From Planctomycetia bacterium (GTDB taxonomy: Bacteria; Planctomycetota; Phycisphaerae; UBA1845; UTPLA1), in assembly GCA_015200345.1 (NCBI GenBank), contig CP054187.1, forward strand, positions 1 through 64,000: a stretch of 64,000 nucleotides of DNA. The letters run 5' to 3'. Positions 1-64,000 of this stretch are shown piece by piece. Position 1 is the stretch's first letter. Each line of letters begins with the position of its first letter. The notes beneath the pieces are model-generated. The model made no database searches and was not told where the DNA came from. It saw only the letters and a list, made by a program, of their open reading frames with translations. A program made the position numbers and the translations under genes.

Positions 1-1528
1 AGCATTGCAAAAACGCCTCGGGCTTCTTCGGAAAATCGAACACATCGCGGTGAAAGCGATCCAGCGCTTGTTTGACATCCGCATACATCGGCGCCGTCGG
101 CGGCTTCTCGCCGTGCTTCTCCAGCAGTTCGCTGATAAGTCGATAGGCGATGCCCGAGTATTGAAGCGCCGCCGCCTTGTGCAGCACGGAGATCGCCTCG
201 GCTTTTTCACCCTGTTCGATCAGCGCCTTGGCCAGCCCCAGCGCTGCCAACTGATCCTTCGACGCCAGCGGCTTGAGCACGTCAATCGCCTCTTTCGATT
301 GGCCGTTCAGTCGCAGTGTGTAGCCGCGCGCCAGCGCCGCCAGCGATCCACCTCCCGGTTGCTCGGCCGCGATCTTCGCCAGTTCCGCCGCGCGCTTCGC
401 ATCGGGCTGGTGGTAGCTGTAATACCATGCCGCCTCGGCCGCCTTGTCGGGCAGCTTCCCATCCAGAATCGCCGGGATCAGTTCGTCGTAGTACTTCCGC
501 ACCGCGTCGCGGTCAGCCTGTGCCCCTTTGGCGTCACCCATTTTCTCCAGCGCCGTCGCCCGCAGCAGACGCACCTGCGCATGGTTCGGCTCGGCCGTCA
601 GCGCCGCATCGGCCGAGTCCTTCGCCCGCTGGTAGTCGCCGCTGGCGAGGTACGACATCGCGAGCTTTTGCCAGTAGTCGGCCGGAATCGCTCGCGCGTC
701 CGACCGGCGGTGCATCTCCATCGCCCGGTTGAACCATTCCTGCGCCTCCTTGTGCAGGCTCAATCGGTCGAGAAACTCTCCCAACTCCCAGACCAGATTC
801 GCCTGCGTCGGGTTGATGGAGATCATCTGCAGCGCCAGCTCCACGCGTTGAAGCGCCGCCTCCGTCTCCCCGAACATCTCATACGCCAGCTCGCGCGCCG
901 CCACGTTCGCGGGGTTCAGACGCAATGCCCGCTCGATCTGCCTGCCGGCTGCGTCCATCTCGCGCTGCTCGTACAGCAGTCGAGCGAGTCGCCGCCGCAG
1001 CTCGCTCTCGCACGTCGGGCTGATCTTCGGGCGATCCAGCTCGGCCTTCACAAACTCCAGACGCGCTTCGGCGGATTGACGCGCATCAAGTTGAAGATCC
1101 AGAACGCGCAGCCACGCCGCCTCGTCCGTCGGCGACAGGTCAACGTAGCGCATCAGCGCTTCCCGCGCCGGATCAATCCGTCCCATACGCTGATACAAAT
1201 CAAACAGCCAGTAGTACGCTTCGGCGCAGCGCGCATCCGTCGCGCGCGCTGCCTCCAACAGCGCGATGACCTGCAACGACGCACTTCGAGGGCTGGCTCG
1301 GCCTACCAGGTGCCCCTGATGCTGCGCCAGTTCCACCAGCCATTGAGCGGTGTGCGCGTCCAGATCGGTCGGTTGCCCCGGCTGGGCCGTCCCACGCTTC
1401 GCCGGCGGCGGCGTCTGATACTTGTTGCCGACGACCGGCGCGTCGCGCCGCACCGCTGAACCAGCCGGGCGCGCGTCAGATTGCCCCAAACTGACAAGAA
1501 AGCAGATGGAGAGATGTAGCAGGCTCAT
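1..1528 (-). CDS. TPR-repeat secreted protein, 3' end beyond window
   Basis: An open frame of about 509 codons runs from ATG at 1528 off the left edge with no stop. The start is preceded by AAGGAG at 8-base spacing. The N-terminus (MSLLHLSICFLVSLG) looks like a short signal peptide, then a low-complexity linker. The rest is alpha-helical with tetratricopeptide character: paired helices with an A...A.L..P pattern, for example IERALRLNPANVAARE and AALTAEPNHAQVRLL. TPR proteins are protein-interaction scaffolds; no enzymatic domain is visible in the part present. The opposite strand also carries a long Arg-rich frame (5-1459), which I treat as an antisense shadow because the minus frame has the signal peptide, RBS and repeat pattern. 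Specific function unknown. Confidence 0.85.
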   Translation of the reverse strand, partial: MSLLHLSICFLVSLGQSDARPAGSAVRRDAPVVGNKYQTPPPAKRGTAQPGQPTDLDAHTAQWLVELAQHQGHLVGRASPRSASLQVIALLEAARATDARCAEAYYWLFDLYQRMGRIDPAREALMRYVDLSPTDEAAWLRVLDLQLDARQSAEARLEFVKAELDRPKISPTCESELRRRLARLLYEQREMDAAGRQIERALRLNPANVAARELAYEMFGETEAALQRVELALQMISINPTQANLVWELGEFLDRLSLHKEAQEWFNRAMEMHRRSDARAIPADYWQKLAMSYLASGDYQRAKDSADAALTAEPNHAQVRLLRATALEKMGDAKGAQADRDAVRKYYDELIPAILDGKLPDKAAEAAWYYSYHQPDAKRAAELAKIAAEQPGGGSLAALARGYTLRLNGQSKEAIDVLKPLASKDQLAALGLAKALIEQGEKAEAISVLHKAAALQYSGIAYRLISELLEKHGEKPPTAPMYADVKQALDRFHRDVFDFPKKPEAFLQC

Positions 1529-1957
1529 TCGGCCAACTCCTTTTGCGCCGCGATCGTTCCAGCTATAACCTAACACCGCCAAGACGACTTGGCACGACGC
1601 AGAGGTCGGCAAGGCGGCAGGGGCATTATTATCGGTAGCTCCAGCGCCGCCAAGCCCCTTGTTTACATGGGATTGAATGCGATTTCACAGGCTGGCGCAG
1701 TCGCTTTGTTCTCCCGGTTGGCGTGGAGGCCGGGCCGCTCTATGGCGACGCACTGTTCCGACGGGCCGTGGCGAAAAGGGAAGGCGTCGCCGCGGCTTCT
1801 GGCGGCCATGGCCCATTGCCCGGACGATGTTCGCAAGGAGCCGATTGCGCAAGTCGCAGGTCCGCCACGGCGGGCAAACGAACGCCCTCGCAACAATACA
1901 GGAGCCGATCGCACACGTCACGGATTCGCCGTGACGAACGATCGAACGAACGAGAGT
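1529..1957. other. Divergent intergenic region with hairpins
   Basis: This 429-base gap separates the leftward TPR gene from the rightward reductoisomerase-like gene, so it should hold both promoters. No convincing gene was seen. The right half has two loosely similar segments, each beginning GGAGCCGAT (near 1839 and 1901) and each running into an inverted repeat. The second inverted repeat is perfect (see 1917-1935). An in-frame GTG at 1931 inside that hairpin is an alternative but less likely start for the downstream gene. Confidence 0.5.
1917..1935. repeat. Perfect 7-bp inverted repeat upstream of ilvC-like gene
   Basis: GTCACGG and CCGTGAC are separated by ATTCG, 22 bases before the proposed ATG of the ketol-acid reductoisomerase-like gene. 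It has no T-run, so it is not a typical terminator. It could be an operator or a leader hairpin; this is inference only. Confidence 0.4.
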
Positions 1958-3025
1958 ATGCAATCCCGAATCCTCTACGATCAGGACATCGACCCGGCGG
2001 CGCTGGCCGGCCGGCGAATCGCCGTGCTGGGCTACGGTTCGCAGGGCGAGGCCCACGCTCGCAATCTGCGCGACCGCGGTTATGCCGTAATTGTGGCACA
2101 GCGCCCCGGCGGTCTGCGACACGCCATGGCCGTCGAGCACGGCTTCACGCCGGTCAGCATTCCCGAAGCGACGCGCGCGGCCGATCTGCTCATTCTCGCC
2201 CTGCCCGACGACACGATGGGCGAGGTGTACGCCGCCGAGATCGCGCCGCACCTGCGGCCGGGGCAGGCGCTGGGGTTCATTCACGGTTTCGCCATTCGTT
2301 TCGGGACGATCGCGCCGCCGGCGGATGTCGATGTCATCATGGTCGCGCCGAAGGGGCCGGGGCCGCTCGTGCGGGAGGTCTTTACGCGCGGCGGGGGGCT
2401 GGCGGCCATCGTCGCGGTGCATCAGGATGCGACCGGCAGCGCACGGCGGATCGCCCTCGCCTGGGCCGGCGGCATCGGCAGCGGCCGGGCCGGGCTGATC
2501 GAGGCGACGTTTGCGCAGGAGTGTGAGGCCGACTTGTTCGGGGAGCAGGCGGTGCTGTGTGGTGGGGCGATCGAGCTGATGAAGGCGGCGTTTGAGGTGC
2601 TGGTGGAGCGGGGCTTTCCGCCGGAGCTGGCGTATTTCGAGTGCATCCACGAGTTAAAGCAAATTGTCGATATGCAGTACGCTGGCGGGCTGGCGCGCGT
2701 TCGGGCGAAGATCTCGCGCACCGCGGCCTACGGCGGCCTGGTGAACGGCCCGCGGCTGGTGTCGGATGAGGTGCGTGCGGCCATGCGGACGATCCTTGAT
2801 GAGATCCAAAGCGGCGAATTTGCCCGGCAGTGGCTGGCCGCGAGCCGCGCCGAGCGGACGGGAAAACCCGATGCGCCCGGGACGCACCCAACGGATGCCG
2901 GCTATCCATCGAGCGTCTCGCGCAAAGCGGGCACGATGCTGGCGGAATTGATTGCCGCGGAATCGCAGCATGCGTCCGAGGAAGCCGGACGCAAAGTGCG
3001 GGGAATGATCCGTGGTGAGGCATGA
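1958..3025 (+). CDS. ilvC: Ketol-acid reductoisomerase-like protein (class I type)
   Basis: The 355-residue product matches short-form (class I) acetohydroxyacid isomeroreductase, the NADPH- and Mg-dependent second step of branched-chain amino acid synthesis. Visible landmarks are the nucleotide-binding loop GYGSQGEAHA (residues 25-34), H109 in IHGFAIRF, K132 in APKGPG, metal ligands D192 and E196 in EADLFGEQ, E228 and E232 in FECIHE, and S253 in the C-terminal knotted domain. The active-site set is therefore complete. Departures from the usual short form are GEAHA in place of GHAHA and KGPGP in place of KGPGH. No ilvB, ilvN or leuA is adjacent, but a class IV aminotransferase lies 4 kb downstream. 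The start at 1958 was chosen because family homology begins there; the open frame extends upstream without homology and only a weak GAGAG precedes it. Acetohydroxyacid as substrate is likely but not certain for such a divergent, isolated copy. Confidence 0.85.
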   Translation: MQSRILYDQDIDPAALAGRRIAVLGYGSQGEAHARNLRDRGYAVIVAQRPGGLRHAMAVEHGFTPVSIPEATRAADLLILALPDDTMGEVYAAEIAPHLRPGQALGFIHGFAIRFGTIAPPADVDVIMVAPKGPGPLVREVFTRGGGLAAIVAVHQDATGSARRIALAWAGGIGSGRAGLIEATFAQECEADLFGEQAVLCGGAIELMKAAFEVLVERGFPPELAYFECIHELKQIVDMQYAGGLARVRAKISRTAAYGGLVNGPRLVSDEVRAAMRTILDEIQSGEFARQWLAASRAERTGKPDAPGTHPTDAGYPSSVSRKAGTMLAELIAAESQHASEEAGRKVRGMIRGEA

Positions 3026-3134
3026 GGCTTGTGGCTTGAGTGGGTTTGAATCACGGCGAATCGCTCTTGACTCATGACTCCTGATCTTCCCCCTTGCCGC
3101 CGTTCGGCGACGCCATTAGAGTTTAAGGATGTAC

Positions 3135-3207
3135 GGGGACGTAGCTCAGTTGGGAGAGCGGCTCGTTCGCAATGAGCAGGTCGAGGGTTCGAATCCCTTC
3201 GTCTCCA
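3135..3207 (+). tRNA. tRNA-Ala(CGC)
   Basis: A 73-base cloverleaf. The 7-bp acceptor stem GGGGACG/CGTCTCC contains the G3-U70 wobble that identifies alanine tRNA. The D-arm is GCTC/GAGC, the anticodon loop TTCGCAA gives anticodon CGC (3168-3170), and the T-arm carries GGTTCGAATCC. The discriminator is A and CCA is not encoded. Confidence 0.95.
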
Positions 3208-5706
<2,499 letters not shown>

Positions 5707-5733
5707 CCGCCGGGGGGAGGGAGGGCGCGACGC

Positions 5734-6090
5734 ATGGCTGGACTCTTCGACGGCACGCCGCTGGAGCGCCCGGTCACGTGTGAGCATTGCGGGCTGGATC
5801 GGCACGGGTGCAGTTGCCCGCGCGCAACGGATGGCCGAATCGTGCTACCAGCGGACCAGCCGGCGCGCGTGAGCCGGAAGCGTCTGGGTGGCAATCGATG
5901 GGTCACCGTGATCAGCGGTCTCGATGCGCAGGCGACGGATTTGTCCGCAATGCTTCGTCGGTTGAAAACAAGCCTCGGCGCGGGCGGGACAATCTGCGAC
6001 GGATGCATCGAGCTACAAGGCGATCATCGCGATGCGCTGGTCGCCCTGCTCCGGCGAGAGGGGTATCCCGCCAAGCCATCCGGCGGATGA
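5734..6090 (+). CDS. SUI1/eIF1-like translation factor (YciH type)
   Basis: A 118-residue protein. The N-terminus carries a small Cys cluster (CEHC and CSC). The rest is the SUI1 fold with its conserved core: RWVTVISGLD, LKTSLGAGGT and the C-terminal IELQGDHRDALVALL. Eukaryotic eIF1 governs start-codon fidelity; the bacterial YciH homologue binds the 30S subunit and affects initiation on non-canonical signals, with a suggested stress role. The gene begins 27 bases after katG stops, so co-transcription with the peroxidase is likely. Family assignment is strong; the physiological role here is unknown. Confidence 0.9.
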   Translation: MAGLFDGTPLERPVTCEHCGLDRHGCSCPRATDGRIVLPADQPARVSRKRLGGNRWVTVISGLDAQATDLSAMLRRLKTSLGAGGTICDGCIELQGDHRDALVALLRREGYPAKPSGG

Positions 6091-6126
6091 ACCGAGTGGC
6101 TGTGCTCGCGCGGGTTGCTGTTCGGA

Positions 6127-6876
6127 ATGGGATCGGCGCGCATGCAAACCGTCCTTCGCATTGCCATGTGGTCCGGGCCGCGAAATATCTCCACGGCGAT
6201 GATGCGCGCCTGGGAGAATCGACCGGATACAATCGTCTGCGATGAGCCGCTGTACGCATACTATCTCCGGGTGACGGGCGTCGATCACCCCGGTCGCGAC
6301 GAAGTCATCGCACACCATGAGTCCGACTGGCGAACGGTCGTCGGCCGGCTGCTTGGCCCGCTTCCGGAGGGCAAGTCCGTCTTTTACCAGAAGCACATGG
6401 CGCACCATCTGTTGCCGGAGATCGACCGCGATTGGTTGCGGCAGTTGACGCATGCCTTGTTGATCCGTCATCCCGCGGAGATGCTGACGTCGCTGATCCG
6501 GGTATTCCCCGAGCCGACGCTGGCCGATACGGGTCTGCCGCAGCAATTGGAGATCGTGCGGCTCGTCGAAAACCTGACCGGGCACGCGCCGCCCATCGTG
6601 GAGGCGCGCGATGTGCTTGAAAACCCGCCCCGGATGCTTGGGCTGTTGTGCGAGGCGCTGGGCGTACCGTTTGACGTAGCGATGTTGAAATGGCCTCCCG
6701 GCCGCCGCGACACCGATGGCATCTGGGCGAAGCACTGGTATGCGGCGGTCGAGCAGTCAACCGGGTTTGAGCCGTACAAGCCAAAAAGCGAATCGGTGCC
6801 GGATCGGCTGAAGCCGTTGCTAAAGGACTGCCTGGAGTTGTATGAGGCATTGCGTAAGCGCCGACTGATAGCGTGA
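6127..6876 (+). CDS. Sulfotransferase-family protein
   Basis: About 249 residues. The N-terminus IAMWSGPRNISTAMM resembles the 5'-phosphosulfate-binding loop of PAPS-dependent sulfotransferases. Further matches are DEPLYAYYL, KHMAHHLLPE and LIRHPAEMLTSLI, the last corresponding to the RxP 3'-phosphate-binding region. Sulfotransferases of this subfamily are often encoded next to class IV aminotransferases, as here (28-base gap), but the acceptor substrate is not known to me. The start is uncertain: ATG 6127 and ATG 6142 are in frame and neither has a strong RBS. The gene lies 36 bases after the SUI1 gene. Confidence 0.8.
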   Translation: MGSARMQTVLRIAMWSGPRNISTAMMRAWENRPDTIVCDEPLYAYYLRVTGVDHPGRDEVIAHHESDWRTVVGRLLGPLPEGKSVFYQKHMAHHLLPEIDRDWLRQLTHALLIRHPAEMLTSLIRVFPEPTLADTGLPQQLEIVRLVENLTGHAPPIVEARDVLENPPRMLGLLCEALGVPFDVAMLKWPPGRRDTDGIWAKHWYAAVEQSTGFEPYKPKSESVPDRLKPLLKDCLELYEALRKRRLIA

Positions 6877-6904
6877 GTGATCCACCGAGAGATAAAGGCG
6901 ATCC

Positions 6905-7804
6905 ATGCTTCAACCGCGTGATCCTCGCAATGATAACCTTGTCGTCAACATCAATGGCCGGCTTGTCCACCGCGACGAGGCAGGCGTCAGCCCGTTCGAT
7001 TCGGCCGTGCAGGGGGGCGATGCGGTGTGGGAGGGTTTGCGGCTTTATCGCGGTCGCATTTTCAAACTCGCCGAGCATCTGGACCGACTCGTCAGTTCGG
7101 CCAAGGCGCTGGCATTTTCCGCGATTCCGCCGATCGAGCAGATCATCCGGGAGATTCGCCGCACCCTCGCGGCCAACAACATGTCTGACAGTGTCCATAT
7201 CCGGCTTACGTTGACGCGCGGGGTGAAGTATACGAGCGGCATGGATCCGCGGCTGAATACGGCGGGGCCGACGTTGATCGTTCTCGCCGAGCACAAGCCG
7301 CCCGTGTACGACAAGAGCGGAATCACCCTGATCACCAGCAGCGTGCGCCGTTTTCCGCCAGATTGTCTTGATCCGAAGATTCACCACTGCAACCTGATTC
7401 AGTCGATCCTGGCGAAGATTGAGGCCAACGCCGCCGGTGCGGACGACGCGCTGATGCTCGACACGCGGGGGTTCATCGCCGAAACCAATGCGACGCATGT
7501 ATTTATCGTGGAGCGCGGCGTTGTTCGCACCAGCCGGCTCGTGGCGTGTCCGGAAGGCATTACTCGCGGCGTGGTCCTGGATCTGTGCCGGGTCCATCGG
7601 ATCCCGCACGCCGAGGCCGATTTGTCCCTGACGGAGCTTTACCGCGCCGATGAATGCTTTTGTACCGGGACCATGGGCGAATTGGCGCCGGTCATCAAGG
7701 TCGATGGGCGGATGATCGGCGAAGCCCGACCCGGTGAGCTGACCAGGCGGCTAAGCGAATATTTCAAGGTGCTGACAGAGTCGGAGGGCCAGCTTGTGGT
7801 TTGA
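6905..7804 (+). CDS. Class IV aminotransferase (branched-chain type)
   Basis: PLP-dependent fold-type IV transaminase of 299 residues. The N-terminal domain shows the typical DAVWEGLRLYRGRIF and the arginine-bearing VHIRLTLTRG. The PLP-binding lysine is K158 in DPKIHHCN. Downstream are the conserved ETNATHVF and the PLP-phosphate-binding segment GITRGVVL and TGTMGEL. Members transaminate branched-chain 2-oxo acids (IlvE), D-amino acids or aminodeoxychorismate. The overall pattern is closest to IlvE, and the reductoisomerase-like gene upstream fits that, but D-amino-acid transaminase cannot be excluded. AAAGG precedes the ATG. Last gene of the katG run. Confidence 0.88.
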   Translation: MLQPRDPRNDNLVVNINGRLVHRDEAGVSPFDSAVQGGDAVWEGLRLYRGRIFKLAEHLDRLVSSAKALAFSAIPPIEQIIREIRRTLAANNMSDSVHIRLTLTRGVKYTSGMDPRLNTAGPTLIVLAEHKPPVYDKSGITLITSSVRRFPPDCLDPKIHHCNLIQSILAKIEANAAGADDALMLDTRGFIAETNATHVFIVERGVVRTSRLVACPEGITRGVVLDLCRVHRIPHAEADLSLTELYRADECFCTGTMGELAPVIKVDGRMIGEARPGELTRRLSEYFKVLTESEGQLVV

Positions 7805-8060
7805 AGCGTCAGGTCGCCACGCGGCGCCGGCCATGGCGCGGGAAGCTTTCCGCACGCGGCATGCCGTCGCACGGTACCTTCGCCGGCCGACGTCCTTTGC
7901 ATTTCACAGGCCCGCGCGTTACACCGAGGTGCCGTACACGACGGTGTAGATCGATTGGTGCCGAGATTCTGGAGCTTTACCGGTCGAACGAGTATCATCG
8001 GGGCATCGGATGGACCCACCCCGGTCGAACGCGGAGCGCGTCAGCGCCGCATCACAGGGC

Positions 8061-9053
8061 ATGGCAATGGAATGCATCGCAGTCATTAACCAAAAGGGAG
8101 GCGTCGGCAAGACCACGACCGCCGTGAATCTCGGTGCGGCGCTGGGTCAACGCGGCAAGCGCGTCCTGATGCTCGATCTCGATCCGCAGGGCCATCTGAC
8201 AACCCATCTCGGACTGGACGAAGTCGCCCCCGGCCGCGGCATCTACGAAGTCCTGACGCGCGATCTTCCGCTGGAGAAGGCGTTTCATCCCTACGGCGAT
8301 CACCTCACGGTCGTACCCGCGCAGATCGACTTGGCGGCGGCCGAGGTTGAATTGGTCAGCGTCGTCGGCCGCGAGGTGATCCTGCGGGACATCCTGGCGG
8401 CACAGGAGCGACCCTTCGATCTGGCGATCATCGACTGCCCGCCGTCGCTGGGGATCCTGACGTTGAACGCGCTTAGCGCTTCGACGCGCGTATTGATTCC
8501 ATTGCAGGCGCATTTCCTGGCGTTGCAGGGCGCGGGCAAGTTGTTTGAAACCATCTCGCTGGTCTCGCAGCGCATCAACCCGATCCTGCGGGTCATGGGC
8601 ATTGTCCTGTGCATGTACGAAGCCGGTACCAAGCTATCGGCCGAGGTCGTCGCGGATTTGCAGGGCTTCCTCGATTCGTCGCGAGCGAGTCATACCCCAT
8701 GGCGCGACGCGCGGATTTTCGAATCGCGCATCCGCCGTAACGTGAAGCTGGCCGAATGTCCCAGTCACGGGCAATCCATCTTTGAATACGCCGAGAAAAG
8801 CAATGGCGCGATCGATTATCTCGCGCTGGCCGATGAGTTTCTTGCGACGCTGGTGCCCGTTGCGCCGGCCGCACCGACGTCGCCGGTGGAGGCCTCCGCG
8901 CCGACAATTCCGGTTTCGGCGGGAATCCCCGAGCCTCCATCCACGCGGTCGCGTGCAACCAAGGCGACGGCGCCCAGCGACGCCCAACCGACCGAACCGG
9001 CCGCCGAGGCCGGAAATGAATCGCCCGCGGAAGCGGTGGCTCGAGTGAGCTAG
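8061..9053 (+). CDS. ParA/Soj-family chromosome partitioning ATPase
   Basis: A 330-residue P-loop ATPase of the MinD/ParA class. The deviant Walker A KGGVGKTTT is at residues 12-20, DLDPQGHLTTHLG forms the A' motif, and Walker B is LAIIDCPPS. ParA proteins move DNA or large cargo using nucleoid-bound ATP dimers. The last ~60 residues are a Pro/Ala/Ser-rich tail without homology. The start at ATG 8061 (or 8067) is set by the beginning of homology; earlier in-frame codons are unconserved. No parB or parS-like site is visible nearby, so this may be an orphan ParA with a cargo other than the chromosome. The following VanZ and lipoprotein genes are close enough to be co-transcribed. Confidence 0.92.
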   Translation: MAMECIAVINQKGGVGKTTTAVNLGAALGQRGKRVLMLDLDPQGHLTTHLGLDEVAPGRGIYEVLTRDLPLEKAFHPYGDHLTVVPAQIDLAAAEVELVSVVGREVILRDILAAQERPFDLAIIDCPPSLGILTLNALSASTRVLIPLQAHFLALQGAGKLFETISLVSQRINPILRVMGIVLCMYEAGTKLSAEVVADLQGFLDSSRASHTPWRDARIFESRIRRNVKLAECPSHGQSIFEYAEKSNGAIDYLALADEFLATLVPVAPAAPTSPVEASAPTIPVSAGIPEPPSTRSRATKATAPSDAQPTEPAAEAGNESPAEAVARVS

Positions 9054-9086
9054 TGGTTCGTGAGGCGTGTTGACGGAAGTGAACGG

Positions 9087-9467
9087 ATGAATCTTCAATC
9101 GCGTCGTATGCGCACCGCGCTGTGTGTGTGCCTGTTTGTCGGCGCGTTTGTCATGTCGCACACGCCGCCGCCGCCTCCCCCCAGTCGCCCACCGATCAAT
9201 GACAAGGTCATGCACTTCACCGGGTTCGTGCTGCTGGGCATGGTGACGATTTGGCGCGGGTTGGATGCGGGTCGCCGCTATCCGCTGCGGGGGGCGCTGG
9301 GTTGGCTGCTCTTGTTGGCGTTGTATGCGGCCTTCGACGAACTGACGCAGCCGATCATGGGGCGGAGCTGTGAATTGTTTGATTGGGTGGCCGACGTCGG
9401 GGGCGCGATCGCCGGCATCACGATCATTCTTGTCCTACACCAGCGCAGCGTGGCGAGGCCGACGTGA
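9087..9467 (+). CDS. VanZ-like membrane protein
   Basis: A 126-residue integral membrane protein with about four hydrophobic helices. It has the VanZ-family signature in the first loop (INDKVMHFTGFVLLG, where DK..H is conserved) and ELTQPIMGRSCELFDWVADVGG before the last helix, matching the family E..Q...R..E..D...N..G pattern. VanZ-like proteins are widespread; the founding member gives low-level teicoplanin resistance but the general function is unknown. ATG 9087 follows GGAAG. Its stop overlaps the next gene's GTG start by four bases (GTGA), so the two are translationally coupled. Confidence 0.8.
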   Translation: MNLQSRRMRTALCVCLFVGAFVMSHTPPPPPPSRPPINDKVMHFTGFVLLGMVTIWRGLDAGRRYPLRGALGWLLLLALYAAFDELTQPIMGRSCELFDWVADVGGAIAGITIILVLHQRSVARPT

Positions 9468-10453
9468 AACAAAAATGCGCGGCCATCGCCATGCTGCTGC
9501 TGTTAAACGCGGGCTGCCGTGAATCGGTGGAATTGCCCAGGAAACGTGAGCCGCGCGGGGCGGCCCATCACGTTGTTCTCATCAGCCCGGAATCGGCTGG
9601 CCAGCCGGAGCACGTGATCCTGGAGCGCGCCGGGGAGTGGTTGGCCCGCCGCATCGTCGGAGCGCAGATCGAAATCCGGCCGGTCGGCTCGCGCTCGCCG
9701 GCGCAGCAGCAACGCCTGATCGAGGAATCACGGCACCGCGCGGACATTCTCATCGTCTGGCCGATCGAACCGGAGCCGCTGGCGCCGTTACTGACCGACG
9801 CCGTTCAAAGAGGCGTCGGTGTATTTCTGATCGGCAGCGATTGCGGGTCGGGTTCGCGCACGGCATACAGCGGCCCTTCGGAGATCGATCTGGGTCGCGA
9901 GGCGGCACGAGCCTGCGCGACCGCCCTGACGGGTCGCGCGCAGTCAGTCCTGCTGCTTCATGCCGGGGACAAGGCGGAGCGCGATCGCAGCCGCTACCTC
10001 GGGTTTACACAGGAATTGGGCCAACACGGCTCGATCCACCTGATGCACGAGGAAAACTGCGGCGGAGACGCCATCGCGGCCGTGCGAGAAATGCGACGTG
10101 TGTCGCGATTGTATCCCCGCAGCGGCGGCTGGGCGCTGCTGAACGACTGGCCGATGGCCGCGCTGGGTGCGAAGGAGCCGCTGGCACCGGTCGGTATGTC
10201 GGTTGTGCTGGTTGCGACATCGCATCGCTACTTGGCGGATCTGAAAGCAGGCCGCATCCACGCACTCGTGACCTATGACGTTCAGGAAGCCGTTCGTGGT
10301 GCGCTGCTTTCCGCCGTGCAATGGTTGAATCAGAAAGAAGACGTTCGGCAGGTGGATCGCTACGCGCCCGTCGAGACCGTCACCGGGCTGACGCTCGATC
10401 AACACGATTCGCGCTGGCAAAGCTGGATGAAAGGCGATTCGACGAGTGAGTAA
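9464..10453 (+). CDS. Periplasmic sugar-binding-type lipoprotein
   Basis: A 329-residue protein starting at GTG 9464 with a lipoprotein signal (AIAMLLLLNAGC, lipid-anchored Cys at 18). The mature part has the two-lobed type 1 periplasmic-binding / LacI fold: HVVLISPES, DILIVWPIEP, GVGVFLIGSD, then SVLLLHAGDKAERDRSRYLGF and ALLNDWPMAALG. These proteins usually capture sugars for ABC import or act as ligand sensors. No ABC permease or ATPase gene is nearby, so a sensory role or a distant transporter partner is possible. It overlaps the VanZ-like gene by 4 bases. Confidence 0.75.
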   Translation: MKQKCAAIAMLLLLNAGCRESVELPRKREPRGAAHHVVLISPESAGQPEHVILERAGEWLARRIVGAQIEIRPVGSRSPAQQQRLIEESRHRADILIVWPIEPEPLAPLLTDAVQRGVGVFLIGSDCGSGSRTAYSGPSEIDLGREAARACATALTGRAQSVLLLHAGDKAERDRSRYLGFTQELGQHGSIHLMHEENCGGDAIAAVREMRRVSRLYPRSGGWALLNDWPMAALGAKEPLAPVGMSVVLVATSHRYLADLKAGRIHALVTYDVQEAVRGALLSAVQWLNQKEDVRQVDRYAPVETVTGLTLDQHDSRWQSWMKGDSTSE

Positions 10454-10471
10454 CCGGCAGGGCGATCACGC

Positions 10472-12043
10472 TTAGCGCCCTCCGCGGAAGAACGTCCCCA
10501 GCGTGCGCAGCAGGATGATGAGATCCAGTTCAAGCGACATGTGCTTGATGTAGTAGAGGTCGTGCTGAAGCTTCAAGCGGGCATCGTGTACGTCGGCGGC
10601 GTACGCCAGGTTGATCTGTGCCCAGCCGGTCAGGCCCGGCTTGACGAGATGGCGTTCGTGATAGTGGGGGATGAGCATTGCCAGGGGTTTGACAAACTCC
10701 GGTCGCTCGGGTCGCGGGCCGACGAAGGACATGTCCCCGCGGAGAATGTTCCACAACTGGGGCAGCTCATCCAGACGTGATCGGCGCAGCCAGTGGCCGA
10801 TCGTCGTCACGCGATCGTCGTTGGCCGCTGCCCACGTTGTGCCGTTGGCTTCGGCATCGACGCGCATCGTGCGAAATTTGTAGAGCGTGAAACGCCGACC
10901 GCCGCGACCGACTCGCGTCTGGCTGTACAGCGCGGGTCCGCCATCCTGGATACGCACGATGAGTGCGATGGCCATCAACAGCGGGGCGGCAATGATTAAA
11001 CCGCAGGTGGCGCCGATCAGATCCGCACAGCGCTTCACAAATGCATGCTCGCGACGATGGCCTTTCAGATCCGCTGATAGGAACCAGCGCGGTGAGATAT
11101 GCGAGACCGGCACCTGTCCATACGCGGTCTCGAAAAAGGTCGTTTCATCGGTGACGCGACAACCCAGATGCAAACACTGCATCGCCGCCGCCGCGTGCGT
11201 GGCGTCGCGACAGGCCTCCTCGGCGACGATGACCTCCGCCACGTCGAATTCGCGGCAAATGCGCGGTGCTTCAGCGGCCGAGCCGACGATGGGGATGTCC
11301 GATGCGAAATTTCCATGCCGTGCATCGGCATGGTCCAGTGCGACACCAATCAGGCGATAGCCCGGAACGCATCCGCGACGCACCGAGCGTATGATCGTGC
11401 CGGTCAGCGGTCCTCGGCCCAGAACGAGCAGCCCGCGACGCACTTCCCGCACCGATTGATGGGCCAGCAGTCGGATGCACGGCGCCAGCACCAGAAACGC
11501 CAGAAAACCAAACGCGACGGTGCGGCGGCTCAAGCTGGAGAACATGAACAGATCGGTGATCAGCCAGGTCGCCAGGACCGCCGCCACAATCGTAATGAGA
11601 CATCGCGCGAGAATGCGAGAACGTGCCCAAAGGGTATTGGATTCGTACAACCCGAAGATGTTCCCCGCGATGGCGACGCAGGTGGCGAGGATCAGAGCGG
11701 GCATCCAGGGTTGAAACTCCCCGAGCGGCCACGGAGTCGGTGACCACCAGACAAGTCGGTGGTGGCCGATCAGCATGACGGAAATCACCAGAAGGATGTC
11801 GGCTGCCATCCACGCGGCGCGCGGCAGGTGGAGCAGGTGCCGTCCCAGAACCGAACCGGCAGGAACATCCGTCGACGAGGGGATCGAAACAGTCGTTGGC
11901 GCGCGGACCGGCGCCGCCTGCGGGGCTGCAATCGGGCCGGCAGGCTGCACGATCAAATCGAGGGGGGCCAGAACGTTGGCGCTCACGCGCGTCGAATCCT
12001 CCGGATGGACGGTATTGGTATCGGACGCGATCTGTCCCGACAT
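10472..12043 (-). CDS. Polyprenyl glycosylphosphotransferase (WcaJ/ExoY type)
   Basis: About 523 residues. It transfers a sugar-1-phosphate to undecaprenyl phosphate, the first membrane step of exopolysaccharide assembly. After a variable N-terminal ~80 residues come about four membrane helices (from AWMAADILLVISVMLIG), a CoA-binding-like Rossmann domain (LLVLGRGPLTGTIIRSV), a fifth hydrophobic segment, and the catalytic sugar-transferase domain with KRCADLIGAT, YSQTRVGRGG, LYKFRTM, LDELPQLWNILRGDMSFVGPRP and KPGLTGWAQI. The start at 12043 is tentative: the frame stays open to 12523, but that extension is Arg/Pro-rich and reads like noncoding sequence. A second enzyme of this family is at 28093-29520. 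Confidence 0.9.
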   Translation of the reverse strand: MSGQIASDTNTVHPEDSTRVSANVLAPLDLIVQPAGPIAAPQAAPVRAPTTVSIPSSTDVPAGSVLGRHLLHLPRAAWMAADILLVISVMLIGHHRLVWWSPTPWPLGEFQPWMPALILATCVAIAGNIFGLYESNTLWARSRILARCLITIVAAVLATWLITDLFMFSSLSRRTVAFGFLAFLVLAPCIRLLAHQSVREVRRGLLVLGRGPLTGTIIRSVRRGCVPGYRLIGVALDHADARHGNFASDIPIVGSAAEAPRICREFDVAEVIVAEEACRDATHAAAAMQCLHLGCRVTDETTFFETAYGQVPVSHISPRWFLSADLKGHRREHAFVKRCADLIGATCGLIIAAPLLMAIALIVRIQDGGPALYSQTRVGRGGRRFTLYKFRTMRVDAEANGTTWAAANDDRVTTIGHWLRRSRLDELPQLWNILRGDMSFVGPRPERPEFVKPLAMLIPHYHERHLVKPGLTGWAQINLAYAADVHDARLKLQHDLYYIKHMSLELDLIILLRTLGTFFRGGR

Positions 12044-12219
12044 GAGATGACGACAAAGGCACTTTCGGCGATTCAATCCGTCGCGTCCGGCGAGAATTGC
12101 GCGGGGCGATCGCTCTCGATACGCGGTGACACAAGTTTGCGGGCGGTAACTCCGATAAAACGAGAGTCGCGGTGGGTTCCTTTCGCCGCGTGAGAAAAAG
12201 TTCAACCAGGCAGCCCGCG

Positions 12220-13029
12220 ATGCGGAATTGGAAAATCCTGATGCCGGTGCTTTATGCCACGGCGCTGATGGCGGCCTCCATCGGAGCCTGCGAGGAGAAA
12301 CCGTACAAGCGCGCGTGGCGCGTTCAGCCGCCGGAGGATGAATTGGGGGCGGTGCCCGTCGAGCCTCGTGACATTGGATTGACACTCGATGACGCGGCGG
12401 TCGACGGTCGACACGTTCTGGATGCGTCGCCGAGCCACGGTCGGTTTCCGACGGGATTAAGCGTCGTGCAGGTTGTGGCCATCGCTGACGGACCCGAGGC
12501 GACGCGCACGGTTCGGCCGGCACAGATGGCGGTGGATCGTCAGGCCTACTGGCTCGGTCTGGCGGATGATCTGCCGGGCATGCGCGAGGTCCGCGTGCAA
12601 CGCCAGCGCGGGCTGGATCCGCGTGGGGCGGATCACCGGGAGATTCTCAACGAGGCCTTGAACAGTCGCTGCAATCTGTGTCTGATCTACGCACGGGTGT
12701 TGGACACGATGGTCGATGCCGAATACTTCGGTGTGCTGTACGACGCGAGATCGGGCACGGCGCTGGCGGCGTTTCGCTGCCCGGTCAAGTTGCAGAAACA
12801 GCAACGCAAGGCGTGCGATCATCATGAGCACGAGTATGACGACGGCGAGTGCATTTCCAGCTACCTCGCCGAGGCGAAGCTGCGACAGATGGTCCGCGAC
12901 ACGCTTTGGGATCTGGCCCAGCGCGACCAACGCGATGCGACGACCCAACCCAGCCCGTGGCAATCCGATTCTCCGCTCGCGCCGCGGCCCAGCGACTTCT
13001 GGCGGCTGTTGGATCGTTACGGGCGGTGA
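12220..13029 (+). CDS. Lipoprotein of unknown function
   Basis: A 269-residue protein with a lipoprotein signal (VLYATALMAASIGAC). I do not recognise a domain. It contains a Cys-bearing segment (SRCNLCLIYA), a short charged stretch rich in His, Glu and Asp (ACDHHEHEYDDGEC), and a C-terminal helical part (YLAEAKLRQMVRDTL). It is encoded between, and opposite to, two exopolysaccharide enzymes. Its 3' end overlaps the CapK-like gene by 13 bases tail-to-tail. ATG 12220 is chosen because the signal peptide begins there; no strong RBS is seen. Confidence 0.65.
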   Translation: MRNWKILMPVLYATALMAASIGACEEKPYKRAWRVQPPEDELGAVPVEPRDIGLTLDDAAVDGRHVLDASPSHGRFPTGLSVVQVVAIADGPEATRTVRPAQMAVDRQAYWLGLADDLPGMREVRVQRQRGLDPRGADHREILNEALNSRCNLCLIYARVLDTMVDAEYFGVLYDARSGTALAAFRCPVKLQKQQRKACDHHEHEYDDGECISSYLAEAKLRQMVRDTLWDLAQRDQRDATTQPSPWQSDSPLAPRPSDFWRLLDRYGR

Positions 13030-14396
13030 GGCGGCGTTTCGCTTGCCAGACTGATGACGCTTCGGTGCTTGCCGGAGGTGGCGGCATCGATCCGATCGAC
13101 GCGATGAATGCGCACCGGCGTTCCGGCGCCGATGCACGAAGCCAGTTTTGATGCCAGCAACGAATGCGATTGCGCGGTCAGCGTCGAGTCCGCGACAACC
13201 CGCACATCCAGGCTCAAATCCGTCTGCTGAATCACTTGATATTGCACAATGCCCGGCTGCTCGCGCAGCACGTAGAGCACCGAAAGCGCATGGGCCGCGC
13301 CGCCCTCGGTGGTGCGAAGCATATCCGTGCGCCGCCCGGCGACGACATCGAGGCACGTCAGCCCGCGACCGCAGGAGCACGGCGCAGCGCGCAAGGCGCC
13401 CAGGTCGCCGGTTCGATAGCGAATGAATGGCATCGCCCACGCATCAAGATTGGTGATGGTGATTTCCCCGATTTCACCATTCGACAAAGGCCGGCCGCGC
13501 GGGTCGAGAACTTCCACGATGACACCTTCCATCGCGATGTGATACGACCCGGCCGGGCACTGGTGCGCAATGAAACCGGCCTCGCGCGCGCCGTAGCCAT
13601 CCGCCACGGGGCAGGGGACGGCTTCCTCGATGGCAGCCCGATCAGCGGGATTGAGCCATTCGCCTGTTGTGAAGACCGCGCGCAGCGCGGGGTTGGCAAA
13701 GCGCCTCCCGGTGGCGCGAGCGTACCGAACGAGCCGCGCTAGGCTGCTGGGATAGCCGAACAAGTGCACCGGATTAAAGCGCTGAATGACATCGAGGTGA
13801 CGCGCCATCGTGCGGGGTGTCATGTTGAACGCGCTAATCAGCCGGTGGTTAATCAGCCGATCGCGCACCGACTTGAATCGATCCTGCGATGATAATTCCA
13901 CCGGCGCGCCCCACAGGTATAGCTCCCGCTCGCCGAGATCGATGCCGAACCAGCGGCGCGTACGCGCGCGCGCGGCCTGGTCCGCCGCCTGGCGCGCGCG
14001 GTCGATGTAAAATTGCAGCGGCTGCCCGGTGCTCCCGCCGGTGGTGGAGGGAATCCGGTGGTGGAGCGCGGCCGGATCCTGCAAGGCGTTGATATTTCGC
14101 CGAATGTCATCCTTGGACAGCGTCGGGAGTCGAGCGAGATCGCCCAAGTCGAATCGTTCGATATCGCGCGAGCGCATCCCCGCCCGCTCGAATTGCCGTC
14201 GGTAGTAAGGAACTCGACCGGCTGCTCCTCTCACCAGTTGGCGAAGCCTGGTTTCTTGAAGCTCGATCAGGGCCTGCGGGTCCATCCATTGCGACCGTTC
14301 CAATTCCCGCAGCCGGCGAAGCGTGGGCCGCCGGCAGAAACGCTCATGCAGGGGGAACACCAGTCGCCGGACAAGCGGGGGATACATGACTTGCAA
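13017..14396 (-). CDS. CapK/PaaK-like adenylate-forming enzyme
   Basis: A 459-residue member of the phenylacetate-CoA ligase-like (CapK, coenzyme F390 synthetase) branch of AMP-binding enzymes. The P-loop-like TTGGSTGQPLQF is conserved, followed by HLFGYPSSLARLVRYA, the adenine-binding DGYGAREAGFIAHQCP, FIRYRTGDLG and a Cys-containing CSCGRGL. CapK-type proteins occur in capsule and exopolysaccharide loci and are thought to activate an acyl group for polymer decoration; the substrate is unknown. It is separated from the glycosylphosphotransferase gene by the convergent lipoprotein gene. Confidence 0.85.
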   Translation of the reverse strand: MQVMYPPLVRRLVFPLHERFCRRPTLRRLRELERSQWMDPQALIELQETRLRQLVRGAAGRVPYYRRQFERAGMRSRDIERFDLGDLARLPTLSKDDIRRNINALQDPAALHHRIPSTTGGSTGQPLQFYIDRARQAADQAARARTRRWFGIDLGERELYLWGAPVELSSQDRFKSVRDRLINHRLISAFNMTPRTMARHLDVIQRFNPVHLFGYPSSLARLVRYARATGRRFANPALRAVFTTGEWLNPADRAAIEEAVPCPVADGYGAREAGFIAHQCPAGSYHIAMEGVIVEVLDPRGRPLSNGEIGEITITNLDAWAMPFIRYRTGDLGALRAAPCSCGRGLTCLDVVAGRRTDMLRTTEGGAAHALSVLYVLREQPGIVQYQVIQQTDLSLDVRVVADSTLTAQSHSLLASKLASCIGAGTPVRIHRVDRIDAATSGKHRSVISLASETPPHRP

Positions 14397-14570
14397 CAGC
14401 TCCGGGAACGGCCATTCCGGACGGTTTCTGCATGCGGCCGGTTGATTTTGTATCGGCCTCGCAACAAGGCAGCCTGAAAAGGGGCGTGGAATCGGTGGCG
14501 GGAGCAGGAATCATGCGATATAGTAGTGAAAGACGCAGCGCGGCCGAGGCAATGCGGGCAGAAAGGTCGG

Positions 14571-14825
14571 ATGGCGATGGAATCTCACGAATACATGCTG
14601 GCGTTTCTGGGAAATCTGGGCCCGTGGGAGTTGATCGTCATCGGCATTGTCGCGCTGCTTCTTTTCGGCAAGCGCCTGCCGGAAGTGGGCCGATCCCTGG
14701 GGCGTGGGATCGTCGAATTCAAAAAAGGCCTGCGTGAGACGGGCGATGAGATCAACGCCGCCGGGAACACGACGGGATCCGACACCGCGCGGCCTGCCAA
14801 GTCGGCGGATAAGCCGATGGACTAA
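14571..14825 (+). CDS. tatA: Twin-arginine translocase TatA/TatE
   Basis: An 84-residue protein with the TatA architecture: one N-terminal transmembrane helix (GPWELIVIGIVALLLFG), the FG hinge followed by KRLPEVGRSLGRGIVEFKKG amphipathic helix, then a short polar tail. TatA oligomers form the channel that exports folded proteins. AAAGG precedes ATG 14571. TatB and TatC are not adjacent, a common arrangement in this phylum. Confidence 0.92.
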   Translation: MAMESHEYMLAFLGNLGPWELIVIGIVALLLFGKRLPEVGRSLGRGIVEFKKGLRETGDEINAAGNTTGSDTARPAKSADKPMD

Positions 14826-15210
14826 GCACGTAATTCGACGCACCTGGCGATGCCGCGCCGTTGCCAGTTTACTTTTGCTAATCTGAATCGACCCCCGCGT
14901 CGTGCCATCGGAATGTCGTCCACGCCCGTGATGGGTTGCTCGAGCGATTCGCCGGGAATACTCGGACCATTGGGCGGGGCGCCGATCGGTGCTCAATTGG
15001 ATACTCGCGGTCATTTCACACGTGGTTGCCCCGGGCATGCCACCATTATCTGCCGCGGATCAAACGTCCGAGATGCGTTGGGTTAGATGCCCCATTGCTG
15101 CCTCCATACCCGCCCTGATTGATCACTTCACGTCCGTCAACGTCCGATGACAACCCATCGAAGCGGGGTATGGCCGGTCCCCGGCAGCGCGTACCCACCC
15201 GCGCATCGGA
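14826..15210. other. Intergenic region, nothing recognised
   Basis: A 385-base gap between tatA and the response-regulator gene. Short frames here lack homology or RBS. It presumably carries the promoter of the signalling gene; no clear element could be assigned. Confidence 0.4.
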
Positions 15211-15645
15211 GTGAAACATCGCTTGTTTGAGAACCTTCAACAGGTTGGCGAGCTGACGGCGATGGTCGTGGACGACGACCCTCGGCTGCGCGCCCTGTGC
15301 CGCGCGCTGCTGGAGCGCGACGGGTGGCAGGTGCTCGAAGCGTCGGACGGCGCCAAGGCGATCGAAATCGCCCAATCACAGCCGCTCGACGCTATCGTTA
15401 TGGATGTCGTGATGCCCGGCATGGATGGTTACGAAACCACGCGCGCTCTGCGAGCCGACGCCATGACCGCCAACACGCCGATCGTGATGCTTAGCGCGTG
15501 CGTGGAACCCGATGCGGTGCTTCAGGGCCTGAAAAGCGGCGCGGATGAATACCTCGGCAAACCGGTTCATCCGGAGGAATTCATCCTGCGAATGCGAGCG
15601 ATGAGCCGGCTGCGTCGGGTCGCGCGCGAGCTGGAGCGCAGCTAA
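15211..15645 (+). CDS. Response-regulator receiver; N-terminal part of a split HD-GYP regulator
   Basis: A 144-residue frame starting at GTG 15211. It is a complete receiver domain: acidic pair in MVVDDDPRLRALC, phospho-acceptor Asp in IVMDVVMPGMDGYE, the Ser switch in VMLSAC and the conserved Lys in LGKPVHPEEF. It ends with a coiled-coil-like linker (VARELERS) and TAA. The same reading frame continues without a shift into the GAF/HD-GYP gene, and the residues just after the TAA continue the linker (ERLGEQSWALN). This looks like the front of a receiver-GAF-HD-GYP protein interrupted by a nonsense codon. Confidence 0.85.
   Translation: MKHRLFENLQQVGELTAMVVDDDPRLRALCRALLERDGWQVLEASDGAKAIEIAQSQPLDAIVMDVVMPGMDGYETTRALRADAMTANTPIVMLSACVEPDAVLQGLKSGADEYLGKPVHPEEFILRMRAMSRLRRVARELERS
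15643..15645 (+). other. In-frame TAA splitting receiver and GAF/HD-GYP halves
   Basis: The TAA lies between LERS and ERLGEQSWALN in one uninterrupted frame spanning 15211-16914. Receiver-GAF-HD-GYP fusions commonly have a linker of this type, and a Tyr codon (TAT or TAC) at this spot would give a normal coiled coil. One base change accounts for it. Confidence 0.7.
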
Positions 15646-15672
15646 GAGCGACTGGGCGAACAGTCGTGGGCA

Positions 15673-16914
15673 TTGAATTGTCTGCTGGACTTCTCCACGG
15701 CGCTTTCGCGGGCGGAAACGCTTGAGGCGGTCTATGACCGGATGCTGGGATTGGCGGTCACGTTGACCGCATGTCGCCGCGTCATCATCGCCATTTCAAT
15801 CGATAACGGCGATCTGGATGTCGTTCGTGCGAGCCGTCGTGAAGACATGATGGCGGGGCCGATCGCGCGCGTGGGCACGATCTGCGGCGAAGTGATGGAA
15901 ACCGGCAAGACGCTGGTGGTGGAAGACGACCAGGCGGCCTCCCAGTGGTCCGGTCGAGCGGATTTTGACTTCCTTACTCATGCGCCGAGCGTGGCGATCC
16001 CGATCACGTCACGCGATCAGTCTCTGGGGGTCATCTGCGCGAGCGGCCGCGTCGGTGGAGGCCTGTTCACGCCGCAGGATCTGGAGTATCTCGAACTGGC
16101 AGCCGCGTATGCGGCCTCCGCGATACACATGATCCAGACCTGCAAGGCACGCGATGCGGCGCGCGATGCCATCGTCGTCGGCCTGGCGCAACTTGCCGAA
16201 CATCGCGACGACGACACCGGAAAACACCTTGAGCGCGTGGCCAGTTACTGCGTCGAGATCGCCGAAGCCCTGCGAGAAGACGCGCCGTACGATCGGATCG
16301 TCACCGATGAATTCTTGAGCAACCTACAGCTCGCGGCGCCGCTGCACGACATCGGTAAAGTCGCCATTCCCGACGCCATCCTCCTCAAGCCCGGTCGGCT
16401 GACCACCGAGGAGCGCGACGTCATGCGCATGCATACGGCGATCGGCGCTGAAACCATTCGTTCGCTCATGGCCCACGCCCCCGATTCCGCATTCTTGCGA
16501 ATGGCCGAGGACATCACCCATGCGCATCACGAATGGTTTGACGGCCGCGGCTACCCGCGCCAGCTTACGGGTGAGCAGATTCCGCTGGCCGCTCGCATTG
16601 TCGCCATCGCCGACGTCTACGACGCCCTGCGTACCGAGCGCATCTACAAACAGCGGATGTCGCATGACCAAGCCGTGAAGCACATCCTCGAAGCCTCGGG
16701 CACGCAATTCGATCCCGTTCTTGTCGAAGCCTTCTTCCGCCAACTGAAGGCCATTGAACGATTGGCCGCGCACCTGTCGGATCGAAATGCGGGCGCCAAA
16801 CACCATCGTTCCAATCACGTCGCTTGGGCGAACAGAAAGGTCAATCCGGAGAGCGTCACCCCGCAGTCGGAAACTCAAGCGGATGCCCTGCGACCATCTG
16901 AACGTGCTTCGTGA
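15673..16914 (+). CDS. GAF + HD-GYP c-di-GMP phosphodiesterase; C-terminal part of a split regulator
   Basis: A 413-residue frame if started at TTG 15673. It has a GAF domain (about residues 5-155), then an HD-GYP domain with HLERVASYC, the metal-binding HDIGK, HTAIGAETI, HAHHEWFDGRGYP and IADVYDALRTERIYK. HD-GYP enzymes hydrolyse cyclic di-GMP. No RBS precedes the TTG and the reading frame is continuous with the receiver gene upstream except for one TAA. Translation would need readthrough, reinitiation or a different start. The last ~60 residues are unconserved. The catalytic core looks intact, so the phosphodiesterase may be expressed without its receiver, or be silent. Confidence 0.85.
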   Translation: MNCLLDFSTALSRAETLEAVYDRMLGLAVTLTACRRVIIAISIDNGDLDVVRASRREDMMAGPIARVGTICGEVMETGKTLVVEDDQAASQWSGRADFDFLTHAPSVAIPITSRDQSLGVICASGRVGGGLFTPQDLEYLELAAAYAASAIHMIQTCKARDAARDAIVVGLAQLAEHRDDDTGKHLERVASYCVEIAEALREDAPYDRIVTDEFLSNLQLAAPLHDIGKVAIPDAILLKPGRLTTEERDVMRMHTAIGAETIRSLMAHAPDSAFLRMAEDITHAHHEWFDGRGYPRQLTGEQIPLAARIVAIADVYDALRTERIYKQRMSHDQAVKHILEASGTQFDPVLVEAFFRQLKAIERLAAHLSDRNAGAKHHRSNHVAWANRKVNPESVTPQSETQADALRPSERAS

Positions 16915-16977
16915 AACCGCTGCCGGTCTGCGTTTCATCGCGGGCCGGTCCATCTCCATTTGAGTAATCTGTCGATC

Positions 16978-17226
16978 TTGTCACCTCCGTGGTACAGTTG
17001 ACAGCCCGGCTGCCAGTCAGATTGACACGCTCCGCCATGCACGGCTGCACTCTGCTTATCGCTGTTACTTCTGCATTGACAGTAAGTTACGAGCATTTTC
17101 CGCCGTTTGAATCGCCCGGCATCTCCCGCTGGCACGCGATGTGCTTATGGCTCGCAGGAGCTTTCACAGGTCGGTCGGGTCCGAACCTGAAATCCAGACG
17201 GAGAACTTGTTGCGCGGAGGTGACGA
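16978..17226 (+). promoter_or_regulatory. Possible anti-Shine-Dalgarno pairing in hsp20 leader
   Basis: Bases 16978-16991 (TTGTCACCTCCGTG) are complementary to 17213-17226 (CGCGGAGGTGACGA), which contains the strong GGAGG of the first hsp20 gene. The duplex would be 14 bp with two G-U wobbles and an uninterrupted 10-bp Watson-Crick core, burying the whole RBS. If the transcript starts before 16978 this could act as an RNA thermometer. No transcription start or other leader structure is known, so the role is inference. The rest of 16915-17229 holds no gene I can support. Confidence 0.35.
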
Positions 17227-17229
17227 ATC

Positions 17230-17652
17230 ATGTTCATGAATCGAATGCTGCTGGCGCCGGAACTGGTCCGGCGGGAGATGAGCGAGCTGCTTGACAACGT
17301 TTTCAACGGTCGCGAGGCCCGAGCGCGCACCTTCCCGGCGTTGAACATCTGGGAGGAGGGCGACCATCTGTTCGCCGAGGCCGAGTTGCCCGGGCTGGGA
17401 ATGGAAGACATCGAGCTGTTCGTCGTCGGTAGCGAGCTGACCATCAAGGGGCAGCGCAAGCCGATGGTCGAGGAGAACGCCAATTACCATCGTCGCGAGC
17501 GCGGCGTCGGCGAGTTCTGCCGCACGGTCACGCTCCCGGTTGAGATCGATGCCGACAAGGTTGAGGCGACCCTGAAGAACGGCGTGCTGACGGTCAAGTT
17601 GCCGAAGGCCGAGGCGGCACGTCCCCGGAAGATCAGCGTTCGCTCGGAGTAA
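17230..17652 (+). CDS. Small heat-shock protein Hsp20 (first of three)
   Basis: A 140-residue alpha-crystallin-domain chaperone. The beta-sandwich begins at FPALNIWEEGDHLFAEAELPG and ends with the conserved VEATLKNGVLTVKLPK. Small heat-shock proteins hold unfolding proteins in oligomers without ATP. The C-terminal I-x-I-type anchor is weak (RKISVRSE). GGAGG at 17216-17220 gives a strong RBS 9 bases from ATG 17230. It leads a tandem set of three divergent hsp20 genes. Confidence 0.95.
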   Translation: MFMNRMLLAPELVRREMSELLDNVFNGREARARTFPALNIWEEGDHLFAEAELPGLGMEDIELFVVGSELTIKGQRKPMVEENANYHRRERGVGEFCRTVTLPVEIDADKVEATLKNGVLTVKLPKAEAARPRKISVRSE

Positions 17653-17658
17653 CGAGGG

Positions 17659-17683
17659 AGCGGGTTTCGCTGTCAAACCCGCT
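17659..17683 (+). repeat. 9-bp perfect hairpin after first hsp20
   Basis: AGCGGGTTT and AAACCCGCT flank a 7-base loop, 7 bases after the stop of the first hsp20. No T-run follows, so it is more likely an mRNA-stabilising or processing structure, or a weak attenuator, than a terminator. A second short hairpin (CGCGCG, loop TGAAT, CGCGCG, 17708-17724) lies immediately before the RBS of the next hsp20. Confidence 0.5.
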
Positions 17684-17739
17684 GTGAATGATTGAGGAGT
17701 CAGGCGACGCGCGTGAATCGCGCGAGAGGAGAATGAGCC

Positions 17740-18147
17740 ATGTCAACGAATGCAGCCATTGACAAGCCGGCGGCGCCGCAGAACGTCGTGGCAACGCCGG
17801 AACCGACCCGCAGCGGCCGAACGTATGTGCCGGCGGTGGACATCATTGAGAAGGCCGACGAATTTCTGCTCTTTGCCGATGTGCCCGGAGCGACCGGCGA
17901 CCGGATCGACGTGAATTACGAGAACGGCCTGCTGACAATTCACGCGGATATTGATCCTGCGCCGCGATGTCGCGAAGGGTGCCTGCTTCGCGAGTATGGC
18001 GTGGGCGATTTTGATCGATCGTTCCGCATCGGCGAGGGAATCGATGCCAACGCGATTACAGCGGAGGTGCGCGACGGCGTGTTGATGCTTCGCCTGCCGA
18101 AGGTGGAGTCGGTCAAGCCGCGGCGGATCACCGTGAAATCGAAGTAA
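17740..18147 (+). CDS. Small heat-shock protein Hsp20 (second of three)
   Basis: A 135-residue alpha-crystallin protein. A disordered N-terminus (MSTNAAIDKPAAPQ) precedes YVPAVDIIEKADEFLLFADVPG. The domain continues to the typical ITAEVRDGVLMLRLPK and ends RRITVKSK, where I-x-V can serve as the oligomer anchor. GAGGAG precedes ATG 17740, directly downstream of a GC-rich hairpin. It is clearly diverged from its two neighbours, so this is an old duplication; the different termini suggest mixed oligomers or distinct clients. Confidence 0.93.
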   Translation: MSTNAAIDKPAAPQNVVATPEPTRSGRTYVPAVDIIEKADEFLLFADVPGATGDRIDVNYENGLLTIHADIDPAPRCREGCLLREYGVGDFDRSFRIGEGIDANAITAEVRDGVLMLRLPKVESVKPRRITVKSK

Positions 18148-18286
18148 CTTTGCGACACAAGCGTTGAAGGAAATCACACGGGACGCGGCGCGACCGGCCA
18201 ACAGGAAAATGTCGGAATTCGGATAAGCGATCGGCCGGCGCGTCCCCCGATCACGTCAACGATTGCAGTGAAGGAGGTGTTGGTTC

Positions 18287-18763
18287 ATGAATCTGGTACC
18301 GTGGAGAAACAAACGAGAAGAGTCGATGGACACGAGCTTGGCGCGCATGCGCGAGGAGATGGACAACCTGTTCGAACGCTGGATGGGCGGCGGGCGCGGT
18401 TTCTTTGAGCCGCTGGGCGAACTGTTCCGCAGCGGCGTCGGCCCGCGCGTCGAACTGTCCGAGTCGGACAAGGAAATCACGCTCAAGGCCGAGCTGCCCG
18501 GCGTGCGACCCGACGACGTCGAGATCAGCATCGAGGGCAACATGCTCGTCCTGCGCGGTGAGAAGAAGCACGAAAAAGAAGAGCGCAAGCGAGATTACCA
18601 TTACGTCGAACGGCAGTTCGGCAGCTTCCATCGTGCGATCCCGCTGCCCAGCACGATCGATCCGAACAAGGTCGAGGCGACCTACAAGGACGGCGTGCTC
18701 TCGGTTTCGGTGGCCAAACGCCCCGAGGCCCAGCCCAAGCGCATCGCCGTGAAGGCCGGTTAA
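18287..18763 (+). CDS. Small heat-shock protein Hsp20 (third of three)
   Basis: A 158-residue protein closest to the classic bacterial class A Hsp20. The N-terminal arm includes REEMDNLFERWMGG, the crystallin domain runs from GPRVELSESDKEITLKAELPGV to VEATYKDGVLSVSVAK, and the tail KRIAVKAG holds the I-x-V anchor. Start ATG 18287 has AAGGAGG upstream. The 139-base gap from the second hsp20 suggests it may have its own promoter as well. Confidence 0.95.
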   Translation: MNLVPWRNKREESMDTSLARMREEMDNLFERWMGGGRGFFEPLGELFRSGVGPRVELSESDKEITLKAELPGVRPDDVEISIEGNMLVLRGEKKHEKEERKRDYHYVERQFGSFHRAIPLPSTIDPNKVEATYKDGVLSVSVAKRPEAQPKRIAVKAG

Positions 18764-18842
18764 CGCGCGGGCCGATCAAATCGTGCTGTCGTAGAGCCAA
18801 GACGAGACGCTTGCGTACGCGCAAATCTCGGATCTCGTCGAC

Positions 18843-18871
18843 AAGCCCCGGGTTCAAACTCGGGGCTTTCG
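18843..18871 (+). terminator. Probable terminator after the hsp20 cluster
   Basis: AAGCCCCG and CGGGGCTT form an 8-bp stem around a 10-base loop, followed by only a short TTTC. It lies 80 bases after the third hsp20 and just before the convergent MORN-like gene, so it may work as a weak terminator for the cluster. Confidence 0.55.
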
Positions 18872-18890
18872 CGCGCGCAGTTTGCCTTAA

Positions 18891-19283
18891 TCACGGCACG
18901 GAATGACGGCTCGGAGCCGTCGCGGCGAAGCTTCCCCGGCGGTGGGTTTCGACGCGGATCAGCTCGCCGCGCTCGTCCCAGTATCGCCATTCGCCATCTT
19001 TTTCCCCATCCACGTACATTCCTTCCGATTCCTTCGGGCCGGTCTGGCCCGGCGTGGCCCCGGGGTGATACGTCACCCAATGGCCCGTCTTCATATACTC
19101 GCCGAACCTCGCGCGCCGCGCATAGCCTTCGGCGCGAATCGCGCCGCCCGGATATTTATCAATCGACGGCACCACCCGGCTCATGAACCACATGTACGTA
19201 AACCAGGCGGCCAGCACGGCCAGCGGCACAAGCGTCAGCAGCCGTCGTTGGTAACCCGTCAGCGTGGTGGGATGATTCGCCAA
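18891..19283 (-). CDS. Membrane-anchored MORN-like protein
   Basis: A 130-residue frame. One transmembrane helix lies near the N-terminus (LLTLVPLAVLAAWFTYMWF). The periplasmic part contains a MORN-type strand repeat: GHWVTYHPG, GMYVDGEKDGEWRYWDERGELI. MORN-variant repeats form beta hairpins and occur in YwqK-like proteins; function here unknown. The only start that includes the membrane helix is TTG 19283, without a clear RBS, so the N-terminus is uncertain. It lies downstream of sdhB on the same strand (63-base gap) and may be co-transcribed. Confidence 0.6.
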   Translation of the reverse strand: MANHPTTLTGYQRRLLTLVPLAVLAAWFTYMWFMSRVVPSIDKYPGGAIRAEGYARRARFGEYMKTGHWVTYHPGATPGQTGPKESEGMYVDGEKDGEWRYWDERGELIRVETHRRGSFAATAPSRHSVP

Positions 19284-19346
19284 AGCGTCAGTCTCAAGGT
19301 GATTCGCGGCGCAACGTGCGTCGCGCCGCCGACGGAATACCCAGGC

Positions 19347-20234
19347 CTACTTCATGAACCAGCGCTTGATCGCGTGGATCGACGTGTCTCGCCCGGCCTT
19401 CGCGATGGAATACGTCAGCGGGATCAGCTTCGGACAGACCTTCACGCAGTTCTGCGCGTTGCCGCAGTCCGTGATGCCGCCCGGACCCATCAGCGCCTCC
19501 AGCCGCTCGGCCTTGTTCATCCTGCCCGTCGGATGATTGTTGAACAGCACCGCCTGCGAGATGACGGCCGCCCCGAGGAAACCACGTCGCAATTCATGCG
19601 TTTCGCGCTGGGCGAATTCCGCATCGCTCTCGCCGCTGGCCCGCGAGACTTCGACCTTTGTGTATTGCGGGCAGGCCTCCATGCAACAGCCGCAGCTCAT
19701 GCACTGCGACAGCGGGTAGTTGATCTCCTGCTCGCCAGGCCCCTGGGTCGGCCCGGGTCCGGCGTCGTAATAGCCGTCGACCGGGATCCACGCCTTGACG
19801 CGTTTCAGCCCCTCAAAGATCCGCCGCCGGTCCACGAACAAATCGCGTACGACCGGATACTTGCTCATCGGCTCCAGTTCAATCTCCCCCGCGTCGTTGC
19901 GGTCGAGCTGATCGACCAGCGCGCTGCACGCCTGCCGCACGCGACCGTTGATCACCATTGTGCACGCTCCGCACACTTCCTCGAGGCAATTGCAGTCCCA
20001 CGCGACCGGGGTGACGGGTTCGCTCTCGCCGATCGGCGTCGGATGAGCGGCGATGTATTGCAGGGCGGAAATGACGTTCATGCCCGGAACATGCGGCACG
20101 GCAAAGGATTGATAGTATCGTTCGCCGCCGGGCCGGTCTTGTCGCGCGATCCGGAAGATGACCGCTTCATGTTGCACGGTGAGCCCGTGCGAATCGTGGG
20201 ATGAATGCGAATCGTGAGATGCATGTGCGGCCAT
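19347..20234 (-). CDS. sdhB: Succinate dehydrogenase/fumarate reductase iron-sulfur subunit
   Basis: A 295-residue SdhB/FrdB. The N-terminal ferredoxin domain has the [2Fe-2S] ligands CNCLEEVCGAC followed by VRQAC. The C-terminal domain has CMSCGCCMEACP and CGNAQNCVKVCP for the [4Fe-4S] and [3Fe-4S] clusters. It relays electrons between the flavoprotein SdhA and membrane quinone. The Ser/His/Asp-rich leader (HASHDSHSSHDSHG) is unusual and could bind metal. SdhA and SdhC genes are absent from the window, so this copy is separated from its partners. GGAG sits 9 bases before ATG 20234. Confidence 0.95.
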   Translation of the reverse strand: MAAHASHDSHSSHDSHGLTVQHEAVIFRIARQDRPGGERYYQSFAVPHVPGMNVISALQYIAAHPTPIGESEPVTPVAWDCNCLEEVCGACTMVINGRVRQACSALVDQLDRNDAGEIELEPMSKYPVVRDLFVDRRRIFEGLKRVKAWIPVDGYYDAGPGPTQGPGEQEINYPLSQCMSCGCCMEACPQYTKVEVSRASGESDAEFAQRETHELRRGFLGAAVISQAVLFNNHPTGRMNKAERLEALMGPGGITDCGNAQNCVKVCPKLIPLTYSIAKAGRDTSIHAIKRWFMK

Positions 20235-20377
20235 TCAGGGCGGCTCCAATAGAGGCTCATCGGCCGACTCGTGCCGACCGGATCAACGACGAGCGATTAT
20301 AGGCGGCGCGGCAGGGGGTGCAATGGCGCGACCGGACATAACAACGGCATTGTGAAACTCACACCGGTTACGACCTG

Positions 20378-20430
20378 CAAGCAGGGTCCGCTGTGCGGAC
20401 CGGGAAAAAAAGGCGTCAAGCAGGGTCCGC
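20378..20430. repeat. 14-base direct repeat with inverted repeat
   Basis: CAAGCAGGGTCCGC occurs at 20378-20391 and again at 20417-20430. The first copy runs into a perfect 7-bp inverted repeat, GGTCCGC-TGT-GCGGACC (20385-20401). It lies in the 240-base gap between sdhB and the DUF1801 gene and looks like a small dispersed repeat; the rest of the gap shows nothing. Confidence 0.5.
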
Positions 20431-20474
20431 AGTGAAGACCATGTGCATACGGCGAACCGGCCCCCGGACAGGGC

Positions 20475-20891
20475 CTACTTCAAGCGCAGCAGCTTTCCCT
20501 TGCGTTTCACGATGTTCTTGTAATCCCACTGGATTTTGACCGATTTTGCCAGCCATCGCTTGAGGTCGCCGGGCTTGATATTATCGACAGAAGTATATCT
20601 CACCTCGGCGGCCTTGAAGCTGCCCTCCGCGACCAGCCCCGGCTCGTCGAAGGATTGCCCGCTCCAGAACAGCAGCCGAATGCTGCCTCCGGGTTGCGGG
20701 CTTTTGAGTTTGCTGTAGCCGACGATCGGGTTGTCGTCGAGGAACCAGACCGGGTGCCGATGCCAGATCGTGTTTTCCGCGTCGTGGGCTGCGAGGTGCT
20801 TATCGATCGCCTTCGCGAGGGCGTCGCAGATGCGCTGGTCGCGTGGTGCTTGCGCCGCGTTGTACGCGAGGATGTCTTGGTGGATTGCCAT
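20475..20891 (-). CDS. DUF1801-like protein
   Basis: A 138-residue protein beginning MAIHQDILAYNAAQ. The pattern VWFLDDNPIVGYSKLK, followed by IRLLFWSGQSFDEPGL and the C-terminal DLKRWLAKSVKIQWDYKNI, resembles the DUF1801/YdhG-like family (small iron-chaperone-fold proteins). Function unknown. The frame stays open to 20987, but homology begins at ATG 20891, which is chosen as start. Confidence 0.7.
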   Translation of the reverse strand: MAIHQDILAYNAAQAPRDQRICDALAKAIDKHLAAHDAENTIWHRHPVWFLDDNPIVGYSKLKSPQPGGSIRLLFWSGQSFDEPGLVAEGSFKAAEVRYTSVDNIKPGDLKRWLAKSVKIQWDYKNIVKRKGKLLRLK

Positions 20892-21076
20892 GCGATCGCG
20901 ACCTGCCCTCGATTTTGTACCCGGTGCTGTGAAAATCAACGTTGATTCTACGGCTTCGGGAATCTCTGTCCAACACACGCCGATCACTGATAGCGCCGTG
21001 ACGAGTACGGCAGCCGATGGTCGCCAAATGCTTCATGCCATCCGGCTTTGAACGCGACGGCGTCGGGAAGCTCCGG

Positions 21077-23494
21077 CTATGCTTGGCGTTTGCAACCGAC
21101 CAGTTGCTTGCTGGCGGCGGAGCAATCCCCGTCTGGTTCGGAAGCGGCTCGGCCGCAAAGCCAGCCGGTCTGAACCCGGAATTTCTCCACCTGTTCGGGC
21201 GTCATCGGCTTGCCTAACAGATATCCCTGTCCGAACTCGCAGTTGATGGATAGCAGGAGACCGACCTGATCCAGGCTCTCGATGCCCTCGGCCACAACTC
21301 GGATTCCAAGGTTGTGCGCAAGCTGGTTCGCGGAATGGATCAACGCAATAAAATCGCGTCCGCGGTTGATGTTGGCGACAAAGGAGCGGTCGATCTTCAG
21401 CACATCGATGGGGAACTCGTGCAGACAGGAGAGGGACGAGTGCCCCGTCCCGAAATCATCGAAGCACAATACGCACCCGATTTGTTTGAGACCGTGCAGA
21501 ATCCGCTTCGCGAATTCGACATCCCGCATCGCCATGCTTTCTGTGATCTCCAGGTGCAGGCAGGAAGGGGGAACGCCCGTTTCCTCAAGAATCCGTCCGA
21601 TCATTGCGGGGAGATTCACTACGGCGAGCTGCGTGCGCGACAGGTTGACGCTGATGCTGCGCGGCGAGGCATTTCCCATGTTCTGCCGCCACCGGTCGAA
21701 TTGCCGGCACGACTCCCGTAAGACCCATTCGCCGATCGGGACCATCAGTCCAATCTCCTCGGCAATCGGGACGAACTGGCTCGGCGGGATCAGACCGCGC
21801 TCCGGATGCTTCCAGCGGATCAACGCTTCCACGCCATCCATTTCACCGGTCTCAAGCGACACGATGGGCTGATACATCAGGAACAACTGGCCGCCGTCCA
21901 GCGCTTTGCGCAAATCGGTTTCCAGTTTCAGGCGTTCTTCGACGCGCCGCCGCATCGATGCATCGAAGACGACATACCGGCCCTTGCCCGCCAGCTTGGC
22001 CTCGTACATGGCAGTGTCGGCGTTGCGCAGAACTTCCTCGACGTCGGCGACTTCCGAGACCAAATCACTGGACACAATGCCGATGCTCGCCGTCGCAAAC
22101 ACCTCATGGCTGCCCACATGGAAGGGTTGGGCGAAGGCCGTCATCAGTCGATCGGCGACGATCGTGGCGTCATCCGGGCTTTTGATGCCATCGAGCAACA
22201 TGACGAACTCATCGCCGCCGAAGCGGGCCGTGGTGTGCTCCCGGGCCTCACGGCTGATGGAGTCCCCGGACCGCACCACGTGGCGCAGCCGTTCGGCGAT
22301 ATCCCTCAACAACTCGTCACCGGCATCATGGCCCAGTCCGTCGTTGATCAATTTGAAGCGGTCGAAATCCAGGAACAGCACCGCAAAGCGGTAGTCCTTG
22401 GAACGCCGGGCGCGCAAGACGGCCTGATGAAGGCGGTCGGAGAACAGCGCCCGATTGGCCAGCCCGGTCAGCGCATCCGTTCGGGCCGCCTTTCGCAGTT
22501 CATCCTCCATCCGCTTGCGCAGCGTGATGTCTTCCTGCACGCCCACATAGTGGGTTATCCTGCCCTGTGCATCTTTCAAGGGCGAAATGACCGCGAGCAC
22601 CCAGTACAAGTCACCGTTCTTGCGGCGATTGCAGAGCTCCCCGCGCCACGTCGCTCCGGCTTTCAATTGGTTCCACATGTCCGCGTACTGCTGCGCCGGC
22701 GTCTGGCCGGACTTGAGAATGCGAGGGTTCTTCCCCATGACTTCCCCGGCCGCGTAGCCGCTGGTGGCCAGGAACGCCTGATTGACGAACTCGATCTTCC
22801 CCTCGACATCCGTAATGATGACGGGGGTCGGCGTCTGCTCCACGACCCGCGACAATTTGCGCAGTTCCACTTCCGATCGTCTGCGCTCGCTGATGTCGCT
22901 GATGAAACTGGCGAACGTGCGGCCGATCTCGCTCGTGCTAACGGATACACATAATTCGATAGGGAACTCGCAGCCGTCGCGGCGCAGCGCGGCCAGTTCG
23001 AGCCGCTGGTTCAGCACACGACTCACGCCGGTTTGCAGGAAACGCTCCAGGCCTGCCCGGTGCGCTGCACGGAATCGCTCGGGAATGATCAACTCGGCCA
23101 GATCGCGGCCGATCGCCTCATCGGCCGACCAGCCGAACAGTTTTTCGGCCTGCGGGTTCCAGTCCGTGATGCGGCCGTGCGCGTCCATTGTGACGATCGC
23201 GTGCAGCGCCGAGTCGAAAATCATCCGCGTCCGGGCCGCGATCGCCGCGAGACGTTTCTTGCCCGCGCGCTGGGCGGCGAGGCTCTTCCGCAGCGAGCCG
23301 CAAAGTATCCGCCAGACGGGGTATGCAGCGACGAATGCAAGCAGCGTCGAGTCCGCCAGCGCCTCAAGCCATGTCGGTGTATTGGCCGGCAAGAACAGCG
23401 GCAGGATGAACATCACCGCGGCTTCCGCCGCGTAGATGATCGCCAGCAGACCGAAGGCGAACCGCGAGAACGGAACCTCTTGCGCCGGCTTCAT
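21077..23494 (-). CDS. Membrane PAS-PAS-GGDEF-EAL cyclic-di-GMP protein
   Basis: An 805-residue sensor. Two N-terminal membrane helices (FGLLAIIYAAEAAVMFILPLF and a second near 45-62) are followed by two PAS domains (about 85-205 and 215-335), a GGDEF domain (about 345-510) with intact RFGGDEF, and an EAL domain (about 525-770) with intact EALIRW, DDFGTGHSSL and the catalytic acidic and Lys residues (LKIDRSF). Both diguanylate cyclase and phosphodiesterase sites look functional, so it could switch between making and degrading cyclic di-GMP in response to a PAS-sensed signal such as redox or a small ligand. It is monocistronic on the minus strand. Confidence 0.95.
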   Translation of the reverse strand: MKPAQEVPFSRFAFGLLAIIYAAEAAVMFILPLFLPANTPTWLEALADSTLLAFVAAYPVWRILCGSLRKSLAAQRAGKKRLAAIAARTRMIFDSALHAIVTMDAHGRITDWNPQAEKLFGWSADEAIGRDLAELIIPERFRAAHRAGLERFLQTGVSRVLNQRLELAALRRDGCEFPIELCVSVSTSEIGRTFASFISDISERRRSEVELRKLSRVVEQTPTPVIITDVEGKIEFVNQAFLATSGYAAGEVMGKNPRILKSGQTPAQQYADMWNQLKAGATWRGELCNRRKNGDLYWVLAVISPLKDAQGRITHYVGVQEDITLRKRMEDELRKAARTDALTGLANRALFSDRLHQAVLRARRSKDYRFAVLFLDFDRFKLINDGLGHDAGDELLRDIAERLRHVVRSGDSISREAREHTTARFGGDEFVMLLDGIKSPDDATIVADRLMTAFAQPFHVGSHEVFATASIGIVSSDLVSEVADVEEVLRNADTAMYEAKLAGKGRYVVFDASMRRRVEERLKLETDLRKALDGGQLFLMYQPIVSLETGEMDGVEALIRWKHPERGLIPPSQFVPIAEEIGLMVPIGEWVLRESCRQFDRWRQNMGNASPRSISVNLSRTQLAVVNLPAMIGRILEETGVPPSCLHLEITESMAMRDVEFAKRILHGLKQIGCVLCFDDFGTGHSSLSCLHEFPIDVLKIDRSFVANINRGRDFIALIHSANQLAHNLGIRVVAEGIESLDQVGLLLSINCEFGQGYLLGKPMTPEQVEKFRVQTGWLCGRAASEPDGDCSAASKQLVGCKRQA

Positions 23495-24045
23495 CGCGCC
23501 ATGACTCCATTAGAGCCTCTTGATGCGCGTGCCCAGGGGAGCCCGGGAGCGGGGGGCCTGGGAGGGGGTATCTGGTGCCTCCTTACTGTCAGTACGCGCA
23601 CCATTATGCTTGATGTAGACATCGAACCGGCTGATGCGGTTCTTGACTGGATTCGCCCGAGCGCCGACGACGAGACTCCTTCGCCGCGTTTCTCGGACCC
23701 GGCGGGCAACCGAGCCTGCCTCGTCACAGTACGCACTCACCGGTGCTCGATGCCCTGCATGCTGATCCCGACGAGGTCGCCCACGGCCAGGCCGGTCGGG
23801 TTCCGGCTGGCGGCGATATGGCACTTAATCCACCAGCCCTGCTCAACGCCGTGTCGCACCGCGACACCGGTCGCATTGCGGCCGCGATGCTCGAAATCGG
23901 GCGTTGTGTCAAGAAAGCGAAGGGCGGGTCGAGTAACGATGTTCAGCCAACCTGTACCGACACGGGAAGGGGATGCCGTGCGCGACTTGACGGTGAACGA
24001 TGCAGTGGTTCGAACGATCGAACGCGGATTCGATCGACCGAATGG
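23495..24045. other. Gap with a possible decayed gene fragment on the minus strand
   Basis: No intact gene was found in this 551-base stretch. On the minus strand an open frame runs from just after the HxlR stop codon (24046) down to a TGA at 23737-23739, about 103 codons in the same frame as HxlR. Its last half reads protein-like (GWWIKCHIAASRNPTG, LAVGDLVGISMQGIEHR) but there is no ATG and no RBS; the only in-frame start candidate is an internal GTG. I do not recognise it. It may be a gene remnant or chance. Confidence 0.3.
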
Positions 24046-24498
24046 CTAAGGAGTGTATTTCCGGATGACCGTGCGCTTGGCGGTCGCGGAGCGGGAATTC
24101 GTGAGCTTCGCCGCGGTTGAAGGATCTGTTGCACCGGACGTGTTCGCGAGATGTTGAAGATTCTCGATGGCATCGAGAATCTTCACAAAGGAGACCCCCA
24201 TATCCGTCAACCGGTACTCCACGCGCGGCGGGACCTCGGGAAACGCGATGCGCTCCAGGATTCCGAAACGAACCATCTTGGCCAGCCGCTCGTTCAAGAC
24301 TTTTGTCGAAAGACCCGGGCAGGCGCGAACCAGCGCGCCGGGACGGGTAATCCCGCGGCGAATCCGACCGAGCACCTGAAGCGACCACTTGCAGCGCACG
24401 ATGCTTTCGACGGCCGCCGCGATGCAGACCCCTTTTTCGCGCCGGTTCGCCGACTGTTTCAACCCGTTCCCCTTCGCCGATATCCCAATCCTTACCAT
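24046..24498 (-). CDS. HxlR-family transcriptional regulator
   Basis: A 150-residue winged-helix regulator. The family core is visible: CIAAAVESIVRCKWSLQVL, ACPGLSTKVLNERLAKMV and the wing FPEVPPRVEYRLTDMG. HxlR proteins are dimers; several sense redox or electrophile stress through an N-terminal Cys, and C25 here occupies the usual position with an additional Cys at 36. The gene is divergent from a thioredoxin-like gene with a CPVC motif, so control of that gene and of itself from the 114-base shared region is likely (inference). The C-terminal ~30 residues are a Ser/Thr/Ala-rich tail. Confidence 0.88.
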   Translation of the reverse strand: MVRIGISAKGNGLKQSANRREKGVCIAAAVESIVRCKWSLQVLGRIRRGITRPGALVRACPGLSTKVLNERLAKMVRFGILERIAFPEVPPRVEYRLTDMGVSFVKILDAIENLQHLANTSGATDPSTAAKLTNSRSATAKRTVIRKYTP

Positions 24499-24612
24499 TT
24501 TGTTCCTACCGAACCGTTTTGTGCGTACTTGAACGCGTGACCTCGATGCCGTTCATTGTACAAACGCCGTGGACGCCGTGTCCATGGAGCATCTGCGATG
24601 CTAAGGAGAGAC

Positions 24613-24852
24613 ATGATGAATTCCGAAGCCGTTTTCTACCACGCGGGTTGCCCGGTCTGCGTCAGCGCCGAGAAGGCCTTCGTTGGCGCGCTCGATCCGA
24701 ACCGCTACAACGTCAAGATCGTTCACCTCGGGCAGGACAAAACGCGGATCAGTGAGGCCGAGCGACAGGGAGTCAAGTCCGTTCCCGCACTCGTGATGAA
24801 CGGACAGGTGTTTCACATTAACCACGGCGCAGATTTGACCGCCCTGAAATAG
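24613..24852 (+). CDS. Thioredoxin-like protein with CPVC motif
   Basis: A 79-residue thioredoxin-fold protein. The redox motif CPVC is at residues 13-16 after the first strand (EAVFYHAG), and the cis-Pro loop is VKSVPALVMNG. The size and layout resemble glutaredoxin/NrdH-like or small thioredoxin-like proteins. It may reduce disulfides or shuttle metal or thiol adducts; the partner is unknown. AAGGAG at 24603 supports ATG 24613 (24616 also possible). The divergent HxlR regulator suggests redox-responsive expression. Confidence 0.82.
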   Translation: MMNSEAVFYHAGCPVCVSAEKAFVGALDPNRYNVKIVHLGQDKTRISEAERQGVKSVPALVMNGQVFHINHGADLTALK

Positions 24853-25164
24853 GGGAGTCGAAGCACGGACTGCGACGCGGGCGACGCGCGGGGCCGTGCG
24901 CGATCTCGAACGGTCGCAGTCTCGCGCGTCGTGATGGGTTTGCCGATGAGCCGGCACGCGCGCAACCGCCTCACCAGGCTGCTGGGCAGGCGCTGACGCT
25001 GCCAAACGAAAGGCTGCACATGATCATTGCCGCGATCTCGCGACTGATCGCAGCGCAAGGTTTGTGGCCGCCGACGTCGTGATCGGATTCTAGCCCCTTC
25101 CGACAAGGGCCGCGTTGTCGAAATTCTGGTTCGCGCCGCGTAAAGCCTGCAAGCGGTTTCATAA

Positions 25165-25263
25165 CCCCCTTTCCTTTCCAGGGAGAGGGTCGGGATGAGG
25201 GTGAATCCTTTCGGTTGAACTGCTTTTCCCCTCACCCAACCTCTCCCCCAAGGGGGAGAGGAG
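25165..25263. repeat. Pair of inverted palindromic (REP-like) elements
   Basis: Two related elements in opposite orientation. The right one contains a perfect 10-bp palindrome, CCTCTCCCCC-AA-GGGGGAGAGG (25240-25261), preceded by CCCTCACCCAA. The left one (25165-25202) carries an imperfect version with GGGAGAGGGTCGGGATGAGGGTG. Such CTCTCCC/GGGAGAG palindromes are dispersed extragenic repeats in many bacterial genomes. The pair ends just before the left end of the insertion sequence. The remaining bases from 24853 to 25164 show nothing I can support. Confidence 0.65.
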
Positions 25264-25270
25264 TTTTGAA

Positions 25271-26222
25271 ACCAGTTTGCTTCGTTGAAAACATCTTGAC
25301 TTCGAGGCGTTGATTTTGTAAACGCCGTTCATGGCGAAGAACACCAATCTCCTGCTGAACGTCGCAACGCTGAGCATGAAGGTCGCCGGGCGGTGCCTGC
25401 TGCCGTACGGCCACCCGAAGAGTCCGCATAAGTTCACGCAGCGGCAACTGATGACCTGCCTGGTGCTGCGGGCTTATACCAAGACCACCTATCGCGGGGT
25501 GATTGAACTGCTCGAAGCCTCGGGCCAGCTTCGCCGCATTCTGTGCATGGAGCGGCTGCCGCACTACTCGACGCTCAAGAAGTTCGCTGATCGCACGGTG
25601 ATTCCGGAGATTCTGGAATTCCTGCTGCAAGAGATTCTGCGTGAGGTGGGTGACCAGAGCGACGAAGTGGCGATGGATTCGACGGGTCTGGAGACCTCGT
25701 CGGCCAGCGCTCACTACGTCAGCCGCAGCGGGCGGCAGCGCCAGCAGTACGTGAAGGTGTCGGCGTCTGTGACCTGCAAGAGCATGCTGGCGGCGGGCCT
25801 GGTCGTCGGCTGGGGGCCGGGCAACGACAAGGCTGAAGCGCGCTGGCTCCTGACGGAAACCGCCCAGAAGCTGCGCCCGAAGTATTTGTACGCGGATGCC
25901 GGCTACGATGCGGAGTGGGTTCATACGTACTGTCGTGAGACGTGGGGCGTGCGCAGTTACATCCCGCCGGCGGTGCATCGCCGCGATGGCGGCGTGAACG
26001 GTCGCTACCGATCGCAGATGACGCGGCTGCCGAAGCGGTATGGTCGTCGCTGGCATGTCGAGTCCTTCTTCAGCGGGCTCAAACGCACCATGGGATCGCA
26101 CCTGAACGCCCGCACAGAACGCGGTCTGTTCACCGAAGCAGCGATCCGCGTCCTGGCCTACACCCTCCGGCGATAGCCGGGGGCAAATTCGCAGCAGATG
26201 TTGTCAACAGAGCAAAACCAGT
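25271..26222 (+). mobile_element. IS5-type insertion sequence, apparently complete
   Basis: A single transposase gene is bounded by imperfect terminal inverted repeats of about 26 bases: left end 25271-25296 (ACCAGTTTGCTTCGTTGAAA...) and right end 26196-26222, whose complement reads ACTGGTTTTGCTCTGTTGAC.... Shared blocks are TTTGCT, GTTGA and AACATCT. Length is about 950 bases, typical of IS5 relatives. A target-site duplication could not be defined with confidence because both ends sit in AACCAG-like sequence. It inserted between palindromic repeats and tRNA-Pro. Confidence 0.8.
25331..26176 (+). CDS. IS5-family DDE transposase
   Basis: A 281-residue DDE transposase. The N-terminal helical part (FTQRQLMTCLVLRAYTKTTYRG, HYSTLKKFADR) is followed by the catalytic domain with the first Asp in AMDSTGLE, the second in LYADAGYDAEW and Glu in RWHVESFFSGLKR (Y-(2)-R-(3)-E-(6)-K-like). 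It catalyses cut-and-paste transposition of its element. The frame is uninterrupted and all three catalytic residues are present, so it could be active. The start at 25331 lies 60 bases inside the left repeat. Confidence 0.93.
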   Translation: MAKNTNLLLNVATLSMKVAGRCLLPYGHPKSPHKFTQRQLMTCLVLRAYTKTTYRGVIELLEASGQLRRILCMERLPHYSTLKKFADRTVIPEILEFLLQEILREVGDQSDEVAMDSTGLETSSASAHYVSRSGRQRQQYVKVSASVTCKSMLAAGLVVGWGPGNDKAEARWLLTETAQKLRPKYLYADAGYDAEWVHTYCRETWGVRSYIPPAVHRRDGGVNGRYRSQMTRLPKRYGRRWHVESFFSGLKRTMGSHLNARTERGLFTEAAIRVLAYTLRR

Positions 26223-26465
26223 TCTAGTCAGCCCCATCCCCAATGCCGAGACGCTCGCGCCGACCGACCCGATCGCCCTTTCGTCTCTGACCATGACCAG
26301 CCGCCCGATCTACCGCGCCGAGTTCTTGGTGGGAGAAGTCACCGGCCCGCCGAACGAAGTTCAAATCCCCTCAACGCATTGAACCCCAATCGTCTGCAAA
26401 GTTCCGGCTTGGAGCACGAGATTGAACTGCCGATTTCCGACGCAAATCCCGGCAGCACAATGAAA

Positions 26466-26495
26466 AAGCCCTTCGACGTGCTCGCCGAAGGGCTT
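26466..26495 (-). terminator. Rho-independent terminator of tRNA-Pro
   Basis: Read on the minus strand, a 10-bp perfect stem (AAGCCCTTCG/CGAAGGGCTT, loop of 10) is followed by TTTTT. It lies 15 bases after the 3' end of tRNA-Pro and should end its transcript. Confidence 0.88.
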
Positions 26496-26509
26496 GATCT
26501 CTCGAAAAG

Positions 26510-26584
26510 TCGGGGCGAGAAGATTCGAACTTCCGACCTCTTGGTCCCGAACCAAGCGCTCTAACCAGGCTGAGCTACGCCCCG
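26510..26584 (-). tRNA. tRNA-Pro(CGG)
   Basis: A 75-base cloverleaf on the minus strand. The acceptor CGGGGCG pairs with CGCCCCG, the D-arm is GCTC/GAGC, the anticodon stem-loop CTTGG-TTCGGGA-CCAAG gives anticodon CGG, and the T-loop is GTTCGAATC. The discriminator is A and CCA is not encoded. A strong terminator follows. Confidence 0.95.
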
Positions 26585-27008
26585 TGCGAACCAGGCATTG
26601 TATGCCCGGTTCGGACGACTGCAAGCGCGGCCGATGGCAATGCGAAGAGAGCGATACCGGCGGGCTTTTGCGTTCCATCGGCGAATTCGCCCTGCTGTCG
26701 TACGTCGTTTGTCCTGCATCGAATTACGATCCAGGCTGCTGTGGCTTCGCCATGAAGCGGTTGAAACCATGCCCCGCACGCGGGAATGGCCTTGTGCGCG
26801 GAAGCCATCACCAAACAATTCATCGATCTGTGCAATCGGCGAAAGAACTTCGACGGGATGCGCGTGGAGACGGGCGAGCGGACGTCGCCGTGTGCGCCGT
26901 TCAGGGTGACGAAAAAGTATGCGTGAACGATCTTTCTGCGAGGGGAACGGCTAGCCTTGGCGAGCCGACTGCGACGTGGCTGCGGGGGGGGGCATGAGCA
27001 TGCCGGGC
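26585..27008. other. Intergenic region; one weak small ORF
   Basis: A 424-base gap between tRNA-Pro and the cyclophilin gene. On the plus strand, ATG 26786 to TGA 26926 encodes a 46-residue peptide (MALCAEAITKQFIDLC..., ending FRVTKKYA) that reads more protein-like than its surroundings but lacks a good RBS and known homology. It is mentioned as a candidate only. The tRNA-Pro promoter should lie near 26590-26640 on the minus strand. Confidence 0.25.
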
Positions 27009-28067
27009 CTACTGCGTCACGCGGGGGACGATGACGGCATCCTGAATCGACATGCTCTTGATCAGCAGCGGCTTCTTGGGCCGGCGCTCGGCGTCGACTT
27101 CGACTTGGGCCATCTTGCGCAAGACCGCCAGCGACTGCGGACCGGCGATCTGGGCGAAGGCGGTGTACCGTCCGTCCCAGTTCGGCTGCCGAGATAGACA
27201 AATGAAGAATTGCGAGCTGCCCGATTGTGGATCGCCCTCGATCAGAGCCATACCGACCGTGCCGAACTGGAAGGGCGTGTCGTTGAACTCCGGCGGCAGC
27301 GTGACGCCGTCGGGTCGCCTGCCCGTGCCGTCGCCGTTCGGACAGCCCCCCAGCAGAAATTGATTCTCAAAGACGAGGTGGAACACCTTGCCGTTGTAGA
27401 AGCGGCGATCGACGAGATCGAGGAAGTTTGCCACGTGATGCGGGGCCTTGTCGTACAGCAACTGAAACGTCACGTTGCCGAACTCGGTCTCCATCACGAC
27501 TTGCTTGTACTGCACGACGTGGATCTGTAGCGTGTTGCTCGTGACCACGCCGCCGTAGGGCCGCCACGTGAGTTGATAAATCCCCGCCTGGTGCAGGCCG
27601 GGATAGAAACGCGCCACGTCGAATCGCAAACCGATCGTTGCATACGGCGCGAGCGTGATCGCCGGGATGGGGTACTCGGGTTTGCGCGTGACGCGCTCGC
27701 CCATCGCCGGATTCGTCTCGCTCACAACCTCCAGTCCGCGGAATTGTGCCGCCGAAAAGACATGCTCCAGCGGCAGGCCGATCCCGCTGTCGTAGCGTTC
27801 GCGACCGACCAACGCGCCGGGGACGGACAGCTTCACCGGTGCGTCGCTGATGTTGATAATCGTGAATTCGACAAAGACCGGGCTGCCCACCGGAACCATC
27901 ACGCGTGGCGTTCGCAACTCGGCGCGAATCGCGTTCGGGAGGATCGTCTCGGGCGTGAGCGCCGTCGGGACCGGCGTATCCTCCTCGGGCGTGCTCGTGC
28001 CCGTTGGCAGGGTCTGGCCGGCCAGCGTGAGGCCGAGCGTGGCAAGCAGGGTGAATAGACAGGTCAT
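27009..28067 (-). CDS. Secreted cyclophilin-type peptidyl-prolyl isomerase with N-terminal domain
   Basis: A 352-residue exported protein. It has a signal peptide (CLFTLLATLGLTLAGQ), then a beta-rich domain (about 45-185) resembling an immunoglobulin-like fold, and a C-terminal cyclophilin domain (about 190-340). The domain has METEFGNVTFQLLYDKAPHHV, GSSQFFICL and W297 in NWDGRYTAFAQ. Cyclophilins catalyse proline isomerisation and aid folding in the periplasm. The catalytic Arg of FHR is Leu here (H230-L231), so isomerase activity may be weak or absent. GAGGG precedes ATG 28067. The gene lies 25 bases after a glycosylphosphotransferase gene. Confidence 0.88.
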   Translation of the reverse strand: MTCLFTLLATLGLTLAGQTLPTGTSTPEEDTPVPTALTPETILPNAIRAELRTPRVMVPVGSPVFVEFTIINISDAPVKLSVPGALVGRERYDSGIGLPLEHVFSAAQFRGLEVVSETNPAMGERVTRKPEYPIPAITLAPYATIGLRFDVARFYPGLHQAGIYQLTWRPYGGVVTSNTLQIHVVQYKQVVMETEFGNVTFQLLYDKAPHHVANFLDLVDRRFYNGKVFHLVFENQFLLGGCPNGDGTGRRPDGVTLPPEFNDTPFQFGTVGMALIEGDPQSGSSQFFICLSRQPNWDGRYTAFAQIAGPQSLAVLRKMAQVEVDAERRPKKPLLIKSMSIQDAVIVPRVTQ

Positions 28068-28092
28068 CGCGCCCTCAAGCAACGAAGGAAAA

Positions 28093-29520
28093 TCAGGCCC
28101 CCGACCCGGCGAAGACCGTGGTCACCGTGCGGAAGATGATAAGGAAATCGAGCTTGAGCGACCAATGATCGATGTAAAACAAGTCCAGGGCCATCCACTC
28201 TTCGAACCCGATTCGATGCCGACCCTTGACCTGCCAGAGGCACGTCAGCCCGGGCCGCATGCTTAATCGCCGTCGCTGCCAGCGGTCGTAACGCGCAACT
28301 TCCGCCGGAATCGGAGGACGAGGCCCTACGATGGACATGTCGCCCTTGAGAACATTGAAAAGCTGCGGCAGCTCGTCGAGGCTCCATCGCCGTAAGAACT
28401 TGCCAACACGAATGATGCGTGGATCGTCGACAACTTTGAAAACCGGTCCGTCCAGCTCGTTCAAATGCTCCATCTCCTCGCGCCGGCGCTCCGCATCCGG
28501 CGTCATCGTGCGGAACTTGAGCATCTCGAACTCGCGCCCATTCAGTCCGCTTCGCCGCTGGCGAAACAGGACCGGCCCCGGTGACGATGCCTTGATGAGC
28601 GCCGCGCATACTAGCATTATCGGCGCGGTCAGGATGATTCCGATAATCGCAAAAAGCACGTCCAAACCACGCTTGATCGACAGCAATTCGGGCGAGTGCC
28701 GCGCCGGGGCGTAGTGCAGCAGCGGCACGCCGTGGAAGTCCACCATCTCCGGGACCGAGTGCGCCGCCAGCCCGTCTGCACGCACCAGCGCCGTGACGCC
28801 GATCTCCTCGCACTGGCGAATGGCAGGCAGCAGGCTTGCGATGGCGTCGAGCGGCGCGCAAAAAATCACCTCATCCACGACTTGCCGATCGAGGATCGGC
28901 ACCAGTTGTTCCAAATCGCCCAGGACGGCTCCGGTATGCGACAAATTGTCCGCGGATTCCCACGGCCCGCGCAGATGGCCCACAACGGCCGATTTGCCGA
29001 GCAGGGTGGTTCGCAGCAGCCGTCGCAACAGGACCGCGTCGCGTCCGGTACCCACGATGAGGACATGGGCGCGGTGACGGGCGCTGATCCAGCGGCCCAG
29101 CCACGCGTTTATACCGCGGACTGCAAGGGTGGTCGCAGGGAGCAGGGCGGCGGCGAAGCCGATCTGGGCACGGGGGTACAGGTCGCGCGAAAAGAGCAGC
29201 GCCAGGGCCGCCATGAACAGGCCGAGAATGGCGCTCCCGGCGACGGCGTGTCGCAGCAGCCACCGCGTGCTGCGCCATTTCTGCTGGTACCAACCAAGCC
29301 AATTCAGCAGGATCGGCCACGCGAAGGGCAGGAAGACCAGCACCTGCATGTGAATGCGAACCGAACTGCCGACGCCGGGGTGATACTCGGGCCACGGCGT
29401 GTTGTTCATCCAGAACCGGCAGCGCAGGTAGTCGGCAAGGATGTACGTCAGCGTCACCGTCACGGCATCCGTGACGATCATACCGACTCGGAACTGTCGC
29501 CAGGCTTTGGAAAGCGTCAT
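28093..29520 (-). CDS. Polyprenyl glycosylphosphotransferase, second copy
   Basis: A 475-residue initiating transferase for exopolysaccharide synthesis, same family as the gene at 10472. The N-terminal half has about four or five membrane helices (IVTDAVTVTLTYILADYL, VLVFLPFAWPILLNWLGWY), a Rossmann-like domain starts at VLIVGTGRDAVLLRRL, and the catalytic C-terminus has LSIKRGLDVLFAIIG, FRQRRSGLNGREF, MLKFRTM, LDELPQLFNVLKGDMSIVGPRP and RPGLTCLWQVKGR. The W-Q-V-x-G-R ending is closer to the galactosyl/glucosyl-phosphate (ExoY/CpsE-like) branch. ATG 29520 is set by homology. Confidence 0.93.
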   Translation of the reverse strand: MTLSKAWRQFRVGMIVTDAVTVTLTYILADYLRCRFWMNNTPWPEYHPGVGSSVRIHMQVLVFLPFAWPILLNWLGWYQQKWRSTRWLLRHAVAGSAILGLFMAALALLFSRDLYPRAQIGFAAALLPATTLAVRGINAWLGRWISARHRAHVLIVGTGRDAVLLRRLLRTTLLGKSAVVGHLRGPWESADNLSHTGAVLGDLEQLVPILDRQVVDEVIFCAPLDAIASLLPAIRQCEEIGVTALVRADGLAAHSVPEMVDFHGVPLLHYAPARHSPELLSIKRGLDVLFAIIGIILTAPIMLVCAALIKASSPGPVLFRQRRSGLNGREFEMLKFRTMTPDAERRREEMEHLNELDGPVFKVVDDPRIIRVGKFLRRWSLDELPQLFNVLKGDMSIVGPRPPIPAEVARYDRWQRRRLSMRPGLTCLWQVKGRHRIGFEEWMALDLFYIDHWSLKLDFLIIFRTVTTVFAGSGA

Positions 29521-29586
29521 GGTGTCGCAGCCGTCAGCGAGGAAGAATTCGTCGCACGGACCCAACCTGATATTGTAATCGCGCGG

Positions 29587-31119
29587 TCAGGGTCGAGATG
29601 ACCCGCCTCCAGCGAGCAATTTGCACGCTTTGTCCTGTGCATCGGAGAGGGGCCGGGTGGCGGCGGCTTGATTGTAGAAGAAGGCAAAGGCCAGCCAACG
29701 GTCCGGGCCGGTTCGGATGTAACCCGCGAGGGTGCGGACGCCGTTGATGTATCCGGTCTTGGCGAAGACGCGGCCTTTGGTGGCCGGGTCGCGCATGCGT
29801 TTTTCGAGCGTGCCATCGACGCCGGCGATGGCGAGGCAGTCCCGCAGCAAGGCGAATTTTTCCGGCGAGGCGGTGTGCATGTATTGCAGCACCCGCGTCA
29901 TGGCCAGCGGACTGATACGGTTCAGGCGCGAAAGGCCGCTGCCGTCATCCACCCTGCAACTTGCCGTATCGGCACCCACTTTCTGAAGGAATGACATCAC
30001 CACGGCACGGCCGCTCTCCCACGAGCCGACGCCCGATTGCCGGCTGCCCAGCAGCTTGATCAACGCTTCCGCCATCATGCCGAGGCTTTGTTTGCCGGCG
30101 CGGGCCAGCGCGTTGCGGAGCGGTGTCTTCACCACGGCGACGACGTGCGCGCCGGTCGGATTGCCGTTCGCATCGCGCGGTACGGACTGTCGCACGACCG
30201 CGCCACCCACCTTGATTCCCTGTGAGGCCAGCACGGTCCGCAATACGCCGCCGAAATACAGGCCGGGGTCGTTTACGGAAATCGGGCCCAGCGTGCCGGC
30301 GCGGGTCACGGAGCCGGTCACGACGATCTCGTCGCTGCCGCGGCGCCGATGCGCGCTGACGGTCTGCTTGGAGCCGGTCGTTGTCTTGTTGACGATCTTC
30401 ATCGCCGTGTTGCCGGGGATCATCGTGACCGTCGCGGGCATTCCGGCCTTGCCCGGTTTGACGCGAATCTCCACGCAGTTGTCGGCGAAGTTCAGCGCGC
30501 CCACCGGCGCTTCGTACCACGTCTCGTGCTGCTCGGGGGGCCAGTTCGGATGGGTGAACTGACGATCGAACAGCGAATCGTCGATCACGATGTTGCCTGG
30601 AATCTGCTTCAAGCCCGACGCCTTCAGCCGCTGCGCCCAATCACGAAAGACCGCCGTGATCGGCTCCTGGCGCTCGGTCGCGAGGCGATCATCGCCGAGC
30701 GTCGGATCGCCGCCGCCGATGACCACCAGGTCCTGCCCACGAATGGCGCAAATCGTTCGAAACTCGTAATCGGGTCCGAGATGGTCAATCGCCGTCGCCA
30801 TGACGACGAGTTTCATGTTGCTGGCGGGAATGAGAGGCGATCGTCCGCCGGAATCGTACACGACGTCACCCGATGGCAGGCTCACGACGCGACCGCCGAA
30901 ACGCGCGTTCGCCTGACCATGGCCGGTGAGGACGCGATCGAGCAGGGCGGTCAGGTTATCGTGTTCGGATGGACGCGTCGCTTCAGGGAGGCGGTCCTCG
31001 GCGCGGGCAACAGCGACACATGTCGATAAAATCACGGCTGCGGCGAACGCAGCGCGGATGATTACTGGTCGTGGGTGGCGTGAATTCAACGTCCGAATGA
31101 AAGCGGCATCCGTGCGCAT
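29587..31119 (-). CDS. dacB: PBP4-type D-Ala-D-Ala carboxypeptidase/endopeptidase (S13)
   Basis: A 510-residue secreted peptidase S13 that trims or opens peptidoglycan cross-links. A signal peptide (AAFAAAVILSTCVAVARA) precedes the transpeptidase fold, which has the large insertion typical of PBP4. The nucleophile motif SNMK is S100-K103 and the KTG motif is K454-G456. The second motif, normally SxN (SDN), reads S345-L346-G347 in a context (KQSLGMMAEAL) that otherwise aligns perfectly, so the Asn is replaced by Gly. Activity may be altered. The gene points the same way as the upstream-numbered EPS transferase, 66 bases apart. Confidence 0.92.
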   Translation of the reverse strand: MRTDAAFIRTLNSRHPRPVIIRAAFAAAVILSTCVAVARAEDRLPEATRPSEHDNLTALLDRVLTGHGQANARFGGRVVSLPSGDVVYDSGGRSPLIPASNMKLVVMATAIDHLGPDYEFRTICAIRGQDLVVIGGGDPTLGDDRLATERQEPITAVFRDWAQRLKASGLKQIPGNIVIDDSLFDRQFTHPNWPPEQHETWYEAPVGALNFADNCVEIRVKPGKAGMPATVTMIPGNTAMKIVNKTTTGSKQTVSAHRRRGSDEIVVTGSVTRAGTLGPISVNDPGLYFGGVLRTVLASQGIKVGGAVVRQSVPRDANGNPTGAHVVAVVKTPLRNALARAGKQSLGMMAEALIKLLGSRQSGVGSWESGRAVVMSFLQKVGADTASCRVDDGSGLSRLNRISPLAMTRVLQYMHTASPEKFALLRDCLAIAGVDGTLEKRMRDPATKGRVFAKTGYINGVRTLAGYIRTGPDRWLAFAFFYNQAAATRPLSDAQDKACKLLAGGGSSRP

Positions 31120-31387
31120 GGCGGGATTCTATCCATCACCATCGGCCTTGCCAACTTTGACTCACTGCGATCGCGGCCATAAACTTGGATGCGGCCGCAT
31201 GTTAGGACCACCCGAATCGCGTTGAGGGTGATCCTGCACATGAACTGTGCGCGACTGGATCGAGCAGCATCCGGCGCGGCAGCGTATCGAGGGGATTGAC
31301 CGGTTAGGATGAGGCGGGGGAACCGGTCGGGTGCGCCCGGTGCGGGGGGGCGGCGTACCGGCTGCGGAAAACGTGGTGAGAGCACAC

Positions 31388-32293
31388 GTGAATCGCAATG
31401 CTTCCGGAACGGTGCTGTTTGTCGACGGCTTCGGGGATCCGGTCCTCGAGCGGTGGCGCGCTGCGCTGGAAGCAGTCGGCCAGCCGACCGAGCGCGTTCG
31501 CGATGTGTACGCAGCCATGGCACGGCTGTCTGAAACGCCCGCGGTGTCGCGGGTCATCGTGGATGTGCGGTACCTGGACGAAGCGGAGAGCGCGTTTCTG
31601 GCGCTGGCGCCGCGATATTATCAAAATGTCGATATTATGGTGCCGGCGTTGGATGGGCCGAGCGACTGGATGAACATCGACGCGCCCGGCGTCCATCGTG
31701 TTTCACTCGAATCGCTCATGGAAACCGCCGGTCCGTCATCGAGGGGGGTGGGGCAATGGAGCGAGCCCGCCGCGTCTTCACACGCGGGCGATGCGAAGGC
31801 GGAAACGGCTTGTGATGCGGCCGACAGGCTTGACGAGTCCACGGAACCGACGGAGTTCGGTGTTCCGCTGACGCAGAGCGAGCTGGAGGCGTTGGCGCAG
31901 GATGGGTACGGCGTGACCAATGGCGAAGAGCACCATATGGATGGATCGTCGGATGCGGACGAGGTGGAAGGTCCGCGGTCGATGCCGGTGCTGCCGGATC
32001 GGCCGCTATCGACAGACCGGGAGCCGGGGGAAATGGGAGATGTAGAATCGCTTCACGATGCCGTTCGACGACGGATGAGTGGCGAACGGGGGAAGGTGGT
32101 CCGTCGTCGCCCACCCGGGTCGGGTCAACCGGATGAAGGCGACGGGATCTCCACGCCGTTTCACGATGAGTTGCCTTGCGGGGATCTGTCGGATGACGAG
32201 TGGTCGCGCGAAGACGAGGACGAGTTGCTAAAAAGCGACGAATGGGTTGATCCGCGTGAGGAGTCTGATACGGACGAGGGGGCACGGGGATGA
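31388..32293 (+). CDS. Unknown protein: receiver-like N-terminus, long acidic tail
   Basis: About 301 residues if started at GTG 31388. The first ~95 residues have alternating strands and helices (TVLFVDGFGDPVLERW, SRVIVDVRYLDEAE, VDIMVPALDGPSDW) reminiscent of a receiver or Rossmann fold but without the phosphorylation residues. The remainder is low complexity, very rich in Asp, Glu and Ser, and predicted disordered (LSDDEWSREDEDELLKSDEW). Its stop overlaps the start of the next gene, a GGDEF protein, by four bases (ATGA), implying coupled translation and a shared signalling role. I do not recognise a family. Confidence 0.6.
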   Translation: MNRNASGTVLFVDGFGDPVLERWRAALEAVGQPTERVRDVYAAMARLSETPAVSRVIVDVRYLDEAESAFLALAPRYYQNVDIMVPALDGPSDWMNIDAPGVHRVSLESLMETAGPSSRGVGQWSEPAASSHAGDAKAETACDAADRLDESTEPTEFGVPLTQSELEALAQDGYGVTNGEEHHMDGSSDADEVEGPRSMPVLPDRPLSTDREPGEMGDVESLHDAVRRRMSGERGKVVRRRPPGSGQPDEGDGISTPFHDELPCGDLSDDEWSREDEDELLKSDEWVDPREESDTDEGARG

Positions 32294-33591
32294 ACGGACC
32301 CTCGATCGATGGTCGCTATCTCATCGTGGGGGATCTCGGCAAGCTGGGCCCCGCCATGGTGGAGGCGCTCGCGCCCAGCCGGATCGAGGGCGTGCGGACG
32401 CTTCTGGAAGGCATCGCCGAACTGCCCCGCAAGGCGACGCGCGGCGTATTGGTCGGGCACGACGAAAGCTGCCGCCAGCCGGCTGCCGCGATGGCGGCAC
32501 TTCGGCGCGTTGCGGGCGAGGCGCGGGTGATTTTTTGTTGCCCGCCTGCCCAGGAGGGGGTCGGGCAGCAGATGGTGGCGCAAGGGGCGGATGATTACGT
32601 CGTCCTGCCACTGGAGCGAGCTGACCTGATCCGCGCGTTCGGCGCGGCGCAGAACGCGCCCCCGGCGAGCGAGCCGGCGATTCGTTCGTCACGGCCTGAC
32701 CCGTTGGAGACGCTGGCGGAGGCAATTCCGAGGTTGCTCGAAGGCCGATTGGAGGCCTTGGATCAAATCGCGGGCTTGATTGGCGAATCCATCGGCGCCG
32801 AAAGCGTGTTGGTGAGCATGGATGAACAGGTGGGCCGCGCCGGTGAGGATCGTGACGTGCGCGAGGCGTTGCTCGTGCAGACGATCACGCGGCAGGGTGA
32901 AAAGATCGGCTTTATTCGCGCGGGACGGAGTCGAGCCGGTGGTTACACGATTGACGATATTCAGCGATTGCGGGGCTACGCCGGCGTGTTGGGTCGCTTG
33001 GCCGAAGCCGCGGCGCAAGCCGAGCGCTGGCGGCAGTTGGCGTTGGCGGACGAGCTGACCGGACTGCCAAACCGGCGGCATCTCATGGAGTTTCTGGGCG
33101 CGACGCTTCAGGTCGCCGGTGCGTCAGGACAGATCGTGACGGCGCTCGTTTTCGACATCGACGACTTCAAGCGTTACAACGATCGGTATGGGCATGACGC
33201 AGGCGACGAGATTCTCTGCGAAGTCGGGCGATTGTTCGTGCAATGCTCTCGGCGAACGGACATGGTCGCGCGGTACGGCGGTGATGAGTTCGTGGTCGTC
33301 TTCTGGGATCCCGAGGGTCCACGTGCGGCCGGTTCGCGCCATCCTGCCGGTGTGCTGATGGTTCTTCAACGGTTTCGGGCGGCGCTGAAAAAGCACCGAT
33401 TCACCCGGCTGGGCCAGGATTCGCAGGGGGCACTGACCATCAGCGGCGGGCTGGCGCACTTTCCCACGCAGGCAAAGGATGCGACCGAACTATTGGAGGC
33501 GGCGGATCGGGCGTTGCTCCGGGCGAAAGAGGGCGGCAAGAATCGGTTTTATATCCTCGGCGGCGATGACAGCAGCACGTCCGTAGTATGA
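32290..33591 (+). CDS. Receiver-like/GAF/GGDEF diguanylate cyclase
   Basis: A 433-residue protein. The N-terminal ~120 residues resemble a degenerate receiver (RYLIVGDLG, VIFCCPP, GADDYVVLPLE, the last like the K-P end of a REC domain but with Leu for Lys). A GAF-like segment follows (about 150-240). The C-terminal GGDEF domain has DELTGLPNRRHLMEF, DIDDFKRYNDRYGHDAGDE and intact RYGGDEF, so cyclic di-GMP synthesis is expected. No RxxD inhibitory site is obvious before the GGDEF. Translation is coupled to the acidic-tail protein upstream. Confidence 0.92.
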   Translation: MNGPSIDGRYLIVGDLGKLGPAMVEALAPSRIEGVRTLLEGIAELPRKATRGVLVGHDESCRQPAAAMAALRRVAGEARVIFCCPPAQEGVGQQMVAQGADDYVVLPLERADLIRAFGAAQNAPPASEPAIRSSRPDPLETLAEAIPRLLEGRLEALDQIAGLIGESIGAESVLVSMDEQVGRAGEDRDVREALLVQTITRQGEKIGFIRAGRSRAGGYTIDDIQRLRGYAGVLGRLAEAAAQAERWRQLALADELTGLPNRRHLMEFLGATLQVAGASGQIVTALVFDIDDFKRYNDRYGHDAGDEILCEVGRLFVQCSRRTDMVARYGGDEFVVVFWDPEGPRAAGSRHPAGVLMVLQRFRAALKKHRFTRLGQDSQGALTISGGLAHFPTQAKDATELLEAADRALLRAKEGGKNRFYILGGDDSSTSVV

Positions 33592-33739
33592 ATTCAGTAC
33601 AAACCGGATACGCGGCGTGGCCCAGCCCTTCGCAAATGAGTGAAAAGAAAGCACTTGAAGAGTCGAGCAAAATATGATAACGTTAACGACAATGGGGTAG
33701 GTGGGCAGCGAACAGCGTTTCGCCATCGTGGTGGAGTGT

Positions 33740-34918
33740 ATGAGTTTTACCATCGTTGAAGCGCGCCCGGTTTTGGCCGAGGTTGGGCCGAAGGCAATCG
33801 GGGAGAGCATTGTGCGGAATCATGTCCAGCGCGCCGCAGCGCTGCTGGCCCAACATGACGCGGATGCCATTCTTCTATTTCGCGATTCGAACATTCTTGG
33901 ATTCACGGGTGTCCCGCTCGCGCCGTCGGATCGTCTGATCTGCGGCTGGATCAATCGCGCCGGCCAGACCGCGCTGGTTGTGCCGGGCTTTGAAGCCGAC
34001 ATGGCGCGGGCGCTGCCGGCTGGTTCGATTCTCGTAACCTGGTTGGAGCACGAGGACGCCTACGCGTCGGCGGCGGAGGCTGCACGATTGCTCGGCGTCG
34101 ATCGCGGCCGCATATATCTTGACGGCTACATGTGGCTGGATGCACAGCGCCGGTTGAGTGAGGCGATGCTGAAGGCGCGTTTCGAAACTGATCCGGGAAT
34201 TCTCGATTCGATCCGCGAGATCAAGACGCCGGAAGAAATAGCGGCCATCCGCGCTGCCTGTCACGATACGGGACAGATCTATGATCTGGTATCTCGCCGA
34301 TTGCAGCCGGGAATCACCGAACACGAATTGTCGCGCGGTGTCACGGAGCAGCTTGTCAAGATGGGCGTCACGCCGTTCGGCGACCTGATTCAGAGCGGGG
34401 AAAACGCGGCGATTCCGCATCAATCGGCCGGGTTCCGGCGCGTTCGCGACGGCGACGGCGTGATCGTGGACTTTGTCGCTCGAAAGAACGGCTACCTGGG
34501 GGACATGACTCGGACATTCACCCTGGGGCGAGCGTCGGACGATTTCACAAAGGCTTATCAGGCCGTTCGAGCGGCGCAACGGGCGGCGATTCAAGCCGCG
34601 AGACCGGGCGTCTGCTGCGAGTCGGTCGATGCCGCCGCGCGCTCGGTCATTGAGAGCGCGGGGTTCGGCGAGTTTTTTACGCATCGCCTCGGGCATGGAA
34701 TCGGGCTGGACGTGCATGAGCCGCCTTACCTCGTTCAGGGCAATGCGCGAAAGCTGGAAGTCGGGATGTGTTTCACAGTGGAACCCGGCATCTATGTGCC
34801 GGGTCGATTCGGCATTCGCATCGAGGATGTGATCGCCATGACGCCGGACGGCAGCGAGGTCTTGAGCGATACCGTTCCGACGGATGTCTGCTGCGTACCG
34901 AGCCGGGCGGCGTCGTAA
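33740..34918 (+). CDS. M24-family Xaa-Pro aminopeptidase/dipeptidase
   Basis: A 392-residue pita-bread metallopeptidase. The N-terminal creatinase-like domain (IVRNHVQRAAALLAQHDADAILL) precedes the catalytic domain with the two-metal ligands: Asp in VDFVARKNGYLGDMTRTF (two Asp), His in HRLGHGIGLDVHE, Glu in TVEPGIYV and Glu in RIEDVIAM. These enzymes cleave the bond before or after proline in peptides. ATG 33740 has GGAG a few bases upstream; the frame is open from 33701. It is separated from the GGDEF gene by about 150 bases. Confidence 0.9.
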   Translation: MSFTIVEARPVLAEVGPKAIGESIVRNHVQRAAALLAQHDADAILLFRDSNILGFTGVPLAPSDRLICGWINRAGQTALVVPGFEADMARALPAGSILVTWLEHEDAYASAAEAARLLGVDRGRIYLDGYMWLDAQRRLSEAMLKARFETDPGILDSIREIKTPEEIAAIRAACHDTGQIYDLVSRRLQPGITEHELSRGVTEQLVKMGVTPFGDLIQSGENAAIPHQSAGFRRVRDGDGVIVDFVARKNGYLGDMTRTFTLGRASDDFTKAYQAVRAAQRAAIQAARPGVCCESVDAAARSVIESAGFGEFFTHRLGHGIGLDVHEPPYLVQGNARKLEVGMCFTVEPGIYVPGRFGIRIEDVIAMTPDGSEVLSDTVPTDVCCVPSRAAS

Positions 34919-34999
34919 GCGTCAACACGCGTGGTCCTTTGCCCGTGCCCTGTTCCGGGCGGTGCGCTATCATTCTGCGAAACCGGTTCCCTGCCTGCT

Positions 35000-35311
35000 A
35001 TGAATCTCGACGACGACATCTGTTATTGCTATCACGTTCCGTTGCGAAAGCTGCTGAACTTCGCCCTGCGCGAACAACCGGTGCGGGCGAGTCAAATGTC
35101 AAATTGCCTTGGCGCGGGGACCGGCTGCGGCTGGTGCATCCCCATCCTGCGAAAAATCTACGAGCAAGTGTGCGGGGAGCCAGGGCGGGAGCAGGCCGAA
35201 TCGAGCACAAGGGCACAGCCGCCAGAGATTCGCGGACTGCCCGACCGTGCCGCCGACTATGGCGAAGCGCGCCGGAAGTACCTCAAATCGGACACAAAGC
35301 ATCAATTCTGA
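35000..35311 (+). CDS. BFD-like [2Fe-2S] protein
   Basis: A 103-residue protein. The N-terminal ~55 residues match the bacterioferritin-associated ferredoxin ([2Fe-2S] BFD) fold: C-x-C in DICYCYHVPLRKLL and C-x2-C in GAGTGCGWCIPILRKIYEQ, with the usual spacing. BFD domains give up electrons, for example to release iron from bacterioferritin, and also occur in NifU and nitrite reductase. The C-terminal half is polar and unconserved. No bacterioferritin gene is adjacent, so the partner is unknown. Confidence 0.85.
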   Translation: MNLDDDICYCYHVPLRKLLNFALREQPVRASQMSNCLGAGTGCGWCIPILRKIYEQVCGEPGREQAESSTRAQPPEIRGLPDRAADYGEARRKYLKSDTKHQF

Positions 35312-35430
35312 ACCATCCGGCGCGAAGCAAACGGTTGAATCAAGGCCGCATATGCGGTAAGATGGACTGCATGGTTGCTCCGGCTGCTTAGGTTGTCCAC
35401 GGAGTCGACCGGAGAGCAGGGATCGAAGTC

Positions 35431-36195
35431 ATGGCGAGTAGATTGAAACGCATTATCTGTCTTGGCCTGTTTGCAGCGGCCGTTTCCGTGCCGGTTTCGG
35501 CCGACGTCGTCAACGTTTTCGCCTACAAGGACAATACCCTCTACGAGTCGCCAAGCGGGAGCTTGAGCAACGGTGCCGGGGAATCGATCTTCGCCGGACG
35601 CACGCTTCAGTTTCAGGATTCGCTTCGCCGGGCCTTGCTGGCGTTTGACGTTGCCGGCGCGGTTCCGGCCGGCAGCACGATCGTCAGCGCCACGCTTCGA
35701 CTGTACTGCATCCAGTCGGTATCCGGTGACCAGCCGATGACGTTGCACCGCACGCTTCAGAACTGGGGCGAGTCCACCTCCAGCGCCGACGGCATGGGGG
35801 GCGGAGGCGGCGGGGCGTTTGCGATGCCCGGTGATGCGACGTGGCTGCACACGTTCAGCCCCGGCAGCTTTTGGGCGAACGTCGGTGGAGACTTCAACGC
35901 AGCTGCCAGCGCTTCGGCGCTGGTTGGCGGCGGTGGTGCCATCTACCAGTGGAGCAGCCCGCAGATGGCGCTGGACGTGCAAAACTGGCTTGATAATCCG
36001 GCCGCGAATTTTGGGTGGACGCTGCTTGGAAACGAGACCTTCGACGGTTCCGCCAAGCGTTTCGCATCCCGCGAGACGACCAACATCTTCGCCATTAAGC
36101 CAACTCTTGTCATCGAATACATTCCAGAGCCGGCCACGGTATGCCTTTTCGCCCTGGGCCTCGCGGGCGTCGCTCGTCGCCGTCGCGCGTTGTAG
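35431..36195 (+). CDS. PEP-CTERM protein with DNRLRE-like domain
   Basis: A 254-residue exported protein. A signal peptide (IICLGLFAAAVSVPVSA) is followed by a beta-rich domain resembling the DNRLRE family: NVFAYKDNTLYE, RALLAFDVAGAVPAGSTIVSATLRL, NWGESTS and the terminal FASRETTN. The C-terminus is a PEP-CTERM sorting tail: PEP motif, hydrophobic helix (PEPATVCLFALGLAG) and RRRR. An exosortase would cleave it and anchor or release the protein at the surface. No exosortase gene is in the window. The following GT-C and deacetylase genes fit an exopolysaccharide/PEP-CTERM setting. Confidence 0.9.
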   Translation: MASRLKRIICLGLFAAAVSVPVSADVVNVFAYKDNTLYESPSGSLSNGAGESIFAGRTLQFQDSLRRALLAFDVAGAVPAGSTIVSATLRLYCIQSVSGDQPMTLHRTLQNWGESTSSADGMGGGGGGAFAMPGDATWLHTFSPGSFWANVGGDFNAAASASALVGGGGAIYQWSSPQMALDVQNWLDNPAANFGWTLLGNETFDGSAKRFASRETTNIFAIKPTLVIEYIPEPATVCLFALGLAGVARRRRAL

Positions 36196-36228
36196 GCCGC
36201 GCTCTCATTCCTTATAGTCCGCCGTCCC

Positions 36229-38511
36229 ATGTTTCGCGCGGATTCCACGCCTGCGATCCCCGATGCAACAGTTTCAACTCGCTCCAGCCTTGCGCGGGCG
36301 GTGTGGCCGGTGGCCGCAATTTCGTTGACGGTTTTCCTGCTGCACGGCCTGGCCCTGTGGGACGGCGTGGTCCTCGATGACCATTGGCACCAGAAAGGCT
36401 TGCGCGAACACGGCTGGTCGTTCTTCGAGCTGCTTCGCACGCTGATCATCGCGCCGGCGGATTACATCGATTGCTGGTGGCAGACCAAGCCCGTCGTCTG
36501 GCATTACTTCCGGCCGTTCTTCATCGTTTGCATGAAGTTCGCGTACCTCGTGGTCGGTCGCGGCGACGAGACGGCGCTGCATGCGTTGAGCCTCGGTCTG
36601 CACTGGCTGTCCAGTTTGCTCGTCTGGAGGCTGTGCCTGCGGCTGACGGGCGATCGGACCTGGAGCCTGGTCGGCGGGCTGGTGTTCGCAATCTACCCAC
36701 ATTCGGTGGTGACGGTGGCGTGGCCGTCGTCGCAGAATGTCGTGATTCAGAACACGCTGTTGCTGGGGGTCGTGCTTGCATACTTGCGAGCGTCACGTAT
36801 TCCGCCGGCGTTGGTCCCGGGAGATGCGTCGAGATCAGGAGCGGTTCCGCCGCGCACGGGCCTGCCGTATGCACGCGGGGCGTTGGCCGCGACGTGGGTG
36901 CTGTGGCTTCTGGCGATCTTCACGCGCGAGAACGCGATTCTGTTCCCGGCGATCCTTGCATCGTTTGAGTTCGCGCACGGCGGGTGGCGGCGACTGTGGG
37001 GGCGGCGGTGGTTCTTCATTGCGTGCGGCGTCGTGGGTGTCGCATTCATGGCATGGCGCTCCGCCCTGGGGATCGATCCGCTGCCGGACGTGTACTGTCA
37101 CCGGCCCGACGGCCATCTCTCACGCTATGCCGGCTGGCTGGCTGCGAAGTTTCTGCATTACGTCTGCGTATCAATCTGGCCTGCGCCGATGGTCGCCGGA
37201 CCGACCGGGCGCCTGAACCCGTGGACGGAAGCTCCCGGTGATTGCGTGTTGATGTTGTTCATCGTGGTTGGGATGGTTTGGATGTATTGCCGGGCGGCGC
37301 GGCGCTCGGTGGGATGGTGGATCTGGCCGTTGTGGATTGTGATGTCCATTCTTCCCGTCGTGACGGTCGTGGCGACGCCGCATTCGGGTTACATGAGCGG
37401 CGTGGGCGTGGCGGTCGGATTGGCCGTGGCGATGTCCGTACCCAACCATCCCACATCCCCATCTGCGCTTCGACCGGCCGTGGGCCTGGCGATGATCCTC
37501 GGCATGGCCTTCATGGCGCCGGTGACACGCCTGCAATGGATGGGGACGGCGGCGGCCGAGCGAATCGTTCCCGGTTGGGTGCAGGCGTCGCCGCCCGCGA
37601 AAACTGTTACAGATGTCTTTTTTATCAATCTGCCCTTTGTCAATGTGTATCTCAAGCCCGATCTGGACAAGCGGCTTGGGCCGGCATTCTCATCGGTTCG
37701 CGTTCATGCGCTGATGTTCGCGCCGCATCCGACGGGAATGGACCGCCGCAGCACACTGGAGCAGTTGGACGCGCACACGTTCATCGTTCGCGTCGAGGGG
37801 CAGGCGTATTTCTCTCGACTGCTGGGGCGGTTCCTCGTGGAGGGCTTTGGCGACCGGTCGATGTTTGAGCCGGGGCGAACGATTCGAACCGACGCGTTCG
37901 ACGTAACAATTCTGGAACGCGACACGCAGGGAGTCTGGGCGCTGAAATTCACGTTCCCGCGTCCGCTGACGGATCCCTCGTATTGCTTTTATTTCACAAG
38001 CGGCGTGTGCGGTGCGGCAAAACTGCGATTCCGGGACGTGGTCGCGTCGCCGGCATCGCCCCAATCGTCCGAGCCGAGCTGGGTGCAAGAACATCCAACG
38101 CTCGCGGACTCGCTCGAAGTTGAGCAGGCCGCGGCGTATCTCGAAGCGGGTTATGCTGCCGCCGCGATTCCGTTGCTGCGGGTTGCCGCCGACGCGAATC
38201 ATCCGCTGCGACGCGAAGCCGAGAAGACGCTCCGCCCTGTGGCCGAATTCATGGCGACGGCTTTGGGGGCGCGGTGCCAATCAGTGTTTGACCGATCAGA
38301 GGTGGGCGCAGCCTCGTGGCGCGACGTCGCGGCATGGTGGACGAACGGCGTCCGCGATGATGCCCTGCGTGATCTCTGGCAACACCGTCGGGACTTCGAC
38401 CACCTCACGTGGTTGAGAGCGGAGAATGAGTTCGACCGATGGATCGCATCGGGCCTGATTCGCACGGACCTGTACCTGACCGGTCCGCCGTATCGGGGGC
38501 CGTTCGAGTGA
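36229..38511 (+). CDS. GT-C-like multi-spanning membrane protein with soluble C-terminus
   Basis: A 760-residue protein. The N-terminal ~440 residues have about ten hydrophobic helices and an acidic pair after the first helix (GVVLDDHWH), as in GT-C lipid-linked glycosyltransferases (protein mannosyltransferase-like). GGLVFAIYPHSVVTVAWPSSQ is also typical of such proteins. From about 440 on, the protein is soluble, with TPR-like helices near the end (AAAYLEAGYAAAAIPLLRVAADANHPLRREAEKTL). It could transfer a sugar to a protein or lipid outside the membrane; substrate unknown. It begins 33 bases after the PEP-CTERM gene. Confidence 0.75.
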   Translation: MFRADSTPAIPDATVSTRSSLARAVWPVAAISLTVFLLHGLALWDGVVLDDHWHQKGLREHGWSFFELLRTLIIAPADYIDCWWQTKPVVWHYFRPFFIVCMKFAYLVVGRGDETALHALSLGLHWLSSLLVWRLCLRLTGDRTWSLVGGLVFAIYPHSVVTVAWPSSQNVVIQNTLLLGVVLAYLRASRIPPALVPGDASRSGAVPPRTGLPYARGALAATWVLWLLAIFTRENAILFPAILASFEFAHGGWRRLWGRRWFFIACGVVGVAFMAWRSALGIDPLPDVYCHRPDGHLSRYAGWLAAKFLHYVCVSIWPAPMVAGPTGRLNPWTEAPGDCVLMLFIVVGMVWMYCRAARRSVGWWIWPLWIVMSILPVVTVVATPHSGYMSGVGVAVGLAVAMSVPNHPTSPSALRPAVGLAMILGMAFMAPVTRLQWMGTAAAERIVPGWVQASPPAKTVTDVFFINLPFVNVYLKPDLDKRLGPAFSSVRVHALMFAPHPTGMDRRSTLEQLDAHTFIVRVEGQAYFSRLLGRFLVEGFGDRSMFEPGRTIRTDAFDVTILERDTQGVWALKFTFPRPLTDPSYCFYFTSGVCGAAKLRFRDVVASPASPQSSEPSWVQEHPTLADSLEVEQAAAYLEAGYAAAAIPLLRVAADANHPLRREAEKTLRPVAEFMATALGARCQSVFDRSEVGAASWRDVAAWWTNGVRDDALRDLWQHRRDFDHLTWLRAENEFDRWIASGLIRTDLYLTGPPYRGPFE

Positions 38512-38593
38512 GCACGCCCCGTAAACCAAGCCGGGCTGGCCGGATCCGGTTTGATTGAGGCCAGCTGTTTTCCGTAAGCCGTTCGTTGCCGAT

Positions 38594-39622
38594 ATGAGAC
38601 GTATGAGCGCGCGGGGCTTGGCAGTCGAATCCATTCACATGGAGCGTGCCACCGTCGGGGGGCGGCTGGACCGCTCGCGCGTTGAGAGCGGCCGCCTTCG
38701 CGGGCTGGACTCCACGGAACCGGCAGTTGTGAAGACGCCGGTCAGAAACGTCTTCACGGTTGATCTCGAAGATTGGCCGGTGGCCGTGCTGGGGCCGAAC
38801 GAGCCGATCACCGGTCGCGTGGTCGAGAACACGCTGAAGCTGCTGAACATCCTGCACTGGCATGGTGTGCACGCGACGTTTTTTGTCCTGACGCGCGTCG
38901 CGGAAGCATTCCCGGAGTTAATCGCGCAAGTTCGTGAGGCGGGGCACGAAATCGCCTCGCACGGCCATAACCATCAATTGCTGACGCGACAAACTCCGAA
39001 GGAGTTCGAAAACGATGTGCGTCGCAGCCTGGACGTCCTGCAACAACTGACCGGTGAGCGGCCGATGGGGTACCGCGCGCCGGCTTTCAGCGTTGTGCGC
39101 GAGACCCGATGGGCGGGTCCGATTCTTTCGCGCCTGGGTTTTGCGTACAGTTCGAGTGTGTTTCCCATCCTGCATCGGCGATATGGAATCGCGACCGCGC
39201 CGCGCGGCATCCATCGCTGGGACGATTGTCCGTTGATTGAATGTCCTCCCGCGACGGTTCGGGTTGCGGGCGTGAATCTGCCGGTCGCGGGCGGCGGGTA
39301 CTTTCGGCTGTTGCCCGGCGCCGTCGTGCGCGCCGCGGTGCGCCGACTGAATCGCGCGGGCCAACCGGCGATTCTGTACGTACACCCGTACGAACTGGAT
39401 GTGGACGGCCTGACCTATCACGCCGACCACGGCGTGCGCATTGGCCCGTGGCGTCGCATGACGCAAGCGCTGGGCCGCGAAAGTTTCGAAGATCGGTTGC
39501 ACCGGCTGCTGGAATCGTTCTCGTTCACGACAATGCGCGAGCTGCTGGCTGGCGATGAACCGAAATCAAATGAAAAACCCCCGGCGAGCGTGCCGAGGGC
39601 TTTTCAAGACGGATCGTTGTGA
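38594..39622 (+). CDS. Polysaccharide deacetylase of the PEP-CTERM/EPS type (DUF3473)
   Basis: About 342 residues. The NodB-type deacetylase domain has NVFTVDLEDWPV, ATFFVLTRVAEAFPELI, HEIASHGHNHQLL (metal-binding His pair) and MGYRAPAFSV. The C-terminus has GGGYFRLLP and LYVHPYELD, typical of DUF3473, the C-terminal part of deacetylases found in PEP-CTERM/exosortase loci. It removes N-acetyl groups from an exopolysaccharide. The start is uncertain (38594, 38639 or a GTG at 38729). The last ~20 codons run through the terminator hairpin of the opposite gene. Confidence 0.88.
   Translation: MRRMSARGLAVESIHMERATVGGRLDRSRVESGRLRGLDSTEPAVVKTPVRNVFTVDLEDWPVAVLGPNEPITGRVVENTLKLLNILHWHGVHATFFVLTRVAEAFPELIAQVREAGHEIASHGHNHQLLTRQTPKEFENDVRRSLDVLQQLTGERPMGYRAPAFSVVRETRWAGPILSRLGFAYSSSVFPILHRRYGIATAPRGIHRWDDCPLIECPPATVRVAGVNLPVAGGGYFRLLPGAVVRAAVRRLNRAGQPAILYVHPYELDVDGLTYHADHGVRIGPWRRMTQALGRESFEDRLHRLLESFSFTTMRELLAGDEPKSNEKPPASVPRAFQDGSL
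39573..39604 (-). terminator. Rho-independent terminator of the subtilase gene
   Basis: On the minus strand AAAAGCCCTCGGC and GCCGGGGGTTTTT pair around a 6-base loop with two G-U wobbles, followed by a T-run. It lies 33 bases after the subtilase stop. The plus-strand deacetylase coding sequence reads through it near its 3' end. Confidence 0.85.
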
Positions 39623-39636
39623 ACGGTTGCTGCGGA

Positions 39637-41850
39637 TCAGTTGCAGACGTTGTTCACCACGCAGTTGATCCATTGCTGGATATCCTGCCCGTTGTTGAAG
39701 GTGTTGCCGTCCATATCAACCGCTGCTTGTGACGCGGGGTTCGTGTTGATGCCGAGCAGCACGTCCACGAAGCACGCGGTGTCCAGCGTGAGGTCGAACC
39801 CGCCGCTCTGGTCGCAATCGGGCTGCTGCGGCGTGGGGACGACGTTGCCGGTCGCCACGAGAGCGAATCCCTGGGGCGATCCCGGCGCGTTAACCGCGAT
39901 TGCATTGACGGTAACGGTGTAGGTTCCAGCCGGCGGCGAGAGCAGGTAGACCTGCTCGGCATTGTTTCGGAAATCCGCGGATCCGCCCGTGGTGGATTGC
40001 CCACCCGAGAAGACGTTTCCGAGGTAAGTACCGCCCGGTCCCGTAACCACCAGGTTGAGATCGTTGATGTAGGCCGGATTGGCGTTGAGCGCGGCCTGCC
40101 GTTCCGTCCAGACGAGCGTGATTTTTAAGGGCATGCCGGCGGTGACGTTGATGCCGTAGGTCTTGGACTGCCCGGTGGTGAGACCGTTCACGCGGCGCAG
40201 ATCATCGAGGACGATGAGTTTGCGTGAATCGCCGGCGAAGTACAGGGCGTCTTCGAGCAGGACACGGCCCCAGCCTTCGGTGTTGCTGGGGAATCCGGCG
40301 ATGCCGGTGACGTCGGCGCCGGAGTTGATCAGGGTTGCCCGAATCAGCGCGCCGGAAGGCGTGAAACCATTGGCCGGCACCGCCGCGCCGGTCGGATAAT
40401 AGCCATCAGTATAATACTGCCGAACGAGCAGCCCGGCACCCGCGACGGCGGGGCTGGCCATGGACGTGCCTGTGAGATTCGCCGACGTGCAGACCGTGCC
40501 GCTCCCCGAAGCCGACGTCGTGGAGCAGCCGGGCGCCATCAGTTCCGGTTTCCGTCGCTGATCATTGGTCGGCCCAGCCCCGCCGGAGCAGAGGCTCGTC
40601 GCCGGGTTGTCCGTGGAGGCCGAAACCGAGAGGCAGTTCTTGGCGTTTTCGGGCGTTTTCAAGGTTGACGTATTGGTTTCGGCAAAACAGACCAGCGCAT
40701 CTTCATTATTAAAGGAGAACGTATCAATATCGACGCACCACTGGGTGTACGCCGTCGTTCCGTCATCTCCCCAGCTGTTGGTGTAAACCCGAGCGCCATT
40801 GGTGAACATCGTATTAAACGTTGCCAGCAGGCCGATGCCGGTCATGGACGAGTAGCGGTAGTGAACCAGTCGCGCGCCATAGGCCATGCCGCGGAGCGTG
40901 GTGGTCCCGTTGATCGGGAACTCGTCCCCGACAAACGTAGCGGCCGTGTGCAGGCCATGCTGGCCGTAGGATTGGGTGCCGCCATAGAACTGAATCTTGC
41001 GGTGCGACGGACCCACCGGATTCCCACTCGCATCACGGAATGAGCAGTGGCTGACGTTGACGGGATCATCAATGTGCCCTCCAAGCTGGCCGACCCCGGT
41101 TACGCCCTTGTTCCAAACCGATGTGTTTCCGGAGGAATATGACTGAAGAATCCATGCGTTGGAGCTATTGCGGAGCGTCAGCTCCGGGGCTTCTTCAACA
41201 AACTGTATCTGTTTGACTTGCGCCAAAAGCTGAATTGACGCATCGGGAAGGCGGACCTCGATGAGATCGCCGTCCTCGCGGGGATCCAGATTGGTGATGG
41301 TTGCGCCTTGGAGATTCGCGATCTGATCAATGGCCGCGCCGGTATCCGAACCGTCGAGCAGCTTAACGGTCAGCAGGCGAACTCCCTCTGCCGCCAATTG
41401 CTGACGTTCCTGCGTCTGGTATGTACGAGTACCAATCTCCGGGTCGAGCTTCCAACCCGCGTCGTACGCGCCGAGCCATCGCACGAAGTCCAGCCCCGTA
41501 AGCTGCGCCGGAGCGTTAAACCCCGCCGGCAACTCGACGATGTAGGCATACATCGGTAGATATTGACCGAGCACCACGCCGGCCTGCGCCAGCGCCGCCT
41601 CGCGCGCGGGCGTCAGCGGACCGTCGAGTTGAATGACGAAGTGACCCTTCTCCGCGATCGTCGCGCCGGGCGCGGCCGGGTCCAGGCGATGCAGCGACTG
41701 CGCCGGCTCGAGGACAACCTTTCCGGTGCGAAGGTGCAGTGCGTTTGGTTCGGGCGGCAGATCGGGGAGGATTACGTCGGCCCGGCTCATTGACGAAAAA
41801 CCGATGGTTAGACCGATTACGCAGACGCAAAATACGCGGCTCAAAGACAT
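39637..41850 (-). CDS. Secreted subtilisin-like serine peptidase with dockerin-like C-terminus
   Basis: A 737-residue exported S8 peptidase. A signal peptide ends near SMSRA. A ~220-residue propeptide-like region precedes the catalytic domain, with the catalytic Asp in GHIDDPV (261-262), His at 298 in HGLHTA and Ser at 463 in GTSMASPAVAG. A prepeptidase-C-terminal/P-type beta domain (about 560-670) follows, then a calcium-binding dockerin-like module (CDQSGGFDLTLD and VDMDGNTFNNGQD, about 678-730). Such modules dock onto cohesins or mark surface proteins in planctomycetes. GGGAG lies upstream of ATG 41850. Confidence 0.92.
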   Translation of the reverse strand: MSLSRVFCVCVIGLTIGFSSMSRADVILPDLPPEPNALHLRTGKVVLEPAQSLHRLDPAAPGATIAEKGHFVIQLDGPLTPAREAALAQAGVVLGQYLPMYAYIVELPAGFNAPAQLTGLDFVRWLGAYDAGWKLDPEIGTRTYQTQERQQLAAEGVRLLTVKLLDGSDTGAAIDQIANLQGATITNLDPREDGDLIEVRLPDASIQLLAQVKQIQFVEEAPELTLRNSSNAWILQSYSSGNTSVWNKGVTGVGQLGGHIDDPVNVSHCSFRDASGNPVGPSHRKIQFYGGTQSYGQHGLHTAATFVGDEFPINGTTTLRGMAYGARLVHYRYSSMTGIGLLATFNTMFTNGARVYTNSWGDDGTTAYTQWCVDIDTFSFNNEDALVCFAETNTSTLKTPENAKNCLSVSASTDNPATSLCSGGAGPTNDQRRKPELMAPGCSTTSASGSGTVCTSANLTGTSMASPAVAGAGLLVRQYYTDGYYPTGAAVPANGFTPSGALIRATLINSGADVTGIAGFPSNTEGWGRVLLEDALYFAGDSRKLIVLDDLRRVNGLTTGQSKTYGINVTAGMPLKITLVWTERQAALNANPAYINDLNLVVTGPGGTYLGNVFSGGQSTTGGSADFRNNAEQVYLLSPPAGTYTVTVNAIAVNAPGSPQGFALVATGNVVPTPQQPDCDQSGGFDLTLDTACFVDVLLGINTNPASQAAVDMDGNTFNNGQDIQQWINCVVNNVCN

Positions 41851-42122
41851 GGAGGATTCTCCCTCACCCTCTACTGGATGCTTGCCGACCCGAGCGCGCA
41901 GACCATGCGCTCGCTAGACTTGTCGGCTACGGCTGGCTCAACGTGAACCACACCACCGTTATTTGCACCTTACAGGATTATACCGGATGGCATGCGGCGG
42001 CTAAAAGGTCATTTGCGTCCTTTTGAACCTTGATACAGGCTGGACGTGTCTTTTTGCACAGATGCCTGGTCCGAATAGGGTTGGCAAGGGGGATATGTGT
42101 GTCACGCGGTAACGGCGGACTT

Positions 42123-42602
42123 CTACTGCCGCGAAAGCGTTGCGAAAACCGGTTCGGAGGACTGCGTGTCCGGCTGGTCCAACCGCTCATCCGTCCGGTA
42201 TCCCTGGAACTGCCCGTCGATTTGGACCTCCCCGACAAAGGTTGTCCGCATCCGGACTTCGCTGAAGCTCTCCGGGTTGTAGGTCAACGTGAGCGTGATC
42301 GTATCGCCGGCGCTGGCGATCTTCGGGGCCATGAGAATTCGCGGCACGAATCCACGACCATCCGGGCTGCACGTTCGGTCGAAGATCGATACGCGGCCTT
42401 CCTGGATCACAAGGCACGAACGCTTTCCGGTCTCGTCGGCGAGGACCCATTGGCCGTCCATGTTGACGAAGGACGCGACCAGCGGGTTAACCGGGAGCGT
42501 AACGACCACCGGCAGAGGCGCGGGGATGGGAACGAGCGAACCGCCACAGCCAGTAGCAAACAGAGCGGTGATGCAGAGCATGATGGCGTGGCGATTCTTC
42601 AC
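42123..42602 (-). CDS. Small lipoprotein of unknown function
   Basis: A 159-residue protein with a lipoprotein signal (MLCITALFATGCGG). After a Pro/Val-rich linker comes a beta-rich domain: NMDGQWVLADETGKRSCLVIQEG, ITLTLTYNPESFSEV. No family is recognised; the pattern is that of a small ligand-binding or structural beta-barrel. The start is GTG 42602 with a GGGGGGAGG tract very close upstream; ATG 42581 is an alternative that still keeps the lipobox. Confidence 0.65.
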   Translation of the reverse strand: MKNRHAIMLCITALFATGCGGSLVPIPAPLPVVVTLPVNPLVASFVNMDGQWVLADETGKRSCLVIQEGRVSIFDRTCSPDGRGFVPRILMAPKIASAGDTITLTLTYNPESFSEVRMRTTFVGEVQIDGQFQGYRTDERLDQPDTQSSEPVFATLSRQ

Positions 42603-42785
42603 GGCCTCCCCCCGGAGACATCAAGGCGTACAAGCGGCAGAACTCGTGTTATTCTACGCCGTCCGGCGCGGACGATTCAATGCTCTGCCGATGCCGACGC
42701 GATTCGCGGGCGATTTTTGTTTGAAGGATGTCCGCCGTCGGAGCGTGGCGGGAGGCGGCGGGCCGATTTTACCGGAGGTTTACAT

Positions 42786-43322
42786 ATGGCTCATGTGGCA
42801 GCCATTGAAGCGGGGGACTCCCCGGCGTATCAGAACAAGCTGCTGGGGCTGCTGGGCGACCGCGATCCGCTGGAGGTGATGGGTGAGACACCGGTCTTTA
42901 TACGGCGGATCGTGGCCGAGCATGACGCCGCGACGCTGCGCACGCGGCCGTTCCCCGGGAAATGGACGCCGCTGGAGATCATCGGGCATCTGGTCGACAC
43001 GGAATGGGTCTATGGCTATCGGATTCGGCTGATTTTGTGCGAGGATCGGCCGACGATCCTGGGAATGGATCAGGACCTGTGGGTCGCAGGGCAGCGGTAC
43101 AACGAGCGGGAGCCGCGCGAGCTGGCGGAGCACTACGCGATGCTTCGCGAGGCGAATCTGCGTGTGTGGCGCGGCATGGGACCTGCGGACCTGGCGCGGG
43201 TCGGTCGGCACAACGAACGCGGTGAGGAATCGCTGGGGCTGATGCTGAAGATGGAGGCCGGGCACGATTTGTCGCACATCGATCAGATCACGCGCTATCT
43301 CGCGGCGGCGCGCGGCAAGTAA
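42786..43322 (+). CDS. DinB-family metalloenzyme
   Basis: A 178-residue four-helix-bundle protein of the DinB/YfiT type. The three His that would bind a metal are in EIIGHLVDTEW and AGHDLSHIDQI, and the FPGKWTPLEI entry and YNEREPRELAEHY are family-typical. Members include DNA-damage-inducible proteins and bacillithiol- or mycothiol-dependent transferases; the substrate here is unknown. GGAGG lies 9 bases before ATG 42786. The frame upstream of this ATG has no homology. Confidence 0.88.
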   Translation: MAHVAAIEAGDSPAYQNKLLGLLGDRDPLEVMGETPVFIRRIVAEHDAATLRTRPFPGKWTPLEIIGHLVDTEWVYGYRIRLILCEDRPTILGMDQDLWVAGQRYNEREPRELAEHYAMLREANLRVWRGMGPADLARVGRHNERGEESLGLMLKMEAGHDLSHIDQITRYLAAARGK

Positions 43323-43330
43323 CGGCGCGT

Positions 43331-43693
43331 TCATGCGTCGCGGTGGACCGTGTCGGGCGAAAAAGCGGGCAGGCAGACGGCGAGGTACTCCGCCCCCTGC
43401 GGATCGGGTGTGCTGTAGCGCACGCGTTCGCCCTTGTGCGAGATGACCGCCTGCCCAGCGCGGACATCCATCGCGCCGCCGTCGAACTCGACATGCAATA
43501 CCCCCTTCAGCACGATCGTGAACTCATCGAAGTCCGGCGTCTGAAACGGCTCGCTCCAGCCGGACGGGCTTTGCATTCGCGCGATGCTGACGGTGCTTGT
43601 TCGGGATGTTACGCGACCGATGAACTCCTCGATGATCTTGGGCTTGTTTCCTGCGGCGGGGATCACCGTTGGAGACTTGATCAGCGTTGGCAT
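43331..43693 (-). CDS. Cupin-domain protein
   Basis: A 120-residue single cupin. The beta-barrel core is FDEFTIVLKGVLHVEFDGGAM followed by VRAGQAVISHKGERVRYSTP. The usual metal-binding His pair of cupin motif 1 is replaced by DEF, and only one His (ISHKGE) is evident in motif 2, so it may not be a metal enzyme. Possible sugar or small-ligand binder. AAGGAA precedes ATG 43691-43693 on the minus strand. It ends 8 bases from the convergent DinB gene. Confidence 0.82.
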   Translation of the reverse strand: MPTLIKSPTVIPAAGNKPKIIEEFIGRVTSRTSTVSIARMQSPSGWSEPFQTPDFDEFTIVLKGVLHVEFDGGAMDVRAGQAVISHKGERVRYSTPDPQGAEYLAVCLPAFSPDTVHRDA

Positions 43694-43717
43694 GTGCGTT
43701 CCTTTTCAGTTGGGCAA

Positions 43718-45031
43718 TCAACGATCTGTGCGCGGGATCGCATCCGTCGCGCGCTGGGTGGCCGCCGGCGGAATCGAGGTTGCGTTTGGGCGTCCGTAGA
43801 AGAACAACAGCATGCGGTCGAAACGGTCAGCCCAGGCGGCCTCGTTGTGTTGGCCCTGGTAGATTTCCGCGTAGTAATAGTCGCGGCCGGTGACGAGGCC
43901 GGCGGCGAGGAAGGCGCGCTCCAGCCGGCGCGTCAATTCGATGGCACGGCTGAAGGTTCCGATCTGTCGGCCCTCGTCGGTGCCCATGTCGAGCCAGAAG
44001 CGCGTGTTGGCCATCCAATTCGGCGACGTTTCAATCTCATTCAATAGCGCGGCGTCGGCCCACATGAGCGCGGGCGAGACCGCGCCGCATTGTGAGAAAA
44101 TCTCGTGATGCTCGCGCGCCAGGTACAGCGAGATCAGCCCGCCGAGCGACGACCCCGCGACAGCCGTATTCTTGCGATCGGGCCGGGTGCGATACGTCCT
44201 GTCGATGAACGGCTTGACTTCTTCGACAAGGAAGCGAGCGTATTGGCGACCGCGACCGCCGGCCCCGCGCTGGGGATCGGCTTGCGGGGTGTATTCGTTC
44301 ATGCGCTCGGGGGAGTTGTAGATTCCGACGATGATAATCGGCTCGATTCGATCCGCGGCGATAAGCCGCTCCGCGTGCTCATCGGCTTGCCATTCGACTC
44401 CGAGGAACGACGTCATCGCGTCGAAGAGATTCTGACCGTCGTGCATGTAGAGCACGGGGTAGCGGGTGGTCGGGCGGCGCGTGTAATCCGGCGGCAGGTA
44501 GACCGCCAGCGTCCGCTCATTGTTCAGCGTGCGACTGCGAAACGGTTCGTGTAATCGGATATCGCCGGTGCGTGTTGACCGTCTGGCTTGAGGTGGCGCC
44601 GTGCCAGGTTGCGAGGCGTGTGGTTGCGGCGGATTAGCAGGCGATTGCGTCCGCGCGCCGCCCCAGGACGCCACCTCGGCGCGCACGACCAGACCCGAGG
44701 CCGCCGTGAAGCGCCGATTCGCAATGTCGCGCCCGGATGGATCGCGCTCGACGCGCGTCCAGTCGCCGAGCGTGATCTTGTATTCGACTTCGGCGCCATC
44801 CGGCAGATTCAATCTCGCGTGATAGCGTCCGTCCACGGTACGAATCAGGGGCAGTCCATCGGCCCGCCAATTGCCCAGTTCGGGCCGATTGCCCGAAATA
44901 AACGGGGCGGCGTCGGTAGGCGTGTCGCCGGGGACCCCTACAACAAACTCGATCTCAACCTGTGCGGGCTGATCCGCGCCGCAGCGCGCCGCAACAATCC
45001 CCGAGGCGATGCAAAGCATGGACATCAACAT
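43718..45031 (-). CDS. Secreted alpha/beta-hydrolase esterase with CBM-like N-terminus
   Basis: A 437-residue exported protein. A hydrophobic leader (LMSMLCIASGIVAARC) is followed by a starch-binding-like beta domain (about 20-115; FVVGVPGDTPTDAAPFISG, YHARLNLPDGAEVEYKITLG). After a Pro-rich linker comes an esterase D/enterochelin esterase-type hydrolase: YPVLYMHDGQNLFD, nucleophile Ser in AGSSLGGLISL, and QGQHNEAAW carrying the catalytic His. Probable substrates are esters such as acetyl- or feruloyl-sugars or siderophores. The start at 45031 is inferred from the leader. It is divergent from the queuosine salvage gene. Confidence 0.85.
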   Translation of the reverse strand: MLMSMLCIASGIVAARCGADQPAQVEIEFVVGVPGDTPTDAAPFISGNRPELGNWRADGLPLIRTVDGRYHARLNLPDGAEVEYKITLGDWTRVERDPSGRDIANRRFTAASGLVVRAEVASWGGARTQSPANPPQPHASQPGTAPPQARRSTRTGDIRLHEPFRSRTLNNERTLAVYLPPDYTRRPTTRYPVLYMHDGQNLFDAMTSFLGVEWQADEHAERLIAADRIEPIIIVGIYNSPERMNEYTPQADPQRGAGGRGRQYARFLVEEVKPFIDRTYRTRPDRKNTAVAGSSLGGLISLYLAREHHEIFSQCGAVSPALMWADAALLNEIETSPNWMANTRFWLDMGTDEGRQIGTFSRAIELTRRLERAFLAAGLVTGRDYYYAEIYQGQHNEAAWADRFDRMLLFFYGRPNATSIPPAATQRATDAIPRTDR

Positions 45032-45111
45032 GATCGGCGTATTATGGCGGCTCGGCGTTGAGTGCACCACGGCGTTGTCGAGTCGCCACCGGCCCGATAG
45101 CATTCACTTAA

Positions 45112-46059
45112 ATGATTGTCCTCGATTCCATTCAGCCCGTCATTCGGCACGCAAAGCACGTTTTCGTGGATGACGCGGCCATAGCAAGATGGGTACAGCA
45201 GACGCCGCGCGAAAGGCTGCTCGCGCACCCCGGCGGGCTGCACGAGCATTTTCCCGGCGACGCCGACCAAATTGCCAACCTCGTGCTCTTGATCAGCGCG
45301 ATGAACTTCTGCTTCTGGTCGGACAATCCCATTCGCATCCAATGGCGCGGGCAAACGTATGAGCGATTCAATGCGATGCTCGTGTCCATCCTGCTCTCGG
45401 CGAAGAGCGATCCCCGGTGGTTCGATGCGGCCTATTGGGCCGAGGTCACCCCGCAGGAGCTGAAGTTCCTCCTGGCCGGGTCGGGCGAGTTGCTGCTGAT
45501 GGAAGAGCGCCTGCGAATCGTTCGCGAAACGGCGGCCGTGCTGCTCGATCGGTTCGATGGTCAGTTCAGCAACGCGGTGGAATCGGTGAATCATCGAGCC
45601 TGGCCGCTGGCGGTGCTGTTGATGACGAACTTCGATTCATTTCGCGACGTGGCGGGGTATCGCGGCAGCCCGGTGTTCTTTATGAAGCGGGCGCAGATTT
45701 GCGCGATGGATCTGGCGCAGGCCTGGGCGGCGCGGGGCGGTCCGATGCTGACCGGTCTGGAGGAATTGACCGCGTTCGCGGATTATCGCGTGCCGCAAAT
45801 TCTCCGGCATCTGGGCATCCTTCGCGTGTCCGAATCCCTTGCTGCGCAGATTGACGCGGGTCTGGAATTGGCGGCCGGGAGTGGTGAAGAAGTCGAGTTG
45901 CGGGCGGCCTCGATAGAGGCAGTGGATCGCATGAGCCGGCAATCGGGCAAAATGGGGAGACCGATTGCGCCTTGGGTGATCGATTGTCAGCTTTGGGAGC
46001 GTTCGCATGGGGCGGATGTGACTGTTCCGCATCACCGGACGCGGACGATTTATTATTAG
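45112..46059 (+). CDS. Queuosine salvage protein (DUF2419, Qng1-like)
   Basis: A 315-residue member of DUF2419, whose characterised members (Qng1) release the queuine base from queuosine 5'-phosphate. Family marks are SAMNFCFWSDNP, GSGELLLMEERLRIV, NFDSFRDVAGYRGSPVFFMKRAQI, LTAFADYRVPQILRHLGIL, ELRAASIEAVDRM and the C-terminal PWVIDCQLWERSH. It would allow recycling of the tRNA wobble-base modification. No tgt or queC-F gene is adjacent, so whether the host makes queuosine itself cannot be told from this window. Confidence 0.9.
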   Translation: MIVLDSIQPVIRHAKHVFVDDAAIARWVQQTPRERLLAHPGGLHEHFPGDADQIANLVLLISAMNFCFWSDNPIRIQWRGQTYERFNAMLVSILLSAKSDPRWFDAAYWAEVTPQELKFLLAGSGELLLMEERLRIVRETAAVLLDRFDGQFSNAVESVNHRAWPLAVLLMTNFDSFRDVAGYRGSPVFFMKRAQICAMDLAQAWAARGGPMLTGLEELTAFADYRVPQILRHLGILRVSESLAAQIDAGLELAAGSGEEVELRAASIEAVDRMSRQSGKMGRPIAPWVIDCQLWERSHGADVTVPHHRTRTIYY

Positions 46060-46219
46060 ATGGGAACACGGAGCGGGAACGAGAGAGCAGGGAAGCGGGA
46101 CCGATTGAGTGCATGGAATCGGCGGGCTTGTCAGCCGCATGAATGGAAGGGTGCGTCGAGGACGCACCTGCAACGGCGCGGTTATAAGGTCTTGCGAGTC
46201 GCACGAAAGGGATGTGTTT

Positions 46220-47233
46220 GTGACGAATCATCGAATCGTAAGCGGATTGGAATTGTGCATGGGGTTTTTGCTTTGCGTGGCAATCGGGGTCGCCGGCTGC
46301 GCGCAACCGAAGGTAGACATCCCGGCCGGGTCGACGATCGAAGTCGCCTCGCAGGCGGCGCTGAAGGCGCGGGTGGCGAAGGATCCGGTGGCCTTCCTCC
46401 GCGAGGTGCATGCCGAAACGAGCAAATTGAAAGAGTTTACTACGGTCTTTATGCGTCAGGAACGACTGGGGGTGTTCAAGGAGCTGGCGCCGCTGGAGAC
46501 GATTCTCGCGGAGTATCGTGATGAGCCGTTCAGCGTGCGGTTCACGTGGCTGGACAAAGGCTCGGAGTACAAGCAATGCGTCTTTGTTCGTGGCCGGGAC
46601 GAGGACAAGGTCGTGCTGCTGCCGCGGAAGGGGCTGCTGGGTTTCCCGCCGGCGGTGCAGAAGTTCGCGCCGCAGCTCGCGGTCGAGTTCGGCAAGGCCC
46701 GCAATCCGATCACCGATTTCGGACCACGGCGGATGCTGGAGCGCGTGCTGGAAGGCATTGAGAAATCCGTCGAACTTGGCGGCGCGACGCTCACGGTGCG
46801 CGAGCCGACCGAGATCGGCCCGGCCAAGGAGCCGTGCCATCACATCGAGATTCGCTACCCGAAGGGCAGGGGAGTGACGGTCGCCCTGCAGGATCTGTAC
46901 TTGAGTACCGCGACGTTAACGCCGGTGGGGACGTACCTCTGGCGCGCCGGCCGGGAAGAGCGCACCGAGGACACGCTCGATGCGATGTATCTTTACACGC
47001 AGATCGATACGAGCGTTCGGCTGACCGACGCGAACTTTCAGATCGACAAGGAAGGCAAGCCGACGCGAAAGCCCAACGGGATCAAGACCGCCGCCTTGAC
47101 GGAGCTGGACGACGGCGTCGTGGACGAGGCGAATTCCGTTGAGCACGACGGCGGTTCGACGGATCCGGGCGAAGGCACGGATGGTGCGGCGGCTGATGCC
47201 ATGCAGGAGCGTCCGGATACGCCGCAGAGGTAG
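46220..47233 (+). CDS. DUF1571 lipoprotein
   Basis: A 337-residue protein of the DUF1571 family, common in planctomycetes and of unknown function. A lipoprotein signal (LLCVAIGVAGC) precedes the domain with MRQERLGVFKELAPLETI, the hallmark of an LolA-like outer-membrane lipoprotein-carrier fold, and SVRFTWLDKGSEYKQCVFV, ITDFGPRRMLERVLEG, YPKGRGVTVALQDLYLS. The C-terminal ~50 residues are acidic and unstructured. GTG 46220 is chosen as start because AAAGG lies 10 bases upstream and it keeps the signal. Confidence 0.82.
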   Translation: MTNHRIVSGLELCMGFLLCVAIGVAGCAQPKVDIPAGSTIEVASQAALKARVAKDPVAFLREVHAETSKLKEFTTVFMRQERLGVFKELAPLETILAEYRDEPFSVRFTWLDKGSEYKQCVFVRGRDEDKVVLLPRKGLLGFPPAVQKFAPQLAVEFGKARNPITDFGPRRMLERVLEGIEKSVELGGATLTVREPTEIGPAKEPCHHIEIRYPKGRGVTVALQDLYLSTATLTPVGTYLWRAGREERTEDTLDAMYLYTQIDTSVRLTDANFQIDKEGKPTRKPNGIKTAALTELDDGVVDEANSVEHDGGSTDPGEGTDGAAADAMQERPDTPQR

Positions 47234-47483
47234 GGATGCCTGCGTGGAAATAGAAGAGAACCGGAAATCTTAAACTGCCGTTTCCAGACTCCGTCGTGGC
47301 AGCGCCGGCTTCGGAATCGCAAAGTCCGGATCCGGGCAGGGTGTTGGGGAAGGGCGAAGCAACTGAAATCATCACGGCTAAGCCAACCGAACGCCGTCAG
47401 GCGGAGGTCATCTCCGCGCGCACATCCGCCGTTGGCCGGCGGGATGCCGGAGCGGAGAACGACCATTGCAGTCCCCACGCTTC

Positions 47484-47885
47484 TTATTTCCCGGCGATCG
47501 TCAGTTGCGCCTTGGCCCGGGCGATGGCGCGCTGCTTGGCAGCGGCGGTTGATTCGTCCTTGGCGGGCATGGCTTGGGCTTCTTCCAGCGCCTTGCGCGC
47601 CTGGTCAGCCGTGATGTTCTCCGCCAGGGCTGCGCGCTCGGTGAGGATGGTTACCTCATTCTTGAGTACCTGGGCGAAGCCGCCGTCGACGAAGACCTGC
47701 TGTGATTTGCCGGCATCGGTCTCGACGCGCAGGATGCCGGTGCCCAATTCGCAAAGCAGGGGGGCGCGCTGGTCGAGCACGCCGACAAGCCCGTCGTGCG
47801 CGGGGAGAACCACCGAAACCGCGTCCGTTTCGAGAACCTGCCGCTCGGGCGTGATCACGTTGCAGTGCAAAGGTGCTTTAGCCAT
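47484..47885 (-). CDS. atpC: ATP synthase epsilon subunit
   Basis: A 133-residue AtpC. The N-terminal beta-sandwich (LHCNVITPERQVLETDAVSVVLPAHDG and FVDGGFAQVLKNEVTILTE) and the C-terminal helical hairpin (ARKALEEAQ...AAKQRAIARAKAQL) are complete. Epsilon sits in the central stalk of F1 and can inhibit ATP hydrolysis. No other atp gene is present; immediately upstream is tRNA-Leu. An isolated epsilon gene is unusual since atpC normally follows atpD. The start at 47885 begins with homology (MAKAPLHCNV). Confidence 0.92.
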   Translation of the reverse strand: MAKAPLHCNVITPERQVLETDAVSVVLPAHDGLVGVLDQRAPLLCELGTGILRVETDAGKSQQVFVDGGFAQVLKNEVTILTERAALAENITADQARKALEEAQAMPAKDESTAAAKQRAIARAKAQLTIAGK

Positions 47886-47943
47886 GTCGGAATTGATACT
47901 GGAAACAATCCTCGCCGTCAAGGCGAGGGCGGGAAACGAGGAC

Positions 47944-48026
47944 TGGGCGAGGCGGGACTCGAACCCGCACATCCTTGCGGATAGGGGATTTTAAATCCCC
48001 AGCGTCTGCCATTCCGCCACTCGCCC
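47944..48026 (-). tRNA. tRNA-Leu(TAA)
   Basis: An 83-base class II tRNA on the minus strand. Acceptor stem GGGCGAG/CTCGCCC, anticodon stem-loop GGGGA-TTTAAAA-TCCCC with anticodon TAA, an extended variable arm (TATCCGCAAGGATG) and T-arm GCGGGTTCGAGTCCCGC. The discriminator is A and CCA is not encoded. Confidence 0.95.
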
Positions 48027-48097
48027 GGACGCTTCATCATTGTCTTGTTGTCCGGCCGCGTCAAACGACCACGACGGCGGCGCGATATGATTCCGGC

Positions 48098-48970
48098 ATG
48101 ATTCGCCGCGAGGCTCATGCGAAGCTCAACCTGACGCTTGCCGTTCTCGGTCGCCGGGCCGATGGCTTTCACGAGCTGGAATCCTGGGCCGTGCCGATTG
48201 CTCTGACGGATGAACTGCGCTTCGAAGCGGCGGATGATTTTCGCCTGATCATTGAACCACATGCCGCTGCTCCGTTGGCAAACGATGCAAGCAATCTGAT
48301 TCATCGTGCGGCCCTGGCGCTGGCCGATGCAGCCGGTCAGGCGGCGCGGGTTCGTATCCGGCTCGTCAAAGGCATTCCAATCGGCGGCGGGTTGGGTGGC
48401 GGCAGCTCGGACGCGGCGGCGACACTTTCGGCGTTGAACGAACTCTGGAATCTTAACTGGTCAATCGATCAGCTCGCAGCCATCGGCGCGACGCTCGGTT
48501 CGGACGTAGCGTTTTTTCTAACAGGCGGCCAGGCCGTCATGCGGGGGCGCGGCGAGGTTCTTGCGCGCGCGAGAGGATGGCAGGGCTTCGCCGCGGTCAT
48601 CGTCCCGCCATACGGTCTCTCCACGACCGATGTGTATCGCTGCCACGCGCGGCGCGCGGAGATTGCCCGAACGGATGCGCGCTCCCGGTCGACTGCGTCG
48701 CCGTGGGAAACGCGGGATATCGGAGCGGACCGGTTGCTGCCCATGTTGTTCAACGATTTGGAGGCGGCGGCCTTTGAAGTCGAGCCTCGTCTGGCGGAAC
48801 TGCACGCGCGGTTGTCGCGAGGCGGTGGCCGGATTGTGCGCATGACCGGCAGCGGCAGTTGCTTGTTCACGCTCTTTGATGACGAATCCCATGCGCAGGC
48901 CTGGTGTGGGAAGATTGAACCGGTTCTGGCGACGGAAGAGCGCGTGAAAATCTCGCGAGTACTCGGCTGA
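48098..48970 (+). CDS. ispE: 4-(cytidine 5'-diphospho)-2-C-methyl-D-erythritol kinase
   Basis: A 290-residue GHMP kinase of the MEP isoprenoid pathway: it phosphorylates CDP-methylerythritol at the 2-hydroxyl. The N-terminal AKLNLTLAVLGRRADGFHEL is the IspE signature, IPIGGGLGGGSSDAAATL is the ATP-binding glycine loop, and GSGSCLFTLF is the third GHMP motif. ATG 48098 begins with MIRREAHAKLNL. The spoVG gene follows 114 bases later, a neighbourhood also seen in Firmicutes. Confidence 0.95.
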   Translation: MIRREAHAKLNLTLAVLGRRADGFHELESWAVPIALTDELRFEAADDFRLIIEPHAAAPLANDASNLIHRAALALADAAGQAARVRIRLVKGIPIGGGLGGGSSDAAATLSALNELWNLNWSIDQLAAIGATLGSDVAFFLTGGQAVMRGRGEVLARARGWQGFAAVIVPPYGLSTTDVYRCHARRAEIARTDARSRSTASPWETRDIGADRLLPMLFNDLEAAAFEVEPRLAELHARLSRGGGRIVRMTGSGSCLFTLFDDESHAQAWCGKIEPVLATEERVKISRVLG

Positions 48971-49084
48971 CCCGCGCGGACCACGAGAATCCGCTTGGTT
49001 TCGAATCGCTGTTGTGGTAGGCTTCGGAACCAGCGACCGACGCTTCGACTTTGATTGGCACCATGATGATCCGGAGGCCGCCTG

Positions 49085-49711
49085 ATGAACATCACCGAGG
49101 TGAGGATCAAGCTGGTCGGAAGCAATTCCGAGCGACTGCGAGCGTTTTGCAGCGTGACGCTGGACGGCGAGTTTGTCATTCGGGACTTGAAGATCATCGA
49201 CGGCGTCAACGGCCCGTTCGTGGCGATGCCGTCGCGCAAACTGGCCGACCGTTGCCGCAAGTGCGGGTGCAAGAATCATCTCCGGGCGCGCTTCTGCAAT
49301 GAATGTGGCACACGATTGAATGACAACCGGGCCATTCGGGATGCCCAGGGGCGGATCAAGTTGCACGCCGACGTGGCCCATCCGATCAATCCCGCGGGGC
49401 GCGAGCGGATTCAAGACGAGATCATCCGGGCCTATCAGGAAGAATTGGCCCGCTCGGCCGAGCCGGGTTATCGACCAGCGGCGTTTGACGAAGACGACGA
49501 CCTGGGGCCGTCCGAATACGACGAATTGATCGACGATCTCAAGCGTTCGGCTGCGGTGCGCTCCCATGCAGCAGCGAAAACCGAATCACCGGACGTCGAC
49601 GTGGAAGCGTCCTCGCGCACCGAACCGAATTCGGCGCGAGAGCCATCGCATGCCGGTGGTCCTTCGAAGCCGCTGGGGCCGGGCGGTTCATTCAGCGCGG
49701 GGATTCTGTAG
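49085..49711 (+). CDS. spoVG: SpoVG-family RNA/DNA-binding regulator with inserted zinc ribbon
   Basis: A 208-residue protein. Residues 1-52 ([40 protein letters not shown]) and 95-125 ([20 protein letters not shown]) are the two halves of the normal ~90-residue SpoVG core. Between them, at 57-78, is a zinc ribbon, C57-x2-C60 with C71-x2-C74 ([24 protein letters not shown]), that classic SpoVG lacks. The C-terminal ~80 residues are acidic and disordered. SpoVG proteins bind nucleic acid and tune expression of envelope and virulence or division genes. The insertion suggests a changed or metal-dependent binding surface. Confidence 0.9.
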
Positions 49712-49732
49712 CACCCTCGGTGCGCAAGGCCG

Positions 49733-50041
49733 TCACGTACCGATCACGTCATCGAGTGCGGAAAGACTGACCACGACGTTGGCGAAGACGAAGATACGCC
49801 GGCGGTTCTCGCGAATGCCCAGCTTCTGCGCGGCGCAGATGTATTCTTCTTTCGTATCGTGCCCCTCGTTCCGATCACGAATGTCGGCCCGTTCCAGCCA
49901 GAACCCCTCCCGCGTGACGCGCTCAAGTGTGCCGAGATAGATCAGCGGCCCTGCCGTGTCCAACACGACTTTGCGGCCGACCAGCGCGGCGAGTTCAGTC
50001 GAACGGTCTCCACCATCGGGTTCGGGCGGAATCGTCGTCAT
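49733..50041 (-). CDS. Small conserved protein, possible Sm-like fold
   Basis: A 102-residue protein (from MTTIPPEPDGG). The core VGRKVVLDTAGPLIYLGTLERVTREGFWLERADI has the strand order and spacing of an Sm/LSm-like barrel, and RRRIFVFANVVVSLSALDDVI completes it. I know no characterised homologue; the sequence style is that of conserved planctomycete proteins of unknown function. GGAGG lies upstream of ATG 50041, and a TTG at 50059 is an alternative start. It is convergent with spoVG (21-base gap). Confidence 0.6.
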   Translation of the reverse strand: MTTIPPEPDGGDRSTELAALVGRKVVLDTAGPLIYLGTLERVTREGFWLERADIRDRNEGHDTKEEYICAAQKLGIRENRRRIFVFANVVVSLSALDDVIGT

Positions 50042-50173
50042 GGTCAAAGCATCCTCCAATGGGATAGAATAAACAGAGATCGATCGGTGCGGCAGTTCCG
50101 GTGTGTGGACGGCCTGACCTCGTCAACGACAGGGCTTTCAAGCAAGGCAACGTACCAGTTGAGGATGAGTCGA

Positions 50174-51106
50174 ATGAACCATCGAATCGGTGTCTGCTTG
50201 CTAAGCGGGGCGGCTGCGTGGTGTTTCGTTGGCGCGATGTGGCGACCGTCGGTGAACGAGGGCCGGTTTGCCGGCGCGCCGGCCGTCTACGGGATGCAGG
50301 ACCCGCCGGCGCCGACGTCCGGTCCGAGCGATGCCGACGAAGAAGCGATGCAGGCGATGTTCGAGGGGCCGTATCGCGTCGAAGAGCGCAAGCTGACAAA
50401 CAAGGAGATCAGCCGGATTCGCTACATGGAATTGCGCGGCATGCGCATGCGCACGGCGCAACCCGACCGCGTGACGGTGAAGGTTCCACGGGAGGCGATA
50501 GACGAGTTTCTGGTGAGCATGGAGGGACATCCCGATTTTGCCGAGGAGCGCAATCGGCGCGATTTTCTGAAGCAGACGCCGGCACAGAAACTCCACGCCA
50601 TGGCGTACTACAAGCGCGAGGAGTTCGCCGACAAAGTGGAGATCTTGACCGACCCGGAGGTGTTCGCCGAGTTCAAGCGCAACGTGCTTCCGCCGATCCT
50701 GCGAAGCTGCGCGACCTCCGGTTGTCACGGCCCCGGCGCGCCGGTCGAGCAGGTGAAGTTTCGACTGTTCAAGGATCCGAAGAAGACCAACAGCGCGTTG
50801 TACGGCAATTTCATCCTGCTGAACGAGCTGGGCCATAAGGGCCGGCCGCTCATCAACCGCGCGCAGGTGTCCAATTCCTTGATCCTGACTTACCTGCTGC
50901 CGGAATCGGAAGTGCGGCCCGAGCTTCGGCACCCCGGCGACATCAAGTTGAAGCCGTTGTTCCGTAGTCGCAGCGCGATGGGGTTCAAGCGAATCGAGGC
51001 ATGGATCGCATCGTTGCGCAATCCTCCCAGCGACTACGGCGTACACCTCGTGCATCGTGGTGATTCGGACGCGCCGCCGGGGCCGGGCGACCAGTTCCTG
51101 CCGTAG
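50174..51106 (+). CDS. Exported cytochrome c-like protein with C-x4-CH motif
   Basis: A 310-residue protein with a signal-anchor-like leader (IGVCLLSGAAAWCFVGAMW). The middle (DPEVFAEFKRNVLPPILRSCATSGCHG) carries a C-x4-C-H variant of the haem c-binding motif; planctomycete cytochrome-like proteins often use such CATSGCH-type motifs. RLLKPGDIKLKP-like text (HPGDIKLKPLF, RSRSAMGFKRIEAWIASLR) follows, similar to PSCyt-type planctomycete proteins. It may bind haem or simply a disulfide; redox partner unknown. The start is uncertain: 50174 has GAGG 9 bases upstream, 50165 is in frame. Confidence 0.72.
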   Translation: MNHRIGVCLLSGAAAWCFVGAMWRPSVNEGRFAGAPAVYGMQDPPAPTSGPSDADEEAMQAMFEGPYRVEERKLTNKEISRIRYMELRGMRMRTAQPDRVTVKVPREAIDEFLVSMEGHPDFAEERNRRDFLKQTPAQKLHAMAYYKREEFADKVEILTDPEVFAEFKRNVLPPILRSCATSGCHGPGAPVEQVKFRLFKDPKKTNSALYGNFILLNELGHKGRPLINRAQVSNSLILTYLLPESEVRPELRHPGDIKLKPLFRSRSAMGFKRIEAWIASLRNPPSDYGVHLVHRGDSDAPPGPGDQFLP

Positions 51107-51132
51107 GTTCAGAGTTAACAGAAGGCCGTTCG

Positions 51133-52977
51133 TCACGTGCCCGAGGGCTGCGAAGCGGGGGGCGGGGCCGATACCGCGGCGTCTGAAGGCTGCGAGCTGG
51201 GCGGTTGCGCGGGCTGGGACGCGGCCGCGACGGGGGGCGATTGATTCGGCGCAGGCTCCGCGGGCTGGCTTGTTGCCTGCCTGGCCAATGCCGCGCGGAT
51301 CGCACTTTCCTGAATCACCTGAAGAATGCGCTGATACTCGGCGGACTCTGCCGCCGGCTGGGATGCGTTGCCACCGTGTTGTGATGGGCGCGGGCTCGCG
51401 AGCGGACGATCGAATTGCTCTACGTTGGGCGATTTGAAGGAGGAGGTCTCGGCGTCGGGCGCCACGTCCGCGAGCATCGTCGCGCCCAGGTTGAGTATCG
51501 CCAGCGCGGCTTCTTCCTTGGTCTTGGCCTTGGCCAGCGCGCGGGCCAGCGCTGCTTGCTCCGGTTTAAGCGTACTCAAAACCGCATCGGTGACGACATC
51601 GGATCGGCCGCTGCCTTGCTTCACAAGCTCCTGTATCGCCGCGTCCTTCTTGGCCGAGTCTTCTTCAATTCGCGCCAGCCGCTCGTGCAGCCCCTCTTTC
51701 TCGGTGCTGACACGTGAAAACTGCCGAACGGTCCACCAGGAGATTCCGAACATCGCGAGCAGGCCGGCGCAGACGCCAACGAGCGCCCGGTGCTTGAGCA
51801 CGGCCTTCTTCAGCAGATACGCGCCGGTCGCCTGTTTCGCCGAGATCGGCTCACCGGCGAGGTAGCGTCGCACGTCCTGCGCGAATCCGTCCACGGACTG
51901 GTAGCGGTTGTCCTTGTTCTTCTCGAGTGCTTTGAGTGTGATGGCCGCCAGTTCCGCATCGATCTTCGGGTTGTGCCTGGTCGGGAAGACCGGCTCGGCA
52001 TGCGCGATGTTTTGAAGCGCCTTTCCGATGGCGCCGCTCGTGTCGTAAGGCAGCTTTTTGCAGATCGCCTCGTACAGCACAACGCCCAGTGAATAGACGT
52101 CTGTCCGAATATCGACGCTGTTCGGATCGGCCGATGCCTGCTCCGGCGACATGTAGGCCGGCGTGCCGATGATCGGCGCCGAGATCGACGTGGTCACATC
52201 GCCCAGCGCGCCGCTCTTGGCGAGACCGAAATCGAGAATGTGCGGCTCGCCTTCGCCGTCGACGAGAATGTTCGACGGCTTGAGATCGCGGTGAACCACG
52301 CCGCGCTGATGGGCGTAGCCCACGGCCGCGAAGATTTTGAGCATGAGTTGCAGCGTGTCGCGAATCGAAAGATTGTGCACGCGCAGGTAGTCGTTCAACG
52401 GAAGGCCGTAAATAAACTCCATCGCATAGTACATTCGACCGTCGGACGTGCCGCTGTCATAGATTGGGATGATGTTCGGATGGCGCAGACCTGCTGCGAG
52501 CGAAATCTCGCGCTCGAAGCGCTTGCGCGCCGACTCGGTCGCGAACGGCCCCTCCAGCAACACCTTCAGCGCCACGACGCGCCGCGTGGAAATCTGAATG
52601 GCGCGATAGACCAATCCCATTCCGCCGCGCCCGATCGGCTTTTGAACTTCGTATCCGGCGACACTGGGAAGCGGCTGACTCGAATCGCCGCCGTTTGTCC
52701 GAGCTGACGATCCGCCGAAGTGCCCTTCAACAGGACGCGCGAGCGTGTCATCCGCCGCCGACGACGCACCGGACTTGCTAAGCGGTTCCAGCAGGTGCAA
52801 CCCGCGCAAGTGCTCGCGCAGCACCTCGGCGTGCTGTGGATTTTCCGCGAGAAACGAGTCCTCGGAGATCGATTCACCGCGCGCGCGCCGATCGAAGAAC
52901 TCGTTTATGAGTTCACCCAGGTGTTCGTCGAGCGCGTCATCCGGGGAATCAAAGGCTTGCGGGTCAGCAGGATTCAT
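51133..52977 (-). CDS. Membrane Ser/Thr protein kinase (Pkn type)
   Basis: A 614-residue kinase. An N-terminal ~100-residue acidic region with ENPQHAEVLREHL (a planctomycete-kinase linker) precedes the kinase domain: glycine loop GRGGMGLVY 116-124, Lys138, HRDLKPSN (Asp231, Asn236), DFG with Asp249 and GTPAYMSPEQ. A transmembrane helix is at about 399-416. The extracytoplasmic part has a coiled-coil stretch and ends in a Pro/Gln/Ser/Ala-rich tail without a known domain. It phosphorylates unknown targets. It is divergent from an ECF sigma factor gene, a recurring arrangement in which the kinase may signal to the sigma factor. Confidence 0.95.
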   Translation of the reverse strand: MNPADPQAFDSPDDALDEHLGELINEFFDRRARGESISEDSFLAENPQHAEVLREHLRGLHLLEPLSKSGASSAADDTLARPVEGHFGGSSARTNGGDSSQPLPSVAGYEVQKPIGRGGMGLVYRAIQISTRRVVALKVLLEGPFATESARKRFEREISLAAGLRHPNIIPIYDSGTSDGRMYYAMEFIYGLPLNDYLRVHNLSIRDTLQLMLKIFAAVGYAHQRGVVHRDLKPSNILVDGEGEPHILDFGLAKSGALGDVTTSISAPIIGTPAYMSPEQASADPNSVDIRTDVYSLGVVLYEAICKKLPYDTSGAIGKALQNIAHAEPVFPTRHNPKIDAELAAITLKALEKNKDNRYQSVDGFAQDVRRYLAGEPISAKQATGAYLLKKAVLKHRALVGVCAGLLAMFGISWWTVRQFSRVSTEKEGLHERLARIEEDSAKKDAAIQELVKQGSGRSDVVTDAVLSTLKPEQAALARALAKAKTKEEAALAILNLGATMLADVAPDAETSSFKSPNVEQFDRPLASPRPSQHGGNASQPAAESAEYQRILQVIQESAIRAALARQATSQPAEPAPNQSPPVAAASQPAQPPSSQPSDAAVSAPPPASQPSGT

Positions 52978-53299
52978 TCCGTTTCGACACTTTCGGCGCT
53001 GTTCCGGTCGACTAGCCGGTGCGCGGATCCTCTCTCCTATAAGTGTTGCACCAAGTTCGCGGTTTGTTCAATTGAAAATCACACAGGGCTAAATCGACCG
53101 GGCTCGGCTTGTAATCCTATGCGGCAACTGGGGTTATGTTCTGCATGAATCGCCAGTCGCCGATTACAATCGAACCGGATTTTTGCAACCACCGGCGTTT
53201 TTTCGCTTTTAAAGGCCTTTCGCCGACTCGTCTGTTATTCTAGGCAGGTCAGGTCGAGATGCCGATGACGAAGGCATTGCCGGCCGACGTGCCTGTTCC
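52978..53299. promoter_or_regulatory. Divergent promoter region of kinase and ECF sigma genes
   Basis: The 322-base gap lies between two divergent starts and contains no gene. It is AT-richer than its surroundings, with a run from about 53180 (GGATTTTTGCAACC, CGTTTTTTCGCTTTTAAAGG). No -35/-10 pair or repeated operator could be assigned with confidence. Confidence 0.45.
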
Positions 53300-53941
53300 A
53301 TGGGGTCGCCTTTGTCCGACTCGACTGCAACGAAGCTCCTCATACAGCGTGCCCGGAAGGGCAACGAAGAAGCGATCCAGCGCTTACTCGTTTTGTACCA
53401 TCCGCGCCTCCATGCCCGGCTGCTTCGCCAGATGGACGCGACGATGAAGTCGCGGATCGAGCCGGAGGACATCCTCCAGCAGGTTTATCTGGAGACGTTT
53501 CGGGCCATCGATCAGTTCGAGTACCAGGGCAAGGATTCCTTTCTCCGCTGGATGTACGCCATTCTTGATCGAAAGCTGATCGACGAGCACCGTGCCATGC
53601 GGGCCGATCGTCGTGACGTGCGACGCGAAGTGAAACAGGCGCCGCAAACGAGCGGCCAAACCAGTTACGTCGATCTGATGGCGCGCATCATGTCACAAAC
53701 CGGCACCCCCAGCCAGGCGGTGCGGCGGGACGAAGCCATTGACGTGCTGGCCGAATGCATTGCGGCGCTGCCCGATCATTATCGCGATGTGATCCAGATG
53801 CGGTTCATTGAGGGACGACCCGTCTCGGAAGTCGCCAAGCAGCTCAAACGCTCCATCGGTTCGATTCACATGATCTGCCACAGGGCGCTGCGCCATCTGC
53901 GCGAAGAGGCCGAGCGCATGGGGATTCATCGCGATTTCTGA
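53300..53941 (+). CDS. ECF sigma factor, planctomycete kinase-associated type
   Basis: A 213-residue sigma-70 family ECF factor. Region 2 is KGNEEAIQRLLVLYHPRLHARLLRQMD, RIEPEDILQQVYLETFRAIDQFEY and SFLRWMYAILDRKLIDEHR. Region 4 is ALPDHYRDVIQMRFIEGRPVSEVAKQLKRSIGSIHMICHRALRHLRE. No anti-sigma factor gene is adjacent; instead a membrane Ser/Thr kinase is divergently encoded, as in planctomycete ECF groups proposed to be kinase-controlled. The last 16 bases overlap the 3' end of the convergent SulP gene. Confidence 0.93.
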   Translation: MGSPLSDSTATKLLIQRARKGNEEAIQRLLVLYHPRLHARLLRQMDATMKSRIEPEDILQQVYLETFRAIDQFEYQGKDSFLRWMYAILDRKLIDEHRAMRADRRDVRREVKQAPQTSGQTSYVDLMARIMSQTGTPSQAVRRDEAIDVLAECIAALPDHYRDVIQMRFIEGRPVSEVAKQLKRSIGSIHMICHRALRHLREEAERMGIHRDF

Positions 53942-55740
53942 TGGTTGGGTCTGGTGAGTGATAAAGCGCCGCTACGACTCGAGATCGTGCGCCGCGGCAG
54001 GTCACGCGCCTTGCGCAGCGCCTCTTCCATCGTGCCGTAGATCGACAGCCATTCGTGGCGCCCCTTCCAGCCGGCCTTTGCCATGAGCTTGAGCACCGAT
54101 GGTCGCGCGCCGCCGATGATGACGTTCGCGCCGGCGCGGCGGAGCTTCTCCATGGCCGATTCGAGATTGACCAGTCCGGTGGCGTCCATCACCGGGACGG
54201 AGGCCATGTCGAGAACAACGATTCGTATGCCGCGTTCGACGGTGCGCAGGGAACTCATGGCTTTCTGCGCCGCGCCGAAGAAGAGGGGTCCGGCGATTTC
54301 ATAGATCACCACGTCGGGCGGCAGTGCCTCCTGCCGAGCCAGAGGATGAGATGAGACCAGTTGCACCGTGGATACATCGGCCATGCGCCGCATGAAGAGC
54401 AACGCCGCCAGCACGACGCCGACGCTGACGGCGATCATCATGTCGAACAGCACGGTGAGCGCGAAGCAGGTGAGAAGCACGAGGACGTCGGACCCGGGGG
54501 CGACGCGAATCACGTGGATGAAATGCTTGGTTTCGCTCATGTTCCATGCGACCACAAGCAGCAGCGCCGCCATGGAGGCCATCGGTAGATAACCCAGCAG
54601 CGGAGCGAGCAGCAGAACGGCCAACAGAATGAACACGGCGTGCGTCATCGCGGCAATCGGAGATCGCGCGCCGGATCGAATGTTCGTGGCGGTTCGGGCA
54701 ATCGCGCCGGTGGCGGCGATTCCTCCGAAGAACGGTGAGGCGATGTTGCCGATGCCCTGTGCGATCAATTCGACGTCGGGATCGTGCTTTTCGCCGGTCA
54801 TGCCATCGGCGACGACGGCCGATAGCAGTGACTCGATCGCTCCGAGCATGGCGATCGCAAAGGCCGGACCGATCAGCGCGCGGAGGGTCGCCAGTGAGAG
54901 GTTGAATTCCGCACCGCCGGGTCCCGGTGCCTTCCACGGCCAAGCCAGTACGGGGGGCAGTTGCGGCACGCCGGCGTGCGTGACGCCGTTGAGCGTGTAC
55001 GAAAAGCGGCTGGCGATGGTGTCGATTTCAATTCCGTGTCCCAATCGGCAGGCAAAATAAGCCACAGCAGACGCCAGCGGCAGCGCCACGAGGGGGGAAG
55101 GAATGCGCCGCGTGATCTTCGGCAGCAGGACGAGGACCGCGAGGGTGAGCAATCCGATGAGCAGGTCGGGCGCATGGTATCGCGGCATCGCAATCGCAAG
55201 CGCCTGCACCCGCTCGTGAAAATGTTCCGGCATATGGTCGATCGTCAGGCCGAAGAAGTCGCGCATTTGCATCGTGGCGATGACGACGGCGATGCCGGAT
55301 GTAAAGCCCGTCGTGACCGGATACGGGATGAACTCAATGAGTTGTCCCAGCCGCATGATGCCGGCGACAAACAACAGAGCGCCTGCCATCATCGTGGCAA
55401 CCATCAGTCCGCCGAGGCCGTATTGCAGGGCGATCGGTGCGAGAATAACAACGAACGCGGCGGTCGGACCGGAAACCTGCACCGGCGAGCCGCCCAGCAG
55501 CGCAATAAGCCCGCCGGCAACGATGGCCGTGTAAAGACCGTGCTGCGGGGGAACGCCGGAAGCAATGGCCAGCGCCATGGAGAGCGGCAGGGCGACAATT
55601 CCGACAACAAGCCCTGCCAGAATGTCTCGCTTGAGATCCGCGAGGCGGTATCCGCGGGAGAGGCAGGTTCTCAAGGCCGAGGCGATGCGGATTCGGTGTG
55701 CGGGTAAGGCGGAGACAGGTGTTCGATGGCGATCCGGCAT
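53926..55740 (-). CDS. SulP-family anion permease with STAS domain
   Basis: A 604-residue transporter. The membrane domain (about 30-440) has roughly a dozen helices with the SulP signature near the start (ALPLSMALAIASGVPPQHGLYTAIVAG and SPVQVSGPTAAFVV). The C-terminal STAS domain (about 465-570) has VIYEIAGPLFFGAAQKAM and VVLDMASVPVMDATGLVNLE. SulP proteins move sulfate, bicarbonate or dicarboxylates in exchange or with cations; substrate unknown. The short polar C-terminus overlaps the ECF sigma gene by 16 bases. Confidence 0.93.
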   Translation of the reverse strand: MPDRHRTPVSALPAHRIRIASALRTCLSRGYRLADLKRDILAGLVVGIVALPLSMALAIASGVPPQHGLYTAIVAGGLIALLGGSPVQVSGPTAAFVVILAPIALQYGLGGLMVATMMAGALLFVAGIMRLGQLIEFIPYPVTTGFTSGIAVVIATMQMRDFFGLTIDHMPEHFHERVQALAIAMPRYHAPDLLIGLLTLAVLVLLPKITRRIPSPLVALPLASAVAYFACRLGHGIEIDTIASRFSYTLNGVTHAGVPQLPPVLAWPWKAPGPGGAEFNLSLATLRALIGPAFAIAMLGAIESLLSAVVADGMTGEKHDPDVELIAQGIGNIASPFFGGIAATGAIARTATNIRSGARSPIAAMTHAVFILLAVLLLAPLLGYLPMASMAALLLVVAWNMSETKHFIHVIRVAPGSDVLVLLTCFALTVLFDMMIAVSVGVVLAALLFMRRMADVSTVQLVSSHPLARQEALPPDVVIYEIAGPLFFGAAQKAMSSLRTVERGIRIVVLDMASVPVMDATGLVNLESAMEKLRRAGANVIIGGARPSVLKLMAKAGWKGRHEWLSIYGTMEEALRKARDLPRRTISSRSGALSLTRPNHQKSR

Positions 55741-55948
55741 ATATCCAGGCGACGGGCACTTGGCTTGAATCAGTCGCCTACTGGAACGACAAAGTGCTGG
55801 GTGGGCTGATTGTACAGTTCATTCGGCGTCCTTGACAGGTATCGACGGCTCCGTTAAGAAAGTTTAGCGAGGTCGCTCTGGGATCGGCGACTCGATGCGT
55901 GTCGCACAAGCGCCGCGCGTAACAACATTTGTTGAGAGGATCGCTCGC

Positions 55949-56080
55949 ATGTTGTCCAACCTACTCATGCTTGCTCAAGACGATGGCGCGGTTTTCACGA
56001 TGCGAAATGGGCTGCTGCTGCTGGTGATCATTGGGATTCTCGTCGGGTACAAGATTTATAAAAACAAGACGATGAGCTGA
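55949..56080 (+). CDS. 43-residue single-span membrane peptide
   Basis: MLSNLLMLAQDDGAVFTMRN is followed by one membrane helix (GLLLLVIIGILVGYKIY) and a basic end (KNKTMS), so a positive-inside C-terminus. GAGAGG lies 9 bases upstream of ATG 55949. No homologue is known to me. It stands alone between the SulP gene and a DNA glycosylase. Small one-helix proteins of this kind often regulate membrane complexes; that is speculation. Confidence 0.55.
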   Translation: MLSNLLMLAQDDGAVFTMRNGLLLLVIIGILVGYKIYKNKTMS

Positions 56081-56154
56081 TCCCACGCGGGTCCTGGGGG
56101 GCAGTGCGTACCGACTGCCGCACAGGACGGGCTTGTTTGGTAGTGCCCCCGATG

Positions 56155-56820
56155 TCAGCGTGCTGCGTCGTGTGGATGCCAATTAAGCGGGCAGCCCTCG
56201 CAGTTCGCCTGCGCTTTGCAATGGCGCTTGGCAACTTCCACCAGCAAAGCGTGGTATTCATTGTACACCTGCGTGTCGCGCGGAATGCTGCGCTCGAAGA
56301 GTGCCTGGGTCTTGTGGTAATCGGGTTTCCAGCCGATCAGGCGGTGTCGTCGAAGCACCCGCTGGGTATAGGCATCCACGACAAAGCTTGGCTTGTTCAG
56401 CGCATAAACCAGGATCGAATCCGCGGTTTCCGGGCCGATCCCGTTCACTTGCAGCAGCGCGGCTCGCGCGGCGGCGGTATCAAGGCGTCGAAGTCTCGCC
56501 AAGCTGCCGCCGTATCGCTCCCCGAGCCACGTCACGAAGGCCTTGAGGCGTTTGGCCTTGATATTGAAATAGCCCGCCGGCCGAATCAATGTTGCCAGAC
56601 GGCGCGCCTGGACAGCGCGAAGCGCCCGCCATGACAGCAGCCGGGCCGCCTTCAGGTTCGCGATGGCGCGTTCGACGTTTCGCCAATTGGTATTCTGCGT
56701 CAGGATCGCGCCGACCACGACCTCCGTCGGCGAATCGCCCGGCCACCAGCCCTGCGGACCGTAAGCGTGAAGGAGCACGCGGTAGAATCGGCGGATGATT
56801 GCAGCGTCGGCGTCGGCCAT
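56155..56820 (-). CDS. HhH-GPD DNA glycosylase, endonuclease III-related
   Basis: A 221-residue helix-hairpin-helix glycosylase for base excision repair. The hairpin is LLQVNGIGPETADSILVYAL, and the catalytic Asp is in VVDAYTQRVLRRH. The Lys of true endonuclease III (GVGRKTA) is replaced: GIGPETA, as in the MagIII/3-methyladenine glycosylase-like branch, so it is probably monofunctional and removes alkylated bases. Near the C-terminus is CKAQANCEGCP, with three Cys where endonuclease III has a four-Cys iron-sulfur loop; cluster binding is uncertain. Confidence 0.85.
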   Translation of the reverse strand: MADADAAIIRRFYRVLLHAYGPQGWWPGDSPTEVVVGAILTQNTNWRNVERAIANLKAARLLSWRALRAVQARRLATLIRPAGYFNIKAKRLKAFVTWLGERYGGSLARLRRLDTAAARAALLQVNGIGPETADSILVYALNKPSFVVDAYTQRVLRRHRLIGWKPDYHKTQALFERSIPRDTQVYNEYHALLVEVAKRHCKAQANCEGCPLNWHPHDAAR

Positions 56821-56885
56821 GCAAATTGAAAATTCCGAACATGCACGTTGCGGTCTGCTCCCGCGCCGGGTAATGATACTCGTTT

Positions 56886-57710
56886 ATGCCTCGTCGCGCC
56901 GCTCGCCGTAAACCTCCCGCCACGCTTCCCAAACGCCCGGCCAAACGCCGAGATTCCGAACCCGTGCGCTACTGGGAGGTGAGTCAGCGCCCGCTGCAAT
57001 GCCTCGCGTTCCTTGCGCCCATGATCGCCGCCTACGAGCTTGGCATGATCTGGTTGCACGGCAGCGCGCTTCAGCAGCAACGACCGTTTCTCGCCGCGCA
57101 GCAGATTCTTCAGTGGTTCTTCAGTCTGTTCGGTGCGACCGGCTACTACCTGCCAGGAGCCGCCCTGATTGCGGTGCTGCTATTCTGGCACTTGGCGAGT
57201 CAGCATCCCTGGAAAGTCGAGGGCTGGCCCCTGGGCGGCATGGCGGGCGAAAGCGTGCTGCTGGCGATTCCGTTGTTGCTGCTGAATGACTGGATTCCCG
57301 GGCTTGCGGCGCGCTCGGCCGTCGCGCAAGGGGGAACGGTCGGGAGCGCCGTCCTTCTCCAGGCTGCGAACGGCACCGGGAGTCGATTGGATGATTTGCT
57401 CCTTAGCGTCGGAGCGGGGCTATACGAAGAACTCGTCTTCCGCCTGATGATTATTTCGCTCCTGTCGTTTGTGATCAGTGATGTCGGGCGGGCACGTCAG
57501 TCGATCGGTGTGGCCTGTGCGGTCATCGTCTCATCGTTGCTCTTCGCCGCGCACCATTACGCGCCGATCGGCGCCGAGGAGTTCACGAGCGGGGGCTTTG
57601 CTTTTCGCAGTGCGGCGGGAGGGTATCTCGCGGGCGTCTATGTTCTGCGGGGTTTTGGCCTTGCCGTCGGTTGCCACGTTGTTTATGACGTGATGGCGTT
57701 CTTAATTTGA
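56886..57710 (+). CDS. CPBP-family intramembrane protease-like protein
   Basis: A 274-residue protein. A basic N-terminal tail (RRAARRKPPATLPKRPAKRR) is followed by about eight hydrophobic helices. The CPBP/Abi motifs are complete: EELVFR (E-E-x3-R), LFAAHHYAP with His, and GCHVVYDVMAFL with the last His and Asp. Relatives cleave CaaX-type proteins or protect against bacteriocins; the target is unknown. ATG 56886 is the only sensible start. Confidence 0.87.
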   Translation: MPRRAARRKPPATLPKRPAKRRDSEPVRYWEVSQRPLQCLAFLAPMIAAYELGMIWLHGSALQQQRPFLAAQQILQWFFSLFGATGYYLPGAALIAVLLFWHLASQHPWKVEGWPLGGMAGESVLLAIPLLLLNDWIPGLAARSAVAQGGTVGSAVLLQAANGTGSRLDDLLLSVGAGLYEELVFRLMIISLLSFVISDVGRARQSIGVACAVIVSSLLFAAHHYAPIGAEEFTSGGFAFRSAAGGYLAGVYVLRGFGLAVGCHVVYDVMAFLI

Positions 57711-57867
57711 GGCCCCTTGGATGCGCAGTGGCAAGCAGGAAAGAATCCGGGCGGTGGAACGGTTTCAATCGCGGAAAGCGAGCATTACGCTACTGGACGT
57801 CGCTTCAGATTCGTCATATATTCTTCCGCCCGCAGGCGTTGTCGTGGTCGCCTGGCGGAAAGGACCC

Positions 57868-57949
57868 GGGCGTGTGTCCGAGTGGCCAAAGGAGACGGGC
57901 TGTAAACCCGTTGGCTCTGCCTACGCTGGTTCGAATCCAGCCGCGCCCA
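57868..57949 (+). tRNA. tRNA-Tyr(GTA)
   Basis: An 82-base class II tRNA. Acceptor GGGCGTG/CGCGCCC (one G-U), anticodon stem-loop ACGGG-CTGTAAA-CCCGT with anticodon GTA, a long variable arm (TGGCTCTGCCTA) and T-arm GCTGGTTCGAATCCAGC. The discriminator is A. Confidence 0.95.
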
Positions 57950-58057
57950 ATCAAAACTCGTGTTTCCTCCGTGGACGGATCGCCACGGTCGATTTGCCTT
58001 TGCTGACGGGCCGGCCGGGCGAATCCAGGGCCATGGGCAAAGGATGCCACCGGTCGA

Positions 58058-58663
58058 ATGAACCTTCCCAACCAGATCACCTTGGCACGGCTGGTTCTGG
58101 CGATCGTGTTCTTCTGCCTCCTTGGTGTGTTTGAATGGCCTCGCCGGGTCGATCAGGCCTGGATGATCGAGTCCGCCTTCTGGCTTTTTATCATCGCGGC
58201 GCTGTCGGACATTCTCGACGGCTACCTCGCGCGGAAGCAGAACCAGGTCACGTCGTTCGGGCGCATTCTCGATCCGTTTGTTGACAAAATTCTTGTTTGC
58301 GGCGGATTCATCCTGCTTCTGGGGCCGGGCTTTCATGACGAAACCGGCGCGTCCGTGACCGGATTGGCGCCTTGGATGGTGGTCGTCATCATCGCGCGCG
58401 AGTTGCTTGTCACCAGCCTACGCGGATTCAGCGAAGCCGGCGGTACGCCCTACGCGGCCAACCTCTGGGGCAAGGTGAAGATGCTGCTTCAGTCGATTAC
58501 GATTCCCCTGATTCTCAAGTCCATCCATGCGTGGCGCGATATCGAGTGGGTCATGACCACCCGGAGCATCATGATCTGGATCACGGTCGGCGTCACCATC
58601 CTAAGCGTCGGGTCGTACCTTGTCGCCTCGCGGCAGGCGCTCTCGCAGCGCGCCCGTGGCTAG
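58058..58663 (+). CDS. pgsA: CDP-diacylglycerol-glycerol-3-phosphate 3-phosphatidyltransferase
   Basis: A 201-residue CDP-alcohol phosphatidyltransferase. The catalytic signature D-G-x2-A-R-x8-G-x3-D-x3-D is exact: ILDGYLARKQNQVTSFGRI followed by LDPFVDK. About five membrane helices are present. It makes phosphatidylglycerol phosphate, the first step to phosphatidylglycerol and cardiolipin. The start matches the typical MNLPNQITLARL. uppP follows after 15 bases, so an operon is likely. Confidence 0.95.
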   Translation: MNLPNQITLARLVLAIVFFCLLGVFEWPRRVDQAWMIESAFWLFIIAALSDILDGYLARKQNQVTSFGRILDPFVDKILVCGGFILLLGPGFHDETGASVTGLAPWMVVVIIARELLVTSLRGFSEAGGTPYAANLWGKVKMLLQSITIPLILKSIHAWRDIEWVMTTRSIMIWITVGVTILSVGSYLVASRQALSQRARG

Positions 58664-58678
58664 AATCGGAGCGCGCCG

Positions 58679-59485
58679 GTGATTGATCTCGTCAAGGCGA
58701 TGGTCCTCGGAGTGATCGAGGGCCTTAGTGAGTTCCTCCCGATCTCCAGTACCGGCCATCTCATCGTCGCGATGCCGCTGCTCGGGGTGGACGGCGAACA
58801 ACCGGCGTGGAAGGCTTTCCTGTATTTCATTCAGATCGGCGCGATCCTCGCCGTGCTGCTTCATTTTCGCAGGCACCTTCTGTCGGCCGTTTTGTCCGTG
58901 CCGCGCGGCGGAATCACCAGCCACCTCATCACAAAACTTGTTGTCGCCATGCTGCCTGCGGCGGTCATCGGCCTGCCGCTGAACGACTACGTCGAGAAGA
59001 TTCTCGAAAAGCCCGTCCCGGTCGGAATCGCCCTGATCCTCGGAGCGATCGCGATGATTCTGATCGAACGGAAGTACCGTCGCACCACCGGGCCCGGAAT
59101 CGACGACGTCACCCTGCGCCAGGCGTTTCTGATCGGCCTCGCACAAGTTGTTTCCATCATTCCTGGTACCAGCCGCGCCATGGCCACGATCATGGGAGGC
59201 ATGGTCGTCGGCCTCCCTGCGCCGACCGCCGCGCAATTTTCATTTTATCTTGCGATCCCGACGCTCCTGGGAGCAGGTGTTCTCAAGCTCATCAAACACC
59301 GTCACGCGATCGGGTCCGAGCAGGCAGCGGTGCTGGCAGTCGGATTTGCAATCTCGTTTACCGTGGCATGGGTGGTCGTAGCCGGCTTGATGAAGTACCT
59401 GCAAACACGCACGCTGACTCCTTTTGCGGCCTATCGCATCATTCTGGGGCTGGTCGTCATTGGCTGGTGGCTTGGGGTTGAATAG
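58679..59485 (+). CDS. uppP: Undecaprenyl-diphosphate phosphatase (BacA/UppP)
   Basis: A 268-residue membrane phosphatase that recycles undecaprenyl pyrophosphate to the carrier used in peptidoglycan and exopolysaccharide synthesis. The two signatures are present: VIEGLSEFLPISSTGHL (E..E.LP.SSTGH) and SIIPGTSRAMATIMGGM (PG.SRS..T). About eight helices. GTG 58679 is the start, 15 bases after pgsA. The pairing with the exopolysaccharide transferases in this window is functionally sensible. Confidence 0.95.
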   Translation: MIDLVKAMVLGVIEGLSEFLPISSTGHLIVAMPLLGVDGEQPAWKAFLYFIQIGAILAVLLHFRRHLLSAVLSVPRGGITSHLITKLVVAMLPAAVIGLPLNDYVEKILEKPVPVGIALILGAIAMILIERKYRRTTGPGIDDVTLRQAFLIGLAQVVSIIPGTSRAMATIMGGMVVGLPAPTAAQFSFYLAIPTLLGAGVLKLIKHRHAIGSEQAAVLAVGFAISFTVAWVVVAGLMKYLQTRTLTPFAAYRIILGLVVIGWWLGVE

Positions 59486-59980
59486 CCCCCCCCCGGATCG
59501 TTGCCCGCTTGCGGGTGCGGTGGAACCGCAACGTGCGGCTCTTCTCGTAGATTGTCTTAACCACGCGCTCGCTCAACAGGGAAAGCGGTCGATCGGAATC
59601 GTGCCGCAAAAATCGAGTGAGCACGGCGCAGCCGCCGCGCAGAAATTGCGCGTCGGAATGATCAAGTTGCCTGAAATGGGTTAATGGATCATGCGCAGGC
59701 AGGCCGGCCGCCGAAGGCCATTGATCGCCGGAGCCTTGGAGCAAAAAAATTGTAAAAATTTTTCGAGATTCCTCTGGAACACGACGGTGGATGGAGGTAT
59801 ATTTTCCCCGCCGCAAGAGTTTCAAGGAGGAAATGCTCGAACTCTTTCATTCCTCGGCAAGGATGCCGAGGCTCGAATCTGCACCCACACTGTTGACTAC
59901 ACCGGTCAGTTCACGGATGGACCGTGCGCGCGCACTTCCTCCTCGGGTTCGCGCGCAGTGCCAGCAACGGAGTGTGAGGC
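59486..59980. other. Intergenic region upstream of the FliA-type sigma gene
   Basis: A 495-base gap. It contains an A/T-rich stretch (about 59742-59775: AAAAAAATTGTAAAAATTTTTCGAG), a TATATT at about 59796, and a perfect hairpin CCTCGGCA-AGGA-TGCCGAGG (59852-59871). AAGGAGG at 59824 sits just before an ATG at 59833, but that frame runs into the sigma gene out of frame and is not taken as a gene. It probably serves as a long leader for the sigma factor. Nothing else was recognised. Confidence 0.4.
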
Positions 59981-60754
59981 ATGAATTCCTCTCGCGGCGA
60001 CGTCAAAGGGCTTTGGAAGAAGTACTTGAGCAGCCGAGCGATCAAGATTCGCAATCTGCTCGTCGAGCACTACCGCCCGCTGGTGCACATGCAGGCGGCC
60101 CGGCTTGCCCAGAAGCTCCCGGCACAGGTCAGCTACGACGAGATCTGCTCCGCCGGGTACGACGGCCTGATGGAAGCCGTCCAAGCCTACGACCCCAAAC
60201 ACAAGGCCAAGTTCGAGACGTTCTGTCAGCAGCGTATCCACGGCGCCGTCATGGACTGGCTTCGTGCGCTTGATGGCCAGTCTCGCACCGTGCGCAGCTT
60301 TGAAAAGCAGAGGATGTTGCACAAGGAAATCCTCGATTCCGAGCTGGGCCGGCCGCCGACCGAGACGGAGTTGTCGGCACACATGGGGATCAGCCACGAG
60401 CGCTTCGCGGAACTGTCCCGGTTGAGCCGCCTGGGGCACGAGGTGCATCTGTCGGCCGTTCAATCCGACGACGACAGCCATCGTGGTTCGCCGAGCGGGT
60501 GGGACGTGTCGGACGTTCACGCCGTTGATCCTTCGCAGCGGATCTCGCGGCAGATGCTGACCGACTACATCACGCGGGGGTTGAACCGGGAGGAGCGGCT
60601 CGTGCTCGTGCTCTATTACACCGAGGGTCTGACGATGGCCGAGATCGGTCTCGTGCTGGACCTGTCCGAGTCGCGGGTCAGCCAGATTCACAAGGACGTC
60701 ATCGCCCGGCTGCGCCGCCGTTTTAAGGACGAGGTGGCCGAACTGGTGGCTTGA
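59981..60754 (+). CDS. Sigma-70 factor of the FliA/WhiG type
   Basis: A 257-residue sigma factor. Region 2 is LVEHYRPLVHMQAARL, SYDEICSAGYDGLMEAVQAYD and KFETFCQQRIHGAVMDWLRA. Region 3 is RTVRSFEKQRMLHKEILDSELGRPPTETELSAHMGI, and region 4 is LNREERLVLVLYYTEGLTMAEIGLVLDLSESRVSQIHKDVI. FliA-type factors drive flagellar, stress or developmental genes. No flagellar gene or anti-sigma FlgM is in the window, so the regulon is unknown. The ATG follows GTGAGG. Confidence 0.93.
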   Translation: MNSSRGDVKGLWKKYLSSRAIKIRNLLVEHYRPLVHMQAARLAQKLPAQVSYDEICSAGYDGLMEAVQAYDPKHKAKFETFCQQRIHGAVMDWLRALDGQSRTVRSFEKQRMLHKEILDSELGRPPTETELSAHMGISHERFAELSRLSRLGHEVHLSAVQSDDDSHRGSPSGWDVSDVHAVDPSQRISRQMLTDYITRGLNREERLVLVLYYTEGLTMAEIGLVLDLSESRVSQIHKDVIARLRRRFKDEVAELVA

Positions 60755-61162
60755 TCGACTGCCTTGTGGAGAGGGAAAGCCAGATTTATGACGCCGGCAG
60801 GCCTTTGCCGGCTGGGGGGGCTTATTGTTAGTGAGGGATCGGGGCATCCTTGCGCCTCGTGAACGGTCGCGTCCGTGTGGTGCAGCCGGTAGTCTGTCCT
60901 TGCAGCTGCTTGTCTTCACGTGCTACGCCGGCCGGTTCTGATTGGTTCGAAAGAAATTCACAAGGCCGCCGCGAGGGGTCTGGATGCATCGGTAGTTGTT
61001 GCTACCGGGATGGGGGCATTCAGTCCGCCAGCGGAGGGGTACCGGAGAGCCGATTCGTCTCGGCCATGGCGCAACAAAGAAGATCGGCCCCGCAAGGGCC
61101 GTCGAACTTACGCCTTCAATTCGAGGCGCGGTCGTACATCCGACGCGATGCCCAAGCAAGGG
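60755..61162. other. Intergenic region, nothing recognised
   Basis: A 408-base gap between the sigma gene and the 3' end of arginine deiminase. An inverted repeat GCCGGCA/TTGCCGGC lies near 60792, followed by G-rich sequence without a T-run. No known RNA (RNase P, tmRNA, SRP) was recognised. Confidence 0.4.
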
Positions 61163-62383
61163 TTATTGACCTACGGCTCGCCTTAACGGCATGGTCATGC
61201 ATCGCGGGCCACCCAGGCCGCGCACCAGCTCCGAGCCGGAAATTTTCAGCACGTTCACCCCGGCGGACTCCATCGCCGCGATCGTGCGGACGTTGCGCCG
61301 ATAGGTGCAGGCGACGCCGGGGGCGATGGCGAGGATGTTTGTGCCGTCGGTGCGCTGCTCGCGATTGGCGAAGTGCTCATCGCCGCCGCCGGTGCGGATG
61401 ACGCGCAATTCGCGGCCGAACTCGTCGCTCAAGATCTCCTTGAGCGATCGCGAATCGACTTTTTGCACGATGCCGCCGCCGCCGTCGGTGGCGATCTGCG
61501 TGATGGGCATGGCGCGTTCCATGATGCCGGGGTACCAGACCACGACGCCAATATCGACTATTGTAAAAACCGTGTCGAGGTGCATGAACGTCCGCTCGGT
61601 CGGGATCGGAATTTCGTAGAACCGCTTCGCATGACCGCCGGCGAAGGCCTTGCGCGCCAGCGCCTTGATCGTCTCGCTGCGCGTCCGCTCGCTGACGCCG
61701 ACCAGAACGGCTTCCTCGTTGATCACGATCACATCGCCGCCTTCGATGGTGAAAGGACGATCCTCCAGCGGGAATTGTGAACCGCCATAGGCGATCGTGT
61801 GGCCTTCGAACTCGGGATGATGCTCCAGCACCGCCCGCACCAGCAGCGTCTCGCGGACGCGCTCGGTGTAGTGCATCTTGCAACTGACGACGCAGCGATT
61901 GACCACGACGGCCGGGTCGCGGCTGAAGTAGGCGTTGGGTATCGGTGGGAGGATGAACGTCGTGCGGACCGCGCCATCCAGCACGCTGCGACCGGTCAAC
62001 TCCGCGTATTCACCGTGAGTCAAGCCTCGGAACAGGATTCGCACCAGTACGTCGTCGGGCGTGCGCGCGGGATCGAGCAGATCGGGCGCGATGGCCGGCG
62101 CCTGCGCCGCCGTGCAAACCTGTTCGACGACCTTGGCCTTGACGAGCGGCTGCCCGCGAAACAGCTCGAGCAGCAGAGACTCCAGGTACAACACGCGGAT
62201 GTCGTGATCGATCATCTCGCCGACGAATTCATCGTGTTCCTCCTGCATGCCGGTGAGGAAGGGGATGTCTTCGAACAGGAAGCGTTTCATGTTCTCATGC
62301 GTCAGCCGGTCGATTTCGTCGCCGGGCCGATGGACGAGCACGGTTTCGAGTTTGGCGTATTCGTTGGGGATGTAGAGTTGCAT
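61163..62383 (-). CDS. arcA: Arginine deiminase
   Basis: A 406-residue guanidino-modifying enzyme that hydrolyses arginine to citrulline and ammonia. The signatures are LETVLVHRPGDE at the N-terminus, YFSRDPAVVV, FTIEGGDVIV (acidic base), MHLDTVFTIVD with the catalytic His, and the nucleophile Cys in GGPRCMTMPL. It is complete. No ornithine carbamoyltransferase (arcB) or carbamate kinase (arcC) is adjacent, so the energy-yielding pathway cannot be confirmed; the neighbour is a dihydropyrimidinase-like gene, divergently encoded. Confidence 0.93.
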   Translation of the reverse strand: MQLYIPNEYAKLETVLVHRPGDEIDRLTHENMKRFLFEDIPFLTGMQEEHDEFVGEMIDHDIRVLYLESLLLELFRGQPLVKAKVVEQVCTAAQAPAIAPDLLDPARTPDDVLVRILFRGLTHGEYAELTGRSVLDGAVRTTFILPPIPNAYFSRDPAVVVNRCVVSCKMHYTERVRETLLVRAVLEHHPEFEGHTIAYGGSQFPLEDRPFTIEGGDVIVINEEAVLVGVSERTRSETIKALARKAFAGGHAKRFYEIPIPTERTFMHLDTVFTIVDIGVVVWYPGIMERAMPITQIATDGGGGIVQKVDSRSLKEILSDEFGRELRVIRTGGGDEHFANREQRTDGTNILAIAPGVACTYRRNVRTIAAMESAGVNVLKISGSELVRGLGGPRCMTMPLRRAVGQ

Positions 62384-62573
62384 GGGTGATTCGCGTTAAT
62401 TGCCTGTCGCTCAACGGAATACGGTTGAATCCGGGGATTGTACGGGCCGATCGCCGAATGCGGAAGCCGCTATCTCGATTTGACGGTGCTTCGATCGGCG
62501 GCTTTACCGCGGTCTCGGCAAGCGTCACAATAACGCAGCTTTGGCTGATCCGTTCACCAGAAGGGGATGCCCC

Positions 62574-63977
62574 ATGCGATTCGACACCATTGTTGCCAAC
62601 GGCACCGTCGTCAATGCGAACAAATCCACCAAGGCCGATGTCGGCATCATCGGTGAGACCATCGCCCGCGTCGAGAAGGGCCTCGCGAAAAAGGCCGCCG
62701 CCGACGGCACGCGGATCATCGACGCGACCGGCTGCTACGTCATCCCCGGCGGAATCGACGTGCACGTTCACCTCGCGCTGCCGTTCTGCGGCACGACGTC
62801 GTCGGATGATTACAACACCGGCACTCGGGCCGCGGCGCGCGGCGGCGTCACGAGCGTGATTGACTTCGCTATTCCATATGCCGGCGAGTCGCTGCAACAG
62901 GCAGTCGATAACTGGATGGCCAAGGCCGACGGTAAGGCATGTGTGGATTACACATTCCACGTTGCGTTGACCGACTGGAAGCGGCACCGCGGCGAGATGG
63001 CCGACATGGTGAAAAAGGGCTTCCCGACGTTTAAGCAGTTCATGATCTACGCGCGCGAGGGCTGGCAGGCGGACGACGCGGCGATTTTCGGAGCGCTGGA
63101 GCAGGTGCGCGATCTGAACGGCATGTTGCTGATCCACGCCGAGAGCAGCCGCGTGCTGGATGAATTGATCGAGCGGCATCACAATGAAGAGGAGATGCGC
63201 AAGCTCGGGGCGCAGCTGCACAGCATCACGCGACCGAACTTCATCGAGGCCGAGGCGATTCAGCGCGCGGTGACGTGGGCCGAGGCGACCGGCGGACGGT
63301 TGTACATCGTGCACATGTCGACGGCCGAGGGGACGGACATCATTCGCGCGGCGCACAAGCGAGGATTGAACAACGTGTTCGCCGAGACGTGCGCGCAGTA
63401 CCTGGTGCTGGATGATTCGCTGTTCGAGGGGCCGGACGGACACCTGTACGCCTGCTGCCCGCAGATCAAGAAGAAGCGCGATCAGAAGCGGCTGTGGAAG
63501 GGTCTGGCGAGCGGTACGGTCTGCGTTGTCAGCACGGATACGTGCACGTTCACGCGCGAACAAAAAGCAATGTGGCAGGGCGACTGGACGAAGATTCCGA
63601 TGGGCCTGCCAGGGCTGGAGACGTTATTGCCGATTGTCTATACTCACGGCGTGCTGAAGGGCAAGCTCTCGATGCAGGAATTCGTAGACAAGGTGTGCAC
63701 CAGCCCGGCGAAGATCATGGGTCTGGGCGATCGCAAGGGCGCGATCAAGAAAGGATACGACGCCGATATCGCCATCATCCACCCCAAGCACCGCATCGAA
63801 GTGAAGCCGTCGGAGATGGAGACCAACGCCGATTGGTCGCCTTACGAGGGATGGAAACTGGCGGGCTTCTCGCGGACGACGCTGTCGCGCGGGCGCGTGA
63901 TCGTGGACGATTACAAGTTCTGCGGCCAGAACGGCTGGGGCAAGTGGCTGCGGCGCGAGTCGGCCGGCGTGGTGTAG
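62574..63977 (+). CDS. Dihydropyrimidinase/hydantoinase-like amidohydrolase
   Basis: A 467-residue amidohydrolase of the D-hydantoinase/dihydropyrimidinase family, which opens cyclic amides such as dihydrouracil or hydantoins. The metal-binding HVH in GGIDVHVHL, the carboxylated Lys in FPTFKQFMIY, His in MLLIHAES and LYIVHMST, and Asp in VVSTDTC are present. The family usually has STDHC; here the His after that Asp is Thr. AAGGGG precedes ATG 62574. Substrate not determined; a cyclic-ureide catabolic role is likely. The stop at 63975-63977 is within the window. Confidence 0.9.
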   Translation: MRFDTIVANGTVVNANKSTKADVGIIGETIARVEKGLAKKAAADGTRIIDATGCYVIPGGIDVHVHLALPFCGTTSSDDYNTGTRAAARGGVTSVIDFAIPYAGESLQQAVDNWMAKADGKACVDYTFHVALTDWKRHRGEMADMVKKGFPTFKQFMIYAREGWQADDAAIFGALEQVRDLNGMLLIHAESSRVLDELIERHHNEEEMRKLGAQLHSITRPNFIEAEAIQRAVTWAEATGGRLYIVHMSTAEGTDIIRAAHKRGLNNVFAETCAQYLVLDDSLFEGPDGHLYACCPQIKKKRDQKRLWKGLASGTVCVVSTDTCTFTREQKAMWQGDWTKIPMGLPGLETLLPIVYTHGVLKGKLSMQEFVDKVCTSPAKIMGLGDRKGAIKKGYDADIAIIHPKHRIEVKPSEMETNADWSPYEGWKLAGFSRTTLSRGRVIVDDYKFCGQNGWGKWLRRESAGVV

Positions 63978-64000
63978 CGCCGACAACGATGAATCGTGAA

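Follow-up and report, generated by a model that had tools for sequence, protein, structure and literature searches.

An in-frame TAA between the receiver and GAF-HD-GYP domains of a Planctomycetia response regulator gene: probably a recent nonsense substitution

Does the TAA at 15643-15645 of this window (a stretch of 64,000 nucleotides, the first 64 kb of one 3.88 Mb contig) divide what was a single response regulator gene, and if so, what has become of the enzyme encoded beyond it? Translation and Pfam searches agree with the sequence-only reading that a single forward-strand frame, 15211-16914, runs from a receiver through the TAA to GAF and HD-GYP domains: frame 1 yields 144 residues, one stop, 422 residues and a final stop. 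The first ORF (15211-15645, + strand) encodes the receiver domain (Response_reg, E 2.9e-28, ~15262-15591) with its long C-terminal helix, from a putative GTG start at 15211 that is also conserved in the sister genome G001, the sole other genome from this genus. The second part (15646-16914, + strand) is still open and encodes the remainder of the linker, GAF (~15715-16128; GAF_2, E 1.9e-14), HD-GYP (~16186-16719; HD_5, E 2e-31) and a variable C-terminal tail, ending at TGA 16912-16914. The receiver retains V20 D21 D22, D65 and K117, all invariant in a ten-row alignment, which we take to be the conserved receiver set including the phosphoacceptor Asp and the conserved Lys, as befits a receiver-controlled response regulator. 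In the sequence as given, the in-frame TAA keeps receiver and HD-GYP from sharing one polypeptide.

The gene is otherwise ordinary. A promoter scan of 14700-17300 found no sigma-70-like site, which says little against an expectation of 0.6. Its neighbours, named by eye, are a tatA-like gene upstream and a small-heat-shock-like gene downstream, and the DNA neighbourhood on both sides is shared with G001. Three consecutive ORFs at 17230-18763 resemble, by eye, small heat-shock proteins (Hsp20). A second c-di-GMP protein in the window is an 805-residue reverse-strand ORF at 21077-23494, in which PAS, GGDEF and EAL motifs were recognised by eye.

In an AlphaFold model (mean pLDDT 72.5, ~41 around the stop site) the stop takes the place of residue 145, where the receiver-exit helix (121-146) ends, ahead of helix 151-164 and of the first GAF helices. 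On this model, the stop would fall where a cut is least harmful to receiver or GAF.

Relatives place a sense codon at the interrupted position. The G001 homologue is a single open frame of 587 residues, 80% identical across the second half, with a tyrosine codon where TAA 15643-15645 stands; both flanks of the stop align without gaps to its uninterrupted linker, so the claim that the residues on either side form one continuous linker holds. We extended the comparison to an alignment of 30 relatives, of which 28 come from genomes sharing the genus, family or order of this one and two from named metagenome-assembled genomes (MAGs; L031 and L056, of 80 homologue loci); L022 and L030, whose matches started at residue 107, were left out, as were repeat copies of places already included. 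The named homologues are Planctomycetota MAGs at ~41% identity, which points to a Planctomycetota-like lineage for this genome. The proposed search for Tyr or another sense codon at this site found one in all 30: Tyr in 10, Asn in 9, Arg and Glu in 5 each, and His in 1. This variability indicates that the residue itself is not critical. In every aligned relative the frame passes uninterrupted through the site, and the aligned stretch is free of stops in all of them. The two halves as separate genes, which would have told against a split in this lineage, were sought in the same 30 rows and found in none, which rules out an ancestral pair of separate genes. Because a sense codon is present in 30/30 relatives, the split is new in this genome and the fused form is ancestral; relative to these intact homologues the frame here is disrupted, as in a pseudogene.

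How unusual such a lesion is was assessed by comparing 560 kb of this genome (G000) with 800 kb of G001, giving ~210 coding-like orthologue matches and ~85,000 codons. Two in-frame stops passed a flank filter, one of them 15643; the other (genome position 132631) belongs to an ORF judged by eye to be spurious antisense. The unfiltered in-frame stops (77 and 137) were mostly antisense ORFs and upstream extensions, and a third-position filter left 2 and 1, all of which except 15643 resemble antisense ORFs by eye. Long antisense ORFs are expected in GC-rich DNA; they are numerous in the window and in G000 1-560000, where they are a source of false in-frame stops between orthologues. Because the stop at 15643 is the only credible one in ~210 matches, the interrupted frame is not a matter of chance. 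The same 560 kb contained no credible frameshift against G001: two candidates were, by eye, wrong upstream extensions of real genes, and a third (row A_2902_3411, a G000 ORF against G001) was not counted, its match spanning a tRNA-Ala at 3135-3207.

These counts bear on the main competing explanation, a base-call or consensus error concealing a sense codon in an intact, ordinary response regulator, which we consider unlikely. The lack of any credible frameshift in 560 kb speaks for a clean assembly; the lack of any other credible in-frame stop in the compared sequence also tells against an error, and the TAA lies outside any homopolymer. Such an error would nevertheless produce the same picture in a species represented by one genome: a single wrong base explains everything, neither half shows decay, and one case per ~200 genes is plausible for an imperfect MAG.

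That the TAA is read through or recoded to give the full-length protein was another option of the sequence-only reading, and one that we find very improbable. The frame is continuous and constraint is equal on either side of the TAA, as full-length translation would predict. Against this, 47 tRNA genes were identified, none with an anticodon that would decode TAA, TAG or TGA and just one of them a tRNA-Tyr; TAA terminates 40 of 199 other coding-like ORFs; predicted RNA folding around the stop is no better than that of shuffled sequences (z -0.88); and the ~210 orthologue matches hold no further credible in-frame stop. With no stop-reading tRNA, a normally used terminator, no stimulating fold and a single instance, readthrough is unlikely, and the tRNAs, TAA usage and orthologue matches together rule out genome-wide reassignment or suppression.

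Whether the second half has decayed was addressed by its divergence from G001 (dS ~1.05). dN/dS is 0.124 before the stop and 0.119 after it, both near the median of the 210 coding-like matches (median dN/dS 0.107, median dN 0.081). By likelihood, the second-half branch is as long in G000 as in its sister (0.120 vs 0.129), and a bootstrap analysis gave 0.104 for G000 and 0.086 for G001, with an interval of the difference from -0.056 to 0.099. Across its 1266 bases there is neither a second stop nor a frameshift. Thus the relaxation expected of a pseudogene after its lesion is not seen. Taking ~0.5 synonymous substitutions per site on the branch and 3.0% of base changes as creating a stop, full neutrality along the whole branch would be expected to leave ~20 further stops in the second half; we estimate that any unconstrained phase of its history covers less than ~10-15% of the branch. 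Equal constraint and the lack of further lesions imply that the stop is recent, or is false, or that the second half is still made; if it is still translated and selected, a recent stop does not follow.

The receiver half behaves somewhat differently. Its likelihood branch is longer in G000 (0.206) than in G001 (0.071), an excess for which 2 of 60 bootstraps fell at or below zero, hinting that the uncoupling may be older. Parsimony polarises 16 changes against 10 (P 0.33), which is not significant, so that faster receiver evolution in G000 is suggestive by likelihood alone.

Could the second half be translated independently? The statement that no RBS or ATG precedes it is correct for the bases directly after the stop and gives way further on. 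The first in-frame ATG/GTG/TTG past the stop is a TTG at 15673-15675 (+ strand), a putative reinitiation site 27 nt beyond the stop codon with no Shine-Dalgarno four-mer upstream, and the first in-frame ATG is codon 33, at 15742-15744 (+ strand), with GAGG 15-18 nt upstream; a start at this ATG would cut into the GAF domain. The missing Shine-Dalgarno at the TTG says little, because just 32 of the 78 conserved ATG starts in G000 carry such a four-mer and the other 46 lack one.

Comparison with a characterised enzyme suggests what a restart would yield. The second half aligns with nearly the whole length of PmGH of Persephonella marina (PDB 4mcw/4mdz/4me4; E 5e-45, query 10-377), which PMC4159591 describes as a GAF-HD-GYP c-di-GMP phosphodiesterase active without a receiver. 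Query residue 10, where the similarity begins, is the TTG at 15673, so that a restart there would give a complete enzyme. Matched by hand, the PmGH metal ligands given in that source, H189, H221, D222, H250, H276, H277 and D305, align with identical residues here, and K225, D183 and GYP are likewise present. The alignment to 4mcw thus shows seven of eight ligands identical and GYP retained; the eighth, PmGH E185 (within 16186-16719 here), is Asp both in this gene and in G001. By these motifs the second half is a predicted c-di-GMP phosphodiesterase.

One account built on this match holds that the split is maintained, with a free receiver and a PmGH-like GAF-HD-GYP protein that is reinitiated at TTG 15673 and answers only to its GAF domain. 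We regard it as quite improbable, even though a protein beginning at that TTG would match nearly all of an enzyme active on its own (PMC4159591), the second half is still under constraint, the receiver shows a weak excess of change, and the 27-nt gap lies within the intercistronic distances for which bacterial restart is discussed in a review (PMC5972666). Weighing against it are the lack of a Shine-Dalgarno four-mer at the TTG, a receiver excess that is not significant by parsimony, and the occurrence of the split in one genome only. Gene fission under way, in which the enzyme is selected and restarted at TTG 15673 as the freed receiver diverges faster, seems to us similarly doubtful.

The best reading, and in our judgement a probable one, is a recent nonsense substitution that uncoupled the receiver from the phosphodiesterase. 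Among the three possibilities first proposed for the locus, nonsense mutation gains from the sense codons in 30/30 relatives, the 587-residue sister frame and the equal constraint of the two halves, and readthrough is disfavoured. We infer both that the base is real and which products are translated. The ancestral gene would have encoded a response regulator of the receiver-GAF-HD-GYP type, predicted to be a c-di-GMP phosphodiesterase, in which one base substitution, after the split from the sister species, may have converted a linker codon to TAA. Translation would now yield a free 144-residue receiver, and the GAF-HD-GYP enzyme would either no longer be made or be produced in small amounts through restart at TTG 15673, in either case without covalent control by receiver phosphorylation.

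Set beside known systems, the ancestral arrangement is familiar: receiver-GAF-HD-GYP regulators of other Planctomycetota (G001, JAJRWX010000010.1, JAJRPG010000102.1) share domain order and linker at ~40-80% identity; each is one open frame, whereas here a stop stands in the linker. PmGH resembles the second half in extent, but the domains here descend from a receiver-fused protein. A literature search found no HD-GYP case combining a premature stop codon with a receiver domain. Another close parallel is E. coli YcgG (CSS-EAL), which according to a review (PMC10333796) has lost its input domain in some strains and remains functional as an enzyme. Truncated YcgG, as described there, is like this gene a c-di-GMP phosphodiesterase separated from its input domain; it differs in arising by deletions, in being an EAL enzyme of demonstrated function and in losing a membrane sensor, compared with one stop and predicted activity here. 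If real, the TAA would be a clean natural example of a c-di-GMP phosphodiesterase being uncoupled from its phosphorylation switch by one substitution. Since truncations freeing c-di-GMP enzymes from input domains are already described in that review, it would be a further case of a known phenomenon, one that illustrates rather than overturns it.
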